DNA of 50,610 bases from a bacterium (GTDB lineage: Bacteria; Margulisbacteria; Marinamargulisbacteria; JAHFDA01): assembly GCA_023249225.1 (NCBI GenBank), contig JAHFDA010000015.1, positions 1 through 50,610 of the forward strand, given 5' to 3'. The notes beneath the pieces are model-generated. The model made no database searches. It had not been told where the DNA came from and was given only the letters and a program-made list of their open reading frames with translations. Below are positions 1 to 50,610 of this stretch, in pieces (positions within the stretch are counted from its first letter, which is position 1; each line of letters opens with the position of its first letter). The position numbers and the translations under genes were made by a program.

Positions 1-444
1 AATATCCCACGTAAGCTGCAACTGGTAATCCATCCAAAGTGCAAACTCGCCTTTGCCGCCGCTGGTCACCGTTTGGGCGCTTAAACCCATGCTTTGATAA
101 GTAGCCGCGCTGCTTAATTTAAACGATAACATGGACACATCAAACGTTAAGGTAGCATCTGCCAAACTACGAAAGGGTCCGCTGGCGTAGGTAGACACAT
201 ACCAATGGGTGTCGGCATCATTGCTTTTAACGGTGACTTTAAGCGCGCTTGGAAAACCATGGTATTCAAGTTCAGGCGTCAGATTTGGCCAGGTAACGCT
301 GTTTGATGATATTGAAAATTTAAGTAACGAAAGCACCCCAAAACGCACTGCTTTCAGGGTAGGAGAATTTTCTGCCTCAAGACCCCATGTGTTGCCCACC
401 CAAAGGCCACCGATCAAAGCCAACGCAAACAAGGCACGCTTCAC
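1..444 (-). CDS. Secreted beta-rich protein, C-terminus cut by window edge
   Basis: The reading frame runs from a GTG at 444 to base 1 without a stop, giving 148 residues of a longer protein. The start overlaps the stop of the upstream gene by four bases (GTGA), typical of translational coupling; a second GTG lies one codon upstream. The N-terminus (VKRALFALALIGGLWVGNTWG) is a Sec signal peptide. The mature part resembles the 179-residue protein at 3186-3725: both have S-L-x-K-x-S near the N-terminus, then LKVTVKSND/LSVTVKNND, an aromatic-TY segment, SADAT-like and AQTV motifs and a final DY-L-W(D) strand. This suggests a small secreted or surface beta-sandwich family. I do not recognise a named family. 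The function is unknown; a surface fibre or pilus-like subunit is only a guess. Confidence 0.7.
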   Translation of the reverse strand, partial: MKRALFALALIGGLWVGNTWGLEAENSPTLKAVRFGVLSLLKFSISSNSVTWPNLTPELEYHGFPSALKVTVKSNDADTHWYVSTYASGPFRSLADATLTFDVSMLSFKLSSAATYQSMGLSAQTVTSGGKGEFALWMDYQLQLTWDI

Positions 445-1892
445 CACGTTGGCATATCCAACTCAAACGCCGCCCCAGGTTCAAGCAACCAGCGCCCGCG
501 CCAACGGCTGCGCGCGCCAGCGTGTTCACTAATGCTGACTTCGCGCGCTTGCTTCGACCCTAACGACAAGCGGTAATGTCCACCATGCGGCACGTAAAAT
601 CCAATGCCTTCGGGTAGCACTGGATAAACCGGATAAATCTGATCATGGTCGTCCCACAGTGAGATTTGCAGGCTTTTGTCTGTATCTACCGCACTCAAAC
701 GCAGGTTGAGATCGGCCACTTTGACCACCACCAAACGACCCGGCACATCACTATAAGACAAACTTGCGCGCGCGTTCTCCAGCGCAAAGACTTGATTCAT
801 GGACCATAGCACTTGTTCTTGCTGGATATGTGATTCAGAAGCAAAAAACAGCGGCAACTTGGCCAAGGATGGCTTGGGAAAAACGGGCGCTGATCCTATA
901 GAAACGGTTGCGCCCATCTGGTACCCAAATTCAGAAATCAAACGCCAGGCCGCTGGAACCAGCCAAAAATGCAAAGGTAATTTTTGAGTGTGGACGGTTT
1001 CAAGCCCGGGGGCCTCGGCTGAAACCTGCCAGATCTGTTCACGCACATCGTCGCGATCAAGATCCCGAAGCAAGTCAACCACGCTTTGAGAAAAACTTTG
1101 TAGGTAGGGCGCAATGTGTGCGTAAACCTCTCCCTTAAGATTTGTGCGCACAGACGGCGCGGGAGCTTCATCCATATAATGAAACTGCACCGGCACACCC
1201 GGAATGGTTTCGCGCGTGTCGGGTTCGTAAACCACCGCCGTCAAACGCAGCGGTGGATTCAGGTGATCGCGGCTTAAAAAAACATGTTGTGGAAAGGCAT
1301 GTAAACCCAATGCCTCTGAACCGCGCCGCAGCAGGTAAAACCGATGCATGAGCACATAGGCCGAAGGATCCGGGTTATACGGAGAACTGACACCCTCCTG
1401 GCTAAGAAACTTAAAATCGTTAACGTTCTGGCGCAAATAAATTTCGACCAGACCATACTGATGAGGCAAAAGCAATTGATCCACCCAAAGCGATTGCGTA
1501 AATGATTTTCCCTGCGTCTGCGCCAACACCGTTTGACTCATGGGCACGGTATCGCCGGTACCCCAGGCAAAAGTTAAGAACTGCACCCGCCACTCGGGCG
1601 TCAACTGATTGGCACTTGACCAGAAACTTTCTTCATCAAGCGAGCTGTCTTTTTCAACCCAAAGATAACATTGGCCTTGGGCCAGCACACACGGCACTTC
1701 TGAAACTGCAGGTGCTTCGTCACTCGACGCAAGGCGCAAAGCACCTTGAGCTGCCTGGGCCTGCAAGTGGCAACGGCTGTCGTAACGCGGGCTGACGGCT
1801 GGAACGGAAACTTCGGCCGCCCACGCGCATGCCATTAATGTCATTCCCAGCAACCCTAAAAACCGTATTTTGTGCATGTGTAGGTTTTTCAT
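441..1892 (-). CDS. Exported protein of unknown function with Ig-like segment
   Basis: I chose the ATG at 1892 (MKNLHMHKIRFLGLLG...) because it opens a Sec signal peptide ending near AWA-AEVS and lies 7 bases after the fic stop; the frame is open 23 codons further but those are not signal-like. The product has 483 residues. The middle (about residues 220-275: LRLTAVVYEPDTRETIPGVPVQFHY followed by TNLKGEVYAHI) looks like a bacterial Ig-like or carboxypeptidase-regulatory-like beta-sandwich unit. The C-terminus is rich in beta-prone segments. It overlaps the next gene by 4 bases, so the two secreted proteins are probably co-expressed. No catalytic motif is seen. A large surface or periplasmic accessory protein for the small secreted protein downstream is an inference from gene order only. 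Confidence 0.75.
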   Translation of the reverse strand: MKNLHMHKIRFLGLLGMTLMACAWAAEVSVPAVSPRYDSRCHLQAQAAQGALRLASSDEAPAVSEVPCVLAQGQCYLWVEKDSSLDEESFWSSANQLTPEWRVQFLTFAWGTGDTVPMSQTVLAQTQGKSFTQSLWVDQLLLPHQYGLVEIYLRQNVNDFKFLSQEGVSSPYNPDPSAYVLMHRFYLLRRGSEALGLHAFPQHVFLSRDHLNPPLRLTAVVYEPDTRETIPGVPVQFHYMDEAPAPSVRTNLKGEVYAHIAPYLQSFSQSVVDLLRDLDRDDVREQIWQVSAEAPGLETVHTQKLPLHFWLVPAAWRLISEFGYQMGATVSIGSAPVFPKPSLAKLPLFFASESHIQQEQVLWSMNQVFALENARASLSYSDVPGRLVVVKVADLNLRLSAVDTDKSLQISLWDDHDQIYPVYPVLPEGIGFYVPHGGHYRLSLGSKQAREVSISEHAGARSRWRGRWLLEPGAAFELDMPTW

Positions 1893-1899
1893 TAGACCA

Positions 1900-2922
1900 C
1901 TACCCCAGCCGGTACGTCGTTCCCCGGCGCTGACCTTCCTGGAGCAGAATACCGGCATCAATCAGCGGACGCAGCAACTGACCCACGCGCGCGCGGCTGA
2001 TTTTAAACGCCGCTTGAATTTGCGGCGCGCGCACCCGGCCATGGTCACGCACAAAACGCAAAAGGTTTTCTTGTCTGACCGTAAGCGCCAGCTTGGGAAC
2101 TTTGGCGGAAATTTGCAGCGACTCCACCCGTTTGCGGGTTTTCTGCAATGCGTCCATGAGTGCTTCAGCAGCATACTCCAGCCAATATGTAAGATCATCA
2201 TCAAGTTCGCGCACCTGTTGAATTTTTTGATAATAACGGGATCGATCCTGCCAGTAGTATTCATCCACTGCAAACATATGCTGTGTATCAAAGCCCCGTG
2301 TCCACAAAATCCATACCGCCAAAGCCCTGCCGCTGCGGCCATTGCCATCCACAAACGGGTGGATAGACACCAATCGATGGTGGGCGATCGCACTAACAAT
2401 CAGCGGATGCAAAATCCGGGTTTCGGAACTGGCAATCCAATCTATAAGTTCACACACAAGCGGGGCCGCCTGCTCCGGGGACGGCGGCAGATGCACCGTC
2501 ATACCCCGCCCATCCACCACCCGGTTTTGTCGATTTTTGTACACGCCACAATCGCCTGCAGGCACAAGGCCTGTGGTAATAAGCCGATGCATTTGCAAAA
2601 GCCTGGATTCCGTAACATCCGCACCCGGTTTCTGCTGCCATATCCAGCGCAACGCCGCCAGGTGATTCAGGATTTCCAGCCTGTCACGCTGTCCAGCAGG
2701 AATTTCCTCTCCGCGCGCCAGGGCTTCCACCTCTGGCAAGGTCAATGGATTGCCTTCGATGGCCGTAGAAGAATGGGTAATCCGGGAAGCCGTTTCGCGC
2801 TGCAATTTGACCACCCATGGCACCTCAATCGTACTCGCATCGATCCACGCCTTTAGCGTGCTGGCCTGGGTGAGCAATTGCAATAAATAGGGTGTAATAC
2901 GCATCTTGGGTTGATAGCCCAT
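1900..2922 (-). CDS. Fic-domain AMP transferase, class II, with C-terminal winged helix
   Basis: The protein has 340 residues. The Fic catalytic motif HPFVDGNGRSGR is at residues 188-199, with the active histidine at 188. An N-terminal inhibitory helix motif (SSTAIEGN, residues 51-58) fits class II Fic proteins, which autoinhibit AMP transfer through a glutamate. The last 70 residues (VRQENLLRFVRDHGRVRAPQIQAAFKISRARVGQLLRPLIDAG) read as a winged helix, the usual layout of the widespread cytosolic Fic family that modifies proteins by adenylylation. Its target cannot be told from sequence. The start at 2922 sits six bases after a -10 box, implying a leaderless mRNA; an in-frame ATG at 2904 is an alternative. 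The winged helix and the repeated operator-like sites in the promoter suggest autoregulation (inference). Confidence 0.93.
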   Translation of the reverse strand: MGYQPKMRITPYLLQLLTQASTLKAWIDASTIEVPWVVKLQRETASRITHSSTAIEGNPLTLPEVEALARGEEIPAGQRDRLEILNHLAALRWIWQQKPGADVTESRLLQMHRLITTGLVPAGDCGVYKNRQNRVVDGRGMTVHLPPSPEQAAPLVCELIDWIASSETRILHPLIVSAIAHHRLVSIHPFVDGNGRSGRALAVWILWTRGFDTQHMFAVDEYYWQDRSRYYQKIQQVRELDDDLTYWLEYAAEALMDALQKTRKRVESLQISAKVPKLALTVRQENLLRFVRDHGRVRAPQIQAAFKISRARVGQLLRPLIDAGILLQEGQRRGTTYRLG

Positions 2923-2928
2923 AACCCC

Positions 2929-2956
2929 ATTGTATTTTATGTCTAGTTTATGTCAA
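2929..2956 (-). promoter_or_regulatory. fic promoter, leaderless type
   Basis: Reading the minus strand, TTGACA (2956-2951), a 16-base spacer and TACAAT (2934-2929) form a near-consensus sigma-70 promoter. Only six bases (GGGGTT) separate the -10 box from the ATG at 2922, so transcription should begin at or next to the start codon. Confidence 0.75.
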
Positions 2957-2966
2957 TGTTTATGTC
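2936..2966. repeat. Three direct repeats TTTATGTC across the fic promoter
   Basis: TTTATGTC occurs at 2936-2943, 2947-2954 and 2959-2966 on the plus strand (GACATAAA on the coding strand), with periods of 11 and 12 bases. That is about one helical turn, so all three face the same side of the DNA. They cover the -35 box and spacer of the fic promoter, as expected for an operator bound by several subunits of a repressor or activator. Confidence 0.6.
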
Positions 2967-3112
2967 TATATTTCTTCGGAGCGATCCAAGGGGCCAAATA
3001 GAAAAAAGCTTTGGGTCTTGACGGGCTTTAGTAATCTGGAATATACAACTCCATTTTGCAATGATCTTTGGAATAATTCAACCCAAATATCAGACTTTCT
3101 TCATCCGGGGTA

Positions 3113-3145
3113 AAAACGAAAAAAGCCAGGTTTTAGCCTGGCTTT
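3113..3145 (-). terminator. Rho-independent terminator after the 3186-3725 gene
   Basis: A perfect 9-bp stem AAAGCCAGG/CCTGGCTTT (3122-3130 with 3137-3145) with a 6-base loop is followed on the minus strand by a T-rich tail (TTTTTTCGTTTTT). It lies about 40 bases after the stop of the minus-strand gene that ends at 3186. Confidence 0.85.
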
Positions 3146-3185
3146 CCCTCAGTGAGATGGTGGTACTACTCTATCTATGGAAAAT

Positions 3186-3725
3186 TTAAATAGTATCGGT
3201 CAGTGTATAAGTCACCACTGCCGTATAATCTGATGCCGCCTCATCATCCCATTCCAAATTGATCTTGTAATCCATGTTAACCGTGTTATGCCCTTTGGAT
3301 GATCCCGCAGCATAAGTCTTGACCGTCTGTGCTGAAGTGTTAAAAGCCGCATAACTGCTTACATCGCCGCCTTTAAAAAAGACCCGTTCTTTTGGAATGG
3401 TGACGTCACCGTCCGCTGCGCTCGTCAGGTCGCCGTCAATATAGGTCTGCAGGTACAGCGTGCGTCCATTATCGTTATTTTTGACCGTCACCGAAAGCGC
3501 CCCCAGTGATTCCACCGGTGAATTGTCCGGATCCAAGTTGCTGCCGAGCGAAACCTGTCCGTTGTTTAGCGAAAGTTTAAACAAGCTGGCAATACCCACC
3601 GTGAGATCGTGGTTGGAGGGTGAACCGTTTCCTTGCGCTGCCCAGCCCACATTACGCGAGAGTAAAAGCAAGCCGCCCAGTAAAACCCACTGCCACTTTT
3701 GCACCTTTTTTTTGTTTGTCTCCAT
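3186..3725 (-). CDS. Small secreted beta-rich protein
   Basis: I chose the ATG at 3725 (METNKKKVQKWQWVLLGG...), preceded by AGGGG and GAGG; the frame continues three codons to a TTG. The product has 179 residues with a Lys-rich n-region, a hydrophobic stretch and a likely cleavage after GWA-A. The mature part is Asp/Asn/Thr-rich, without cysteine, and predicted beta. It is a paralogue of the truncated protein at 1-444 (shared TVK-N-D, SAD, AQTV and DY-L-WDDE positions). It is transcribed alone, from an AT-rich promoter region containing an inverted repeat to a clear terminator, which suggests a separately regulated and perhaps abundant product. The function is unknown; a secreted or surface structural protein is plausible. 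Confidence 0.8.
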   Translation of the reverse strand: METNKKKVQKWQWVLLGGLLLLSRNVGWAAQGNGSPSNHDLTVGIASLFKLSLNNGQVSLGSNLDPDNSPVESLGALSVTVKNNDNGRTLYLQTYIDGDLTSAADGDVTIPKERVFFKGGDVSSYAAFNTSAQTVKTYAAGSSKGHNTVNMDYKINLEWDDEAASDYTAVVTYTLTDTI

Positions 3726-3743
3726 ATGCCTCAACCCCTTTTT

Positions 3744-3777
3744 GTTTTACAGTATTTTATATAATTTTATGTAAAAC
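3744..3777. promoter_or_regulatory. Inverted repeat in AT-rich promoter region
   Basis: GTTTTACA (3744-3751) and TGTAAAAC (3770-3777) form a perfect 8-bp inverted repeat, and the AT-only bases between them are nearly symmetrical too. It lies 19 bases upstream of the start at 3725, where the promoter of that secreted-protein gene should be. It may be an operator or a leader hairpin. The rest of the gap to gltB at 3929 is AT-rich and should hold both divergent promoters, but I see no consensus -35/-10 pair for gltB. Confidence 0.45.
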
Positions 3778-3928
3778 AATATAAATTATTATAATTAAAT
3801 TGTTCCACCTGACAAGCCCGCAAAAACATTTAAGTAATTCTAGATTTCTAAATTATTAAATGCAATTTAATTGAATAGTATCGATATACCTCAAATTAAG
3901 GATTTTTGATAGATTATTTCTACTATTT

Positions 3929-6900
3929 ATGGAAGCTCCTGTTCATCTGTCTGTTGGTCTGCCTCCTAAACAAGGCCTTTATGATCCCCGTCTGGAAAAA
4001 GATGCCTGCGGCGTTGGCATGGTGGTGCATATTAAAGGCCAAAAATCCCATGATATCGTTCAAAAAGCCCTCACCATATTAAAAAACCTGAATCACCGCG
4101 GTGCTTGTGGCTGTGATCCCGAAACGGGCGATGGCGCCGGCATACTTTTGCAGTTACCACACCATTTTTTAAAACAACGTTGTTCAGCATTGGGTTTTGA
4201 ACTCCCCGATCCCGGCCAATACGGGGCCGCCATGATCTTTATGCCCCAATTAGAAACTGAATATCAGGAAACGGTTAACCATGTCCAACACACCTGCAGT
4301 GCTGAAGGTCTGGAAATCCTTGGCTGGCGTGAGGTTCCGGTTAAGCCCGAAGCCATTGGCCGTGTGGCCCGCGAGGTCATGCCACGTATCCGCCAGTTAT
4401 TTGTGCGCTATCCATCTGCCAATCCAGCTATACCGCTTGAACAAAAACTTTATGTGTTGCGGCGGGTCATCGAACATGGCATTGCGCATTCGGTCCTGCA
4501 ACAGAAAAAAAATTTTTATATCTCCAGTTTCTCAAGCAAAACACTGGTGTATAAGGGCATGCTGACGCCGCATCAACTAGAGGTTTTTTATCCCGATCTC
4601 TCGGATCCGCAGATGCAGAGCGCTTTGGCGCTGGTACACTCGCGCTACAGCACCAACACCTTTCCCACCTGGGATTTAGCGCACCCCTTTCGTTATTTGT
4701 GCCACAACGGCGAAATCAACACCTTGCGCGGCAACATCAATTGGATGAAGGCCCGTCAATCGTTAATGCAGTCAAACTTGTTTGGTGACGACATCAAAAA
4801 ACTGTTTCCGGTCATTATCGAAGGCGGCAGCGATTCAGCTTGTTTTGACAACGCGCTCGAACTGCTGATTGCGTCTGGGCGGCACATTGCCCATGCCGTC
4901 ATGATGATGATTCCCGAAGCCTGGCAAGAAAATATTTTTGTCGATGATCACAAAAAAGCCTTTTATGAATATCACGGCGCCTTGATGGAACCCTGGGATG
5001 GACCGGCATCCATGGCCATCACCGATGGTGTACGGGTGGGCGCCACGCTCGACCGCAACGGACTACGGCCCTCGCGCTACACCGTCACCACCGACGACCT
5101 GGTGGTGATGGCTTCTGAAACAGGCGTGCTCGACATTCCCCCTGAAAAAATCGCCTTTAAAGGGCGGCTCTCGCCGGGCAAGATGTTTTTGGTGGATACC
5201 GAGGCAGGCCGCATTATTACCGACCACGAAATTAAATCCCAAATCTGTAGCGAAAAACCCTATGCCACCTGGCTGCGCGAAAAGATGGTTAAGTTAAGCA
5301 GCCTGCCCCTGCCAGCGCATACGCCTGGCGCTGATCTCGATACCTTGCTGCTAAGGCAAAACATTTTTGGTTATACCCTGGAAGACCTTAAATTTATTCT
5401 GATTCCGATGGCCCAGGAAGGCCAGGAACCGGTCGGTTCCATGGGTAACGATACCCCGCTGGCGGTACTTTCGAACCGACCGCGCCTCTTGTTTGATTAT
5501 TTTAAACAGCTTTTTGCACAGGTCACCAACCCGCCGATTGATTCTATTCGCGAAGATATTGTCATGTCGCTGGTGGGCTACGTTGGATCCGAAGGTAACC
5601 TGCTTGAGGCCACGCCCGAGCAGTGTCATCTTTTAGAGCTGGAGCAGCCGGTGCTGACCAACGAAGGTTTGGCCAAAATTAAGGTTGTTCAGCAAGGTCA
5701 ATTACGTGCAAGCACCTTGTCGATGCTCTATCCCCTTAAGGATGGTAGCGCAGGTTTAAGCCAGGCGCTGGAAGCTTTATGCCAGCAAGCCAGTCAGGCT
5801 TTGGCTGACGGCCACACCATCTTAATTTTGTCAGATCGGGGCGTGAGCGAAACCCTGGCTCCGATCCCCAGCCTGTTGGCCACCGGGGCCGTGCATCACC
5901 ACCTCATTCGCACGGGCACGCGCACGCGCTGTGGCCTGGTGCTCGAAACTGCTGACGCCCGCGAGATACAGCACTTTTGTCTTTTAATCGGCTACGGCGC
6001 CAGCGCGGTTAATCCGTATATGGTATTTGAATCTTACGAACAGCTTAAAGCTGAAAACATGCTGGGCAGCCTGACGCCTTACGAAGCCAGCAAAAAATTT
6101 ATCAAAGCCGTGAATAAGGGATTGTTAAAAGTTTTTTCAAAAATGGGCATCAGCACGCTGCAAAGTTATCGCGGCGCACAGATCTTTGAGGCTGTGGGCA
6201 TAGGTTCAGCGCTCATCGACACTTACTTTACGGGTACCCCTTCGAGAGTTGAAGGCATTGGCATCGAAACCATTCACGAAGAGGTTTTGCAGCGCCACCG
6301 CCGCGCCTTTCCGCAAGTTCCGGTGGCACAGGCGCTGCCCCTTGATGAAGGCGGCCAATATGCCTGGCGTCGCAGCGGCGAGTTTCACCAAATTAATCCG
6401 CATACGGTTGCGCTGTTGCAGGATGCAACGCGGCGTGGCGATTACCAGCGTTTTGTCGAGTACACCCATGCGGTCAATGACCAGTCGCAATACATGTCAA
6501 CCTTACGGGGACTTTTGGAGTTTGATTTCAACCCGCAGGCCGAAGTTCCACTTGCAGAAGTAGAACCCGCCAGCGAAATTGTTAAACGCTTTAACAGCGG
6601 CGCCATGTCTTTTGGCTCCATCAGCCGTGAAGCGCACGAAACGCTGGCCATCGCCATGAATCGCCTGGGGGCCAAGTCCAACACGGGCGAAGGTGGCGAG
6701 GATCCCCGGCGTTATACTCCCGACGAAAACGGCGACCTGCGTCGCAGCGCCATCAAGCAAGTGGCATCGGGCCGCTTTGGCGTCACCAACGCTTATCTGG
6801 TAAACGCCGACGAGTTGCAAATCAAGATGGCCCAAGGGGCCAAGCCGGGCGAAGGCGGTCAGTTGCCCGGACACAAGGTCGATGAAGTCATTGCCAAAGT

Positions 6901-8512
6901 GCGCCATTCGATTCCGGGCGTGGGTCTGATCTCGCCCCCGCCACACCATGATATTTATTCCATCGAGGATCTGGCACAGCTCATTCACGATTTAAAGAAT
7001 GCCAATAAATATGCGCGCATCAACGTAAAACTGGTGTCAGAAGTGGGTGTGGGCACCATCGCTGCGGGCGTGGCCAAGGGCAAGGCCGACGTGGTGCTCA
7101 TTAGCGGTCACGAAGGTGGCACAGGCGCTTCTCCGTTGACGTCTATCAAACATGCTGGCTTGCCGGTGGAGCTGGGAGTGGCTGAAACCCACCAGGTCTT
7201 GCTGCTGAATGACTTGCGCAGCCGTATTGTGGTGCAGGCCGATGGGCAGCTTAAAACCGGACGCGACATTGCCATGATGTGTCTTTTAGGGGCCGAGGAA
7301 TTTGGCTTTGCCACCACGGCGCTGATCGCTTCGGGTTGCATCATGATGCGCAAGTGCCATTTGAATACCTGTCCGGTAGGCGTGGCCACGCAGGATCCCG
7401 AATTGCGCAAACGTTTTACCGGAAAACCAGAACACGTGGTGAACTACTTTTTATTTTTGGCCGAAAATCTGCGCGAGCTCATGGCCAAGCTGGGTTTTAG
7501 AACGATCAGCGAAATGGTTGGACGGGTGGATAAACTCAAAACCAAAAAAGCTGTCGATCACTGGAAGGCCAAGGGCGTGGATGTCAGCGCGTTGCTCTTT
7601 AAACCCAAGGTGCCCAGTAGTTTTGGCAGCTACTGCCGCCAAAAACAGGATCACAATCTTGAACATGCCCTCGACAATCCACTGATTGAATTGTGCCGTA
7701 ACGCGCTCGAAAACCGCGGACCCGTGGAACTGGATTTAAAAATCAATAATACCCATCGCACCGTGGGTACCCTGTTGAGTTCCGAAATATCACGCCGTTT
7801 TGGCGCGGACGGGTTACCTGCAGACCGGCGCATCGACATTCGTTTCCGCGGTTCGGTGGGACAGAGTTTTGCGGCTTTTGCGGTTAAAGGCATTGGCCTG
7901 ACTGTGACAGGTGATGGTAATGACTATGTGGGCAAGGGGCTTTCAGGCGCCACCATCGCCTTTAGACCTCCCCAGGAAGTCACCTATAAGGCCGACGAAA
8001 ACATTATCATCGGCAATGTAGCCCTGTATGGAGCCACCTCGGGCGAAGCTTATTTTAATGGTTTGGCGGGCGAACGTTTTTGCGTACGCAACAGTGGCGC
8101 CTTGGCCGTGGTTGAAGGCGTGGGAGACCACGGTTGCGAATACATGACCGGTGGACGCGCTGTGATCCTGGGGCGTACCGGCCGTAACTTTGCAGCCGGC
8201 ATGAGTGGCGGCATCGCTTTTGTGCTCGACGAAGAGGGCGACTTTAAAAACCGTTGCAACCTGGGCATGGTGGCGCTTGAGACACTGGATGATGACGATT
8301 TTCAGTTTGTGCGCGCAAGCATCCAAAAACATATCGGATACACCCAAAGTGTGCGCGGACAGCATATTTTGGATCAGTGGCAAGCGTATCAATCCAAGTT
8401 CATCAAGGTGATGCCCGTAGATTACAAACGCGTGCTGCAGCAGCTGACTCAATCGATGGCCGAAGGTTCTGAACCCCCAGAAAAAGTATTGCAAGGCGCC
8501 CGCCATGGGTAA
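3929..8512 (+). CDS. gltB: Glutamate synthase large (alpha) subunit
   Basis: The protein (1527 residues) is the glutamine-hydrolysing and FMN-containing subunit of NADPH-type GOGAT, making two glutamates from glutamine and 2-oxoglutarate in the cytosol. The class II amidotransferase nucleophile is Cys27 (KDACGVGM), so 26 residues should be removed. The FMN/synthase barrel spans roughly residues 830-1230. It carries the 3Fe-4S cysteines 1137, 1143 and 1148 (C-x5-C-x4-C in [12 protein letters not shown]). The C-terminal Gly-rich beta-helix domain ([32 protein letters not shown]) is intact. The length is normal for the family. No Shine-Dalgarno is seen before the ATG. It overlaps gltD by 8 bases, consistent with equimolar subunit production. 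Confidence 0.98.
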
Positions 8513-9965
8513 GGTCACTGGCTTTAAAGAATTTAAACAGCAACTACCCAGCGACCGTCCGGTGGCCGAGCGCCTCAAGGACTGGAACGAAATTCCGCAG
8601 AAGCTAAGCGAAGCAGAACTGCAGCAACAGGGTGCGCGCTGCATGGACTGCGGCATTCCGTTTTGTCACCGGGGTTGCCCCATTGGCAATATTATTCCTG
8701 ATTGGAACGACCTGGTGTACCGCGACCGCTGGCGTGAAGCCATCGACAACCTGCACGCCACCAATAACTTTCCAGAGTTTACCGGACGTGTTTGCCCGGC
8801 ACCCTGTGAAAGCGCCTGTGTACTGGGCATCAATGACAACCCTGTGACCATCAAAAATATCGAAAAAAATATTATCGAACATGCCTTTAAGCATGGCTGG
8901 ATCAAGGCCGAGCCTCCCCAGACGCGCAGCGGAAAAAAAGTGGCTATCATCGGTTCGGGGCCCGCGGGCCTTGCGGCTGCGCAGCAACTTAATCGCGCTG
9001 GCCATGGGGTGACCGTCTTCGAAAAAAACGACCGCATCGGCGGCCTGCTCACCTACGGCATCCCCAGTTTTAAGCTTGAGAAGGAAGTCGTTTTTCGCCG
9101 CCTGCGCCAGCTAGAAGAAGAAGGCGTGCTGCTGCGCACCCACGCTCACGTGGGCCACAACGTTAAGTTAGAAGATTTGCGCCGCGAGTTTGACGCCATC
9201 GTACTGGCTGGCGGAGCCGAGCAAGGTCGCGATCTGAATGTGCCCGGACGGACTTTAAAAGGTGTGCACTATGCCATGGAGTTCTTGCCCCAGCAAAACA
9301 AGCGCGGCTTGGGTGACCTCGTTCCGGACGACATCAGTATTACCGCCACAGGCAAGCACGTGATTGTCATCGGCGGTGGCGACACCGGGTCAGATTGCAT
9401 TGGCACCTCGTGGCGCCAGGGCGCAAAATCGGTCACTTCGCTTGAGCTGATGCCCGAGCCACCCCAGCAGCGCTCGACCAGCAACCCCTGGCCACAATGG
9501 GCCAAAGTCAAGCGCCTTTCAAGCTCGCACATGGAGGGTGGCAACGTTTTATATGCCACCAACACCGTGGAGTGTTTGGGCAGCGACGGCCGCGTCACCG
9601 GATTAAAAGTGACCCAGGTCAATTGGGAAAGCAAAAACGGCGGCGGTCCCAGCTTTAAGCCCGTACCCGGCACCGAAACCGTCCTTCCCGCCGACCTCGT
9701 GCTGCTTGCGATGGGTTTTACCGGCCCCGTCAAAAATGGCCTGCTCGAACAACTGGGCGTGGAATATGATGCGCGTGGCAACGTTAAAACCGGCGCCGAT
9801 TATATGTCCAGCATCCCCGGCATCTTTGCCGCTGGCGACTTACGCCGTGGCCAGTCGCTGGTGGTCTGGGCCATCCAGGAAGGCCGCCGCGCCGCGCATT
9901 ACGTGGATAAACACCTCATGGGCAAATCGGAGCTGCCGTTGTTGCAGTATGAACAGACGTACTAA
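8505..9965 (+). CDS. gltD: Glutamate synthase small (beta) subunit
   Basis: The protein (486 residues) supplies electrons from NADPH to GltB. The N-terminal Fe-S cysteines lie at 46, 49, 54 and 58 ([13 protein letters not shown]) and at 97, 101 and 105 (CPAPCESAC). The FAD site is GSGPAG at residues 150-155. A second Rossmann motif, [11 protein letters not shown] near residues 290-300, binds NADPH. The C-terminal [23 protein letters not shown] is the usual second FAD segment. The ATG lies inside the end of gltB, so the two are translationally coupled. The organism therefore assimilates ammonium by the GS-GOGAT route. Confidence 0.98.
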
Positions 9966-10031
9966 TTTCTTTGCAACGCCAAGCATCGCCCATACGAAGA
10001 ATTGGCAGATTTTAGAAAAGGAGCCCTCGTG

Positions 10032-10958
10032 ATGAAATTACTTATAAACCGCAATATTGCCTTGAATTTTCCATCGCTTGTCCTGTCCCTAACGCTTTCG
10101 GGATGCTTTCTGTTTAAGAATGATGACGGCAATAACTCCAAGCCTTCGTCAAACTCCACGGACACCAGTGCAGGTACGACTGACAGCGGCGGAACGACGG
10201 TCACCGGCGATAGTGGAAGCACCACCGACACCGGAACCACAACAACCACGACCGGCCTTGTCGACCCACTGGGCAACCCGCGCATCGACTGGGCTTACAA
10301 TGACAGAATTTGGCATGATGCCAACGTGGGAGTCACATCGGATTACCACTACTTTTATACTACCAATCCAGAAGTAATCAGCGAAGGTCATAAAGAAGAC
10401 GTCGCCACTGATTATGTTTCAGTTGTCATTGAGGAAAGTACCGGCAATTACGAGGACGCCATTATTGAAGCTTACCTTGACGATAAAATTGTCATGCTCG
10501 ATGTGTTTGGAACCTGGTGTTACTGGTGCAACCAGATGGACGAGCATACGTATTCGTATCCCGACGTGATCAACACTGTGGGCGCAAACTTTGTCGCCAT
10601 CAAAGCAGACGAGGAGGCCGTCGACTGGATTCAGCAATACTGGGGAGTTGGAGCCTTTCCGATGGTGATATTTTTTAAACCTTACCCCCACCATTCTGAC
10701 ACCTGGGACGGAACGTATGAGGATCTGGTCATCGATCCGTCAAGTGACGAATATTTTGCTTACGCTCTGGGATTTTTTCCGCCGCATACCGATGATCCGT
10801 GGACGGACTATGCCACCAACGGCAGCTTTATCGATGTTTTAGACTGGGCCCTGACGCGGCCCTATCCGGACGAAAGTTCCGCGCAAAGCAACTTTGCACC
10901 TCTACGGCCCGAATGGCTGCCTGTGTTCAACCCGGAGACCATCGAATACAAAAAGTAA
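10032..10958 (+). CDS. Lipoprotein with thioredoxin-like domain
   Basis: Translation probably starts at ATG 10032, or at the adjacent GTG 10029, behind a strong AAAAGGAG at 10016-10023. The N-terminus has a lipobox (LTLSGC), so the mature protein is lipid-anchored. A low-complexity Ser/Thr/Gly/Asp linker of about 50 residues follows. The folded part contains DVFGTWCYWCNQMDEHTYSYPDV, a thioredoxin-fold CxxC of the kind found in DsbD C-terminal and DUF255-like domains, then a GVGAFPMVIFF segment that fits the cis-proline loop. A periplasmic thiol-disulfide role is likely; reductase and isomerase cannot be told apart. It lies 66 bases after gltD but its own ribosome site and unrelated function argue against a functional link. 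Confidence 0.85.
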   Translation: MKLLINRNIALNFPSLVLSLTLSGCFLFKNDDGNNSKPSSNSTDTSAGTTDSGGTTVTGDSGSTTDTGTTTTTTGLVDPLGNPRIDWAYNDRIWHDANVGVTSDYHYFYTTNPEVISEGHKEDVATDYVSVVIEESTGNYEDAIIEAYLDDKIVMLDVFGTWCYWCNQMDEHTYSYPDVINTVGANFVAIKADEEAVDWIQQYWGVGAFPMVIFFKPYPHHSDTWDGTYEDLVIDPSSDEYFAYALGFFPPHTDDPWTDYATNGSFIDVLDWALTRPYPDESSAQSNFAPLRPEWLPVFNPETIEYKK

Positions 10959-11015
10959 TTCCCTATCTGTTTAACCTTTGCCCCCTACGGGAAGATCCCG
11001 ATCATGGGAGATTTA

Positions 11016-11246
11016 ATGAACCTGCTCGGTGGAAACAGCCTTGGTTTACTGGGTGTAGGTCTTGTGACCGGCGTTATTGGTTTTGGCGGATTCCGCTATG
11101 GCAAGAGCAATGACAGCACGCGCCATATCGTTTATGGAATTTTGCTGATGGCCTATCCGTATGTGGTTTATCAATTAAGTTACAGCATTGGCATTGGAGT
11201 GGCATTAACCGTGCTGATGTTGTTTGGTGAACGCATTGGCCTTTGA
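11016..11246 (+). CDS. Small two-segment membrane protein
   Basis: The product has 76 residues from the ATG at 11016, which has a GGGAG ribosome site five bases upstream; an in-frame ATG at 11004 is less likely. It has an N-terminal glycine-rich hydrophobic segment (LGLLGVGLVTGVIGFGGF), a short polar loop (RYGKSNDSTRH) and a long hydrophobic C-terminal half (IVYGILLMAYPYVVYQLSYSIGIGVALTVLMLFG). This predicts an inner-membrane protein with two or three spans. Small proteins of this pattern are common as uncharacterised membrane proteins. The function is unknown. It probably shares a transcript with the lipoprotein upstream (57-base gap). Confidence 0.75.
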   Translation: MNLLGGNSLGLLGVGLVTGVIGFGGFRYGKSNDSTRHIVYGILLMAYPYVVYQLSYSIGIGVALTVLMLFGERIGL

Positions 11247-11269
11247 GGCCATGTTATTTCTCTTCCAAG

Positions 11270-11716
11270 CTAATTGTTTTCCAGCCAATCTGCATCTCCA
11301 AGATCTTTCGGCCGACCTGCCGCCTTTTTATTGATGAGCAGGTCATTTTTTCCGATGATAGAAAATGGCACGCCATCGACCTCTATCATTTTTTGGTTTT
11401 TGACCGCCTGATCAAAAGTGACGCCATCGATGGTGGTTGTAATATCAATGCGCCGTGGCGAAACTCCAATCTGTAATACAATTTCTGGCTTGAGAAAATC
11501 TAACTCGGATATGCCCGCCAATGGGGCTCCAAATGCCTTGAGAGCCTGCATGATTTTTTTTGCGTTAAATATTGAACACCGCACAAATAAGTCGATATCT
11601 CCGGTAGCGCGCGGCAAACCATGTGCGGCCAGGGCATAAGCACCCACCACCATATACTCGACTTCAGCGCCGTTGAAGGCTAATAATATGTCTCTGAAAT
11701 CGCTGTTGAGTAACAT
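11270..11716 (-). CDS. Nucleotidyltransferase-fold protein (DUF6036/MNT-like)
   Basis: The protein has 148 residues. VEYMVVGAYALAAHGLPRATGDIDLFV (residues 19-45) is the signature of the minimal nucleotidyltransferase fold, with metal-binding Asp40 and Asp42. The rest (ALKAFGAPL, LQIGVSPRRIDITTTIDG, VPFSIIGKNDLLINKKAAGRPKDLGD) follows the pattern of the small DUF6036-type proteins often paired with a short upstream gene and regarded as toxin-antitoxin-like. The ATG lies within the 3' part of that short gene and overlaps it by 53 bases; AGGCGA just before the start can serve as ribosome site. The activity (toxin or antitoxin, nucleotide donor) is unproven. Confidence 0.82.
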   Translation of the reverse strand: MLLNSDFRDILLAFNGAEVEYMVVGAYALAAHGLPRATGDIDLFVRCSIFNAKKIMQALKAFGAPLAGISELDFLKPEIVLQIGVSPRRIDITTTIDGVTFDQAVKNQKMIEVDGVPFSIIGKNDLLINKKAAGRPKDLGDADWLENN

Positions 11717-11855
11717 CTTCGCCTTTAAAAGCCCAGGATTCGACCGCCAGTGGCCACATCATACCGATAAGTTCGGCAACGCTTTTGCCATGGAGATCGT
11801 CTTCGATTGGATCGCGCATATTTGTAATACGTATCTTCCGTTCGGAGCCTTCCAT
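11664..11855 (-). CDS. Small partner gene of the nucleotidyltransferase
   Basis: This 63-residue ORF starts six bases after a TATAAT box. Its pattern (RKIRITNMRDP..., VAELIGMMWPLAVESWAFKG, FQRHIISLQRR) resembles the short proteins that commonly precede DUF6036 or MNT nucleotidyltransferases: an N-terminal strand, a hydrophobic helix with W-P-L-x-x-E-x-W, and an Arg-rich tail ending RHI. That match supports a real gene despite its size and overlap. Its last 17 codons are read in another frame as the start of the nucleotidyltransferase. It is probably the partner (antitoxin or adaptor) in a two-gene module; which is the toxin is not known. Confidence 0.65.
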   Translation of the reverse strand: MEGSERKIRITNMRDPIEDDLHGKSVAELIGMMWPLAVESWAFKGEDVTQQRFQRHIISLQRR

Positions 11856-11861
11856 TTTTTT

Positions 11862-11867
11862 ATTATA
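11862..11867 (-). promoter_or_regulatory. -10 box TATAAT, leaderless type
   Basis: A consensus TATAAT lies six adenines before the ATG at 11855. No convincing -35 box is found. It fits the TANNNT-N6-start pattern seen throughout the window. Confidence 0.55.
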
Positions 11868-11894
11868 TCACTGGCAACAAAACAGTCTTTGACA

Positions 11895-12479
11895 TCACAA
11901 ATGCTTTTCCGCCGGCGATGGATCGCGAAAGTTGCGCAGACCCACATTAAAAAAGTACCAGCTCATGGCGTAATCCAAGGTCAGCGTAGACCCGGTGTGC
12001 GTGGTGGCAAAGTAATAGGTCAAGCCCCACGACAGCGCCGCTTTTACCAGGCGGTCGAGTATGCCCGCCAGCTTGAGCCCCGGCACACGGTCTTGGTATT
12101 GCACCATACTAATGCGGTCAGACTGCAATGCATCAAGAGTCTGTTCTTCTAACGACGGGCTGTGCGTGGTAAAAATTGAAAAACACAGGCTGCCAAAACC
12201 AAAAGCTCCCAGATCCACCACTTCAGCCAGGGACGTGTTGTCGTAGAGCGGAACTAAAGTAAAAGCTTCTCCGTCAATGGCCAGTCGGGTGGCCAACAAG
12301 CCTGTGGTAAAGATCGTGGGCCAGAAAATGTTTTCACGCTGCAAACGGGCATCTAGTACGGCCGCCTTTAAGGCTATGGGAATGTCATCTTCCGGAAGCG
12401 CCCAGGTGGGGCTGGCAAGACTGCCAATTAAAATCAGCCCAATACCAAGCGTCTGCCCCCTAAAAAATCTACACCCCAA
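11895..12479 (-). CDS. Exported or membrane protein of unknown function
   Basis: The open frame extends to 12557, but the upstream part overlaps the Fe-S carrier gene. The TTG at 12479 gives a normal signal peptide (MGCRFFRGQTLGIGLILIGSLASPTWA-LPEDD) and a product of 194 residues; an ATG at 12512 would give a longer n-region. The mature part has moderately hydrophobic segments (FWPTIFTTGLLATRLA, VVDLGAFGFGSLCFSIFTT, AALSWGLTYYFATT) and could be a membrane protein of several short spans. I do not recognise the family. It is the last gene of the minus-strand run glcD-like/iscS/erpA-like, overlapping the carrier gene by 11 bases, but nothing links it to Fe-S chemistry. Confidence 0.65.
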   Translation of the reverse strand: MGCRFFRGQTLGIGLILIGSLASPTWALPEDDIPIALKAAVLDARLQRENIFWPTIFTTGLLATRLAIDGEAFTLVPLYDNTSLAEVVDLGAFGFGSLCFSIFTTHSPSLEEQTLDALQSDRISMVQYQDRVPGLKLAGILDRLVKAALSWGLTYYFATTHTGSTLTLDYAMSWYFFNVGLRNFRDPSPAEKHL

Positions 12480-12795
12480 ATGACGATCCGCAGCCGCAGG
12501 TACGCGAGGCATTGGGATTTTGAAACGTAAAACCTTTGCCCTCCAGGCCGGCGTCAAAATCTAGCTCCACGCCTTGCAGGTACATATAGCTCTTGGGATC
12601 AATAAGCACGTGCACATCATCAAAACGAAACTCTTTGTCGTACTCTCTGTGCTGCTTGTCAAAATCCATCTTATAAGAAAACCCGCTGCAGCCGCCACCC
12701 ACCACGCTCACGCGCAGCGCGGCATCGGCGTCATGGCCACTTTGGCGCAAATGTTTAACTTGTTCTACGGCGCTATGTGTTAATGCAAAGCTCAT
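12469..12795 (-). CDS. erpA: A-type Fe-S carrier protein (ErpA/IscA family)
   Basis: The ATG at 12795 follows GAAGGAAG four bases upstream; an in-frame GTG at 12840 is rejected. The product has 108 residues. The three cluster-binding cysteines are Cys36 (GGGCSGFSY), Cys100 and Cys102 (CGCGSSF). The C-terminal NPNASRTCGCGSSF pattern is closest to ErpA, although IscA or SufA cannot be fully excluded. It accepts or stores Fe-S clusters and passes them to apoproteins. It lies 44 bases downstream of the cysteine desulfurase gene, in the same direction, so the two form a small Fe-S assembly unit; no IscU scaffold gene is present in the window. Confidence 0.92.
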   Translation of the reverse strand: MSFALTHSAVEQVKHLRQSGHDADAALRVSVVGGGCSGFSYKMDFDKQHREYDKEFRFDDVHVLIDPKSYMYLQGVELDFDAGLEGKGFTFQNPNASRTCGCGSSFGV

Positions 12796-12839
12796 AAATC
12801 TTCCTTCTATTATAGATGCATCTTTGCGGGCATCGGACA

Positions 12840-14024
12840 CTATGACCGATCTTGCTCAAGGCGCCACAGGGGTGATTGCTCCCTTAAGACCGCAACCGCT
12901 TCGATCACCCGCCTCGCTACATATTGTATATCATCAGAGCTGCTAAAGCGCCCGATGCCAAAGCGGATTGAGCCCTTGATCTGGCGCTCCGACAGGCCCA
13001 TGGCCGTAAGCACCGTTGAAGCCTTTTGCCCCAGAGAAGCGCAGGCCGCTCCCGAAGATACGGCCACATCGGTCAGGGCCATCATCAGGGCCTCGGCATC
13101 TACATGCGCAAAACTGATGTTGAGATTGCCCGGCAGCCGTTCGTTGGGATGCCCGTTTATAGTAACCTGGGGCACAGCCGCAATGATCCGTTGCGCAAGT
13201 TCGTCACGCAAGCCGCGCAGGCGCTGCGCTTCGCTATCCATCTCTTGCGCACAAATTTCACAAGCCAAACCAAAGCCCACAATGCCCGCCACATTGAGTG
13301 TGCCCGAACGCAGGCCTTGTTCATGGCCCCCGCCATGGAGCAGTGGAGCCAGACGGAGTTCCGGATCGCCCCGACGCACGAACAAGGCACCCATGCCCTT
13401 GGGGCCATACAGTTTGTGCGCGCTAAACGACATCAGGTCAATGTGGTCACGCTGCACATCGACCGAAATTTTTCCTACTGCTTGAGTGGCATCGGTATGA
13501 AAGGCCACTTGGCGCGCGCGCGCCACCTGGGCAATCAGCGCCACTGGGTTGATGGTTCCCACTTCGTGGTTGGCATACATGACGCTGACAAGACCTGTCT
13601 CTGGCGTCATCGCTGCGGCCACAGCATGCGGAGCAATGCGGCCCTGTGCATCAGGCGGCACATACGTCACGCCATGGCCTTGCATGTGCAGATATTGGCA
13701 GCAGGCCAACACTGACGGATGCTCTACAGCCGACGTGACCACATGTTTTTCCGGAAAATACTGCATCAGCCCTTGCAGGGCCAGATTATTGGACTCGGTG
13801 GCGCCACTGGTAAAAATAATTTCTTCGGGCCGGGCGTTAATGAGCGCCGCTATCTGCTCACGCGCAGTCTCCACGGCCTGCTCTGCTTCGCGCCCAAAGG
13901 CATGCTGGCGACTGGCAGCATTGCCAAAGAAATCAAAAAAATAAGGCTGCATGGCTTCGACCACGCGCGGGTCTACGGGAGTGGTGGCTTGATAATCAAG
14001 GTAGACGCAGCCACGTTTACGCAT
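12840..14024 (-). CDS. iscS: Cysteine desulfurase
   Basis: The ATG at 14024 gives 394 residues; a TTG two codons upstream is less likely. It is a class V PLP-dependent transaminase fold. The PLP lysine is Lys204 in SFSAHKLYGPKG. The catalytic persulfide cysteine is Cys328 in SSGAACASLGQKAS, on a loop of the length typical of IscS/NifS group I enzymes. The N-terminal VYLDYQATTPVDPRV and the GGGHEQGLRSGTLN motif are diagnostic. It supplies sulfur for Fe-S clusters, and perhaps for tRNA thiolation, in the cytosol. It overlaps the FAD-oxidase gene upstream by 8 bases. IscS versus NifS naming is by family resemblance only. Confidence 0.93.
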   Translation of the reverse strand: MRKRGCVYLDYQATTPVDPRVVEAMQPYFFDFFGNAASRQHAFGREAEQAVETAREQIAALINARPEEIIFTSGATESNNLALQGLMQYFPEKHVVTSAVEHPSVLACCQYLHMQGHGVTYVPPDAQGRIAPHAVAAAMTPETGLVSVMYANHEVGTINPVALIAQVARARQVAFHTDATQAVGKISVDVQRDHIDLMSFSAHKLYGPKGMGALFVRRGDPELRLAPLLHGGGHEQGLRSGTLNVAGIVGFGLACEICAQEMDSEAQRLRGLRDELAQRIIAAVPQVTINGHPNERLPGNLNISFAHVDAEALMMALTDVAVSSGAACASLGQKASTVLTAMGLSERQIKGSIRFGIGRFSSSDDIQYVARRVIEAVAVLREQSPLWRLEQDRS

Positions 14025-15519
14025 GCGCAAATAAAGTTCCCGGATTGAGCCGCCCGCTGGGATCGACCGCTTTTTTAACGGCCTGCATTTGCTGGCGGAC
14101 TGTGTCGGAATACATCAGATTAAAGTAAGGAATCTTATTTTTGCCGATGCCATGTTCGGCCGAGACCGTGCCGCCCATGGCGATCACCGCTTCGCAAAGT
14201 TGGCGGTAAAGCTGCTTGGCCAGGTCAAACTCGGCTTGCGAATGCGTCAGTATATTGACATGAAAATGGTTATCTCCGGCGTGGCCAAAATAAAACCACG
14301 TCAAACCGCTGGGGTTCAGCAGCCGCCGGTAGAGATCCACCACCTCCCCATACATCAAATCTGGCACAGCACAGTCGGTGGCCAGCTTGGGAAAGCCCGA
14401 CTCGGCCACCATCCGGTTCATGGTTTCGGGAATATGATGGCGAAAGGCCTCAAAGGCTTTGCGCCGCGTGCTATCGGTGGCCAGCAGAAGTTGCGGAAAG
14501 GATGGGTCAGAAGGATCCGCGATGGCGCCGTGCTTAAGCATCAGTTCCGACCAGGCCAGTAGCACGGCTTCCTCGCCAGCGGAATGATCACCCCAGTGCT
14601 CGAGCATCACGGCTGCGCACGCCTCGTCAGGCATGCCTGCCAGGCGCGGGAAAGCTTTTAAAATGGCTTCGCCGATAAACTCAATTTGAACGCTTTTTAA
14701 AATATCCGCTGCATCGCGACAGCGCTGGCGGGCTTCTAGGATAAAAAGATGGGCCGCATCCTCGCTGTTAAAAAAAACAATCATCGGTAGGCGTAGTGCG
14801 GGCAGTGGGCGCAGCTCAAATTCTGCTTCAAGAATGATCCCCAGTGTGCCTTCGGATCCGACAAACAAATCGATGAGGTCCCCGCCACTGTAATAGCCCG
14901 CAGCTTGTTTGCAACGCGGCATGGTGTAATTCAATTTTGGTACGCAGTACGTAGTACCCCGTTCAGAGATAAATTCAAAATGTGAAACAGGGCCGTCATC
15001 TTGTCCGCGCTTGATCCAAACCGTCTCGCCATTGACCAGCATCACCCGCAAGCGCTGCGTCCAACTGCGCAGCGGGCCAAAGGCAAACGAACGCGATCCC
15101 GAGGCATTACAGGCCAGACTACCTCCCACCATGGCCGACATTTCGGTAGGGTTAGGCGGAAAAATAAAACCCTGGCTTTGGGCCGCCTCGTCGAGCTGGC
15201 GCAACGTGACCGCCGCCGACGCTTCTATGCGAGCCCAGCCGGTGGAAAGAGGTCGTACCGCGCCCACCCTGGCAGGATAATCCCTAAAGGAAATCAGTAT
15301 TGAATCTGCCCTGCTGGGAATGGAACCCGCTGTCAGCCCGGTCTTGGCACCCTGAACATAGACCGCCAGTTGTTCAGCCTGCGCCTGCACCAAAACCTGG
15401 CGTAGCTCGGCCTCCGAAGACGGAAACACAATCCGCTGCGGCACGGCGTAGCGCCAGCGGGATTCGTCCTGCAAAAAATCGCTGTCCGCAGGTACCGGCG
15501 TAATAACCTGCATACTCAT
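14017..15519 (-). CDS. FAD-linked oxidase, GlcD/D-lactate dehydrogenase family
   Basis: The protein has 500 residues. The N-terminal half is a PCMH-type FAD domain: VFPSSEAELRQVLVQAQAE, then VQGAKTGLTAGSIPS, NPTEMSAMVGGSLACNASGSRSFAFGPLRSW and DLFVGSEGTLGII. The C-terminal half carries the FAD-oxidase cap with YFGHAGDNHFHVNILT and SAEHGIGKNKI, ending DPSGRLNPGTLF. These are the motifs of GlcD, Dld and related 2-hydroxyacid dehydrogenases; D-lactate or glycolate is the likely substrate, but the exact acid is not readable. There is no Fe-S partner (GlcF) next to it and no fused cysteine-rich domain. TATGCT lies eight bases before the start at 15519. The divergent neighbour is pepN. Confidence 0.88.
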   Translation of the reverse strand: MSMQVITPVPADSDFLQDESRWRYAVPQRIVFPSSEAELRQVLVQAQAEQLAVYVQGAKTGLTAGSIPSRADSILISFRDYPARVGAVRPLSTGWARIEASAAVTLRQLDEAAQSQGFIFPPNPTEMSAMVGGSLACNASGSRSFAFGPLRSWTQRLRVMLVNGETVWIKRGQDDGPVSHFEFISERGTTYCVPKLNYTMPRCKQAAGYYSGGDLIDLFVGSEGTLGIILEAEFELRPLPALRLPMIVFFNSEDAAHLFILEARQRCRDAADILKSVQIEFIGEAILKAFPRLAGMPDEACAAVMLEHWGDHSAGEEAVLLAWSELMLKHGAIADPSDPSFPQLLLATDSTRRKAFEAFRHHIPETMNRMVAESGFPKLATDCAVPDLMYGEVVDLYRRLLNPSGLTWFYFGHAGDNHFHVNILTHSQAEFDLAKQLYRQLCEAVIAMGGTVSAEHGIGKNKIPYFNLMYSDTVRQQMQAVKKAVDPSGRLNPGTLFAHA

Positions 15520-15587
15520 TGGGGATAAGCATAACAGCCCAGAAAACGTAACAGAAAAAATGAAATCTATTTCAACTTTAATCGATG

Positions 15588-15593
15588 TATAGC
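15588..15593 (+). promoter_or_regulatory. Possible -10 box before pepN
   Basis: TATAGC is followed by six bases and the ATG at 15600. It departs from TANNNT at the last base, and no -35 box is seen, so this is a weak case of the leaderless pattern. If correct, translation starts at 15600 and not at the in-frame ATG at 15585. Confidence 0.35.
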
Positions 15594-15599
15594 ATTGCT

Positions 15600-18326
15600 A
15601 TGCCAACGCCTACTCTCACCACCACGCCTATCCAACATAAAGCCATCGCCACGACCCCTGCCCCCGTAATCGAAAAACCCCAGGAAATATTTTTAAAAGA
15701 CTACGCCCCGCCGACCTACCTCGTAGAACAGGTGGATCTGACTTTTGAATTGGATGAGACTGCCACCACCGTGCGTTCGCGTCTGGAGATCCGGCGCAAT
15801 CATTCGGGCGCCGCGCTGCCGCTGGAATTGAACGGCGATGAAGTGGAACTTGTAAGTGTGCGCCTTAACGGCCGTCTGCTCACCAAAGATGAATACCGTC
15901 TGGAAGCGGTCTATCAAAAGGAAAATAAACTGGTGATTCCGGACGTTCCGGAATTTTTCACCCTGGAAGTGGAAACACGGATCAATCCCCAGACCAACAC
16001 GGCGCTGTCCGGACTGTTCATGTCGGGCGGCATGTTTTGCACCCAGTGCGAACCGCTCGGCTTTCGGCGCATGACCTATTTTGTGGACCGGCCCGACAAC
16101 ATGGCCCGTTACCGCACCACGATCATTGCCGACAAAAGCAAGTACCCGGTGCTGCTTTCGAACGGCAACCCCGTGGAAAGCCGTGACCTGCCTGGGGGAA
16201 AACACATCGCCACATGGGAAGATCCGTTTAAAAAACCAAGTTACCTTTTTGCCCTGGTTGCAGGCGATCTGGTACCGCTCGAAGATACTTTTATCACCCG
16301 TTCGGGGCGAAGCATTGCGCTGCGCATTTTTGTAGAAGCGGCCAATCTTGAGAAAACCCGCTTTGCCATGGAGGCCCTTAAAAAAGCCATGCAATGGGAC
16401 GAGGAAAAATACGGCCGCGAGTATGATTTAGATATTTTTATGATCGTGGCCGTAGACCACTTTGTTTTTGGCGCCATGGAAAACAAGGGCCTGAACGTGT
16501 TTAATGCCAAGGTCGTACTGGCCAAACCCGAAACGGCTACTGATAGCGACTACAGTCACATTTTAGGCGTTGTGGCCCACGAATATTTTCACAATTGGTC
16601 GGGCAACCGTGTCACCTGCCGCGACTGGTTCCAGCTTAGCCTCAAAGAAGGTTTTACCGTTTTTCGTGATCAGACTTTTCAACAAGATATGCTGTCGCAA
16701 GGCGTCTGCCGCATCAAAGACGTATTGTTTTTGCGCGGGGTTCAGTTTTTCCAAGATGCAGGCGCCATGGCCCACCCTGTACGGCCAGAGTCGTTTATCA
16801 GTGTTGAAAACTTCTACACGCCGACCGTCTACGAAAAAGGGGCGGAAGTCATCCGTATGATGCATACCCTGCTGGGACCAGAAAGATTCCGGCGCGGTGC
16901 GGATTTATATTTTGAGCGCCACGATGGTCAGGCGGTAACCTGCGACGACTTTGTGGCCGCCATGGCGGACGCCAACGACTTTGACTTTGGCCAGTTCAAA
17001 TTGTGGTACAGCCAGTCCGGCACACCTGTGCTGGACATCGAGCGCCATTACGATCCGGCCACCCAAACCTACACGCTCAAGATCAGACAAAGCTGCCCGC
17101 CCACACCGGGCCAAGCCATCAAGGAAGCATTTCACATTCCGATACGCATGGGTCTGCTGGGATCCGATGGCAAGGATCTGCCCTTGCAATTGGAAGGTGA
17201 ATCAGAACCGCAGGGAACAACCCGTGTGCTGGAGCTGACAAACGCCGAAACAGTATTCCGATTTGTAAATGTGACGCAGGAACCCGTGCCATCACTGCTG
17301 CGCGGTTTTTCAGCCCCGGTCAAGCTGAACATTGATCTGACCGATAACGAGCTGGTGTTCTTAATGGCCAACGATAGCGACGACTTTAACCGCTGGGAAG
17401 CTGGTCAGAAAATGGCCTTGAACCTTGCGCTAAAGCTGGTAGACGACTATCGGCAAGGCCGCCCCCTGCATCTGGATGCCTCCTTTACCGAAGCGTTCCG
17501 TAAAATCCTGCTGGATCGCAGCCTGGACAAGCAGTTTGCCGCCCTGGCACTCACCCTGCCCGAAGAAGCTTACATTTGCGATCAACTGGATGAAATCGAT
17601 CCACTGGCCGTGCATCAGACATATAAGTTTATGCACAAAACCCTGGCACAGGCGCTTAAAGACGATTTGCAAGCCGTTTATCACGAAAACTGCAGTACGG
17701 AACCCTACTATTTTGACGCAGCTTCGGTCGGTCGGCGCAGCCTGAAAAACCTGTGCCTGGAATACCTTATGGAACTCGAAGAAGCTGCTGTCATCGCGCT
17801 GTGCCATCAGCAATTTCAAAACGCCACCAATATGACGGATCAGTTCAGTGCTTTAGAACTCCTGGCCAACCACGATGGCCCAGAACGCCAGAGCGCCCTG
17901 GATGATTTTTACCGGCAGTGGCAGCACGACACGCTGGCCATTTTAAAGTGGTTTGCTGCCCAATCTATCGCCGAGCGGCCTGATGTTTTGGACAAAATCC
18001 GGCAGCTGATGGAACATCCTGCCTTCGAAATGAGTACCCCCAACAAGGTACGGGCCCTGATTCGGAACTTTGCCGAAAATAACACCAACAACGTTGCCTT
18101 TCACGACCCCAGCGGCCGCGGTTACGAATTTTATGCCGACCAGATCATCCGCATGAACGCCATCAACGCGCAAGTGGCTTCAGGCATGGCCAAGGTTTTT
18201 GCGCGTTGGAAAGACTATGCCGCGCCTTATCGCGAACTGATGCGCCATGAACTGGAGCGCCTGCTGGCCACGCCCGACCTTTGCAAAGAGGTATACGAAG
18301 TCGTTAAAAAGTCGTTAGAAGGTTAA
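15600..18326 (+). CDS. pepN: Aminopeptidase N (M1 family)
   Basis: From the ATG at 15600 the protein has 908 residues (913 from the ATG at 15585), slightly longer than the usual 870 because of a Thr/Pro-rich N-terminus. It has the GAMEN exopeptidase motif (FGAMENKGLNVFN, near residue 290) and the zinc site HEYFH at 327-331 with Glu350 in KEGFTV, i.e. HExxH-x18-E. The domain order matches E. coli-type PepN: N-terminal beta domain, thermolysin-like domain, small beta domain, C-terminal helical bowl. It removes N-terminal residues from peptides in the cytosol. Its final nine codons (VVKKSLEG plus stop) recur 5.1 kb downstream (23425-23451). Confidence 0.97.
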   Translation: MPTPTLTTTPIQHKAIATTPAPVIEKPQEIFLKDYAPPTYLVEQVDLTFELDETATTVRSRLEIRRNHSGAALPLELNGDEVELVSVRLNGRLLTKDEYRLEAVYQKENKLVIPDVPEFFTLEVETRINPQTNTALSGLFMSGGMFCTQCEPLGFRRMTYFVDRPDNMARYRTTIIADKSKYPVLLSNGNPVESRDLPGGKHIATWEDPFKKPSYLFALVAGDLVPLEDTFITRSGRSIALRIFVEAANLEKTRFAMEALKKAMQWDEEKYGREYDLDIFMIVAVDHFVFGAMENKGLNVFNAKVVLAKPETATDSDYSHILGVVAHEYFHNWSGNRVTCRDWFQLSLKEGFTVFRDQTFQQDMLSQGVCRIKDVLFLRGVQFFQDAGAMAHPVRPESFISVENFYTPTVYEKGAEVIRMMHTLLGPERFRRGADLYFERHDGQAVTCDDFVAAMADANDFDFGQFKLWYSQSGTPVLDIERHYDPATQTYTLKIRQSCPPTPGQAIKEAFHIPIRMGLLGSDGKDLPLQLEGESEPQGTTRVLELTNAETVFRFVNVTQEPVPSLLRGFSAPVKLNIDLTDNELVFLMANDSDDFNRWEAGQKMALNLALKLVDDYRQGRPLHLDASFTEAFRKILLDRSLDKQFAALALTLPEEAYICDQLDEIDPLAVHQTYKFMHKTLAQALKDDLQAVYHENCSTEPYYFDAASVGRRSLKNLCLEYLMELEEAAVIALCHQQFQNATNMTDQFSALELLANHDGPERQSALDDFYRQWQHDTLAILKWFAAQSIAERPDVLDKIRQLMEHPAFEMSTPNKVRALIRNFAENNTNNVAFHDPSGRGYEFYADQIIRMNAINAQVASGMAKVFARWKDYAAPYRELMRHELERLLATPDLCKEVYEVVKKSLEG
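18300..18326 (+). repeat. Direct repeat copy 1: 3' end of pepN
   Basis: The last nine codons of pepN (VVKKSLEG and TAA) are repeated at 23425-23451. The two copies differ at 5 of 27 bases, and every difference is synonymous. The four bases after the stop (ATGG here, TTGG there) match at three positions. Confidence 0.7.
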
Positions 18327-18351
18327 ATGGGCGGTGGTACAAATCTTTAAG

Positions 18352-21300
18352 TCATATCCAATCCACAAAATCTGCTTCGAACTCCGTCACCAGACTCTGA
18401 TACGCACCTTCATCAAACGCCTGGCGCGCAACACTGAAATAAAATGTAAGTTCTTTCAGGCGTTCACGGGGGCCCAAGCCGCTATAGTGCGCAAGCAAGC
18501 GGGACTTATTTTGGAGAAACGTGGCACGATCTTGCAAGCCCCATGCCGCCAGCATCTGCAAACCCAGCAGTTGCGGATGCCCGGGTTGGTAGTAACTGAC
18601 CCGGGCAAGTACCTGTTGGGCTTCGTTAAATTCATGTTGCGCCATAAGATTGGCCGCATAAAGTTTGCGGTCGTTTAAATAAAACGGGCTGTGCAGTGGC
18701 AGCTTGGCAAAGGCCGCGTTCGAAAGCGCCATGTCGCCGCACAGATGGGCAATGAGCCCGGCATAATGCAAAGCCATATGCCGATCACCCAATTGCTCAA
18801 GCAACAGCCGCGCAACGTTTAGCGCTTTGACCGTATCTTTAGATTCGACATGCATCAGGCCAAGTTCACCCGCAAACAGGGGATGATTCGGAAACTGTGC
18901 TTTCAGGCGGCGTACTTCCCTTAGCAAGTCACTGCGCCGCCCGGCCTGACGCAAGGCGGCAACATAAAAATCCGCAAAGTCTTCGTCCGCCGGGTATTGC
19001 TCGTGATAAGCCTGCGTTTCCAGAACATGATCTCCCAGTTTTTCTTGTCCGTAACTCAAGAAACAGAATAACTTTTTCCAATTGGGGTGTTCGTCATGGC
19101 TTAACATTTGCTTGCAGTGTTCCAGGGCTTCGGCCGCAAAACCATGTTTATGAAGTTCAAGCAGCATTTGGTGAATATCATGCCGGTGAAGTTCAAAGCT
19201 CCTGGAGCCGATTGTCCGGGCGATGCTAATCTGGGCCAACAAGTCCGCTTCAAGAAGGCACCCATAGCGGCAGAGCAGCCCCACATATTCTAAAACCAGT
19301 TCGCAGGTGTCTATGTCATGGCCGCCCAGCTTCATTAACTTGCTTGCGCCGCCACGTCGATTGCCCGTCGCCAACTCAATTTCGGCCAGTGTTCTCAACC
19401 AATCACTGTTTTCCTCAAGATCCTTTTCATCAAACTCCGGCACCAGAGCCTGGGCTTCTACAAAGCGGCCTTCATGGATCAAAATACCGATTTTTATTTT
19501 TTTTAGGCTGTCTGCAACCCATTCTTCCGGGGATTCCGGCAGGGCGGCCTCGGTGGCAGCCACAGCCTCCCATGCCGCCGCAGGTCGACCCTGCTGCAAA
19601 TAAAATTTGACGATGTCCTCCAGCAGGGTCGTATTCGGCAAATCGTTGGCATGCAGCGCTTTTAAACAGGTCTCGGTATTTTCAAAATCGCCGGAATACC
19701 AATAAATATTGGCCAGCGTTTTTCCAAGTTCTTTGGCCTGCGGATGTAATTGCATGGCAAGCGTGAGCATCTCGATGGCCACGTGGGTTTGCCCGGCTTC
19801 ACAAGCAATGTGGGCAGAAACCAAATGGTAGCGCGGGGTATCGCCGGTCACGGTCTTGATGATTTCGAGCAGCTCCACGGACGCGTGAATAAACTTGGCA
19901 TTCGCAACTCCGTAAATGGCAGACAGGATATCGCCCGCATGGTCGGCATCCACCCAACGTTCAGCCACGGCCTGGCGTAAATACCGGGTCACGCTCCCGA
20001 TAGCATCTTTGTCGAGCCGCATGGCGGCATGCCGCAGCCATTCTTGAGCAATTTCCCCAATGTTATACATATGATCGACTAAAACCTGCAAGTCATTCTG
20101 CGCCTCGGCATAGCGGCCCTGATGCATGCGTAAACTGGCGCGATCATAGCGCGCACGTAAAAAGCGCGGTTCCGCGTTAATAAGTTCATCCAGCAGGGCC
20201 AACTGGCGTTCCGGTTGAGCCAAGCGGCTGAACCGCAGACGATCGTTCCACAAGGCGTAGTTGTAGGGCTGTAAATCGGTGCTGGCGCGGTAAGTCTCGG
20301 CAGCCCGCACAAGGTCAAATTTTCTGGAATACAGGGCGGCCAGTTCCGCATGATGTCTGGCCAGACCGGGTTCCTCCCGAATCAGACGCTCGTAATGGGC
20401 AATGGCCAAATCGTTATCCCAGTCTTTCCACGGCCGGGCCGCAATGGCCGGCATGCATGCCTGGGTTTCACGGCCAAGATCAATCACCCGCCGGGCCCAC
20501 TCACGGGCCGCCAGAGTACGATCGCCACTGGCCTGTCCGAGATCCCACTGGGCGCCGGCGTTGTCGCCGTTGTATTCGATCAAGTAATGTTTCCACAATC
20601 CGTCAGCTTCAAGACGCGGAATCAAGTCGATACCCGTCCAAATCAGGGCGCGGTAAGGCGTGGTGCTGTTCAATTCGGCCTTGGCCTTTTGGGCAGCCAG
20701 TTCCACGGCCTGATAAGTGGCCAGGGCCGTTTCGCAAAGGTTGGCCCACATGGCTTGTTTACTCTCGTCCGAAAGTTTCCAGTGCAAACACAATTGGGCA
20801 AAAGTCATGGGTTTGGCCGTCAGCGAAATATTAATGGGGCCGCCGCGTGGGCCAAAGCGGGCCACCGCATCGATCACCATGGGCCGCCCTTCGGAATCCA
20901 ATGTAATAAAGACGCGGAAATTGACGTCTTGCTCAACCCCATCAATCTCAAAGGGCGGCGGGTTAATACGTTTTTGAATGATCAGATCGATGTGGTTGAC
21001 CCGGCAGCAATCGATAAATTCCAGGGCTGCTTTAAAAAACAAGGGGTCACTCAAGCGGCCCATGCGTATACCCACCCCGCCGTCGGTGGCGCCGGGCTTG
21101 ATCACGATATCGTCGTAATCCGGCAAAAGATTCCGCAGCACAGACTCAACATCAGCGGCGTGGCGCGGACTGATTTCCCGAATCGGAAATGTGGCGTTAA
21201 ACCAGCGGTGCAACGGGGAACGGATATCGCTGTGGCGCAGAACAATGCTGTCCGGCTCCGGCACCCCCGCTTTTTGAATAATGCCCTGGGCAATATCCTT

Positions 21301-22338
21301 GTGATCGCAAACCGTTTCCTGAAAGTAGTCGCCATTTATGGGCACAATGTCGTTGCGATATGACGTGACATGCGGAATCACGGGGTTTTCAAAAAAAACT
21401 TTTTCGTAACCGGCAGCCGTGCGTATGATGGCCCGACTCACTTTGATCACCCACTCGGCGCCGGCGCCATACTCGCTGGCATCGGTTTCTCCCGACACCA
21501 GTAGTAGCGGCACGGCGCCCGTTTCGTACAAGGCTTCGGCCTGGGTCAGGCAGTCGTCGTAATACGGCGGCGGAATCAACACCAGCACCGCATCGCCGGG
21601 AATGAGTTCAGATGCCGGTCTGGCCGGTTTGGTGGAATCAAAGGCCGGAAATCCGTAGGCCCGCAGCGCCATTAAAAACGACATGCGATCCATGGCAAGC
21701 GGATGGATGCTCAAGTGGCCATAATGTTCCGGAAAAACATTCAAATGACCCTGGATCAAATCCCGCAGTTTGGGGGCGATCACTTGCAAGGCGTCGTCAT
21801 GGAAACAGGTGTACCCCTTATCCACGGGATCCATGGCCCGGCGAAAAGACGACTGGCGGCGGGGCGTCAGGGAATTTCCCCACAGCAATTTAAAACACAG
21901 GCGCTCAAAGGCGCCGTCGGCATGGCCGGCCTGTTTTTTAAGTTCCACGAAATACACGATATTCAAGACGTCGCTCAAAATCTTTTGAAAATATTCCGTT
22001 GGCTGCTGCTCGCTGGCGCCATGCAACGGACGCCAGATCAAGGTAGACCAGTCGCGCCGGAAGCGGATCAGCTCATGCAGGCTGAAATGTTTAACCAGGC
22101 TGCGGTACATCTGCGCAGTCTGTAATAATTCGGGACGCTGCAATGCAGCCTCCGCATGTGAAGCACCCCACGTCTCGAATTCCAAAACAACCGATTCAAT
22201 CACCGCGCGCGCCTGGCGGAGAAGTTCCTCGGCATTGACCGAATCCTCTGCCGTGGCCAACTGCGATAGCTGGGTCAAGGCCCCCACGGCGGCTTTATAA
22301 CGGAGGGCAATGTGTTTCCGGTGCATATATAGGGGCAT
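18352..22338 (-). CDS. ATP-grasp ligase fused to long TPR array
   Basis: The protein has 1328 residues. Residues 1-330 are helical and unassigned. Residues about 350-610 read as an ATP-grasp domain: DIVIKPGATDGGVG near 410-425 (ATP-binding Lys and Gly-rich loop), NFRVFITL near 473, AVARFGPRGG, and the metal-binding E-x-N in YLIEYNGDNAG near 587. From about residue 640 to the end are TPR-like helical repeats (for example NDLAIAHYERLIREEPGLARHHAELAALYSRKFDLVRAAETYRAS). ATP-grasp enzymes join a carboxylate to an amine or thiol through an acyl-phosphate; here the TPR part probably holds a partner or peptide substrate. The ATG lies six bases after TATATT. It converges on pepN and diverges from 22425. 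The substrate is unknown. Confidence 0.85.
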   Translation of the reverse strand: MPLYMHRKHIALRYKAAVGALTQLSQLATAEDSVNAEELLRQARAVIESVVLEFETWGASHAEAALQRPELLQTAQMYRSLVKHFSLHELIRFRRDWSTLIWRPLHGASEQQPTEYFQKILSDVLNIVYFVELKKQAGHADGAFERLCFKLLWGNSLTPRRQSSFRRAMDPVDKGYTCFHDDALQVIAPKLRDLIQGHLNVFPEHYGHLSIHPLAMDRMSFLMALRAYGFPAFDSTKPARPASELIPGDAVLVLIPPPYYDDCLTQAEALYETGAVPLLLVSGETDASEYGAGAEWVIKVSRAIIRTAAGYEKVFFENPVIPHVTSYRNDIVPINGDYFQETVCDHKDIAQGIIQKAGVPEPDSIVLRHSDIRSPLHRWFNATFPIREISPRHAADVESVLRNLLPDYDDIVIKPGATDGGVGIRMGRLSDPLFFKAALEFIDCCRVNHIDLIIQKRINPPPFEIDGVEQDVNFRVFITLDSEGRPMVIDAVARFGPRGGPINISLTAKPMTFAQLCLHWKLSDESKQAMWANLCETALATYQAVELAAQKAKAELNSTTPYRALIWTGIDLIPRLEADGLWKHYLIEYNGDNAGAQWDLGQASGDRTLAAREWARRVIDLGRETQACMPAIAARPWKDWDNDLAIAHYERLIREEPGLARHHAELAALYSRKFDLVRAAETYRASTDLQPYNYALWNDRLRFSRLAQPERQLALLDELINAEPRFLRARYDRASLRMHQGRYAEAQNDLQVLVDHMYNIGEIAQEWLRHAAMRLDKDAIGSVTRYLRQAVAERWVDADHAGDILSAIYGVANAKFIHASVELLEIIKTVTGDTPRYHLVSAHIACEAGQTHVAIEMLTLAMQLHPQAKELGKTLANIYWYSGDFENTETCLKALHANDLPNTTLLEDIVKFYLQQGRPAAAWEAVAATEAALPESPEEWVADSLKKIKIGILIHEGRFVEAQALVPEFDEKDLEENSDWLRTLAEIELATGNRRGGASKLMKLGGHDIDTCELVLEYVGLLCRYGCLLEADLLAQISIARTIGSRSFELHRHDIHQMLLELHKHGFAAEALEHCKQMLSHDEHPNWKKLFCFLSYGQEKLGDHVLETQAYHEQYPADEDFADFYVAALRQAGRRSDLLREVRRLKAQFPNHPLFAGELGLMHVESKDTVKALNVARLLLEQLGDRHMALHYAGLIAHLCGDMALSNAAFAKLPLHSPFYLNDRKLYAANLMAQHEFNEAQQVLARVSYYQPGHPQLLGLQMLAAWGLQDRATFLQNKSRLLAHYSGLGPRERLKELTFYFSVARQAFDEGAYQSLVTEFEADFVDWI

Positions 22339-22344
22339 GCTCGC

Positions 22345-22350
22345 AATATA
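22345..22350 (-). promoter_or_regulatory. -10 box TATATT, leaderless type
   Basis: TATATT, then six bases (GCGAGC), then the ATG at 22338. A TTGCAA lies 20 bases upstream, too far for a good -35. Confidence 0.55.
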
Positions 22351-22424
22351 TCGAACTTTATAGCGAAAGGTTGCAACGGGGTGGTAGCGCGCCTCTGCAA
22401 CATTACGAACGTCGCTTCCGATAT

Positions 22425-23417
22425 ATGCCCGTGATCCAGAACAAACGTATCGCTACATGGGATCGCCTGAAGGAACTGCACAAACGGCTGCGCCTGCCGG
22501 AACCTTTAAGGACCGACATGAGCCGACTTGCAATGTCGGCCTTTGCCGTAAGCGCATTGGGATGGATCATACGAGATAGTTCCTTTCAGGAATACCACAG
22601 CGATGCCGATGGAAACTTTTACGGCTGGTTCAATGAACACTTTTTTGGATGGGGCGCGTTGCCCTGGCCCATGCTTGGCGGCCTTTTGGACAAACACCCC
22701 AATCTGATTGTTGCCATGGAAGGAATTTCGAGTGTTGTCAAACCAGAATCCCCTCCGACGCCCCCGACACCTGGTTCCGATCCCGTGGACGATTTTTGGG
22801 AAAAAGGTCTGGCATCCTACCCCTTGCTTGATGCCCAGTCCAAAAACCTGATTCGCGAAAACCACGTTCCAATATTAATCGGTGATCTTTTGTTTAATGC
22901 GGAGAACTATCGCCTTTCAAGCGCAAAATTCGCAAGCGGATTTGTCGCCGACCGCATGCTCGAAATTGAAGCCCTGGCGGCCGCTGGCGTTGTGGCGCAA
23001 CGCAGTGTGGAACGTTTCAGCCGCCGGCGTTTTTTGGCCCTTGCGGCCGGAAGCGGCGTTGCCTGCGCCCTGCCGCTCAAGGATCCCCTGTGGCTGCCGA
23101 CCCGACCCCATTGGAGACTGGATAAAATAACCATTCCCTTCCGCAACGCCTTGATCGCCGCCAAACTGCTGCACATGGGCCGGGAGTTGCGCGCGCGCGG
23201 CCAGGATCCGGCCTTTTTGCTGCTCATGGGCAAGCTACACCGCAGCATCATGGATAATTTGGCACAGGGACTGGATTACAACCTCGCATACCTGCGCGAG
23301 AATCAGGCCATCCTCGACCGCCTGAATCCCCTAAGCCGCTGCGGCCTGCTCATCGACCCCACAGAACAACTGGGACTGGGACGGATGAGCGCGCTGGAAC
23401 TTCCGTTACAAAAATAA
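22425..23417 (+). CDS. Unrecognised protein with internal twin-arginine-like segment
   Basis: The frame opens at TTG 22371; likely starts are ATG 22425 (330 residues) or ATG 22518, which has AAGGA five bases upstream. I list 22425 because the extra residues (NKRIATWDRLKELHKRLRLPEPL) look like real helix. The first segment includes a hydrophobic stretch (LAMSAFAVSALGWII). A Pro-rich linker lies at about 106-118. Residues 199-218 begin SRRRFLALAAG and continue hydrophobic, like a Tat signal but in mid-protein. Near the C-terminus FRNALIAAKLLHMG and PAFLLLMGKLHRSIM are conserved-looking; they faintly recall TraB-type RN and GxxH motifs, which I do not claim. It diverges from the ATP-grasp/TPR gene and may work with it. 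Confidence 0.7.
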   Translation: MPVIQNKRIATWDRLKELHKRLRLPEPLRTDMSRLAMSAFAVSALGWIIRDSSFQEYHSDADGNFYGWFNEHFFGWGALPWPMLGGLLDKHPNLIVAMEGISSVVKPESPPTPPTPGSDPVDDFWEKGLASYPLLDAQSKNLIRENHVPILIGDLLFNAENYRLSSAKFASGFVADRMLEIEALAAAGVVAQRSVERFSRRRFLALAAGSGVACALPLKDPLWLPTRPHWRLDKITIPFRNALIAAKLLHMGRELRARGQDPAFLLLMGKLHRSIMDNLAQGLDYNLAYLRENQAILDRLNPLSRCGLLIDPTEQLGLGRMSALELPLQK

Positions 23418-23424
23418 ACGGCCT

Positions 23425-23451
23425 GTGGTGAAAAAGTCGCTGGAAGGCTAA
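23425..23451 (+). repeat. Direct repeat copy 2: pepN 3'-end remnant
   Basis: The frame reads GTG GTG AAA AAG TCG CTG GAA GGC TAA, i.e. VVKKSLEG-stop, identical in protein to the end of PepN (18300-18326) with only synonymous changes. It is not part of any ORF: the upstream gene stops at 23417, and the homology ends abruptly upstream. Confidence 0.7.
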
Positions 23452-23463
23452 TTGGATCATCAT

Positions 23464-23496
23464 TTGACAAAATGTATTATATTTAATACATTTTGT
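23464..23496 (+). promoter_or_regulatory. Promoter overlaid by perfect palindrome, XRE-gene operator
   Basis: TTGACA (23464-23469), a 17-base spacer and TACATT (23487-23492) form a strong promoter, and the ATG follows six bases later at 23499. A perfect 13-bp inverted repeat, ACAAAATGTATTA (23467-23479) and TAATACATTTTGT (23484-23496) around TATT, spans the -35 to -10 region. This is the expected operator for repression by the XRE protein encoded directly downstream. Confidence 0.8.
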
Positions 23497-23498
23497 TA

Positions 23499-23984
23499 AT
23501 GCTCCATTTTGGTCCCCAACTCGCGGCCTGGCGACTGGCCAGAAACCTGACTCAGGCCCAGCTGGCACAAAAAGCGCACGTATCGCGCCCTAACCTTTCG
23601 GCCATCGAACAAGGCAAACGCGACATCACGCTGGGCACATTGGATGCGCTGGCGCGGGCGCTGGGCGTAACGCCTGGCAAGCTTTTGGACGAGCAGCCTC
23701 CGCTACCTTTTCGGCTCGACGACCGGCATTTGATCGACGCGGTGGCGCGAGCAGTGGTCAGCGGCAAACGTCCGTTTGAAGCAGCGCTAAATCTTTATGC
23801 CGATGATATGGCTGCGTTAATCACCCGTAAATTAGGTGCTGCTCGAGCGCCAGGTTTAAGTCGGGTATCACATTTAAAATGGATCAATGGCCAACGTCCC
23901 CAGGTTCTGCGTCGGCGATACGGTGCCAGCCTGGTAAAGCGCTTGCTTGATCGAGTCGAAAAACATCTACCCTATGCTGGCTAA
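23499..23984 (+). CDS. XRE-family transcription regulator (putative antitoxin)
   Basis: The ATG at 23499 (161 residues) is chosen because it is six bases after the -10 box; a TTG two codons upstream lies inside the operator. Residues 7-60 form a Cro/CI-type helix-turn-helix (LAAWRLARNLTQAQLAQKAHVSRPNLSAIEQGKRDITLGTLDALARALGV). The C-terminal 100 residues have a basic part (HLKWINGQRPQVLRRRYGASLVKRLLDRVEK) and may bind the partner. The gene overlaps the next by 11 bases. Together with the palindromic operator this is the layout of an autoregulated toxin-antitoxin operon, with this protein as likely DNA-binding antitoxin. Confidence 0.88.
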   Translation: MLHFGPQLAAWRLARNLTQAQLAQKAHVSRPNLSAIEQGKRDITLGTLDALARALGVTPGKLLDEQPPLPFRLDDRHLIDAVARAVVSGKRPFEAALNLYADDMAALITRKLGAARAPGLSRVSHLKWINGQRPQVLRRRYGASLVKRLLDRVEKHLPYAG

Positions 23985-24555
23985 GGATATTGATCATTTT
24001 TTTGAGTGCCTGGATAAAGAACTCCACGCGCCTACGCGCGTGATATTGATTGGCGGGGCTGCCGCCACATTGTACGGCAGCAAGCGGCCCACCGAAGATA
24101 TCGATTTTGAACTGCAAACTTCTGAACCCGAAGATCAGCTTGCCAAGGCAATCTTGGCCGCTGAAATGGCCAGCGGCATTAAGGCCCAGTACTCAACCGA
24201 CATCGACCACTGGGGCATGATTTCACTGGGCGATTACCGCAAACATACGCGGCCCTACAAAAAAATCGGAAAAATAACAGTTGAACTTTTGCAACCCGAA
24301 TACTGGTCCATCGGCAAAGTTTCCCGTTATTACGACAGCGACGTGGAAGATATGGTGCTGGTGTTCAAGCGTCAAAAAACCGACCCTAACCACTTGCTCG
24401 CCGTGTGGCAAGAGGCCCTAAAATACAGTCCGGTCTCCAACGCACTTTTTCTTTTCAAACAGCAGGTGGCGCAGTTTTTCCGGCAGCATGGCAGAGGAAT
24501 TTGGGGAGCTAAAGTGCCCCTGCTCAACCCCTTTGAAGCGCCTAAAAAATCCTGA
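23974..24555 (+). CDS. Nucleotidyltransferase-fold protein (putative toxin, AbiEii/DUF6036-like)
   Basis: The ATG at 23974 overlaps the end of the XRE gene; a TTG at 23947 is rejected. The product has 193 residues. LAKDIDHFFECLDKELHAPTRVILIGGAAATLYGSKRPTEDIDFEL carries the minimal nucleotidyltransferase pattern, with GG near residue 27 and metal-binding Asp42 and Asp44. The remainder is mixed alpha/beta with VELLQPEYWSIGKVSRYYDSDVEDMVLVFKRQKTD. Such proteins occur with XRE or AbiEi-like regulators as type IV or related toxin-antitoxin modules. Whether it transfers NMP to tRNA or protein is unknown. It belongs to the same broad fold as the 11270-11716 protein but to a different subgroup. Confidence 0.8.
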   Translation: MLAKDIDHFFECLDKELHAPTRVILIGGAAATLYGSKRPTEDIDFELQTSEPEDQLAKAILAAEMASGIKAQYSTDIDHWGMISLGDYRKHTRPYKKIGKITVELLQPEYWSIGKVSRYYDSDVEDMVLVFKRQKTDPNHLLAVWQEALKYSPVSNALFLFKQQVAQFFRQHGRGIWGAKVPLLNPFEAPKKS

Positions 24556-24579
24556 AACTTAGATCAGCTTATTTCGATA

Positions 24580-24585
24580 TATAAA
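24580..24585 (+). promoter_or_regulatory. -10-like TATAAA before the glycosyltransferase
   Basis: TATAAA within a TATATAAA run is followed by seven bases and the ATG at 24593, again close to leaderless spacing. There is no clear -35 box. Confidence 0.4.
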
Positions 24586-24592
24586 TGCTACA

Positions 24593-25399
24593 ATGCCACC
24601 TACGTTGAAAGTCTCCATCGTTATCCCCTGCTACAACGAACATGAAACGGTTGAAGCTGTGCTGGCGCAGGTACGCCAAAGCCCGATCGCTTACCCCAAG
24701 GAAATTATCATTGTTGATGACTGCTCTACCGATGGCACCCGGCAAGTGCTCTCGCGTTTAAATTTTGCAGATGTAAAAGTGATCTATCACACCCACAACC
24801 AGGGTAAGGGCGCAGCTTTAAACACCGGTCTAAAACATGTCAGCGGCGACATACTTATTATTCAGGACGCCGATCTGGAATATGATCCGGCGGACTATCC
24901 AAAATTGATTGAACCCATCGCCCGGGGCTTTGCCGATGTGGTGTTTGGCTCTCGTTTTATGAGCAGTGACTACCACCGCGTACTTTACTTTTGGCATTCG
25001 GTCGGAAACAAATGCCTGACACTGCTTTCGAACATGTTCACCAACCTTAATTTGACCGATATGGAAGTGTGTTACAAAGCCTTGGGTCGGCGCGTGTACC
25101 AAAACCTGCACATCGAAGAAAAACGCTTTGGCGTAGAACCCGAGATCACCGCCAAGGTGGCGCGGATGCGTGCCGCCATCTACGAAGTGGGCGTCAGCTA
25201 CAAGGGCCGCACTTATGAACAAGGCAAAAAAATCACCTGGAAGGATGGGGTGGCCGCCGTATGGTGCATTTTAAAATACAATCTCTGGCATCGCAGCACC
25301 CAGGTATTACCTGAAAAACAACCCGAAACCTCTGGTTATAAACGCAGCATTGCCAACCCCGACATACGCATCGTTCAAAACGTGCATGAACGCACTTAA
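24593..25399 (+). CDS. GT2 glycosyltransferase, polyprenyl-phosphate sugar synthase type
   Basis: The protein has 268 residues. It has the GT-A layout VSIVIPCYNEHETVEAVL, IIIVDDCSTDGT and the metal-binding DAD at residues 92-94 (QDADLEYDPADYP), then FGSRFM and the family's conserved tail (EVGVSYKGRTYEQGKKITWKDG). This is the pattern of dolichol/undecaprenyl-phosphate mannose or glucose synthases, which load a sugar from a nucleotide donor onto a lipid carrier at the cytosolic face. No membrane helix is predicted. It overlaps by 14 bases an ArnT-like transferase that would use such a lipid-linked sugar, so the two genes probably form a functional pair. Confidence 0.9.
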   Translation: MPPTLKVSIVIPCYNEHETVEAVLAQVRQSPIAYPKEIIIVDDCSTDGTRQVLSRLNFADVKVIYHTHNQGKGAALNTGLKHVSGDILIIQDADLEYDPADYPKLIEPIARGFADVVFGSRFMSSDYHRVLYFWHSVGNKCLTLLSNMFTNLNLTDMEVCYKALGRRVYQNLHIEEKRFGVEPEITAKVARMRAAIYEVGVSYKGRTYEQGKKITWKDGVAAVWCILKYNLWHRSTQVLPEKQPETSGYKRSIANPDIRIVQNVHERT

Positions 25400-26747
25400 A
25401 CAACTATTCCAGCGCTTTCCAGTCCTGTATTTTTTACTTTTCAGTTTTATCATTTGCAGCTGGCCCTTTGTTTATTTTCCGCTGACCGATGCCGACATTG
25501 CCCACTGGGTTAAAGTGGCGCGTGAAATTGAGGTGCACAGTCATTTTTTAAACAGCAGCCACGATCAGGCCCATGGCCCCCTGCTGGCATGGACCGGAGG
25601 CTTGCTGACCAAACTGGCGCCGCAGTCGTTTTACTTTTACAACCTGTTTAATTTGTTTTGCGGTTTATACGGAATTGGGTTGGTTTATTTTCTTTCGCAG
25701 CGGCTTTGGCCAAAATCCCATACCGCTGGCATTGCCACCGCCCTGTTTGCCACCAGTCTGGTGCATGTTTATCTTTCGCGCACACCCATGTATGACTGGC
25801 CGGCCGCCCTTTTTTATTTTTCTTTTGGCGGATTTTACCTGCTGCACATCAAAGAAAAAGACGACCGTTTTTACGTGCTGGCCATGATCAGTGTAGGCGC
25901 AGCATCCTTGCTGCGATTTTCGATCAGCATCGGTCTTGCCGGTGTTTATATGCTGCTGGTAAACCTGACGTATCGTCAGCCCCTCTGGCGCAGTCTACGC
26001 GACGGATTCATGCTTCCGCTGGTGGCCTTGGCCAGCAATCTACCCTGGTTGCTCTCACAGTGGCAGAGTCATGGACACGCTTTTGGACATGAATTTGTTT
26101 ATGACAACGTTGGCCGCTATTTTAAAGAACCCCAGTCGGACGCACCGGTATACCGCGATTATTACGGCTTTGCGCTTTACACCCTGGTATTGATTTTGCC
26201 GCATACGTTTTTCTTGTTGGCCTCGTTATTTCAAAAAGCCTTCGGATCCCACCTGAAACAGTCCAAGGAACTGTTGGCCATGCTGGCCGGGTTTTTGCCC
26301 TGCCTGCTCATCTTTTCGTTTTCAGGTCACGTTAAACTGGCGCGCTACATTGCTTACGTATTTCCGTTTTTATTTGTGTTCCTGGGCCACTTGATGTCTA
26401 CCCATGACCTGCACAACCCCGCATGGCGTAAGTCTTGTCGGCGTTATTTAGGGGTCACACTCATCGGCCTGACCGTGATCCTGACGGCGCTCATCTTTCA
26501 ATTTAGCCGCCAAACCCAGGAAGGCCTGCTGTTTGTCATCGGACTTTTTGTGCTGCTCTACGGCCAGCTGGGCGTTTCATATTTTATCGTCACGCGTGCA
26601 CACGAAGATTTTGCCGTACGTCCGCAACGCTATCTTTGGCACTATGGAATTTTTTATCTGCTGTTTTTCAGCATCTTGTCATACGAGGCCCAGCATGTAG
26701 AATTTTTGACGTCAGTGCATCACATTATCAGAGAGGCCATTCGATAA
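25386..26747 (+). CDS. ArnT/PMT-like membrane glycosyltransferase
   Basis: The ATG at 25386 lies inside the end of the preceding gene (453 residues). The protein is strongly hydrophobic with about ten membrane spans. The first periplasmic loop carries the acidic pair PLTDADIAHWVKVAREI (compare the D-E catalytic loop of GT39/GT83 enzymes), followed by HDQAHGPLLAWTGGLLTKLAP, typical of ArnT-like transferases. FSFSGHVKLARYIAYVFPF later in the protein matches the conserved K-x-x-R-Y-x-x-P-x-x-P region. It should move a sugar from a polyprenyl-phosphate carrier to lipid A, a glycan or a protein on the periplasmic side. The acceptor is unknown. Confidence 0.88.
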   Translation: MNALKQLFQRFPVLYFLLFSFIICSWPFVYFPLTDADIAHWVKVAREIEVHSHFLNSSHDQAHGPLLAWTGGLLTKLAPQSFYFYNLFNLFCGLYGIGLVYFLSQRLWPKSHTAGIATALFATSLVHVYLSRTPMYDWPAALFYFSFGGFYLLHIKEKDDRFYVLAMISVGAASLLRFSISIGLAGVYMLLVNLTYRQPLWRSLRDGFMLPLVALASNLPWLLSQWQSHGHAFGHEFVYDNVGRYFKEPQSDAPVYRDYYGFALYTLVLILPHTFFLLASLFQKAFGSHLKQSKELLAMLAGFLPCLLIFSFSGHVKLARYIAYVFPFLFVFLGHLMSTHDLHNPAWRKSCRRYLGVTLIGLTVILTALIFQFSRQTQEGLLFVIGLFVLLYGQLGVSYFIVTRAHEDFAVRPQRYLWHYGIFYLLFFSILSYEAQHVEFLTSVHHIIREAIR

Positions 26748-26749
26748 CC

Positions 26750-27637
26750 TTACGATGAATTTTTCTTGCGCAGGTAATACAATGCTTCCTCATTAAGCCG
26801 TCGGTTACAAGCTAAAAGATCCGCCAGATAAGCCCCAAAAAAACATACCAGCGTCCATACACCCAAACCACTCCAAGTCATACAACACCAAAACAGCACA
26901 CACACCGGCAGCGAAACAAGATAAAGTCCCATAAAAAATTCCATGGGATGATAAATCAGTTGCACGCGGATAATGGTCGAGATGGATCGTAAAAGATAAA
27001 TGGGAATATTCTTAAAAAGCCGACTGGGACGTTCGACCGCGTTTACTTCAATCGGTACCGAAGTCACCGCCAGCCCCTTGACCCTGGCCTGCAACAAGGT
27101 TTCGAGCGTGTACGTAAAGCCCGAGAGAATGGTCAGGCGCAAAGCCGCCTCGCGCGAGTAGGCCCGAAAACCCGACGGTGCATCCGGCACATTGACACCC
27201 GAAAGCTTGCGCACCACCCATGATCCGGCCACTTGCAAAAGTTTTTTAAGTGGTGAAAATTGCTTGATGCGTGCAATGGGACGGGTGCCGATCACCATGT
27301 CAGCCTTGCCTGCGAGTATGGGCCGAATGAGATCGGCCATATATTTGGCCTGATACTGATTGTCTGCGTCGGTATGCACAATCACATCGGCCCCCATCTC
27401 AAGCGACAGGCGCAAGGCTGTGGCAAAAACCCGTGCCAAACCCTGGTGCTGCGGAAAAGAGTAGACCGAAGCCCCTGCAGCGCGCGCCACCTCGGCAGTT
27501 GCATCGGTACTGCCGTCATCCACCACCAAGACTTTGATCAAATCAATCCCAGAAAGTTGTTTGGGCAAATCCCTTAGGGTGGCAGGCAAAGTGGCCGCTT
27601 CATTAAGGGCGGGAATTTGAATCACAAGCGTGCTCAT
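26750..27637 (-). CDS. GT2 glycosyltransferase with C-terminal membrane segments
   Basis: The protein has 295 residues. The N-terminal GT-A domain has VIQIPALNEAATLPATLRDLP, VLVVDDGSTDAT and TDADNQY (89-95). It ends in two hydrophobic segments (FFMGLYLVSLPVCVLFWCCMTW and GVWTLVCFFGAYLADLLA). This is the pattern of DPM1/GtrB-like enzymes that glycosylate a lipid carrier or a nascent lipid-linked glycan. It differs from the neighbouring 24593 enzyme by the membrane tail. It converges with the ArnT-like gene, only two bases separating the stops. The start at 27637 has no strong ribosome site; TAGAAT lies 23 bases upstream. Confidence 0.88.
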   Translation of the reverse strand: MSTLVIQIPALNEAATLPATLRDLPKQLSGIDLIKVLVVDDGSTDATAEVARAAGASVYSFPQHQGLARVFATALRLSLEMGADVIVHTDADNQYQAKYMADLIRPILAGKADMVIGTRPIARIKQFSPLKKLLQVAGSWVVRKLSGVNVPDAPSGFRAYSREAALRLTILSGFTYTLETLLQARVKGLAVTSVPIEVNAVERPSRLFKNIPIYLLRSISTIIRVQLIYHPMEFFMGLYLVSLPVCVLFWCCMTWSGLGVWTLVCFFGAYLADLLACNRRLNEEALYYLRKKNSS

Positions 27638-27714
27638 GGTTTTTCTCGAGTTTTGTCATTATTCTACGGGATTTTTGCATACCCGTGTCATTTATTATTA
27701 CAATGATAGCGACC

Positions 27715-28284
27715 ATGCGTTTAGGATTCTTCCGCTTGTTGATTGTCACTGGGCTTGCGGGCTTGTTATGCCTGCTTGTAGAACCCGTCCCCGGACAAAC
27801 ATACGAATTTGATAACGTTGGCAAAATACGTAATAGTTTTGTAGACCGCCGCGAAAACGCCAAATGGGAAATTAAGCGCAAGGTGGGCACAAAAGTTTCG
27901 GTCGGCATTGAAAACTTGCCCAAGCTTTATGCCAATTCCCCAGACTGGCCCCTTAAAGAAGCAACATTTACTTTAATATTGAATATCTACGGCGAAAAAT
28001 ATACCTATGCTGTACCGCTTGATCCCGGCAGCTTGCAAGCCAGCATCCCCTCTAAAACACTGGTGGCATTGGTCAAATCAAAACAACCTAAAAATTGGAC
28101 TGGCTTTGACCGGCTGGCCAGAATCCAAGCCGATGTCGTGTATGAATCTGCGCAAAACCACGAACGCACCACTAAAACCTACTTCGCAGAATGGCTCTAC
28201 CAGGGTCAACCCATCAAGATCATTTCTTTGCCTTTTATTAAACTCTTCAATCCCTCGATCATTAAACTAATCGTGGTAGATTAA
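27715..28284 (+). CDS. Exported protein of unknown function
   Basis: The ATG at 27715 gives 189 residues and follows TACAAT by ten bases; an ATG at 27703 is part of that box, and a GTG at 27685 is further upstream. The N-terminus MRLGFFRLLIVTGLAGLLCLLVEPVPG is a Sec signal peptide. The mature part is basic, without cysteine or obvious catalytic motif (EFDNVGKIRNSFVDRRENAKWEIKRK, TFTLILNIYGEKYTYAVPLD, LIVVD at the end) and probably beta-rich. It ends six bases before the aldolase/dehydrogenase gene. I do not recognise the family. Confidence 0.7.
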   Translation: MRLGFFRLLIVTGLAGLLCLLVEPVPGQTYEFDNVGKIRNSFVDRRENAKWEIKRKVGTKVSVGIENLPKLYANSPDWPLKEATFTLILNIYGEKYTYAVPLDPGSLQASIPSKTLVALVKSKQPKNWTGFDRLARIQADVVYESAQNHERTTKTYFAEWLYQGQPIKIISLPFIKLFNPSIIKLIVVD

Positions 28285-28290
28285 TGTTGC

Positions 28291-30339
28291 ATGCGTAACC
28301 GCTGGTCTGATCACGAGGCTGCGCAATTCATCGAAAGGTATCGTGCCTTGCCCGAAACCCTGGCATTGCGTACCTATACCTCGCAATTGATCGGTTGCGA
28401 AGGCGCTCTGGTATTGCACGGCGGTGGAAACACTTCAGCCAAGGGCATTTATAAGAACCGCTTGGGTCACGACATCGATGTGCTTTGGATCAAAGGATCG
28501 GGTTGGGACTTGGCCACCATCGAACCCCAAGGACACCCCGCCGTCAAAATGCGTGATCTCGACGCGCTGCGTACCCTAGAAAAACTTGGCGACGAAGACA
28601 TGGTAAGTGTGCTGCGCGCTGCACTGGTAGAGCCCGACGCACCCACGCCTTCGATCGAAGCACTGGTACATGCCTTTATCCCGCACCGTTTCATCGACCA
28701 TACGCACGCCGATGCCGTCTTGTCGCTGGTCAACCAACCGGATGCTGAAAAAATCTGCCGCGCCATATATGGAAAACGCTTTGCGGTGATCCCGTGGATC
28801 ATGCCCGGCTTTGAGCTTTCAAAGGCTGCGCGCAAAGCACTAGAAGAAAATCCGGAGGCCGAGGGCTTGTTGCTTTTGCAGCATGGCATCTTTACGTTTG
28901 CCGACAGCGCCAAAGAAAGTTACACGCGCATGATCGCTGCTATTAGCGAGGCCGAAGCCTATATTGAGCGCAGCCCTGTGCAGCCCGTGGAGATCGACTT
29001 AAATCTTTCATGGGCCGTCAAACCCGAAAAAGTGCTTCCCAGGCTACGCGGGCTCCTGACTGACCTAAGTGATCCAAAACATCCCCGACCCCCCATATTG
29101 CACGTGCGCAGTTCAGAAACCATCCTGCGTTTTATCCACCACCCGCAGGTCAGCGCCTGGAGCCAAGTGGGTCCGGCCACGCCCGACCATGTGATCCGCA
29201 CCAAGCCCTTGCCCTTGCTGTTGCAAACTCCGTCACGTTTTGCTGCGCTTGATTCATGGCAAGACAGTGCCAAAGAACAAGTGGAGGCGTACATTGCGCA
29301 ATATCAACGTTATTTTGAAGATGAATGCAAGGCTTATGCTGCCCAAAAAACCATGTTGGATCCCTTTCCAAGGGTGGTGCTGGTGCCTGAACTTGGCATT
29401 GTGGCCGCCGCACAAAACGAACCCGCTGCCATGGTGGCTGCGGACATTTATGAACACAGCATCCAAATAATTAGCGACGCTTTTAAGGTGGGCGCTTACC
29501 AACCGCTCAACCTGCACCAGTTATTCGAAATGGAATATTGGTCGCTTGAGCAAGCCAAACTTAAAAAACAGGTCGAGAAAGCTTTTTCACGTCAGGTGGT
29601 GCTGGTCACGGGCGCCGGCAGCGGCATTGGTTTTGCCATCGCGCAGCGTTTTGCCCGCGAAGGTGCCCATCTGGTGCTGGTCGACATTGAAGAAGAACGC
29701 GTGCTGCTGGCGGCCGCCAAACTTAAAACACCTGCACTGGCTATGGTGGCAGATATCACCAAACCCGAAGATCTCCGCAAAGTGGTTCAAAACGCCGTGC
29801 TGCGCTTTGGCGGGCTGGATCTTTTGGTCAGCAATGCCGGAAAGGCCTATAGTGGCAAGCTGGTCGATTCGCGCGCCCAATTGCGTGAAAGCTTTGAAAT
29901 TAATTTCTTTGCCCATGCCGAACTGGCCTGCGCCGCCATTGAAATTATGGAAACACAAGGCTACGGAGGCTGTCTCTTGTTTAACGCTTCCAAATCTGCA
30001 ACGGCCCCCGGACCCGATTTTGGCCCCTACGCCATACCCAAGGCCGCCACGCTGGCGTTGATGCGACAACTTGCGCTGGATTACGCCAGCAGCGGCATCC
30101 GCAGCAACGCCGTTAACGCCGACCGTGTGCGCACCCAGCTTTTTGGCGAAGGCCTGCTGCAAGAACGTCTTAAAGCACGCGGACTTTCTGAAGATCAGTA
30201 CTTTAAAGGCAACCTGCTTAGGCAAGAAGTGTTGGCCGAAGATGTGGCCGAAGCCTTTTATCATCTGGCTTTGAGCTCCAAAACCACCGGCGCCGTGCTG
30301 CCGGTAGATGGCGGCAACATCGGCGCGGCACCCCGGTAA
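28291..30339 (+). CDS. Bifunctional class II aldolase / short-chain dehydrogenase
   Basis: The protein has 682 residues in two parts. Residues 1-420 are a class II (zinc) aldolase: LVLHGGGNTSAKG, IKGSGWDLATI, the His pair in IDHTHADAVL (137 and 139) and LLLQHGIFTFADSAKESY. Residues about 432-682 are a short-chain dehydrogenase: VLVTGAGSGIGFAIAQRFAREGA, LVSNAGKA and the Y-x-x-x-K of FGPYAIPKAAT near 580. This fusion is the rhamnulose-1-phosphate aldolase/lactaldehyde dehydrogenase type (YuxG/RhaD-like): it would cleave a sugar 1-phosphate and oxidise or reduce the aldehyde. No rhamnose isomerase, kinase or transporter gene lies nearby, so the true substrate is open. TAGATT lies eight bases before the ATG. 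Confidence 0.88.
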   Translation: MRNRWSDHEAAQFIERYRALPETLALRTYTSQLIGCEGALVLHGGGNTSAKGIYKNRLGHDIDVLWIKGSGWDLATIEPQGHPAVKMRDLDALRTLEKLGDEDMVSVLRAALVEPDAPTPSIEALVHAFIPHRFIDHTHADAVLSLVNQPDAEKICRAIYGKRFAVIPWIMPGFELSKAARKALEENPEAEGLLLLQHGIFTFADSAKESYTRMIAAISEAEAYIERSPVQPVEIDLNLSWAVKPEKVLPRLRGLLTDLSDPKHPRPPILHVRSSETILRFIHHPQVSAWSQVGPATPDHVIRTKPLPLLLQTPSRFAALDSWQDSAKEQVEAYIAQYQRYFEDECKAYAAQKTMLDPFPRVVLVPELGIVAAAQNEPAAMVAADIYEHSIQIISDAFKVGAYQPLNLHQLFEMEYWSLEQAKLKKQVEKAFSRQVVLVTGAGSGIGFAIAQRFAREGAHLVLVDIEEERVLLAAAKLKTPALAMVADITKPEDLRKVVQNAVLRFGGLDLLVSNAGKAYSGKLVDSRAQLRESFEINFFAHAELACAAIEIMETQGYGGCLLFNASKSATAPGPDFGPYAIPKAATLALMRQLALDYASSGIRSNAVNADRVRTQLFGEGLLQERLKARGLSEDQYFKGNLLRQEVLAEDVAEAFYHLALSSKTTGAVLPVDGGNIGAAPR

Positions 30340-30365
30340 ATTTTTTAATCTACCCGTAAAAAATT
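30339..30365 (+). terminator. AT-only inverted repeat after the aldolase gene, possible terminator
   Basis: AATTTTTTA (30339-30347) and TAAAAAATT (30357-30365) pair over nine AT base pairs around a nine-base loop. The stem has no G-C pairs, so termination strength is doubtful. Confidence 0.25.
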
Positions 30366-30386
30366 CATTGCAACCATACGTTCAAC

Positions 30387-31121
30387 ATGGCGAAAACCAG
30401 ACAGATGCTCCGTTGGCACCTTGTCGCCGTCCCAGAAGTTACTTCCCCCTGCCTATTATTCAATGCACGCATCCACACACTGAAACCCGGCGAAAAACTG
30501 AACCTTAAAGAAACACTTTCACTTGCCCAAGTCATGGCATTTGCCCGACAGGGCATCGACTACGAAGCCGAAATTTCGTTTGAAATCCACCAGCCCCAAA
30601 ATGTACACATCATCCGGGGAGACACAGACGGGGTTACGTTGTCGCGGTGGATCTGTTTCAAACGTAAGTATTGTGGTGGTACCGTTGCCAGTATCCATAA
30701 TCATCCGCGAACACAGAATGATCCACCCGGGCCTTCACCCTACGACCAGCGCCTCATTAAAAGAATGGAAGGCATTGGCCTGGTGCTGGGATCGGCTGGC
30801 CTGACGCTGTTTTACAAGAGCGGCATGCCTTGGTGGCGCTTGCTTGCGGCGACCAGCATTTTAATCCTAAGTTGCAGCGGACAGTTGCACAGCATGTTTC
30901 ACCTGGTACGCGGTACCGACCCGGTCTATTACCATGCCGCCCTGTATAGCTTTTATGCCATGTTTGTGGTGGCTTTTCCGTTACTGCTGTTTCCAAACTA
31001 TTGGGTCAGCCACGGATACACTTGGGAAGCGCTGGCCCAAAAATACCCGCCCGAAACACCTGTGGCAGACCTGGTTAAGGCGCTGATGGCAGAGCAGCGT
31101 CATAAAAAATTTATTTTCTAA
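30387..31121 (+). CDS. JAMM/RadC-like metalloprotein with membrane segments
   Basis: The protein has 244 residues. ASIHNHPRTQNDPPGPSPYDQRLIKRMEGIGLVL (102-135) matches the RadC/JAMM zinc site: His104, His106, Ser117 and Asp120, with Glu62 or Glu66 as candidate catalytic acid. Compared with RadC the loop between the second His and the Ser is three residues longer. The N-terminal half is beta-rich like an MPN fold. The C-terminus has two hydrophobic segments (about 149-170 and 182-203), so the domain is probably membrane-anchored. JAMM enzymes cut isopeptide or peptide bonds; RadC proteins have no proven activity. The partner is unknown. It converges on the next gene with two bases between stops. 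Confidence 0.7.
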   Translation: MAKTRQMLRWHLVAVPEVTSPCLLFNARIHTLKPGEKLNLKETLSLAQVMAFARQGIDYEAEISFEIHQPQNVHIIRGDTDGVTLSRWICFKRKYCGGTVASIHNHPRTQNDPPGPSPYDQRLIKRMEGIGLVLGSAGLTLFYKSGMPWWRLLAATSILILSCSGQLHSMFHLVRGTDPVYYHAALYSFYAMFVVAFPLLLFPNYWVSHGYTWEALAQKYPPETPVADLVKALMAEQRHKKFIF

Positions 31122-31123
31122 AA

Positions 31124-32464
31124 TTATTTTCCGGCGTTTATTTTTAAACTGTAGGCCCACTGCAAAAACCGGGTACCTACCCTAAAAGTTCCAAAGGCCA
31201 TGCAGATAAGGTCCGGAAACATTTGATATTGGATGTCGCGTGAACCCTGAAACAAATACTGAAAATATTGCCGACGACTCAAATCTTTTTCATGACAAAG
31301 TTCATCGATACCCGCGTTTATTTTTTCAAATATGTAGACATTGCGCAGCAGCGGCGTGCGCAGCAATCGCACTTGTATAGGCGTCAGAGTTTGGGTGGCC
31401 GCCTGTTTTAAAAAACGGTCCAGGCTAAAGTAGGCCCATTTGACGTTTTCAGGAATCTCATCGTCTCCCGGCCATTCGTTGTGCAAGGCTTTTTCGGTCA
31501 TCGCAATGACATAGTCGAGGTATTCGTCATAACGCGGCATAATCGCCGGCCCTTTGGTTTTGGCCCGCTGCGCGACAGCCGCATGCCCGCCACGCCGGTC
31601 GAAACACATGGCGTAATAATCCCCGATCCACTGGGCCCAGGGAGAGGCTTCCATAGGTTTTGCTGCGCGAACCTGCTTTAAGAAATTCTTTAAATCATAT
31701 AATCCATCGCGGCGGTAAACCACGTGAAGCAACTGGTACAAACGTTGCAATGCCTGGGGTTGATACGTATGTCGCAAACACGCCCCCAACGCTTTGGGAT
31801 CAGCCAACTCTTTAAATTTTTTGGTGACAATTCCGTTGGGGGTAAGCAAACCCGCTGTACGCAAATCGTTCCAGGTGGCGCGCCCCTGACCGGTGCGCTT
31901 GCGTAGCTGATGGAGGGTGACCTGCGCACGGATGGTTTTTAAAACCTGAAAATCATAAGTCATGGCACCCATGCTGGGTTCACCGTTGGGTCCCCGTTTT
32001 TGCGTATGGTGCACGTAGGCAAGATGCAGCAGCGATGTCCATTTTTTGGAACGCAGGCCCGAAAGCTGTTTAAGATGTTCGCCCAGGCCAATTTCACCCA
32101 CCAGGATCCAGGTACGTTTTCCGGGCTGCCCAAATTTGGCACCGGCATACTTAACGGTTTGATCATCTTCGTACGGAAAAAACACAAACGCCGCCATCCG
32201 TGCCGCTTCTACCGAGATCTGCGCCCAGTTGGGCATTTCAGATTGCTGAATCAAGCCCGCATCGATCAGCGGTTGAAAGCGCTCTTCGAGGTCTTCGGGC
32301 CGGATGACAGTGATGGCACCCCAAAAAGCATGCAGGATATTGTAAAGTGCACCTACGACCGGAATTTTGCGTATCGCACGGATGTAGGGCCGATGCTGAT
32401 CCCAACTGGGTGGCAGTATTTCCATTGGATCAGCAATGTGCTTGAATGCAACATAAGTCGGCAC
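31124..32464 (-). CDS. Unrecognised 446-residue cytosolic protein
   Basis: The GTG at 32464 is supported by TAGGAT six bases upstream; an ATG at 32425 is the alternative. There is no signal peptide; one moderately hydrophobic stretch lies near residues 30-52 (IRKIPVVGALYNILHAFWGAITV). The rest is mixed and helix-rich, with conserved-looking W-x-x-L, TYDFQVLKTIRAQVTLHQLRKRTGQGRATWNDLRTAGLLTPNGIV and YYAMCFDRRGGHAAVA. I find no catalytic motif and do not recognise the family. It stands alone between convergent (JAMM-like) and co-directional (acs) genes. Confidence 0.7.
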   Translation of the reverse strand: MPTYVAFKHIADPMEILPPSWDQHRPYIRAIRKIPVVGALYNILHAFWGAITVIRPEDLEERFQPLIDAGLIQQSEMPNWAQISVEAARMAAFVFFPYEDDQTVKYAGAKFGQPGKRTWILVGEIGLGEHLKQLSGLRSKKWTSLLHLAYVHHTQKRGPNGEPSMGAMTYDFQVLKTIRAQVTLHQLRKRTGQGRATWNDLRTAGLLTPNGIVTKKFKELADPKALGACLRHTYQPQALQRLYQLLHVVYRRDGLYDLKNFLKQVRAAKPMEASPWAQWIGDYYAMCFDRRGGHAAVAQRAKTKGPAIMPRYDEYLDYVIAMTEKALHNEWPGDDEIPENVKWAYFSLDRFLKQAATQTLTPIQVRLLRTPLLRNVYIFEKINAGIDELCHEKDLSRRQYFQYLFQGSRDIQYQMFPDLICMAFGTFRVGTRFLQWAYSLKINAGK

Positions 32465-32470
32465 CGTGCC

Positions 32471-32476
32471 ATCCTA
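32471..32476 (-). promoter_or_regulatory. -10 box TAGGAT, leaderless type
   Basis: TAGGAT, six bases (GGCACG), then the GTG at 32464. It supports the GTG as the true start. Confidence 0.5.
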
Positions 32477-32551
32477 TCGACAGTTTATGAGGCTTGAATT
32501 ATTGGTTTTTACAGATTTTTGACGTGGGTCAATCAGTAAACTTTACGGAAA

Positions 32552-34477
<1,926 letters not shown>

Positions 34478-34478
34478 C

Positions 34479-35324
34479 CTAATTAATCCCCCGCCGCTGG
34501 TGTTCAGCCCGGACTGCCTGTAATGCTTCACGGAACAAGACTGCAAAGAGAGGCTTTGAAATACGCGGAAAGAAAAAGTCTTCAAACTCGGTTTGGGCTT
34601 GTTGCATTTTGTAAGCGATTTTACGTTTTTGTTTTTCCTTGGGCACACCCGACACGTCCATCATATTGGCCAAGCGGTCGCAGAGCTTGGCCCAGATAGA
34701 AATTTCTGGCGCAGTAAAAGTCATGCGGTCATCCAACTTGGACGTAGTGCCCAGCATCATGTGCATCTGCAACAGCTCCACCGCACGGGCATAAGCACTT
34801 TCGGTACCACTGTGTCCGGGCGGCTTGGTAAGCACCTTCATGGCGCGGGACACCTGGACTCCGTAACGGCGCTGGATGTTTTTAAAAATCACCGCCAGCG
34901 GGCGATTATTTTTTGTGCCTGCATAAAAAAACGGATTTTCTTCGGGTATATCGTGAATGAGCAGCGTAATCACCGTGTCGCGAATACTGTTGGGAGACAG
35001 TCCGTTGACTGCGGTGCTCGCAGTTAAAAAAATCCAAGCGGCAAAAATAGGATGCACCGCATAAGGGGTTTTTTGGTTAATGCGCAGCTGCTGGTGATGG
35101 GCACTGATACAATCCTCTAGCGCCAGCATGACAGCGTGTTTTTGCCTGACCGTGAGCAAGGGATGCTGCTGTAAGGCCTGCCCAAACACGGCCCGCGCAG
35201 CATGCAAGGCTTCGGCGCCTTCTGTCGCATTCCACTGGTCACATAAATTAAATCCCTCGGAAACCAAATCCTTAACTTTTGAACTGACCGATTCGTGCCG
35301 TAGAGCAACACGCATAAACCACAT
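34479..35324 (-). CDS. HD-domain protein, RSH hydrolase-like
   Basis: The product has 281 residues from ATG 35324; ATG 35315 lies seven bases after TAATAT and may be the real start. The middle has an HD layout: TPYAVHPIFAAWIFL, LLIHDIPEENPFF (the HD pair), a long helix and KLCDRLANMMDVSG. The order H...HD...(x about 100)...D, with DRLANM, recalls the (p)ppGpp hydrolase domain of RelA/SpoT proteins, but no synthetase or regulatory domain is present and the classical ED pair is replaced by EE. It could hydrolyse (p)ppGpp or another nucleotide. It is directly followed by acs with one base between, suggesting one transcript. Confidence 0.7.
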   Translation of the reverse strand: MWFMRVALRHESVSSKVKDLVSEGFNLCDQWNATEGAEALHAARAVFGQALQQHPLLTVRQKHAVMLALEDCISAHHQQLRINQKTPYAVHPIFAAWIFLTASTAVNGLSPNSIRDTVITLLIHDIPEENPFFYAGTKNNRPLAVIFKNIQRRYGVQVSRAMKVLTKPPGHSGTESAYARAVELLQMHMMLGTTSKLDDRMTFTAPEISIWAKLCDRLANMMDVSGVPKEKQKRKIAYKMQQAQTEFEDFFFPRISKPLFAVLFREALQAVRAEHQRRGIN

Positions 35325-35398
35325 ATTAGTCGGTTTAGAAGTTATTTATCGTATTTGTTTTTTTAGCGAAATAGGCCTGCTCTTTTGCAAAGGTTACT

Positions 35399-36424
35399 AT
35401 GAAAGTATCCCCTATGGATCTCAATGAACTAAGCGACGATGCCCTGCTGGCGTTACGTTTTTGCGACCTGCCCCTGGATCTGCAGCATTCAGAAATACAG
35501 CCCCTCATTCATACCCTCTATGAAGAATTGAAAACGCGTAACATTGTTATACGGCCTCCGTGTTATTTTGCCGACGAGTGGTTTTCTCCGGAGGGCGAAC
35601 CCATTATTGCCGTGCCCTTTTATTTAGGTCACCCGCGCCTCAAGCGGCTGGAACAAAAATGGATGCATGAGGTCGAAGGCGGTAGCGCCGATTGGGCGCT
35701 AAAGTTGCTGCGCCACGAAACCGGGCACGCCATCATGCATGCCTACTGCCTCGAGCGTCGCAGCAAAACCAAAACTGTTTTTGGCAAGGCCCAAACCTAT
35801 AATCCGGACGCTTATACCTACCGCCTGTACAGCAAAAGTTATGTCCGACACCTCGACGATGGTTATGCCCAGAGCCACCCAGACGAGGATTTTGCCGAGA
35901 GCTTTGCGGTATGGCTCGATCCGCACAGCGACTGGAAGACACGTTACCGCAATTGGCCTGCCTTAAAGAAACTTTCCTATATCGATGAAGTCATACAGAG
36001 TATCGCCGGAAAAACTCCGCTACGCACCCAGGCTCATTTTCCGTACGCCTGTGCCAAATCTAAAAAACGCTTAAAAACCCATTACCAGCAAAAACACAAA
36101 CTGTACCAGGAAGACCTGCCCGACTTTTGGGACCGTGACCTGCAACGCCTGTTTGTGTCAAAACCAGATGGACCAGTCGGCACCAGGGCCTATCAGTTTT
36201 TACAGCAGCATCAAAAAAGCATTGTCCAATCGGTCTGCGCCTGGAGCCCCATGCCCAAGTACACCGCCGAAAAATTGCTGCGCGACCTTTTGCAGCGCGC
36301 GCGTGCGCTGAACCTTTACCTGCGCCGCCCCGAAACTGAAACCCAGCTTGAAATTGTGGCTTATCTAAGCGTGCTGATTTCGAACATGGCCCTGACTGGC
36401 CGCTACAAAGGGCACAGCCGGTGA
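35399..36424 (+). CDS. Putative zinc metallopeptidase
   Basis: The ATG at 35399 has AAAGG five bases upstream; 341 residues. The zinc motif HETGH is at residues 106-110 (LLRHETGHAIMHAY), and Glu167 in PDEDFAESFAVWLDP is the likely third ligand, the pattern of the putative zinc-binding metallopeptidase family that I know as Peptidase_Mx. There is no signal peptide, so it is cytosolic. It overlaps the next gene, an ATP-grasp ligase, by four bases (GTGA), so the two are made together. A cut-and-ligate role on peptides or peptidoglycan precursors is an inference from the pairing. Confidence 0.83.
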   Translation: MKVSPMDLNELSDDALLALRFCDLPLDLQHSEIQPLIHTLYEELKTRNIVIRPPCYFADEWFSPEGEPIIAVPFYLGHPRLKRLEQKWMHEVEGGSADWALKLLRHETGHAIMHAYCLERRSKTKTVFGKAQTYNPDAYTYRLYSKSYVRHLDDGYAQSHPDEDFAESFAVWLDPHSDWKTRYRNWPALKKLSYIDEVIQSIAGKTPLRTQAHFPYACAKSKKRLKTHYQQKHKLYQEDLPDFWDRDLQRLFVSKPDGPVGTRAYQFLQQHQKSIVQSVCAWSPMPKYTAEKLLRDLLQRARALNLYLRRPETETQLEIVAYLSVLISNMALTGRYKGHSR

Positions 36425-37443
36425 AAAAACTACGTGTTGTGCTGCTTTTTGAGCTCGAATCAAACCCGCCCAAAGACCAGCAATACGATGAACTGTTTAA
36501 AAAAGAAGATGTTTATTTTAAAACCGAAGTTGAAATTACCGCTGCCTTAAAAACCCTTGGACATGAAGTCATTCCCTTTGGGATATACAACGACATCGAG
36601 GAACTGGTGCAGTTCATCAAGCTTCAAAAACCCGACATCGTATTTAATTTAACGGAACACTTTAACAAGATCCACAGTTATGACCGCAATATTGCCGGGC
36701 TTTTAGAGCTTTTAGGCGTATCTTACACCGGCTGCGGACCGGTCAGCCTGGCAAACTGCCGCAATAAGGCCATCGTCAAAAAGCTGCTGTCCTTTCACCG
36801 CATCAAGAACCCGGCCTTTGCCACTTATCCGCGCGGTGAACGGGTGTCTTTTAAAAAAGATTTGCGCTTTCCGGTGATCATCAAACCCCTGACTTTGGAT
36901 AGCTCCTATGGCATCTCCAAGGCCTCGCTGGTCGCAAATGAAAAGGAGTTTGTGGAACGCATTGCCTTTATCCATGAACACTTTGAGCAGGACGCGCTGG
37001 CCGAAAATTTTGTGGATGGCCGCGAATTATTTGTCAGCCTGCTGGGCGAAAAAAAACTAAAGATATTTCCGATCCGCGAAACCATTTATCCCAGCAACGG
37101 TGACGACCCGCACGCCTTTCTTACCTTTCGCGCCAAATGGGACGAAGCCTACCAGTCTAAAAAAGGGATCGAGTTTGTCTTTGCCAAAAATCTTGACCCC
37201 AAAACCGCCGCACGCATCCAAGATACCTGCAAGCGCATCTTTCGCCTGTTGCAGCTACGCGGCTATGCCCGCATAGACCTGCGCCTGACTCCCGAAAATG
37301 AAATCTTTATCATCGAAGTCAACCCCAACCCGGCCCTTGGAAAAGAGGATGAGTTTGCGCAGTCGCTGATGAAGGGCGGTTTGTCTTATGAGGAGCTTAT
37401 CCAAAAAATATTAAACCTGGGTCTGCAGGAGCTGCGGGGGTGA
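36421..37443 (+). CDS. ATP-grasp ligase, D-Ala-D-Ala ligase-like
   Basis: The GTG at 36421 overlaps the preceding stop; AAAGGG lies about nine bases upstream. The 340 residues follow Ddl order: N-terminal Rossmann-like domain (RVVLLFELES, VIPFGIYNDIEELVQFIKLQKPDIVFNLTEHF), GVSYTGCGPVSLANCRNKAIVKKLL, the ATP-binding lysine in FPVIIKPLTLDSSYGI, and the metal-binding E-x-N in FIIEVNPNPAL. The typical Ddl substrate loop is not clearly conserved, so it is more likely a dedicated amino-acid or peptide ligase than the housekeeping enzyme. It pairs with the metallopeptidase gene. No terminator is visible in the 80 bases to the next (convergent) gene. Confidence 0.85.
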   Translation: MKKLRVVLLFELESNPPKDQQYDELFKKEDVYFKTEVEITAALKTLGHEVIPFGIYNDIEELVQFIKLQKPDIVFNLTEHFNKIHSYDRNIAGLLELLGVSYTGCGPVSLANCRNKAIVKKLLSFHRIKNPAFATYPRGERVSFKKDLRFPVIIKPLTLDSSYGISKASLVANEKEFVERIAFIHEHFEQDALAENFVDGRELFVSLLGEKKLKIFPIRETIYPSNGDDPHAFLTFRAKWDEAYQSKKGIEFVFAKNLDPKTAARIQDTCKRIFRLLQLRGYARIDLRLTPENEIFIIEVNPNPALGKEDEFAQSLMKGGLSYEELIQKILNLGLQELRG

Positions 37444-37524
37444 TCCTTGACCCGTTTTGCCGACCACTTGCTCTAACCCGGATTATGCACTCATATGAAG
37501 CGGACACCTACACACGGGAGCCCG

Positions 37525-38304
37525 CTACAAGAGAGTCTGAATAGTGGGGGCTAATTTGGTTCCCTTGTTGCCCAAGCTGCGTACTTTTACCATAATCGCG
37601 CGCATACGTTCGGTATTCTGTTTTAAGGCATCCATCTGGGCCTGAATTTCGGCTATGTTTCCCGACTTGGTCAGCTTTCGGTTGAGCAGATCCACGTTAA
37701 CCACCACCAAAGTCAAGGGATCGCTAAGGTCTTGGGCCAATTCAGAAATTGTCTCTTGAGTGCTACGGTCTTTTTCCATTTTAATGAGGTCGGTCTGGGC
37801 CTGAATTAAATGTTCTGACTTTTGCTGGTAATGCTGCGCCACAAACCAGAAGAACAGGTAAAAAATCACCAGCGAAAACGAATACAACATAAAAAACTTA
37901 TTGTCGTAACGCAGTTTAAGCCACAATTCATGGCTTAAACTGATCAGCAAAAATGCCAGTGCAAAGCGGTTGCGCACATAAAGCGTGGCCACCGCCACAA
38001 TCAGCATGTAAAACAAAAGACCGGTGACATGGGTGAGCACAAACGCCGTCTGAAAAAAAGCAATATCAAATATCCACAAGGCCAGTTCTGCAAAATCGAA
38101 CTCGCGCGGGGTCAAGCGGTCGACCAGGCGCTGCAAGAGCGCTGTCAATGCGCAAAGGATGCTCCCCACGATTAAAAAGATCGGCAGCTTATGGGTCAAT
38201 AGGATGCCGTAAAACATTCCAAAACTGACCAGGAAATAATTGAGCTGGATGATCTTGCCAAATTGCTCCTGGCGCTCGATAAATTGCAGTACTTTGCGAG
38301 ACAT
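37525..38304 (-). CDS. Histidine-kinase-like membrane protein lacking catalytic parts
   Basis: The protein has 259 residues: six hydrophobic segments in the first 157 residues, a coiled linker (AQHYQQKSEHLIQAQTDLIKMEKDRSTQ) and a DHp-like helix hairpin (ETISELAQDLSDPLTLVVVNVDLLNRK... MDALKQNTERMRAIMVKVRSL). In histidine kinases the first helix reads AHE-L-x-x-P-L; here Gln191 replaces the histidine and no HATPase domain follows. It therefore cannot autophosphorylate; it may dimerise with, or sense for, a real kinase. The start lies six bases after TATGAT. It diverges from the export operon at 38432, which it might control (inference). Confidence 0.75.
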   Translation of the reverse strand: MSRKVLQFIERQEQFGKIIQLNYFLVSFGMFYGILLTHKLPIFLIVGSILCALTALLQRLVDRLTPREFDFAELALWIFDIAFFQTAFVLTHVTGLLFYMLIVAVATLYVRNRFALAFLLISLSHELWLKLRYDNKFFMLYSFSLVIFYLFFWFVAQHYQQKSEHLIQAQTDLIKMEKDRSTQETISELAQDLSDPLTLVVVNVDLLNRKLTKSGNIAEIQAQMDALKQNTERMRAIMVKVRSLGNKGTKLAPTIQTLL

Positions 38305-38310
38305 ACCTCA

Positions 38311-38316
38311 ATCATA
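38311..38316 (-). promoter_or_regulatory. -10 box TATGAT, leaderless type
   Basis: TATGAT, six bases (TGAGGT), then the ATG at 38304. No -35 consensus is seen. Confidence 0.5.
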
Positions 38317-38431
38317 AGATAAAAACGCTAAAAAAGTACCTCAATCGATGAATCGACTTTTTCGGCGATACTATATTTATATTAATAGTGGTTTAATACT
38401 CCCGCACGCAGGGCAAATCACTGTTGTATCT

Positions 38432-39994
38432 ATGTCGACTCCTCTGCGCTATATAAAAAAAACCTTGCTGTCTGTCGTCCCGATTGCCGGGATACTGATG
38501 GCATCATTGCTTTTTGCGGAAAGCATCCGTACACCTGAAAAAAACCGCATGCTCTCGCTGATAGACGTCATCAACTTTTCGCTGCTTAACAATGAAGAAA
38601 GCATGTTTTCTAATCAGCAAACTTTGCGATCGGCTAAAAACTCTCGCGATGCCTCCTACGCCAGTTATATGTTCACCAACCAGTTTACGCTTGAATACGG
38701 TCTGTCCGGAACTTATGGCACGCTCTCCACGCTGGGCGATAGCAGCTACGGCAACAAGGCCAAACTGAGCTTATCAAGTTCCACGGTATTGACGCCCCTG
38801 GGCGGAACTCTGACGACAGCGCTGGACTTTCCGCAAACTTATATTTTTCCGTCGAGCCCGGCCACGCCATTTCTATACAGCCCCTCGGTGGCCCTCACCT
38901 ATACCCAGCCTCTGTCGTTTGACATTATCCGATACTCGCAACGCAGCATCGAACAAATCGACGAAAACTACGTAAGCTCGTTGTATTCATTTGCGAGCAG
39001 CCTGGAAACTGTGATCGTCAGCGCCACCAGCGCTTTTTTTGCGCTCATCAGCGCCAAGGACAGCCAGGAGAGCGCCCGCGAAAGCGAAAAAAACTATCAA
39101 GAACAGCTTGCCATTGCCGAAGCCAAGTTTTCCGCCGGCACCATCAGCGAACTTGACGTGCTTAACCTAAAAGTCAGTCTGGTCAATGCCCGCAATACAC
39201 GCCTGTCAGCCGAAGTCAGTTATACCCAAGCCCTGGAAGATTTTAATGAGCTGCTAGGCTTTACCTATATGTCTCCCAGCGGATGGAAATACAAACCCGA
39301 GTTTGCTGGCACAGAATTTAAATTGGATGACTCGGTCAAGATTGTCTACCTCGACCAACCCGTGGAGTATTACATTGAAAAAGCGTTTCAGAACAAATAC
39401 AGCTGGCTGCAACAGGAGATCAGTCTCAAACAATCCAAGGACACTTACGCCAAATCTACAGCGCTGGAATATCCCAGTCTAACCTTGGGAACCACTTATA
39501 GTGGCAGCAAATCTTCGACCTCTATTTTGGACACCCTCAACCTGCCTTACGGCAATACCTGGTATGCCAAAATAAGTTATACCCTGATGCCCCTGCAAAC
39601 CCGCACACGCGAACTTACCTTAGAATCCGCCGTCACCACGTTAAAAAATGTTGAATTCAGCTATGAAGAAGCCCGCGAAGACCTGATCGAAAGCGTGATT
39701 CAAAAGTACAACTCCATTAAGATCAGCGAAAAACAAATTGCGCCGCTCGAAACCAGTCTGCAGATTGCCCGCGAAGCCTACAAGGCCAGCGAAGCCCGTT
39801 ACGCCAAGGGTTCGATATCGGTCAACGATCTGATTAAATCGCAGGAAACCCTGGTCACCGCGCGCAACAACCTGATTACGGCCAAGAAAACCTACTTTAC
39901 CAATTACAACTCTTTTTTGCAGCTTACCGCAGAATTGTTGCCAACCTATCGGTCGGATCTGATTGAGGAGTATGGACTGCCATGGCCAAAATAA
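38432..39994 (+). CDS. TolC-family outer-membrane efflux protein
   Basis: The ATG at 38432 opens a signal peptide (MSTPLRYIKKTLLSVVPIAGILMASLLFAES); the frame is open to 38348, but that part is not signal-like. The product has 520 residues with the two-repeat architecture of TolC-like channels: paired long helices such as ARESEKNYQEQLAIAEAKFSAGTISELDVLNLKVSLVNARNTRLSAEVSYTQALEDFNELLG and, in the second half, LETSLQIAREAYKASEARYAKGSISVNDLIKSQETLVTARNNLITAKKTYF. It forms the outer-membrane duct of a tripartite exporter with the next three genes, overlapping the adaptor gene by 13 bases. Confidence 0.93.
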   Translation: MSTPLRYIKKTLLSVVPIAGILMASLLFAESIRTPEKNRMLSLIDVINFSLLNNEESMFSNQQTLRSAKNSRDASYASYMFTNQFTLEYGLSGTYGTLSTLGDSSYGNKAKLSLSSSTVLTPLGGTLTTALDFPQTYIFPSSPATPFLYSPSVALTYTQPLSFDIIRYSQRSIEQIDENYVSSLYSFASSLETVIVSATSAFFALISAKDSQESARESEKNYQEQLAIAEAKFSAGTISELDVLNLKVSLVNARNTRLSAEVSYTQALEDFNELLGFTYMSPSGWKYKPEFAGTEFKLDDSVKIVYLDQPVEYYIEKAFQNKYSWLQQEISLKQSKDTYAKSTALEYPSLTLGTTYSGSKSSTSILDTLNLPYGNTWYAKISYTLMPLQTRTRELTLESAVTTLKNVEFSYEEAREDLIESVIQKYNSIKISEKQIAPLETSLQIAREAYKASEARYAKGSISVNDLIKSQETLVTARNNLITAKKTYFTNYNSFLQLTAELLPTYRSDLIEEYGLPWPK

Positions 39995-41142
39995 ATCTTA
40001 AGGAATATTTCCGCCAGTATCAGGTCTACGTGATCTTTGCCGCCTTTGGACTGGTGTTCTCGGTGATGGCCATCGTCTATCTGGGTGGCGGCTCCGACAA
40101 GGATCCCAAAGTCAAGGTGAGCGAGGTCAGCACAGGCCCTTTAACAGCGATCATCGAAGCGCCCGGAATGATCGGATCCGAAAAAGACAAAGCCATCGAT
40201 GCCAGTACCAGTGGCGAGTGGCAGATGGCGCCCGACCTGAATCTGGCCCCCGGTCAAAGGGTGCACTCTGGTCAGTACCTGGGACAAGTGAATGACCCGG
40301 CGCTGATCGAAGCCTACCAAAAAGTTAAGGTAGAGTACGAATTTGCCCTGCTGGATTACAAAAACAAAGTGGATACCCTGGAATTAAATAAAAAACTATA
40401 TGCTCAAAAAGCAATTTCAAAAAAAGATTTGGACGCCAGCAAGATTGACGCAGACAAGTACCGCCGACAAACCCTGGTAGACAGCGACAAAAAATTAAAA
40501 GAAGTCGAAGCCAAAATGGCTGACACCAAGGTCTTTGCTCCCTTTGATGGCACCCTTGTGGAGCTGCTGGTCCGTCCTGGCGAAAGGGCCAGCTCCAGTA
40601 AAAAAGTGGTCCGTATCGCCGACCTGTCTCAACTGACTGCTAAACTGGATGTGGCCGAATACGACATTGCTAAAGTGAAAGTAAACCAAATCGTTCAGCT
40701 GACTGACGGATTTTTAGGCACCCGCACCGTCAAAGCCAAGGTGACCGAAATTGAAAGCGTTGCCATCGAAAAAAACAGCGTACGGCGCATCACAGTACAC
40801 TGCGCCATTCCACTTACATCGGTACCTAAGGACCTTTTGATGGTCATGGACGGCAGCATACGCGGGGAAATCCTAATTCAGTCTGTCGACCAAGCCACAC
40901 AAATTTTAAAAACAGCCGTGATCGTTGAAGGCAGCGACCATTATATTTTTGGGATCAAGGACAGCAAAGCTGTTAAACACAAAATCACCCTGGGGTTAGA
41001 AGGCAAAGATACCGTACAGGTACTGTCGGGCCTTGCGCCTGCAGAAAAATTTATCAGCGCCGGACATCTGAATCTTGAAGACGGCCAGCGGGTGCAGGTG
41101 GTTGACAAATTAGAGGGTGAAGAAGTGTATGAACTATTTTGA
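39982..41142 (+). CDS. Periplasmic adaptor (membrane fusion) protein, MacA/HlyD-like
   Basis: The protein has 386 residues with an N-terminal membrane anchor (QVYVIFAAFGLVFSVMAIVYLGG). The half-motifs of a biotinyl-lipoyl domain flank a helical hairpin: LAPGQRVHSGQYLGQVNDPALIEAYQKVKVEYEFALLDYKNKVDTLELNKKLYAQKAISKKDLDASK and then DTKVFAPFDGTLVELLVRPGERASS. A beta-barrel and membrane-proximal domain follow. It would bridge the FtsX-type permease and the TolC channel. Gene order TolC-adaptor-permease-ATPase with overlaps at each junction supports one complex. The substrate may be a peptide, lipoprotein or toxic compound. Confidence 0.92.
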   Translation: MAKINLKEYFRQYQVYVIFAAFGLVFSVMAIVYLGGGSDKDPKVKVSEVSTGPLTAIIEAPGMIGSEKDKAIDASTSGEWQMAPDLNLAPGQRVHSGQYLGQVNDPALIEAYQKVKVEYEFALLDYKNKVDTLELNKKLYAQKAISKKDLDASKIDADKYRRQTLVDSDKKLKEVEAKMADTKVFAPFDGTLVELLVRPGERASSSKKVVRIADLSQLTAKLDVAEYDIAKVKVNQIVQLTDGFLGTRTVKAKVTEIESVAIEKNSVRRITVHCAIPLTSVPKDLLMVMDGSIRGEILIQSVDQATQILKTAVIVEGSDHYIFGIKDSKAVKHKITLGLEGKDTVQVLSGLAPAEKFISAGHLNLEDGQRVQVVDKLEGEEVYELF

Positions 41143-42295
41143 GTACTTATTGATGGCGCTGCGCGCCATCCGTTCCAAGAAAATCCGCGCCTTTTTAACC
41201 ATGTTGGGCCTGATCATTGGCGTGGCCAGCATTGTGGTGATCGTCTCGTTGGGCGAAGGCAACAAAAAACAGATCCAGGATGAAATAAAAAAAATGGGCA
41301 ATGATCTGGTGATGGTTAACATTCAGGGTCAGAGCTATCTGCCTCAAGAAGCTTATGCCCAGATATGCAAGGCCATACCCGAAATCAAAAACGGCACTCC
41401 CCTGGTGCAAGAAGCCCTCGGTGTCCAGTTTACCAGCGCCTATGACCAGGTGAATATTGTCGGCATCCACCCCAACTTTTTTAAACTCACCAGCCAGGAG
41501 TTGCTCGACGGCCGCCTGCTAAACGCTTACGACTTTTTACGCCGTCAGAATGTCTGCGTCATTGAACGGACAGCCGCCAGCCAAAAAATGTTTGGGCTCA
41601 ACCCACGCGTGGGGTCGGTCATTCGTATTCAGAATCAACCCTTTACCGTGGTGGGAGTGATCAAACATAAAGACAGCCAGTTTGTTTACGCTCAAAATTC
41701 GATCTATGTGTGTTCCACCACATACCGTTTTCTTAAACCCCAACCTGGGTTTAAACAGTCGCTGTTTGCGGCCACAGACATCAATCTGATCCCCCGCATG
41801 TCAAAGCAGATCCGCACCCTGATCATTAACAACTTTCATCTCAATCCGGACGAAGTCACGGTGCAGAGTCTTTCTGAATTTTTAAAATCTGCCCAGCAGA
41901 TTGTGGCCAAAGTAACTGCCGTCATTGGTGGCATTGCCGGTATTTCGCTGTTGGTGGGCGGTATCGGCATCATGAACATCATGCTGGTATCGGTCACCGA
42001 ACGCACCCGTGAAATTGGCATCTTAAAAGCCATCGGTGCCTCGCAACGGGCCATTCTATTTCAGTTTCTTATCGAGACCATCATCATCAGCACCATGGGC
42101 GGATTGATCGGCATATTCCTGGGTCTTGGAATCGCCTCGTTTGTGGCCAAAGCCACCGGGCTGCCCTCGCAGATTCCCGTCATTCCATCGCTGATTGGAT
42201 TTACGTTTTCGGTATTGACCGGTATTTTGTCAGGATTTTATCCGGCCTACAAAGCGGCCCGGCTTAACCCCGTAGATGCGCTAAGGGCTACCTGA
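41129..42295 (+). CDS. MacB-type ABC transporter permease (FtsX fold)
   Basis: The ATG at 41129 lies within the end of the adaptor gene (388 residues); a GTG at 41117 is less likely. It has an N-terminal membrane helix (AFLTMLGLIIGVASIVVIVSLGEG), a large periplasmic domain (about residues 45-250) and three C-terminal helices (VTAVIGGIAGISLLVGGIGIMNIMLVSVTERTREIGILKAIGAS..., FLIETIIISTMGGLIGIFLGLGIA..., LIGFTFSVLTGILSGFYPAYKAARLNPVDAL). This is the MacB/LolCE topology without the fused ATPase; the ATPase is encoded next. Such pumps use a mechanotransmission cycle to push substrates through TolC from the periplasm. Confidence 0.94.
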   Translation: MNYFEYLLMALRAIRSKKIRAFLTMLGLIIGVASIVVIVSLGEGNKKQIQDEIKKMGNDLVMVNIQGQSYLPQEAYAQICKAIPEIKNGTPLVQEALGVQFTSAYDQVNIVGIHPNFFKLTSQELLDGRLLNAYDFLRRQNVCVIERTAASQKMFGLNPRVGSVIRIQNQPFTVVGVIKHKDSQFVYAQNSIYVCSTTYRFLKPQPGFKQSLFAATDINLIPRMSKQIRTLIINNFHLNPDEVTVQSLSEFLKSAQQIVAKVTAVIGGIAGISLLVGGIGIMNIMLVSVTERTREIGILKAIGASQRAILFQFLIETIIISTMGGLIGIFLGLGIASFVAKATGLPSQIPVIPSLIGFTFSVLTGILSGFYPAYKAARLNPVDALRAT

Positions 42296-43026
42296 TGGAA
42301 GCAAATCGAAAAGTCATTATCGAAGTGCAAGACGTCGTTAAACAGTATCTGATGGGCTTAAACGAGGTGCTCGCACTGCGCGGCGTATCGTTTAAGGTCT
42401 ACCAGGGAGAATACGTTTCGATCATGGGCAGCAGTGGCAGCGGAAAATCCACCTTGATGAATATCCTGGGTTGCCTGGATAAACCCAGCACAGGCACCTA
42501 TAAATTGGATGGCATCGACATCGCCCAGTTAACCGAAGACCAGCTGGCGGGCATCCGCAATCTTAAAATTGGTTTTATCTTTCAAAGTTACAACCTGCTA
42601 CCAACTTTGAACGTGCTTGAAAATATTGCCCTGCCGGGCATGTATGCCGATCTGCCGCGCGAACAGCGTTTTGAGCGGGCTCTGGAGATGGGACACAAGG
42701 TTGGCCTCGACAAGCGCATGGATCACATGCCCTATCAACTGTCGGGCGGTCAGATGCAACGCGTGGCCATTGCCCGCGCCCTGACGCTGAAGCCCGCCAT
42801 TTTGCTGGCAGACGAACCCACCGGCAACCTTGACTCTAAAACCCAGGAAGAAATTTTGGACCTCTTTGACCAGCTCTACCGCGACGGCTCAACCATATTG
42901 ATGGTGACGCACGAGCTTGACGTGGCCGAACGCTCACGTCGCATGTTGAGTTTTCATGACGGCAAACAATCGTCCGACATTGACCTGATGTTTTTTAAAA
43001 AACAAATTGAAGCAATGGAAACCTGA
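42295..43026 (+). CDS. ABC transporter ATPase, MacB/LolD type
   Basis: The protein has 243 residues. Walker A GSSGSGKST is at 45-53, the LSGGQ signature at 149-153, and Walker B ILLADEPTGNLD starts at 169. NILGCLDKPSTGTYKLDG and QSYNLLPTLNVLENIALP are typical of the LolD/MacB/FtsE subfamily. The ATG shares one base with the permease stop (TGATG), so translation is coupled. It powers the tripartite export system encoded from 38432. Confidence 0.96.
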   Translation: MEANRKVIIEVQDVVKQYLMGLNEVLALRGVSFKVYQGEYVSIMGSSGSGKSTLMNILGCLDKPSTGTYKLDGIDIAQLTEDQLAGIRNLKIGFIFQSYNLLPTLNVLENIALPGMYADLPREQRFERALEMGHKVGLDKRMDHMPYQLSGGQMQRVAIARALTLKPAILLADEPTGNLDSKTQEEILDLFDQLYRDGSTILMVTHELDVAERSRRMLSFHDGKQSSDIDLMFFKKQIEAMET

Positions 43027-43067
43027 TATCAACCATTTCCCCAATAGAAACACTATCTATCAATGTT

Positions 43068-43095
43068 TTGGCATCCCTGATATGTGGAATACTAA
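43068..43095 (+). promoter_or_regulatory. Promoter before the 43122 gene
   Basis: TTGGCA (43068-43073), a 16-base spacer and TACTAA (43090-43095) form a fair sigma-70 promoter. The gene then has a normal leader and a strong Shine-Dalgarno, AAGGAG. Confidence 0.5.
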
Positions 43096-43121
43096 TTTCA
43101 TATCATTTTAAGGAGACCCTC

Positions 43122-43664
43122 ATGAAATTATTTATTCAAGTCGGACTGTTGGCAGTATTGGCACTGTGTTTACCTGTAAGTTCCGCAAATGCAGCGCTGA
43201 CCTATTCTTCCGCCTCGCAGTCAGGATTACCCGCCTTCAACCTGGGTGTTGGGCTGCAAGTGCCGCTAAGCGACAGCACCAGCGTTGATATAAACGGAAA
43301 CGTCATTACATACACATTGGATCCGGCAGCATCTAGTTTTACCTTTTCATACACTGACAGTGCGGGCGCCAATAGAGCTTCTTATACCGCCAGCAGCCTT
43401 AGCATCGTGGGCATAAAGACAGGAGCTGTCATTCCGGCCTCCACATTTGCAGTAGGCAACTATCTGGTTGACGATATTGAAAACATTTATCTGGTCTATA
43501 ACTTTACTGATCGCTTTGGCATAGCCAAGACATATCATTATTCTTCGTCCGTGCCCGGGCCATTTTATTACAGTGCCTTAAACCTTAATCTACCCTTTAC
43601 CAAAGGCGTGACAAAGGTCAGCCCTTCCAAGTTAACTGTGGTTTTTACCGGCTCAATTTTTTAA
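43122..43664 (+). CDS. Exported protein of unknown function
   Basis: The ATG at 43122 has AAGGAG six bases upstream and opens a signal peptide (MKLFIQVGLLAVLALCLPVSSANA-AL). The product has 180 residues, Ser/Thr/Ala-rich and beta-prone, with no cysteine in the mature part (SQSGLPAFNLGVGLQVPLSDSTSVDINGN, SFTFSYTDSAGANRASYTASSLSIVGIKTG, LTVVFTGSIF at the end). The strong ribosome site suggests good expression. I do not recognise the family. Its last 20 bases overlap the end of the convergent glmU-like gene. Confidence 0.78.
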   Translation: MKLFIQVGLLAVLALCLPVSSANAALTYSSASQSGLPAFNLGVGLQVPLSDSTSVDINGNVITYTLDPAASSFTFSYTDSAGANRASYTASSLSIVGIKTGAVIPASTFAVGNYLVDDIENIYLVYNFTDRFGIAKTYHYSSSVPGPFYYSALNLNLPFTKGVTKVSPSKLTVVFTGSIF

Positions 43665-44400
43665 CCCGCAGCGTGAAGATCCGCTCTGCTTCGGCCAGTT
43701 GTTCCGGGGTGTTAATGCCCATGGCCTCGGCGGGGTCGGGCGTGATGACGGCTTCTACCCGTAATCCACGCTTTGTAAATACCGCCAGCACGTCCGGCAA
43801 ATAATATTCCTGCTGGGCATTGTGCGGCGTAATCACCGCCAGCGCCTGGCACAACTGCTGCGTGTCGAACACAAAAAAACCGGTGTTGATTTCTTTAATC
43901 TGGAGCTGCTCCGGCGTGGCATCGCGGTGTTCGACCACCGCCTGAACAGAACCATCTACCTGGCGTACCACACGCCCGTATCCAGTGGCGTCATCGAACA
44001 TGGTGGTAAGCATAGAGGCTACCGCGCCCGTGGCTTTGTGGTGCGTTAAAAGTTTTTGGAGACTGGCCCCGGTCATGAGCGGCGTATCGCCGCAGATCAC
44101 AAAGGTTTCGCCCTGAAGTTTTTGCAAATAGGGCGCGGCCTGCATCACCGCGTGCCCTGTGCCCCGCTGCTCGGCCTGCTCGGCAAAGGTCAAGCCCTGA
44201 TAACCAGACAACAACATTTTAAGGTGCTCGCCTTGGTACCCATAAATAACATAGAAGTGATCCGGAGCGGGAGACAAACCGCGCAGCGTATCAAGCACAT
44301 GGCAGATCATGGGCCGCCCCCCAATCGGATGCGCCACCTTAAGCAGGTCAGACTTCATACGCGTGCCTTTTCCCGCCGCCAGAACAACCACGGAAAGCAT
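43645..44400 (-). CDS. GlmU-type uridyltransferase domain, no acetyltransferase half
   Basis: The protein has 251 residues. The nucleotidyltransferase signature LSVVVLAAGKGTRMKSDLLKVAHPIGGRPM is at the N-terminus, followed by EQAEQRGTGHAVMQAAPYL, VICGDTPLMT, GYGRVVRQVDGSVQAVVEHRDAT, EINTGFFVFD and YYLPDV. These are the GlcNAc-1-phosphate uridyltransferase motifs of GlmU. Full-length GlmU has about 455 residues with a left-handed beta-helix acetyltransferase domain; here the protein ends right after INTPEQLAEAERI. The start lies six bases after TAAGAT. It may supply UDP-GlcNAc for peptidoglycan and lipid A, with acetylation done by another protein, or act on another sugar 1-phosphate. Confidence 0.87.
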   Translation of the reverse strand: MLSVVVLAAGKGTRMKSDLLKVAHPIGGRPMICHVLDTLRGLSPAPDHFYVIYGYQGEHLKMLLSGYQGLTFAEQAEQRGTGHAVMQAAPYLQKLQGETFVICGDTPLMTGASLQKLLTHHKATGAVASMLTTMFDDATGYGRVVRQVDGSVQAVVEHRDATPEQLQIKEINTGFFVFDTQQLCQALAVITPHNAQQEYYLPDVLAVFTKRGLRVEAVITPDPAEAMGINTPEQLAEAERIFTLRVKKLSR

Positions 44401-44406
44401 AAATTT

Positions 44407-44412
44407 ATCTTA
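44407..44412 (-). promoter_or_regulatory. -10 box TAAGAT, leaderless type
   Basis: TAAGAT, six bases (AAATTT), then the ATG at 44400. It is part of a divergent promoter region with the gene at 44451. Confidence 0.5.
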
Positions 44413-44437
44413 CTATAAGGGTGCCCACACGGGTTGT

Positions 44438-44443
44438 TATACT
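44438..44443 (+). promoter_or_regulatory. -10 box TATACT, leaderless type
   Basis: TATACT, seven bases, then the GTG at 44451, which opens a signal peptide. It supports the GTG as start over the upstream ATG-less extension. Confidence 0.5.
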
Positions 44444-44450
44444 CATATAC

Positions 44451-44921
44451 GTGAAAAGAATCTGGCCACTTTTTTTACTGTTTCTATGCACCTCGGCCCA
44501 TGCCCTGCCCAAAGCCCAAATCGGTTTTGGCGCCACCAGCATGGATTTGATGAATGTGGGCTCGTGGCAAATCGGCCAGGGTGGTATGTTTGTACGCTTT
44601 AACCAGATCAATTTTCAGATGGATTACGGACTGACCTTTGCCAATGTGGCAGGTTCCACATCGTCCGTATTTGGTGCAAACTTTTTTTGGGCCGAGGCCA
44701 TGGATGAACAAAAGAGCATTAAATACGGTCCCGGCGCTTGGTGGGCCTCATTTAATGGGAACACGGTGTTTTCGGTATCCGGCCAGATTGGCCTTGAGTA
44801 CAATCCCGATCCCAAGTTTGGGATTGAAGGCATATTGATACCAGTACGGATCGGCTTTGGCCCCGGTGCCAACGTGCTGCAATTCTTAAGCGCCCGCGTG
44901 GGCATGACCATCTACCAATAA
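44451..44921 (+). CDS. Small outer-membrane-type protein A of a three-gene set
   Basis: The GTG at 44451 gives 156 residues with a signal peptide (VKRIWPLFLLFLCTSAHALPKA). The mature part alternates polar and hydrophobic residues with many Gly and aromatic positions (FVRFNQINFQMDYGLTFANVAG, VFGANFFWAEAM, FSVSGQIGLEYNPDPKFGIEGILIPVRIGFGPGANVLQFLSARVGMTIYQ) and ends in an aromatic-rich strand, as small barrels do. Its C-terminal part aligns loosely with the two following genes (GxEG...V...LxxSAxVxxxI). It heads a compact plus-strand run (gaps of 6 and 2 bases). The function is unknown. Confidence 0.72.
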   Translation: MKRIWPLFLLFLCTSAHALPKAQIGFGATSMDLMNVGSWQIGQGGMFVRFNQINFQMDYGLTFANVAGSTSSVFGANFFWAEAMDEQKSIKYGPGAWWASFNGNTVFSVSGQIGLEYNPDPKFGIEGILIPVRIGFGPGANVLQFLSARVGMTIYQ

Positions 44922-44927
44922 CTTGAA

Positions 44928-45383
44928 GTGATCATACAGCGTCTGGGTCTAGGACTGATTTTGATTGCCCTATTCAGTTTGAATTCTGCACTGGCGCTAG
45001 ACACTGCCACACTGGTGAAATTTTCCGGCACAAGCACGCAATATCCCAGTCTGCGCATCCCCTTTGGAAGCGAATGGTTCCTTGAAAGTCAGCCTACTTT
45101 GTACAGTTACAACGGCAGCGCTACAAACCTGGGCGCCCAGTTTTGGCTGGGACAAATTAAAGCGATCCAGGGAAAGAATATGCAAGCCTGGCTGTACGGC
45201 ACACAAGTTCAGAGCAATGCCGGTTCGCTTGAATTGACGCTTGCACTGGCCTGGCGGCATGAGGCCACGGTTTGGGAACACGTTGCATTGGGAGTGGAAG
45301 GCAACGTGCTCGAGGCCAATCTAGTGAATGGCGCACTACAGTTTTTCTACGGATCGTCGGTTTACGCAGCCCTGTCGATTTGA
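44928..45383 (+). CDS. Small outer-membrane-type protein B of a three-gene set
   Basis: The GTG at 44928 gives 151 residues with a signal peptide (VIIQRLGLGLILIALFSLNSALA-LD). The mature part (TLVKFSGTSTQYPSLRIPFGSEWFLESQPTLYSYNGSATNLGAQFWLG ... LAWRHEATVWEHVALGVEGNVLEANLVNGALQFFYGSSVYAALSI) is beta-rich. It is clearly related to protein C: RHE-xxxxERxALGxxGxxxxxxL and a final SSVYALL-like strand are shared. No strong ribosome site is seen, so translation may depend on the upstream gene six bases away. Confidence 0.72.
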   Translation: MIIQRLGLGLILIALFSLNSALALDTATLVKFSGTSTQYPSLRIPFGSEWFLESQPTLYSYNGSATNLGAQFWLGQIKAIQGKNMQAWLYGTQVQSNAGSLELTLALAWRHEATVWEHVALGVEGNVLEANLVNGALQFFYGSSVYAALSI

Positions 45384-45385
45384 AC

Positions 45386-46102
45386 ATGATGCAAGATAAA
45401 CAAACGCAGAATAAAATCCGAAGCAAGTTGTTCTGCGTTCTAAGTTCTGCGTTCTGCGTTGTATCGGTACTGTGCCTCTTCCCTTCTAACCTTTTAGCTG
45501 ACCGCCACTGGGTACTGACACGTTTTGATGGCAGTAGCGCCTTTTACGGCTGGCGCATGTACCTGGATTCGCGCCTTTACGGCGAGCTGTGGCCCGGAGC
45601 CTTTCAGTTGGGTTCCAGCGGAAGCAGTTTTGCAGGCAGCGCCCTGGTTGGCTACAGTTTGATTCGGCGTAAAGATGGACATTTTTCAGCGGCGGCCGGA
45701 GCGGCGGTAAGCACGGCCACTGGTGCAAGTTCATCGGCCTTTATCTATTTAAGACACGAGGTGCATTTAAACGAACGTCTGGCTTTGGGAGCCCAGGGCG
45801 GCTTGGTGCAAGTGACGCTATCAAGCTCGCCCACGGTTTATATGTTTAACCAGTCGTTGGTATACGCGTTGCTGCGGGTCGACGGATCAGACGACAGCCC
45901 CGAGGAAGACACATCCCCCGTGACACCCGATCTCAAAGCTGCGCCGTTCCTACCCATCATGCTGCCTGTGCCTGCCAGCAAAAATATGCTCCAAAGCTTG
46001 CCCATGAAGCTGCCCGAAACCGCCACAAAAAATATTAAACCTGTCCCCAGCGAAAAACGCATGACAGAAGATGTGCTTACTTCCGGTAAATCCGTCCCTT
46101 AG
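45386..46102 (+). CDS. Small outer-membrane-type protein C, with repeat in signal-peptide region
   Basis: The ATG at 45386 lies two bases after the preceding stop (238 residues; an ATG follows directly at 45389). The N-terminus (MMQDKQTQNKIRSKLFCVLSSAFCVVSVLCLFPSNLLAD) is signal-like, and its hydrophobic core is encoded by a heptanucleotide tandem repeat (45431-45458). The beta-rich middle (HWVLTRFDGSSAFYGWRMYLDS ... YLRHEVHLNERLALGAQGGLVQVTL ... QSLVYALLRV) is homologous to protein B. A Pro/Thr/Lys-rich tail of about 65 residues, absent from A and B, follows and could span the periplasm. The end overlaps nadK on the other strand by 26 bases. Confidence 0.72.
   Translation: MMQDKQTQNKIRSKLFCVLSSAFCVVSVLCLFPSNLLADRHWVLTRFDGSSAFYGWRMYLDSRLYGELWPGAFQLGSSGSSFAGSALVGYSLIRRKDGHFSAAAGAAVSTATGASSSAFIYLRHEVHLNERLALGAQGGLVQVTLSSSPTVYMFNQSLVYALLRVDGSDDSPEEDTSPVTPDLKAAPFLPIMLPVPASKNMLQSLPMKLPETATKNIKPVPSEKRMTEDVLTSGKSVP
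45404..45461 (+). repeat. Heptanucleotide tandem repeat TTCTGCG with inverted copy
   Basis: Four head-to-tail heptamers lie at 45431-45458: TTCTGCG, TTCTAAG, TTCTGCG, TTCTGCG, then TTG. An inverted copy, ACGCAGAA, lies at 45404-45411 and can pair with TTCTGCGT at 45431-45438 (8-bp stem, 19-base loop). All are inside the 5' coding part of the gene at 45386. Confidence 0.7.
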
Positions 46103-46970
46103 CGTACACCGCCCGCGCAAACATAAAGGGGCGGTCAAGCAGGCGGATTAAGAGCGCCGGATAGGGCGACTTTTTAAATTCAATATGATGTTCGCCCGGT
46201 ACCAGCACATGCTGAATGCCATCCACACAAAATCCAATATGCCTTAACCGATCTACCCGCAAGCGCAAGGCAACAGTGTGGCCGCCCTCAAAAATCCAAC
46301 ACGGCGTCACGCGGTCAATGGGTGCCAGCGGGGTGAGAATAATATTTTGAGAACTAAATTCGACGGCCGGACCTCCCGCGCTTAAGCTATGGCCCGTAGA
46401 ACCTGTGGGAGTGGCCACGATGGCACCGTCACCTACAATCGGAAACTGCAAGTTACCATCGATATAACAGTCCATACTGATCACTTTGCCATCGAGGGAA
46501 CGGATCACCATTTCGTTGAAAGCGGTAAACAAGACCGCTGGGCCATCGCCACCCACCCGGTACAAGGGATTTTGAAACTCGTCCACATCGACCGGCATGG
46601 CTGCCAGGCGGGTGTAAACCCGCATGCGTTTGACAAGACGCACTTGTCCGGAAAAAATCTTGTCAAGCTGCGCCAGAGCATCTTGTTTTTTAAGTTCAAG
46701 CATGGCGGAGGCATCTCCGGTCTGAATTCCGATCGCGGGAACCGCATGCCTGGGATAACGCCGGAATGCACCCAGTAGACAACCATCGCCCCCCACCGCG
46801 ATGTTAAATAAATCGCCGCCTTCATTCCGGCACACTTCAATCCGTCGGCGTTTAAAATAAGGGATCAGCTTGCGCTCGGCAAAATCCCTGGCATCGGCCC
46901 GACGCGGGTGGATAAACAGCCCCACAGAAAAGCCCGTTGGCTTTTTAAGCCTTTGAATAAACGATGCCAT
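46077..46970 (-). CDS. nadK: NAD kinase
   Basis: The protein has 297 residues. GGDGCLLGAFRRYP starts at residue 60 (the GGDG phosphoryl-donor motif), followed by the second conserved block FNEMVIRSLDGKVISMDCYIDG and VATPTGSTGHSLSAGGPAV, then LTPLAPI. These define NAD kinase, which makes NADP+ from NAD+ with ATP or polyphosphate. The usual NE/D residue pair is present as FNEM. The ATG follows TATAAT by six bases, so the mRNA is probably leaderless. It lies directly downstream of tRNA-Cys on the same strand and overlaps the convergent barrel-protein gene by 26 bases. Confidence 0.93.
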   Translation of the reverse strand: MASFIQRLKKPTGFSVGLFIHPRRADARDFAERKLIPYFKRRRIEVCRNEGGDLFNIAVGGDGCLLGAFRRYPRHAVPAIGIQTGDASAMLELKKQDALAQLDKIFSGQVRLVKRMRVYTRLAAMPVDVDEFQNPLYRVGGDGPAVLFTAFNEMVIRSLDGKVISMDCYIDGNLQFPIVGDGAIVATPTGSTGHSLSAGGPAVEFSSQNIILTPLAPIDRVTPCWIFEGGHTVALRLRVDRLRHIGFCVDGIQHVLVPGEHHIEFKKSPYPALLIRLLDRPFMFARAVYAKGRIYRK

Positions 46971-46976
46971 GATTTA

Positions 46977-46982
46977 ATTATA
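46977..46982 (-). promoter_or_regulatory. -10 box TATAAT, leaderless type
   Basis: A consensus TATAAT, six bases (TAAATC), then the ATG at 46970. A -35 box would fall in the 3' end of the tRNA gene and is not recognisable. Confidence 0.55.
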
Positions 46983-46996
46983 CGTTTACGTTTGAT

Positions 46997-47070
46997 TGGA
47001 GGCGACGCCCAGGTTCGAACTGGGGTACAAGGTTTTGCAGACCTCTGCCTAACCACTCGGCCACGTCGCC
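46997..47070 (-). tRNA. tRNA-Cys (anticodon GCA)
   Basis: The minus strand folds as a 74-base cloverleaf including an encoded CCA: acceptor GGCGACG/CGTCGCC with discriminator T; D-arm GGCCGAGTGGTTAGGC; anticodon stem GAGGT/ACCTT with loop CTGCAAA (GCA at 34-36); T-arm CCCAG-TTCGAAC-CTGGG. Cysteine tRNAs usually have U at position 73, as here. Confidence 0.96.
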
Positions 47071-47111
47071 TCATCAGCTAAAGGAGCTTTAGTTTAAAGG
47101 AGCCGGTCGCC

Positions 47112-47822
47112 TTACTGCAAACGGAACTTAAAAAGTACCCGGCCCCATTGGGACTCGGTCTGCACAAAGTCCTTGGGCAGGGGATCAAAGCTCCAACGGC
47201 GCAGCGCTTCACGACAGATATAATCGAGGCGCGGGTAGCCCGATTGCTTTTCGCTTTCAATATCGATAACGTTACCGTCGGCATTTACGTAAAACTTCAG
47301 CACCACTTCGGTTTGAATACCTTGCTTTTGAGCCCAGTCCGGATACTCGGGATAAACAGAATTGCGAATGGCACGGCTAAACACCGGCCCAACCATGGTC
47401 TTGCTGCCCCCAGGCTGGGCATTGGGATTGCTGTCAGTAGAAATATGGCCGGGCTGGCTTTGGTCGGCACTGGCGTTCGGAGCCGGGCTCTTGCCCTGTT
47501 CACGGGCTTCGGGTTTGGCAGCACTTATGGCATCTTTGTCTGGCAAAGGAGTTGTTGCCGTGTTTTGCTTGTGCGGAGCCACGGTGGGCTCCGCCTTGGG
47601 AGGAGTTATTTTTTGACTGACTGTCTTGGGGCTGGGGAGCGGAGTTTGACTCTTAAGGTCAACCGCCGTGTTACCTTGCTGGGCTCCGTCGCTAATGACC
47701 GTAATATTAGAAAAAATCACCTCGCGCACGGGTTTGTGATAGGCCATCCATAGCGACAAGATCACGATCATGACCATGTGAATGGCGCCCGAGCTGACGT
47801 ACGAAATAAAGGTCAGATTCAT
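47112..47822 (-). CDS. tonB: TonB energy transducer
   Basis: The protein has 236 residues: an N-terminal membrane helix (SGAIHMVMIVILSLWMAY), a long Pro/Lys/Thr/Gln-rich periplasmic linker (about residues 50-145) and a C-terminal TonB domain (VYPEYPDWAQKQGIQTEVVLKFYVNADGNVIDIESEKQSGYPRLDYICREALRRWSFDPLPKD). With ExbB and ExbD upstream (gaps 3 and 14 bases) it forms the proton-driven motor that energises outer-membrane receptors. The receptor-like barrel at 48853 is the first candidate client. It is last in its operon; tRNA-Cys follows 41 bases later. Confidence 0.92.
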   Translation of the reverse strand: MNLTFISYVSSGAIHMVMIVILSLWMAYHKPVREVIFSNITVISDGAQQGNTAVDLKSQTPLPSPKTVSQKITPPKAEPTVAPHKQNTATTPLPDKDAISAAKPEAREQGKSPAPNASADQSQPGHISTDSNPNAQPGGSKTMVGPVFSRAIRNSVYPEYPDWAQKQGIQTEVVLKFYVNADGNVIDIESEKQSGYPRLDYICREALRRWSFDPLPKDFVQTESQWGRVLFKFRLQ

Positions 47823-47836
47823 GGGTGACCGCTAAA

Positions 47837-48241
47837 CTATTTATCTAATACTTGGGTGGCCAAGGCGATTTCTAGCGCGCCCGCTTGTTTGGCAGTGTCC
47901 ATCAGCGAGACCACGTCTTGCAACGGCAAACTAGAATCGGCTTTGACGATGACTTTTTTATCGGCACTTTTGTCTAGCAGCGCAATAATGCTTTCCTTGA
48001 GCGTGTCGTCTGTCACCTTTGAATCATTAACCATGATTTCGTTGTTGCGGTTGATCGAAAGTACGATTCTACTTTGGTTGGGCACGGGCTTGCTGGTAAT
48101 CGAGGGGATATTGAGGTTAACCCCACTCTGTGCCACAAAGGCCGAGGTCAGCAGAAAAAAGATGATCAGTTGAAAAATCACATCAGTCATGGCCGATTGT
48201 TGAAATTCCAGGACGCGGCGCTGACGGAGTTTAAAAGCCAT
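47837..48241 (-). CDS. exbD: ExbD/TolR-family proton channel subunit
   Basis: The protein has 134 residues with a single N-terminal membrane helix carrying the essential aspartate: FQQSAMTDVIFQLIIFFLLTSAFV (Asp20). A periplasmic alpha/beta domain follows (IVLSINRNNEIMVNDSKV, KVIVKADSSLPLQDVVSLMDTAKQAGALEIALAT). The LEFQQSAMTDVIFQL start is the family signature. It sits between exbB and tonB, so ExbD is preferred to TolR. Confidence 0.93.
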   Translation of the reverse strand: MAFKLRQRRVLEFQQSAMTDVIFQLIIFFLLTSAFVAQSGVNLNIPSITSKPVPNQSRIVLSINRNNEIMVNDSKVTDDTLKESIIALLDKSADKKVIVKADSSLPLQDVVSLMDTAKQAGALEIALATQVLDK

Positions 48242-48244
48242 GAT

Positions 48245-48838
48245 TTAGTTTAAAAACTCGATCGAATCTAGACTAAAGGCATTCATCTCGACAACAATTT
48301 TTTCAACTTTTCGCAGTAAAAAGTTGTAGGCAAAAATCGTAGGAATGCCAATAAACAAACCGCCTGCCGAACCCAGCAGTGCTTCCCAGATGCCACCCGC
48401 CAGGACGCTGGGGTTCACCGAACCACCCGCCACTTCGATGCGTTGAAAGGCCTGAATAATGCCAATCACCGTGCCTAAAAAGCCCAACAAGGGACCCACA
48501 CTCGCAATGGTGGCCAGTAGCCCCAGTTTGGATTCCAAATAAAAAATCTCGATGGTGGCATGATCTTCGATGGCCTTGGTGCGATCGGCCCGTGTGGATT
48601 TGTTTAGCGCTGCCAGCAAGATATTCGCCAACGGACCTTCGGAGCCGCGGATAAAACTGATAAAGGTCTCGCGCCCACCGCTGCGAATAAACGGTTTAAG
48701 GCGACTGATCAGCTGATTATTGCGAGACTGCACCCGAGTCAGCGCCATCCATTTTTCGATGAACACCGCCAGCGCGATAAACGATAAAAACAACAAGGGC
48801 CATTTAATAAGACCGGCCTTGATAAACAATTCGAGCAT
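48245..48838 (-). CDS. exbB: ExbB/TolQ-family motor subunit
   Basis: The ATG at 48838 has AAGGAG five bases upstream; the open frame to 48925 is not used. The product has 197 residues with three membrane helices: WPLLFLSFIALAVFIEKWMAL, GLLATIASVGPLLGFLGTVIGIIQAF and GGIWEALLGSAGGLFIGIPTIFAYNFLL. The second and third are the conserved proton-channel helices of the MotA/TolQ/ExbB family. It forms the pentameric ring around ExbD. The gap to exbD is three bases. Confidence 0.94.
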   Translation of the reverse strand: MLELFIKAGLIKWPLLFLSFIALAVFIEKWMALTRVQSRNNQLISRLKPFIRSGGRETFISFIRGSEGPLANILLAALNKSTRADRTKAIEDHATIEIFYLESKLGLLATIASVGPLLGFLGTVIGIIQAFQRIEVAGGSVNPSVLAGGIWEALLGSAGGLFIGIPTIFAYNFLLRKVEKIVVEMNAFSLDSIEFLN

Positions 48839-48852
48839 GCCGACTCCTTTAA

Positions 48853-50382
48853 CTAATTTGGATTTAACTGAATTTTTAAGCCCAGATGAACCGCCCGACC
48901 AGGTTCTGGAGCCAGCGCCACCCATTGGTAGCTACTGCCTAGCAGATTGGTCGCATCCACGTAGCCAATTATATTATCCTTAAGCACCGAAGCAATATGT
49001 AATGATAAAAGTCCTACCCCCGGCAAGTTACCGCCACCCGCATTCGACAAGCGCTCGGACATGTAACGCTGCTCAAGCACCAGCTCGGTCTGATCGCTTA
49101 ACGCATAATACAGGCTGCCTTGCAGCGTAAACGGCGCCTCAAGCGTTATGGCAGAACTCTGTATCACACCCCGTGCTTTAGTAACCAGGGTTATCGCTGG
49201 CTTTAAATTCCACTGCCACTCACCTTCGAAGCCGCTTAGACTGCGGGCACCCATATTGCTTGGCTCTACCAGCCCATCACCATCACTATCGGCATAGGCT
49301 ACATAGTTCTGCATGTTCCTAAAAAATAAGGCCATTGATCCATGTTGTCCGCTTTGATCAAACATCCGATAACGTCCCATCAGTTCAAAATCAACCCACT
49401 CGGGCTGTAAAAACCGATTCAGCTCCACATAGGGAATGGTCAGCAACATGCGTTCTTCGTCCACCTGCGTCATAGACTGGCCAGCCCAAAGTTCCCATTG
49501 TTCTTCGGACCCTTGCGGAAAGAGCAACCCTACTTTAGGAAGTACGCGCGATATATACGCGCCACCTCCCTCGTAACTTAAATAGCTGACCTGTCCCTCT
49601 ATATTTAAATTGGCAGCCTGATGCAGCGATGTAACCGCATTGATCCAAAACTGACTTGCGTCTCCGGGCTGAACACCCAGGTATCCGTGCAGCCGCAGCG
49701 GATAAGCACCCCATTGCAGTGCGGCATCAGGTTCTATTTCAATACGATGATACTGCCCCCCCGCATCCTGGGCGCGCAAGAGACGTGTCGACAGATCCAC
49801 ATCGAACAAGGTCTGACTGGCGCCTAGCAACCAAACGTTTGTAAATGACCGTCCGCCATTCCACGGCAAGCCAAACTGCATACCATGGTAGCGGGTATGC
49901 ACCTTGAGGTCTGCGGACTGTCCTGAAAATTGCGATAAAAAGCGGCTGGCGTTTCCGCCGCTGACGTGGTCACCCCGCATATGCTGAAGCAAGCGACCCT
50001 TAAGCAGCCAATCTCCCGCTGGCCACACCAAACTACCGCTTAAAGCAGCGTTGTCATAAGACCCCGACGAAAAATCGGCTGCCAGACGATAAAAATCATG
50101 GTCTGCTTCTGGAAAGGCAGAAAAACCCAGAGGCTCATAAGTTGGAAGCGCTTTTTGGTAATCGAGGTTTTCTTTTTTTTGGGTCAGATCGGTCTGCTGT
50201 AGCTGCAACACCTCTTTGATCAGCGTATTATCATCCCGCTGATCCACACCCAAAATGACTATGTCGGGCAACTCAAAGGCTGGCTTTTCCTCGGCGGGTT
50301 CCATGACAGGGGCAGTATCCTGTGCAAGCAATTGTGTCGACAACAGACCCAAAAAAAATAAAATACCAAGTATCCGTGCCAT
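48853..50382 (-). CDS. TonB-receptor-like outer-membrane barrel lacking a plug
   Basis: The protein has 509 residues with a signal peptide (MARILGILFFLGLLSTQLLAQ-DT). FELPDIVILGVDQRD after it resembles the TonB-box/plug entry of receptors, but the plug domain of about 120 residues is absent. The rest is a chain of amphipathic strands. The end, LLSLHIASVLKDNIIGYVDATNLLGSSYQWVALAPEPGRAVHLGLKIQL, is the typical last-hairpin pattern of TonB-dependent receptors (D-N-L-G-x-x-Y ... PGR ... GL). It lies 2 bases after a TPR gene and 14 before exbB, so it is in a TPR-barrel-ExbB-ExbD-TonB operon. It may be a porin-like or secretion-linked barrel driven by, or coupled to, this TonB. Confidence 0.8.
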   Translation of the reverse strand: MARILGILFFLGLLSTQLLAQDTAPVMEPAEEKPAFELPDIVILGVDQRDDNTLIKEVLQLQQTDLTQKKENLDYQKALPTYEPLGFSAFPEADHDFYRLAADFSSGSYDNAALSGSLVWPAGDWLLKGRLLQHMRGDHVSGGNASRFLSQFSGQSADLKVHTRYHGMQFGLPWNGGRSFTNVWLLGASQTLFDVDLSTRLLRAQDAGGQYHRIEIEPDAALQWGAYPLRLHGYLGVQPGDASQFWINAVTSLHQAANLNIEGQVSYLSYEGGGAYISRVLPKVGLLFPQGSEEQWELWAGQSMTQVDEERMLLTIPYVELNRFLQPEWVDFELMGRYRMFDQSGQHGSMALFFRNMQNYVAYADSDGDGLVEPSNMGARSLSGFEGEWQWNLKPAITLVTKARGVIQSSAITLEAPFTLQGSLYYALSDQTELVLEQRYMSERLSNAGGGNLPGVGLLSLHIASVLKDNIIGYVDATNLLGSSYQWVALAPEPGRAVHLGLKIQLNPN

Positions 50383-50384
50383 GA

Positions 50385-50609
50385 CTAAGACGCGCTTTCG
50401 GGCCCACCCGTGCTGATGGCTTGCGAAGACGGAATTGTATTTAAAGTATTTTTAAGTTCTTTCAAAAGTACCGCATCTGGAAATGTGCGCGCATACTGCT
50501 CAAGAGTATCGCGGGCATCCGACACCCGGTTTTGTTTAAGCAGCGACTGCACCAGTCCATAATAAGCGTCTTCAGCCCAGTCGTCATACACCAGCGCCTG
50601 ACGGTAGGC
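50385..50609 (-). CDS. TPR-repeat protein, N-terminus outside the window
   Basis: The frame is open through the window edge, leaving 74 C-terminal residues: AYRQALVYDDWAEDAYYGLVQSLLKQNRVSDARDTLEQYARTFPDAVLLKELKNTL reads as about one and a half tetratricopeptide repeats, then a Ser/Gly-rich tail. Genes of this kind often precede TonB-system operons with TPR scaffolds in the periplasm. The stop lies two bases before the barrel gene start, so it is co-transcribed with the ExbBD-TonB genes. Confidence 0.75.
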   Translation of the reverse strand, partial: AYRQALVYDDWAEDAYYGLVQSLLKQNRVSDARDTLEQYARTFPDAVLLKELKNTLNTIPSSQAISTGGPESAS

Positions 50610-50610
50610 T

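Follow-up and report, generated by a model that had tools for sequence, protein, structure and literature searches.

Predicted ATP-grasp ligases with a built-in TPR arm: a candidate family of protein- or peptide-modifying enzymes expanded in a margulisbacterial genome

The ATP-grasp superfamily is not confined to amide-forming ligases and also holds enzymes of other chemistry, such as kinases and an RNA ligase. Tubulin-tyrosine ligase (TTL) and the TTLL glutamylases are protein-modifying ATP-grasp ligases, eukaryotic and tubulin-specific, that carry no TPR fusion. In O-GlcNAc transferase (OGT), a long TPR superhelix joined to the catalytic domain selects the protein targets. The alpha-L-glutamate ligases RimK and MptN (TIGR00768, NF040720) have the ATP-grasp fold and its catalytic residues; RimK, with ~300 aa, has neither a TPR arm nor a helical N-terminal domain. 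Graspetide synthetases (e.g., PDB 7mgv) share the fold, and some graspetide loci contain genes for TPR proteins (PMC8939145). An arginine in the first strand of the second lobe marks a peptide-bond-forming ATP-grasp assemblage (PMC4431377, section 6), which consists almost entirely of ligases making peptide-like linkages, while in the R2K/CDC123 clade the linker lysine is lost and a second lysine in the RAGNYA lobe compensates (PMC4431377). A literature search with limited coverage of subscription papers retrieved no ATP-grasp/TPR fusion.

Here, we describe such a fusion, encoded in a 50,610-nucleotide stretch of DNA (the window) on contig C79 of the genome G000 (2.83 Mb, 97% complete). The gene, at 18352-22338 on the minus strand, is an open reading frame of 1328 codons that starts with ATG and has no internal stop. 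Its coding status is backed by four paralogs with the same architecture in the same genome, in line with the initial annotation, which had called a 1328-residue ATP-grasp/TPR protein. The gene is convergent with that of aminopeptidase N (15585-18326), whose nearest match in the plasmid set is from Azospirillum (56%); on its other side, a 348-aa ORF without a family assignment (the 22425 gene) is transcribed divergently. The protein is built from four regions, all encoded on the minus strand: a helical N-terminal domain common to the paralogs and without a fold assignment (residues 1-205, 21724-22338; pLDDT 33-85); an alpha/beta pre-ATP-grasp domain (residues 215-345, 21304-21696), delineated by position, secondary structure and Foldseek alignments to Ddl that cover 430-450 columns; the ATP-grasp catalytic domain with a conserved C-terminal helix (residues 346-630, 20449-21303); and a degenerate TPR superhelix of ~20 helical hairpins (residues 635-1328, 18355-20436). 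The N-terminal third had at first been described as unassigned, which holds for residues 1-205, whereas ~130 residues (about 215-345) are accounted for by the pre-ATP-grasp domain.

The ATP-grasp fold was settled by a structure model, the Pfam match alone being sub-threshold. An AlphaFold2 model of residues 1-690, built on an input alignment with 21 homologs, gave a pTM of 0.83, with residues 220-630 mostly above pLDDT 84. The structure prediction and fold search of the N-terminal part proposed in the initial annotation thus returned an ATP-grasp fold: Foldseek found 291 matches in the PDB at E <= 0.001, and ATP-grasp ligases made up all 50 matches listed. The top matches, with E values from 4e-8 to 2e-6 and target-normalised TM scores of at most 0.71, were Ddl (3q1k, E 4e-8), RimK (5zk6 and 7qys, TM 0.67-0.71), DcsG (6jil) and a graspetide synthetase (7mgv). 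Independently of structure, a sequence profile of the family matched the glutathione-synthetase part of GshAB (1.6e-6), TTL (2.9e-6) and Ddl (4.6e-6) in the PDB; the alignment to TTL is partial, falling into two stretches that correspond to both lobes and include the E-V-N strand. Formal membership in a described family was not obtained. The nearest Pfam models are ATPgrasp_YheCD (PF14398) and ATPgrasp_ST (PF14397), which differ in architecture, and the window protein scores 22.0 bits against PF14398, under the gathering cut-off of 26.8 that only one homolog passes (L013, 28.1). Similarly, the NCBIfam models rimK_fam (TIGR00768) and MptN are each matched weakly by 11 of the 21 homologs, while the window protein, ~12% identical to RimK, matches no NCBIfam ligase model, TIGR00768 included. 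The earlier view that it belongs to no characterised family therefore stands with respect to both RimK and PF14398.

Both lobes of the fold are present, as are the two ATP-binding lysines, the acidic residue and the E-x-N metal site. K347, the linker lysine at the N-terminal edge of the ATP-grasp domain (21298-21300, minus strand, as for all sites below), K414, the nucleotide-binding lysine of a V-I-K-P motif (21097-21099), R475, and D571, a predicted metal ligand in a G-x-D motif (20626-20628), are invariant across the 21 homologs, and D471, N473, E588 and N590 are kept in at least 90% of them. E588-x-N590 (20569-20577), a predicted metal-binding motif, aligns with the E-V-N of TTL and Ddl. 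The arginine typical of the peptide-bond-forming assemblage is R475, in the first strand of the second lobe, but it occurs as D471-x-N473-x-R475 (20914-20928) and not as E-x-R. Membership in the R2K/CDC123 clade was ruled out, the linker lysine K347 being kept and invariant. Model and conservation together bear out the original description of a core with lysine, arginine and E-x-N positions intact. Since the catalytic residues are retained at ~20% identity between phyla, the core does not look like a dead domain. Taken together, the fold matches, the profile matches and the conserved catalytic residues, arginine included, suggest that the protein probably sits in the Ddl/GshB/RimK/TTL branch as an amide-type (carboxylate-amine) ligase outside the characterised families. 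Amide or peptide ligation is its likely chemistry on the same grounds, and of the activities first put forward, peptide ligation and protein tagging are still the best guess.

Repeated helical hairpins of 34 residues define the TPR superfamily. The TPR nature of the C-terminal arm was settled by Pfam TPR_19, which matches three stretches (34 bits, above the cut-off of 25), and by the structure model, a count of TPR consensus being weak on degenerate repeats (3 matches vs 1.5 in shuffles). The last ~690 residues were modelled with moderate confidence (pLDDT 66) as about 40 consecutive helices arranged in hairpins, and their Foldseek matches are TPR/alpha-solenoid proteins, namely IFT-A, Ctr9, Ski3, OGT (6eou and 1w3b), APC/C and LbcA, so that the ~680 residues of TPR-like helices noted from the sequence are confirmed. 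In outline, the combination of a catalytic domain with a long TPR superhelix recalls OGT, an analogy only, as the catalytic domain and chemistry of OGT are unrelated. From the length of the superhelix, the arm most likely docks a larger substrate, a protein or a peptide; it could, instead, organise a complex.

The four further copies in G000 lie on contigs C9, C53, C57 and C115 and are 1072, 1115, 992 and at least 682 aa long, respectively; the C115 copy is broken by the contig end, and the other four of the five copies are complete. The paralogs can be aligned to the window protein from its N-terminal helices as far as the TPR part, and the positions common to the cores are K414, D471-x-N473-x-R475, G-x-D571 and E588-x-N590. 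In a phylogenetic tree, the five copies form one clade (support 100/100), which suggests that they arose by expansion within this lineage. Most divergent among them is the window copy, on the longest branch (1.72); it alone of the five has changes at W472 and L474, which turn DWNLRVF into DVNFRVF, and it may have shifted in specificity. The same two changes could be read as signs of a catalytically dead ATP-grasp domain kept as a scaffold, a reading that we regard as most improbable, given that every residue of the ATP, metal and arginine sites is retained.

Relatives outside G000 are rare. A single-sequence search of GTDB contigs with the window protein found nothing, and distant homologs were reached only when the five paralogs, aligned over the core, served as the query; four were recovered, three from Omnitrophota and one from Peribacteria. 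In a phylum-by-phylum sampling, strong matches came from 1 genome among the 74 in the phylum to which the window belongs (G000 only, with weak matches in two others), from 10 of 285 Omnitrophota genomes and from 1 of 287 genomes of the phylum that includes Peribacteria. Viral contigs, phages and plasmids yielded no relatives of the ATP-grasp protein. Among the relatives searched, no genome was closer to G000 than the same class, and no 16S rRNA gene was found in the G000 assembly. A 1034-aa protein of genome G073 (L016, 274-3378) has a weakly related ATP-grasp core, and its C-terminal part, judged by eye, resembles a glutamate-cysteine-ligase/amidoligase domain; amidoligases have reportedly been surveyed by Iyer and Aravind (2009). 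The Peribacteria homolog (L013, 6849-8678) is a stand-alone protein of 609 aa, a core without a TPR arm.

We consider it fairly probable that the window protein is a cytosolic ATP-dependent carboxylate-amine ligase whose TPR arm holds the protein or peptide that the enzyme tags or extends. In such a reaction, Mg-ATP would bind between the two ATP-grasp lobes through K347, K414, D571, E588 and N590; a carboxylate would be phosphorylated by ATP to give an acyl-phosphate; and the attack of an amine on this intermediate, close to R475, would yield an amide linkage, either peptide or isopeptide. The larger substrate would be held by the C-terminal superhelix for tagging or extension, much as OGT picks its proteins, and the five divergent paralogs may act on different targets. 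A good deal less probable, in our judgment, is a small-molecule ligase whose product is a cofactor or a dipeptide-like metabolite and whose TPR arm serves only for recruitment to a complex or for regulation. Ddl, DcsG and GshB, which are among the closest folds of solved structure, all act on small molecules, and the 609-aa homolog does without the arm; yet there are five large paralogs, the long arm is kept in all four complete ones, and no biosynthetic operon is evident around any of the five copies.

The neighborhoods of the five copies were compared, and no gene recurs beside them; the loci analyzed yielded neither a substrate nor a precursor peptide nor a partner gene for the ligase. The initial annotation had seen the divergent partner and a flanking repeat as parts of an undescribed system. 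The partner is one of three paralogs, on contigs C79, C71 and C105 (22425-23417 in the window; L025 7370-8377, minus strand; L026 7050-8105, plus strand). Neither the C71 nor the C105 member lies near an ATP-grasp paralog, no copy is found near the other four ATP-grasp paralogs, and the family was absent from the other searched genomes of the phylum. By contig positions and phyletic distribution, the partner thus never accompanies the other four copies. Near the N-terminus, two members of this family show a Tat-like S-R-R; in the window copy, an S-R-R-R is internal. The inverted repeat that flanks the ATP-grasp gene is weak: it is an imperfect 11-nt pair, 14 of 500 shuffles produced an equal one, and the paralogs do not share it. 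What stands of the proposal is an ATP-grasp ligase/TPR fusion outside the characterised families, whereas a "system" is unproven, no neighbor being conserved across the five loci.

A regulator with an HTH motif (23493-23984) overlaps an AbiEii/DUF6036-like nucleotidyltransferase gene (23947-24555) in an arrangement that resembles a type IV toxin-antitoxin pair. Small ORFs related to this pair occur at 11270-11716 and at L024 5339-5854, and two of the paralogs have toxin-antitoxin-like small genes nearby. The closeness of the pair to the ATP-grasp gene, together with the small genes near two paralogs, could speak for a defence or conflict module that also includes the divergent 22425 gene. We hold this to be very unlikely: PADLOC assigned a defence family neither to the ATP-grasp protein nor to the product of the 22425 gene, neither pairing recurs at the other four loci, and relatives are missing from the phages, plasmids and viral contigs searched. 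The earlier suggestion of defence thus finds no support in PADLOC families or in a context conserved across the five loci. A RiPP synthetase of the graspetide type, crosslinking a ribosomal precursor bound through the TPR arm as a leader-binding module, would fit the fold match to 7mgv and the TPR-protein genes of some graspetide loci. This too appears unlikely: a comparison of 499 short ORFs across the five loci, which looks for a precursor common to them and would let one unique to each locus escape, gave no convincing shared candidate, and no maturation or export genes were recognised beside the five loci.

The Omnitrophota relatives differ from the window protein in context. They resemble it in a homologous core of pre-ATP-grasp and ATP-grasp domains bearing the same motifs, but their cores sit in long open frames of 1,109 to 57,099 aa, mostly giant. 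For instance, the frames on G179:C6 and G183:C3 (L035, L037, L054-L058) run for 57,099 and 44,856 codons without a stop, and in both G179 and G140 two tandem ATP-grasp modules lie within one ORF. Those of the giant ORFs that were scanned with Pfam revealed no TPR fusion; one (L011) has HEAT repeats upstream. Giant Omnitrophota proteins have been reported, with functions that are poorly understood (PMC10066038).

Giant ORFs with a short motif specific to their genome were seen at L011 2964-16799, in L048-L053 and L061-L067 (G075), in L054-L056 and L081-L090 (G179), and at L012 2-5671. Six G075 ORFs that reach 3000 aa or more, together 45,938 aa, contain 67 copies of RSELR against 0.14 expected, while the 245 other ORFs (98,572 aa) contain 10, all of them within three that measure 2500, 2209 and 1029 aa; the latter two touch the edge of the sequence stretch examined. 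The median spacing is 366-541 aa in three ORFs, and 53 copies are encoded by nearly all-different codons, so that RSELR is conserved as a peptide and not as DNA. G179 has [SAT]SSP in place of RSELR (82 in giant ORFs vs 1 in ordinary ORFs), and L012 has D[AG]AM (6 copies in 1889 aa). Of nine cases checked, three have the motif 30-41 residues past the ATP-grasp core. Such patterns make the motif a candidate signal for polyprotein cleavage or a candidate spacer; PMC10066038, which deals with giant ORFs, has no word starting with "cleav" in its main text. Only tentatively do we suggest the wider picture of a new protein-tagging ATP-grasp/TPR family, expanded five-fold in G000, with Omnitrophota cousins that would be modules of giant polyproteins cut or spaced at a genome-specific motif (RSELR, [SAT]SSP or D[AG]AM).

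On balance, the proteins are best read as ATP-grasp ligases that modify proteins or peptides, dock them on a TPR arm of their own and make up a rare, new family. If the arm selects proteins for ATP-dependent ligation, the window protein would be a bacterial protein-modification enzyme that carries its own target-selection module, and with five paralogs, several targets would be expected. In addition, the family offers a first handle on catalytic modules inside giant Omnitrophota proteins, for which the 609-residue Peribacteria homolog provides a small, expressible stand-in.
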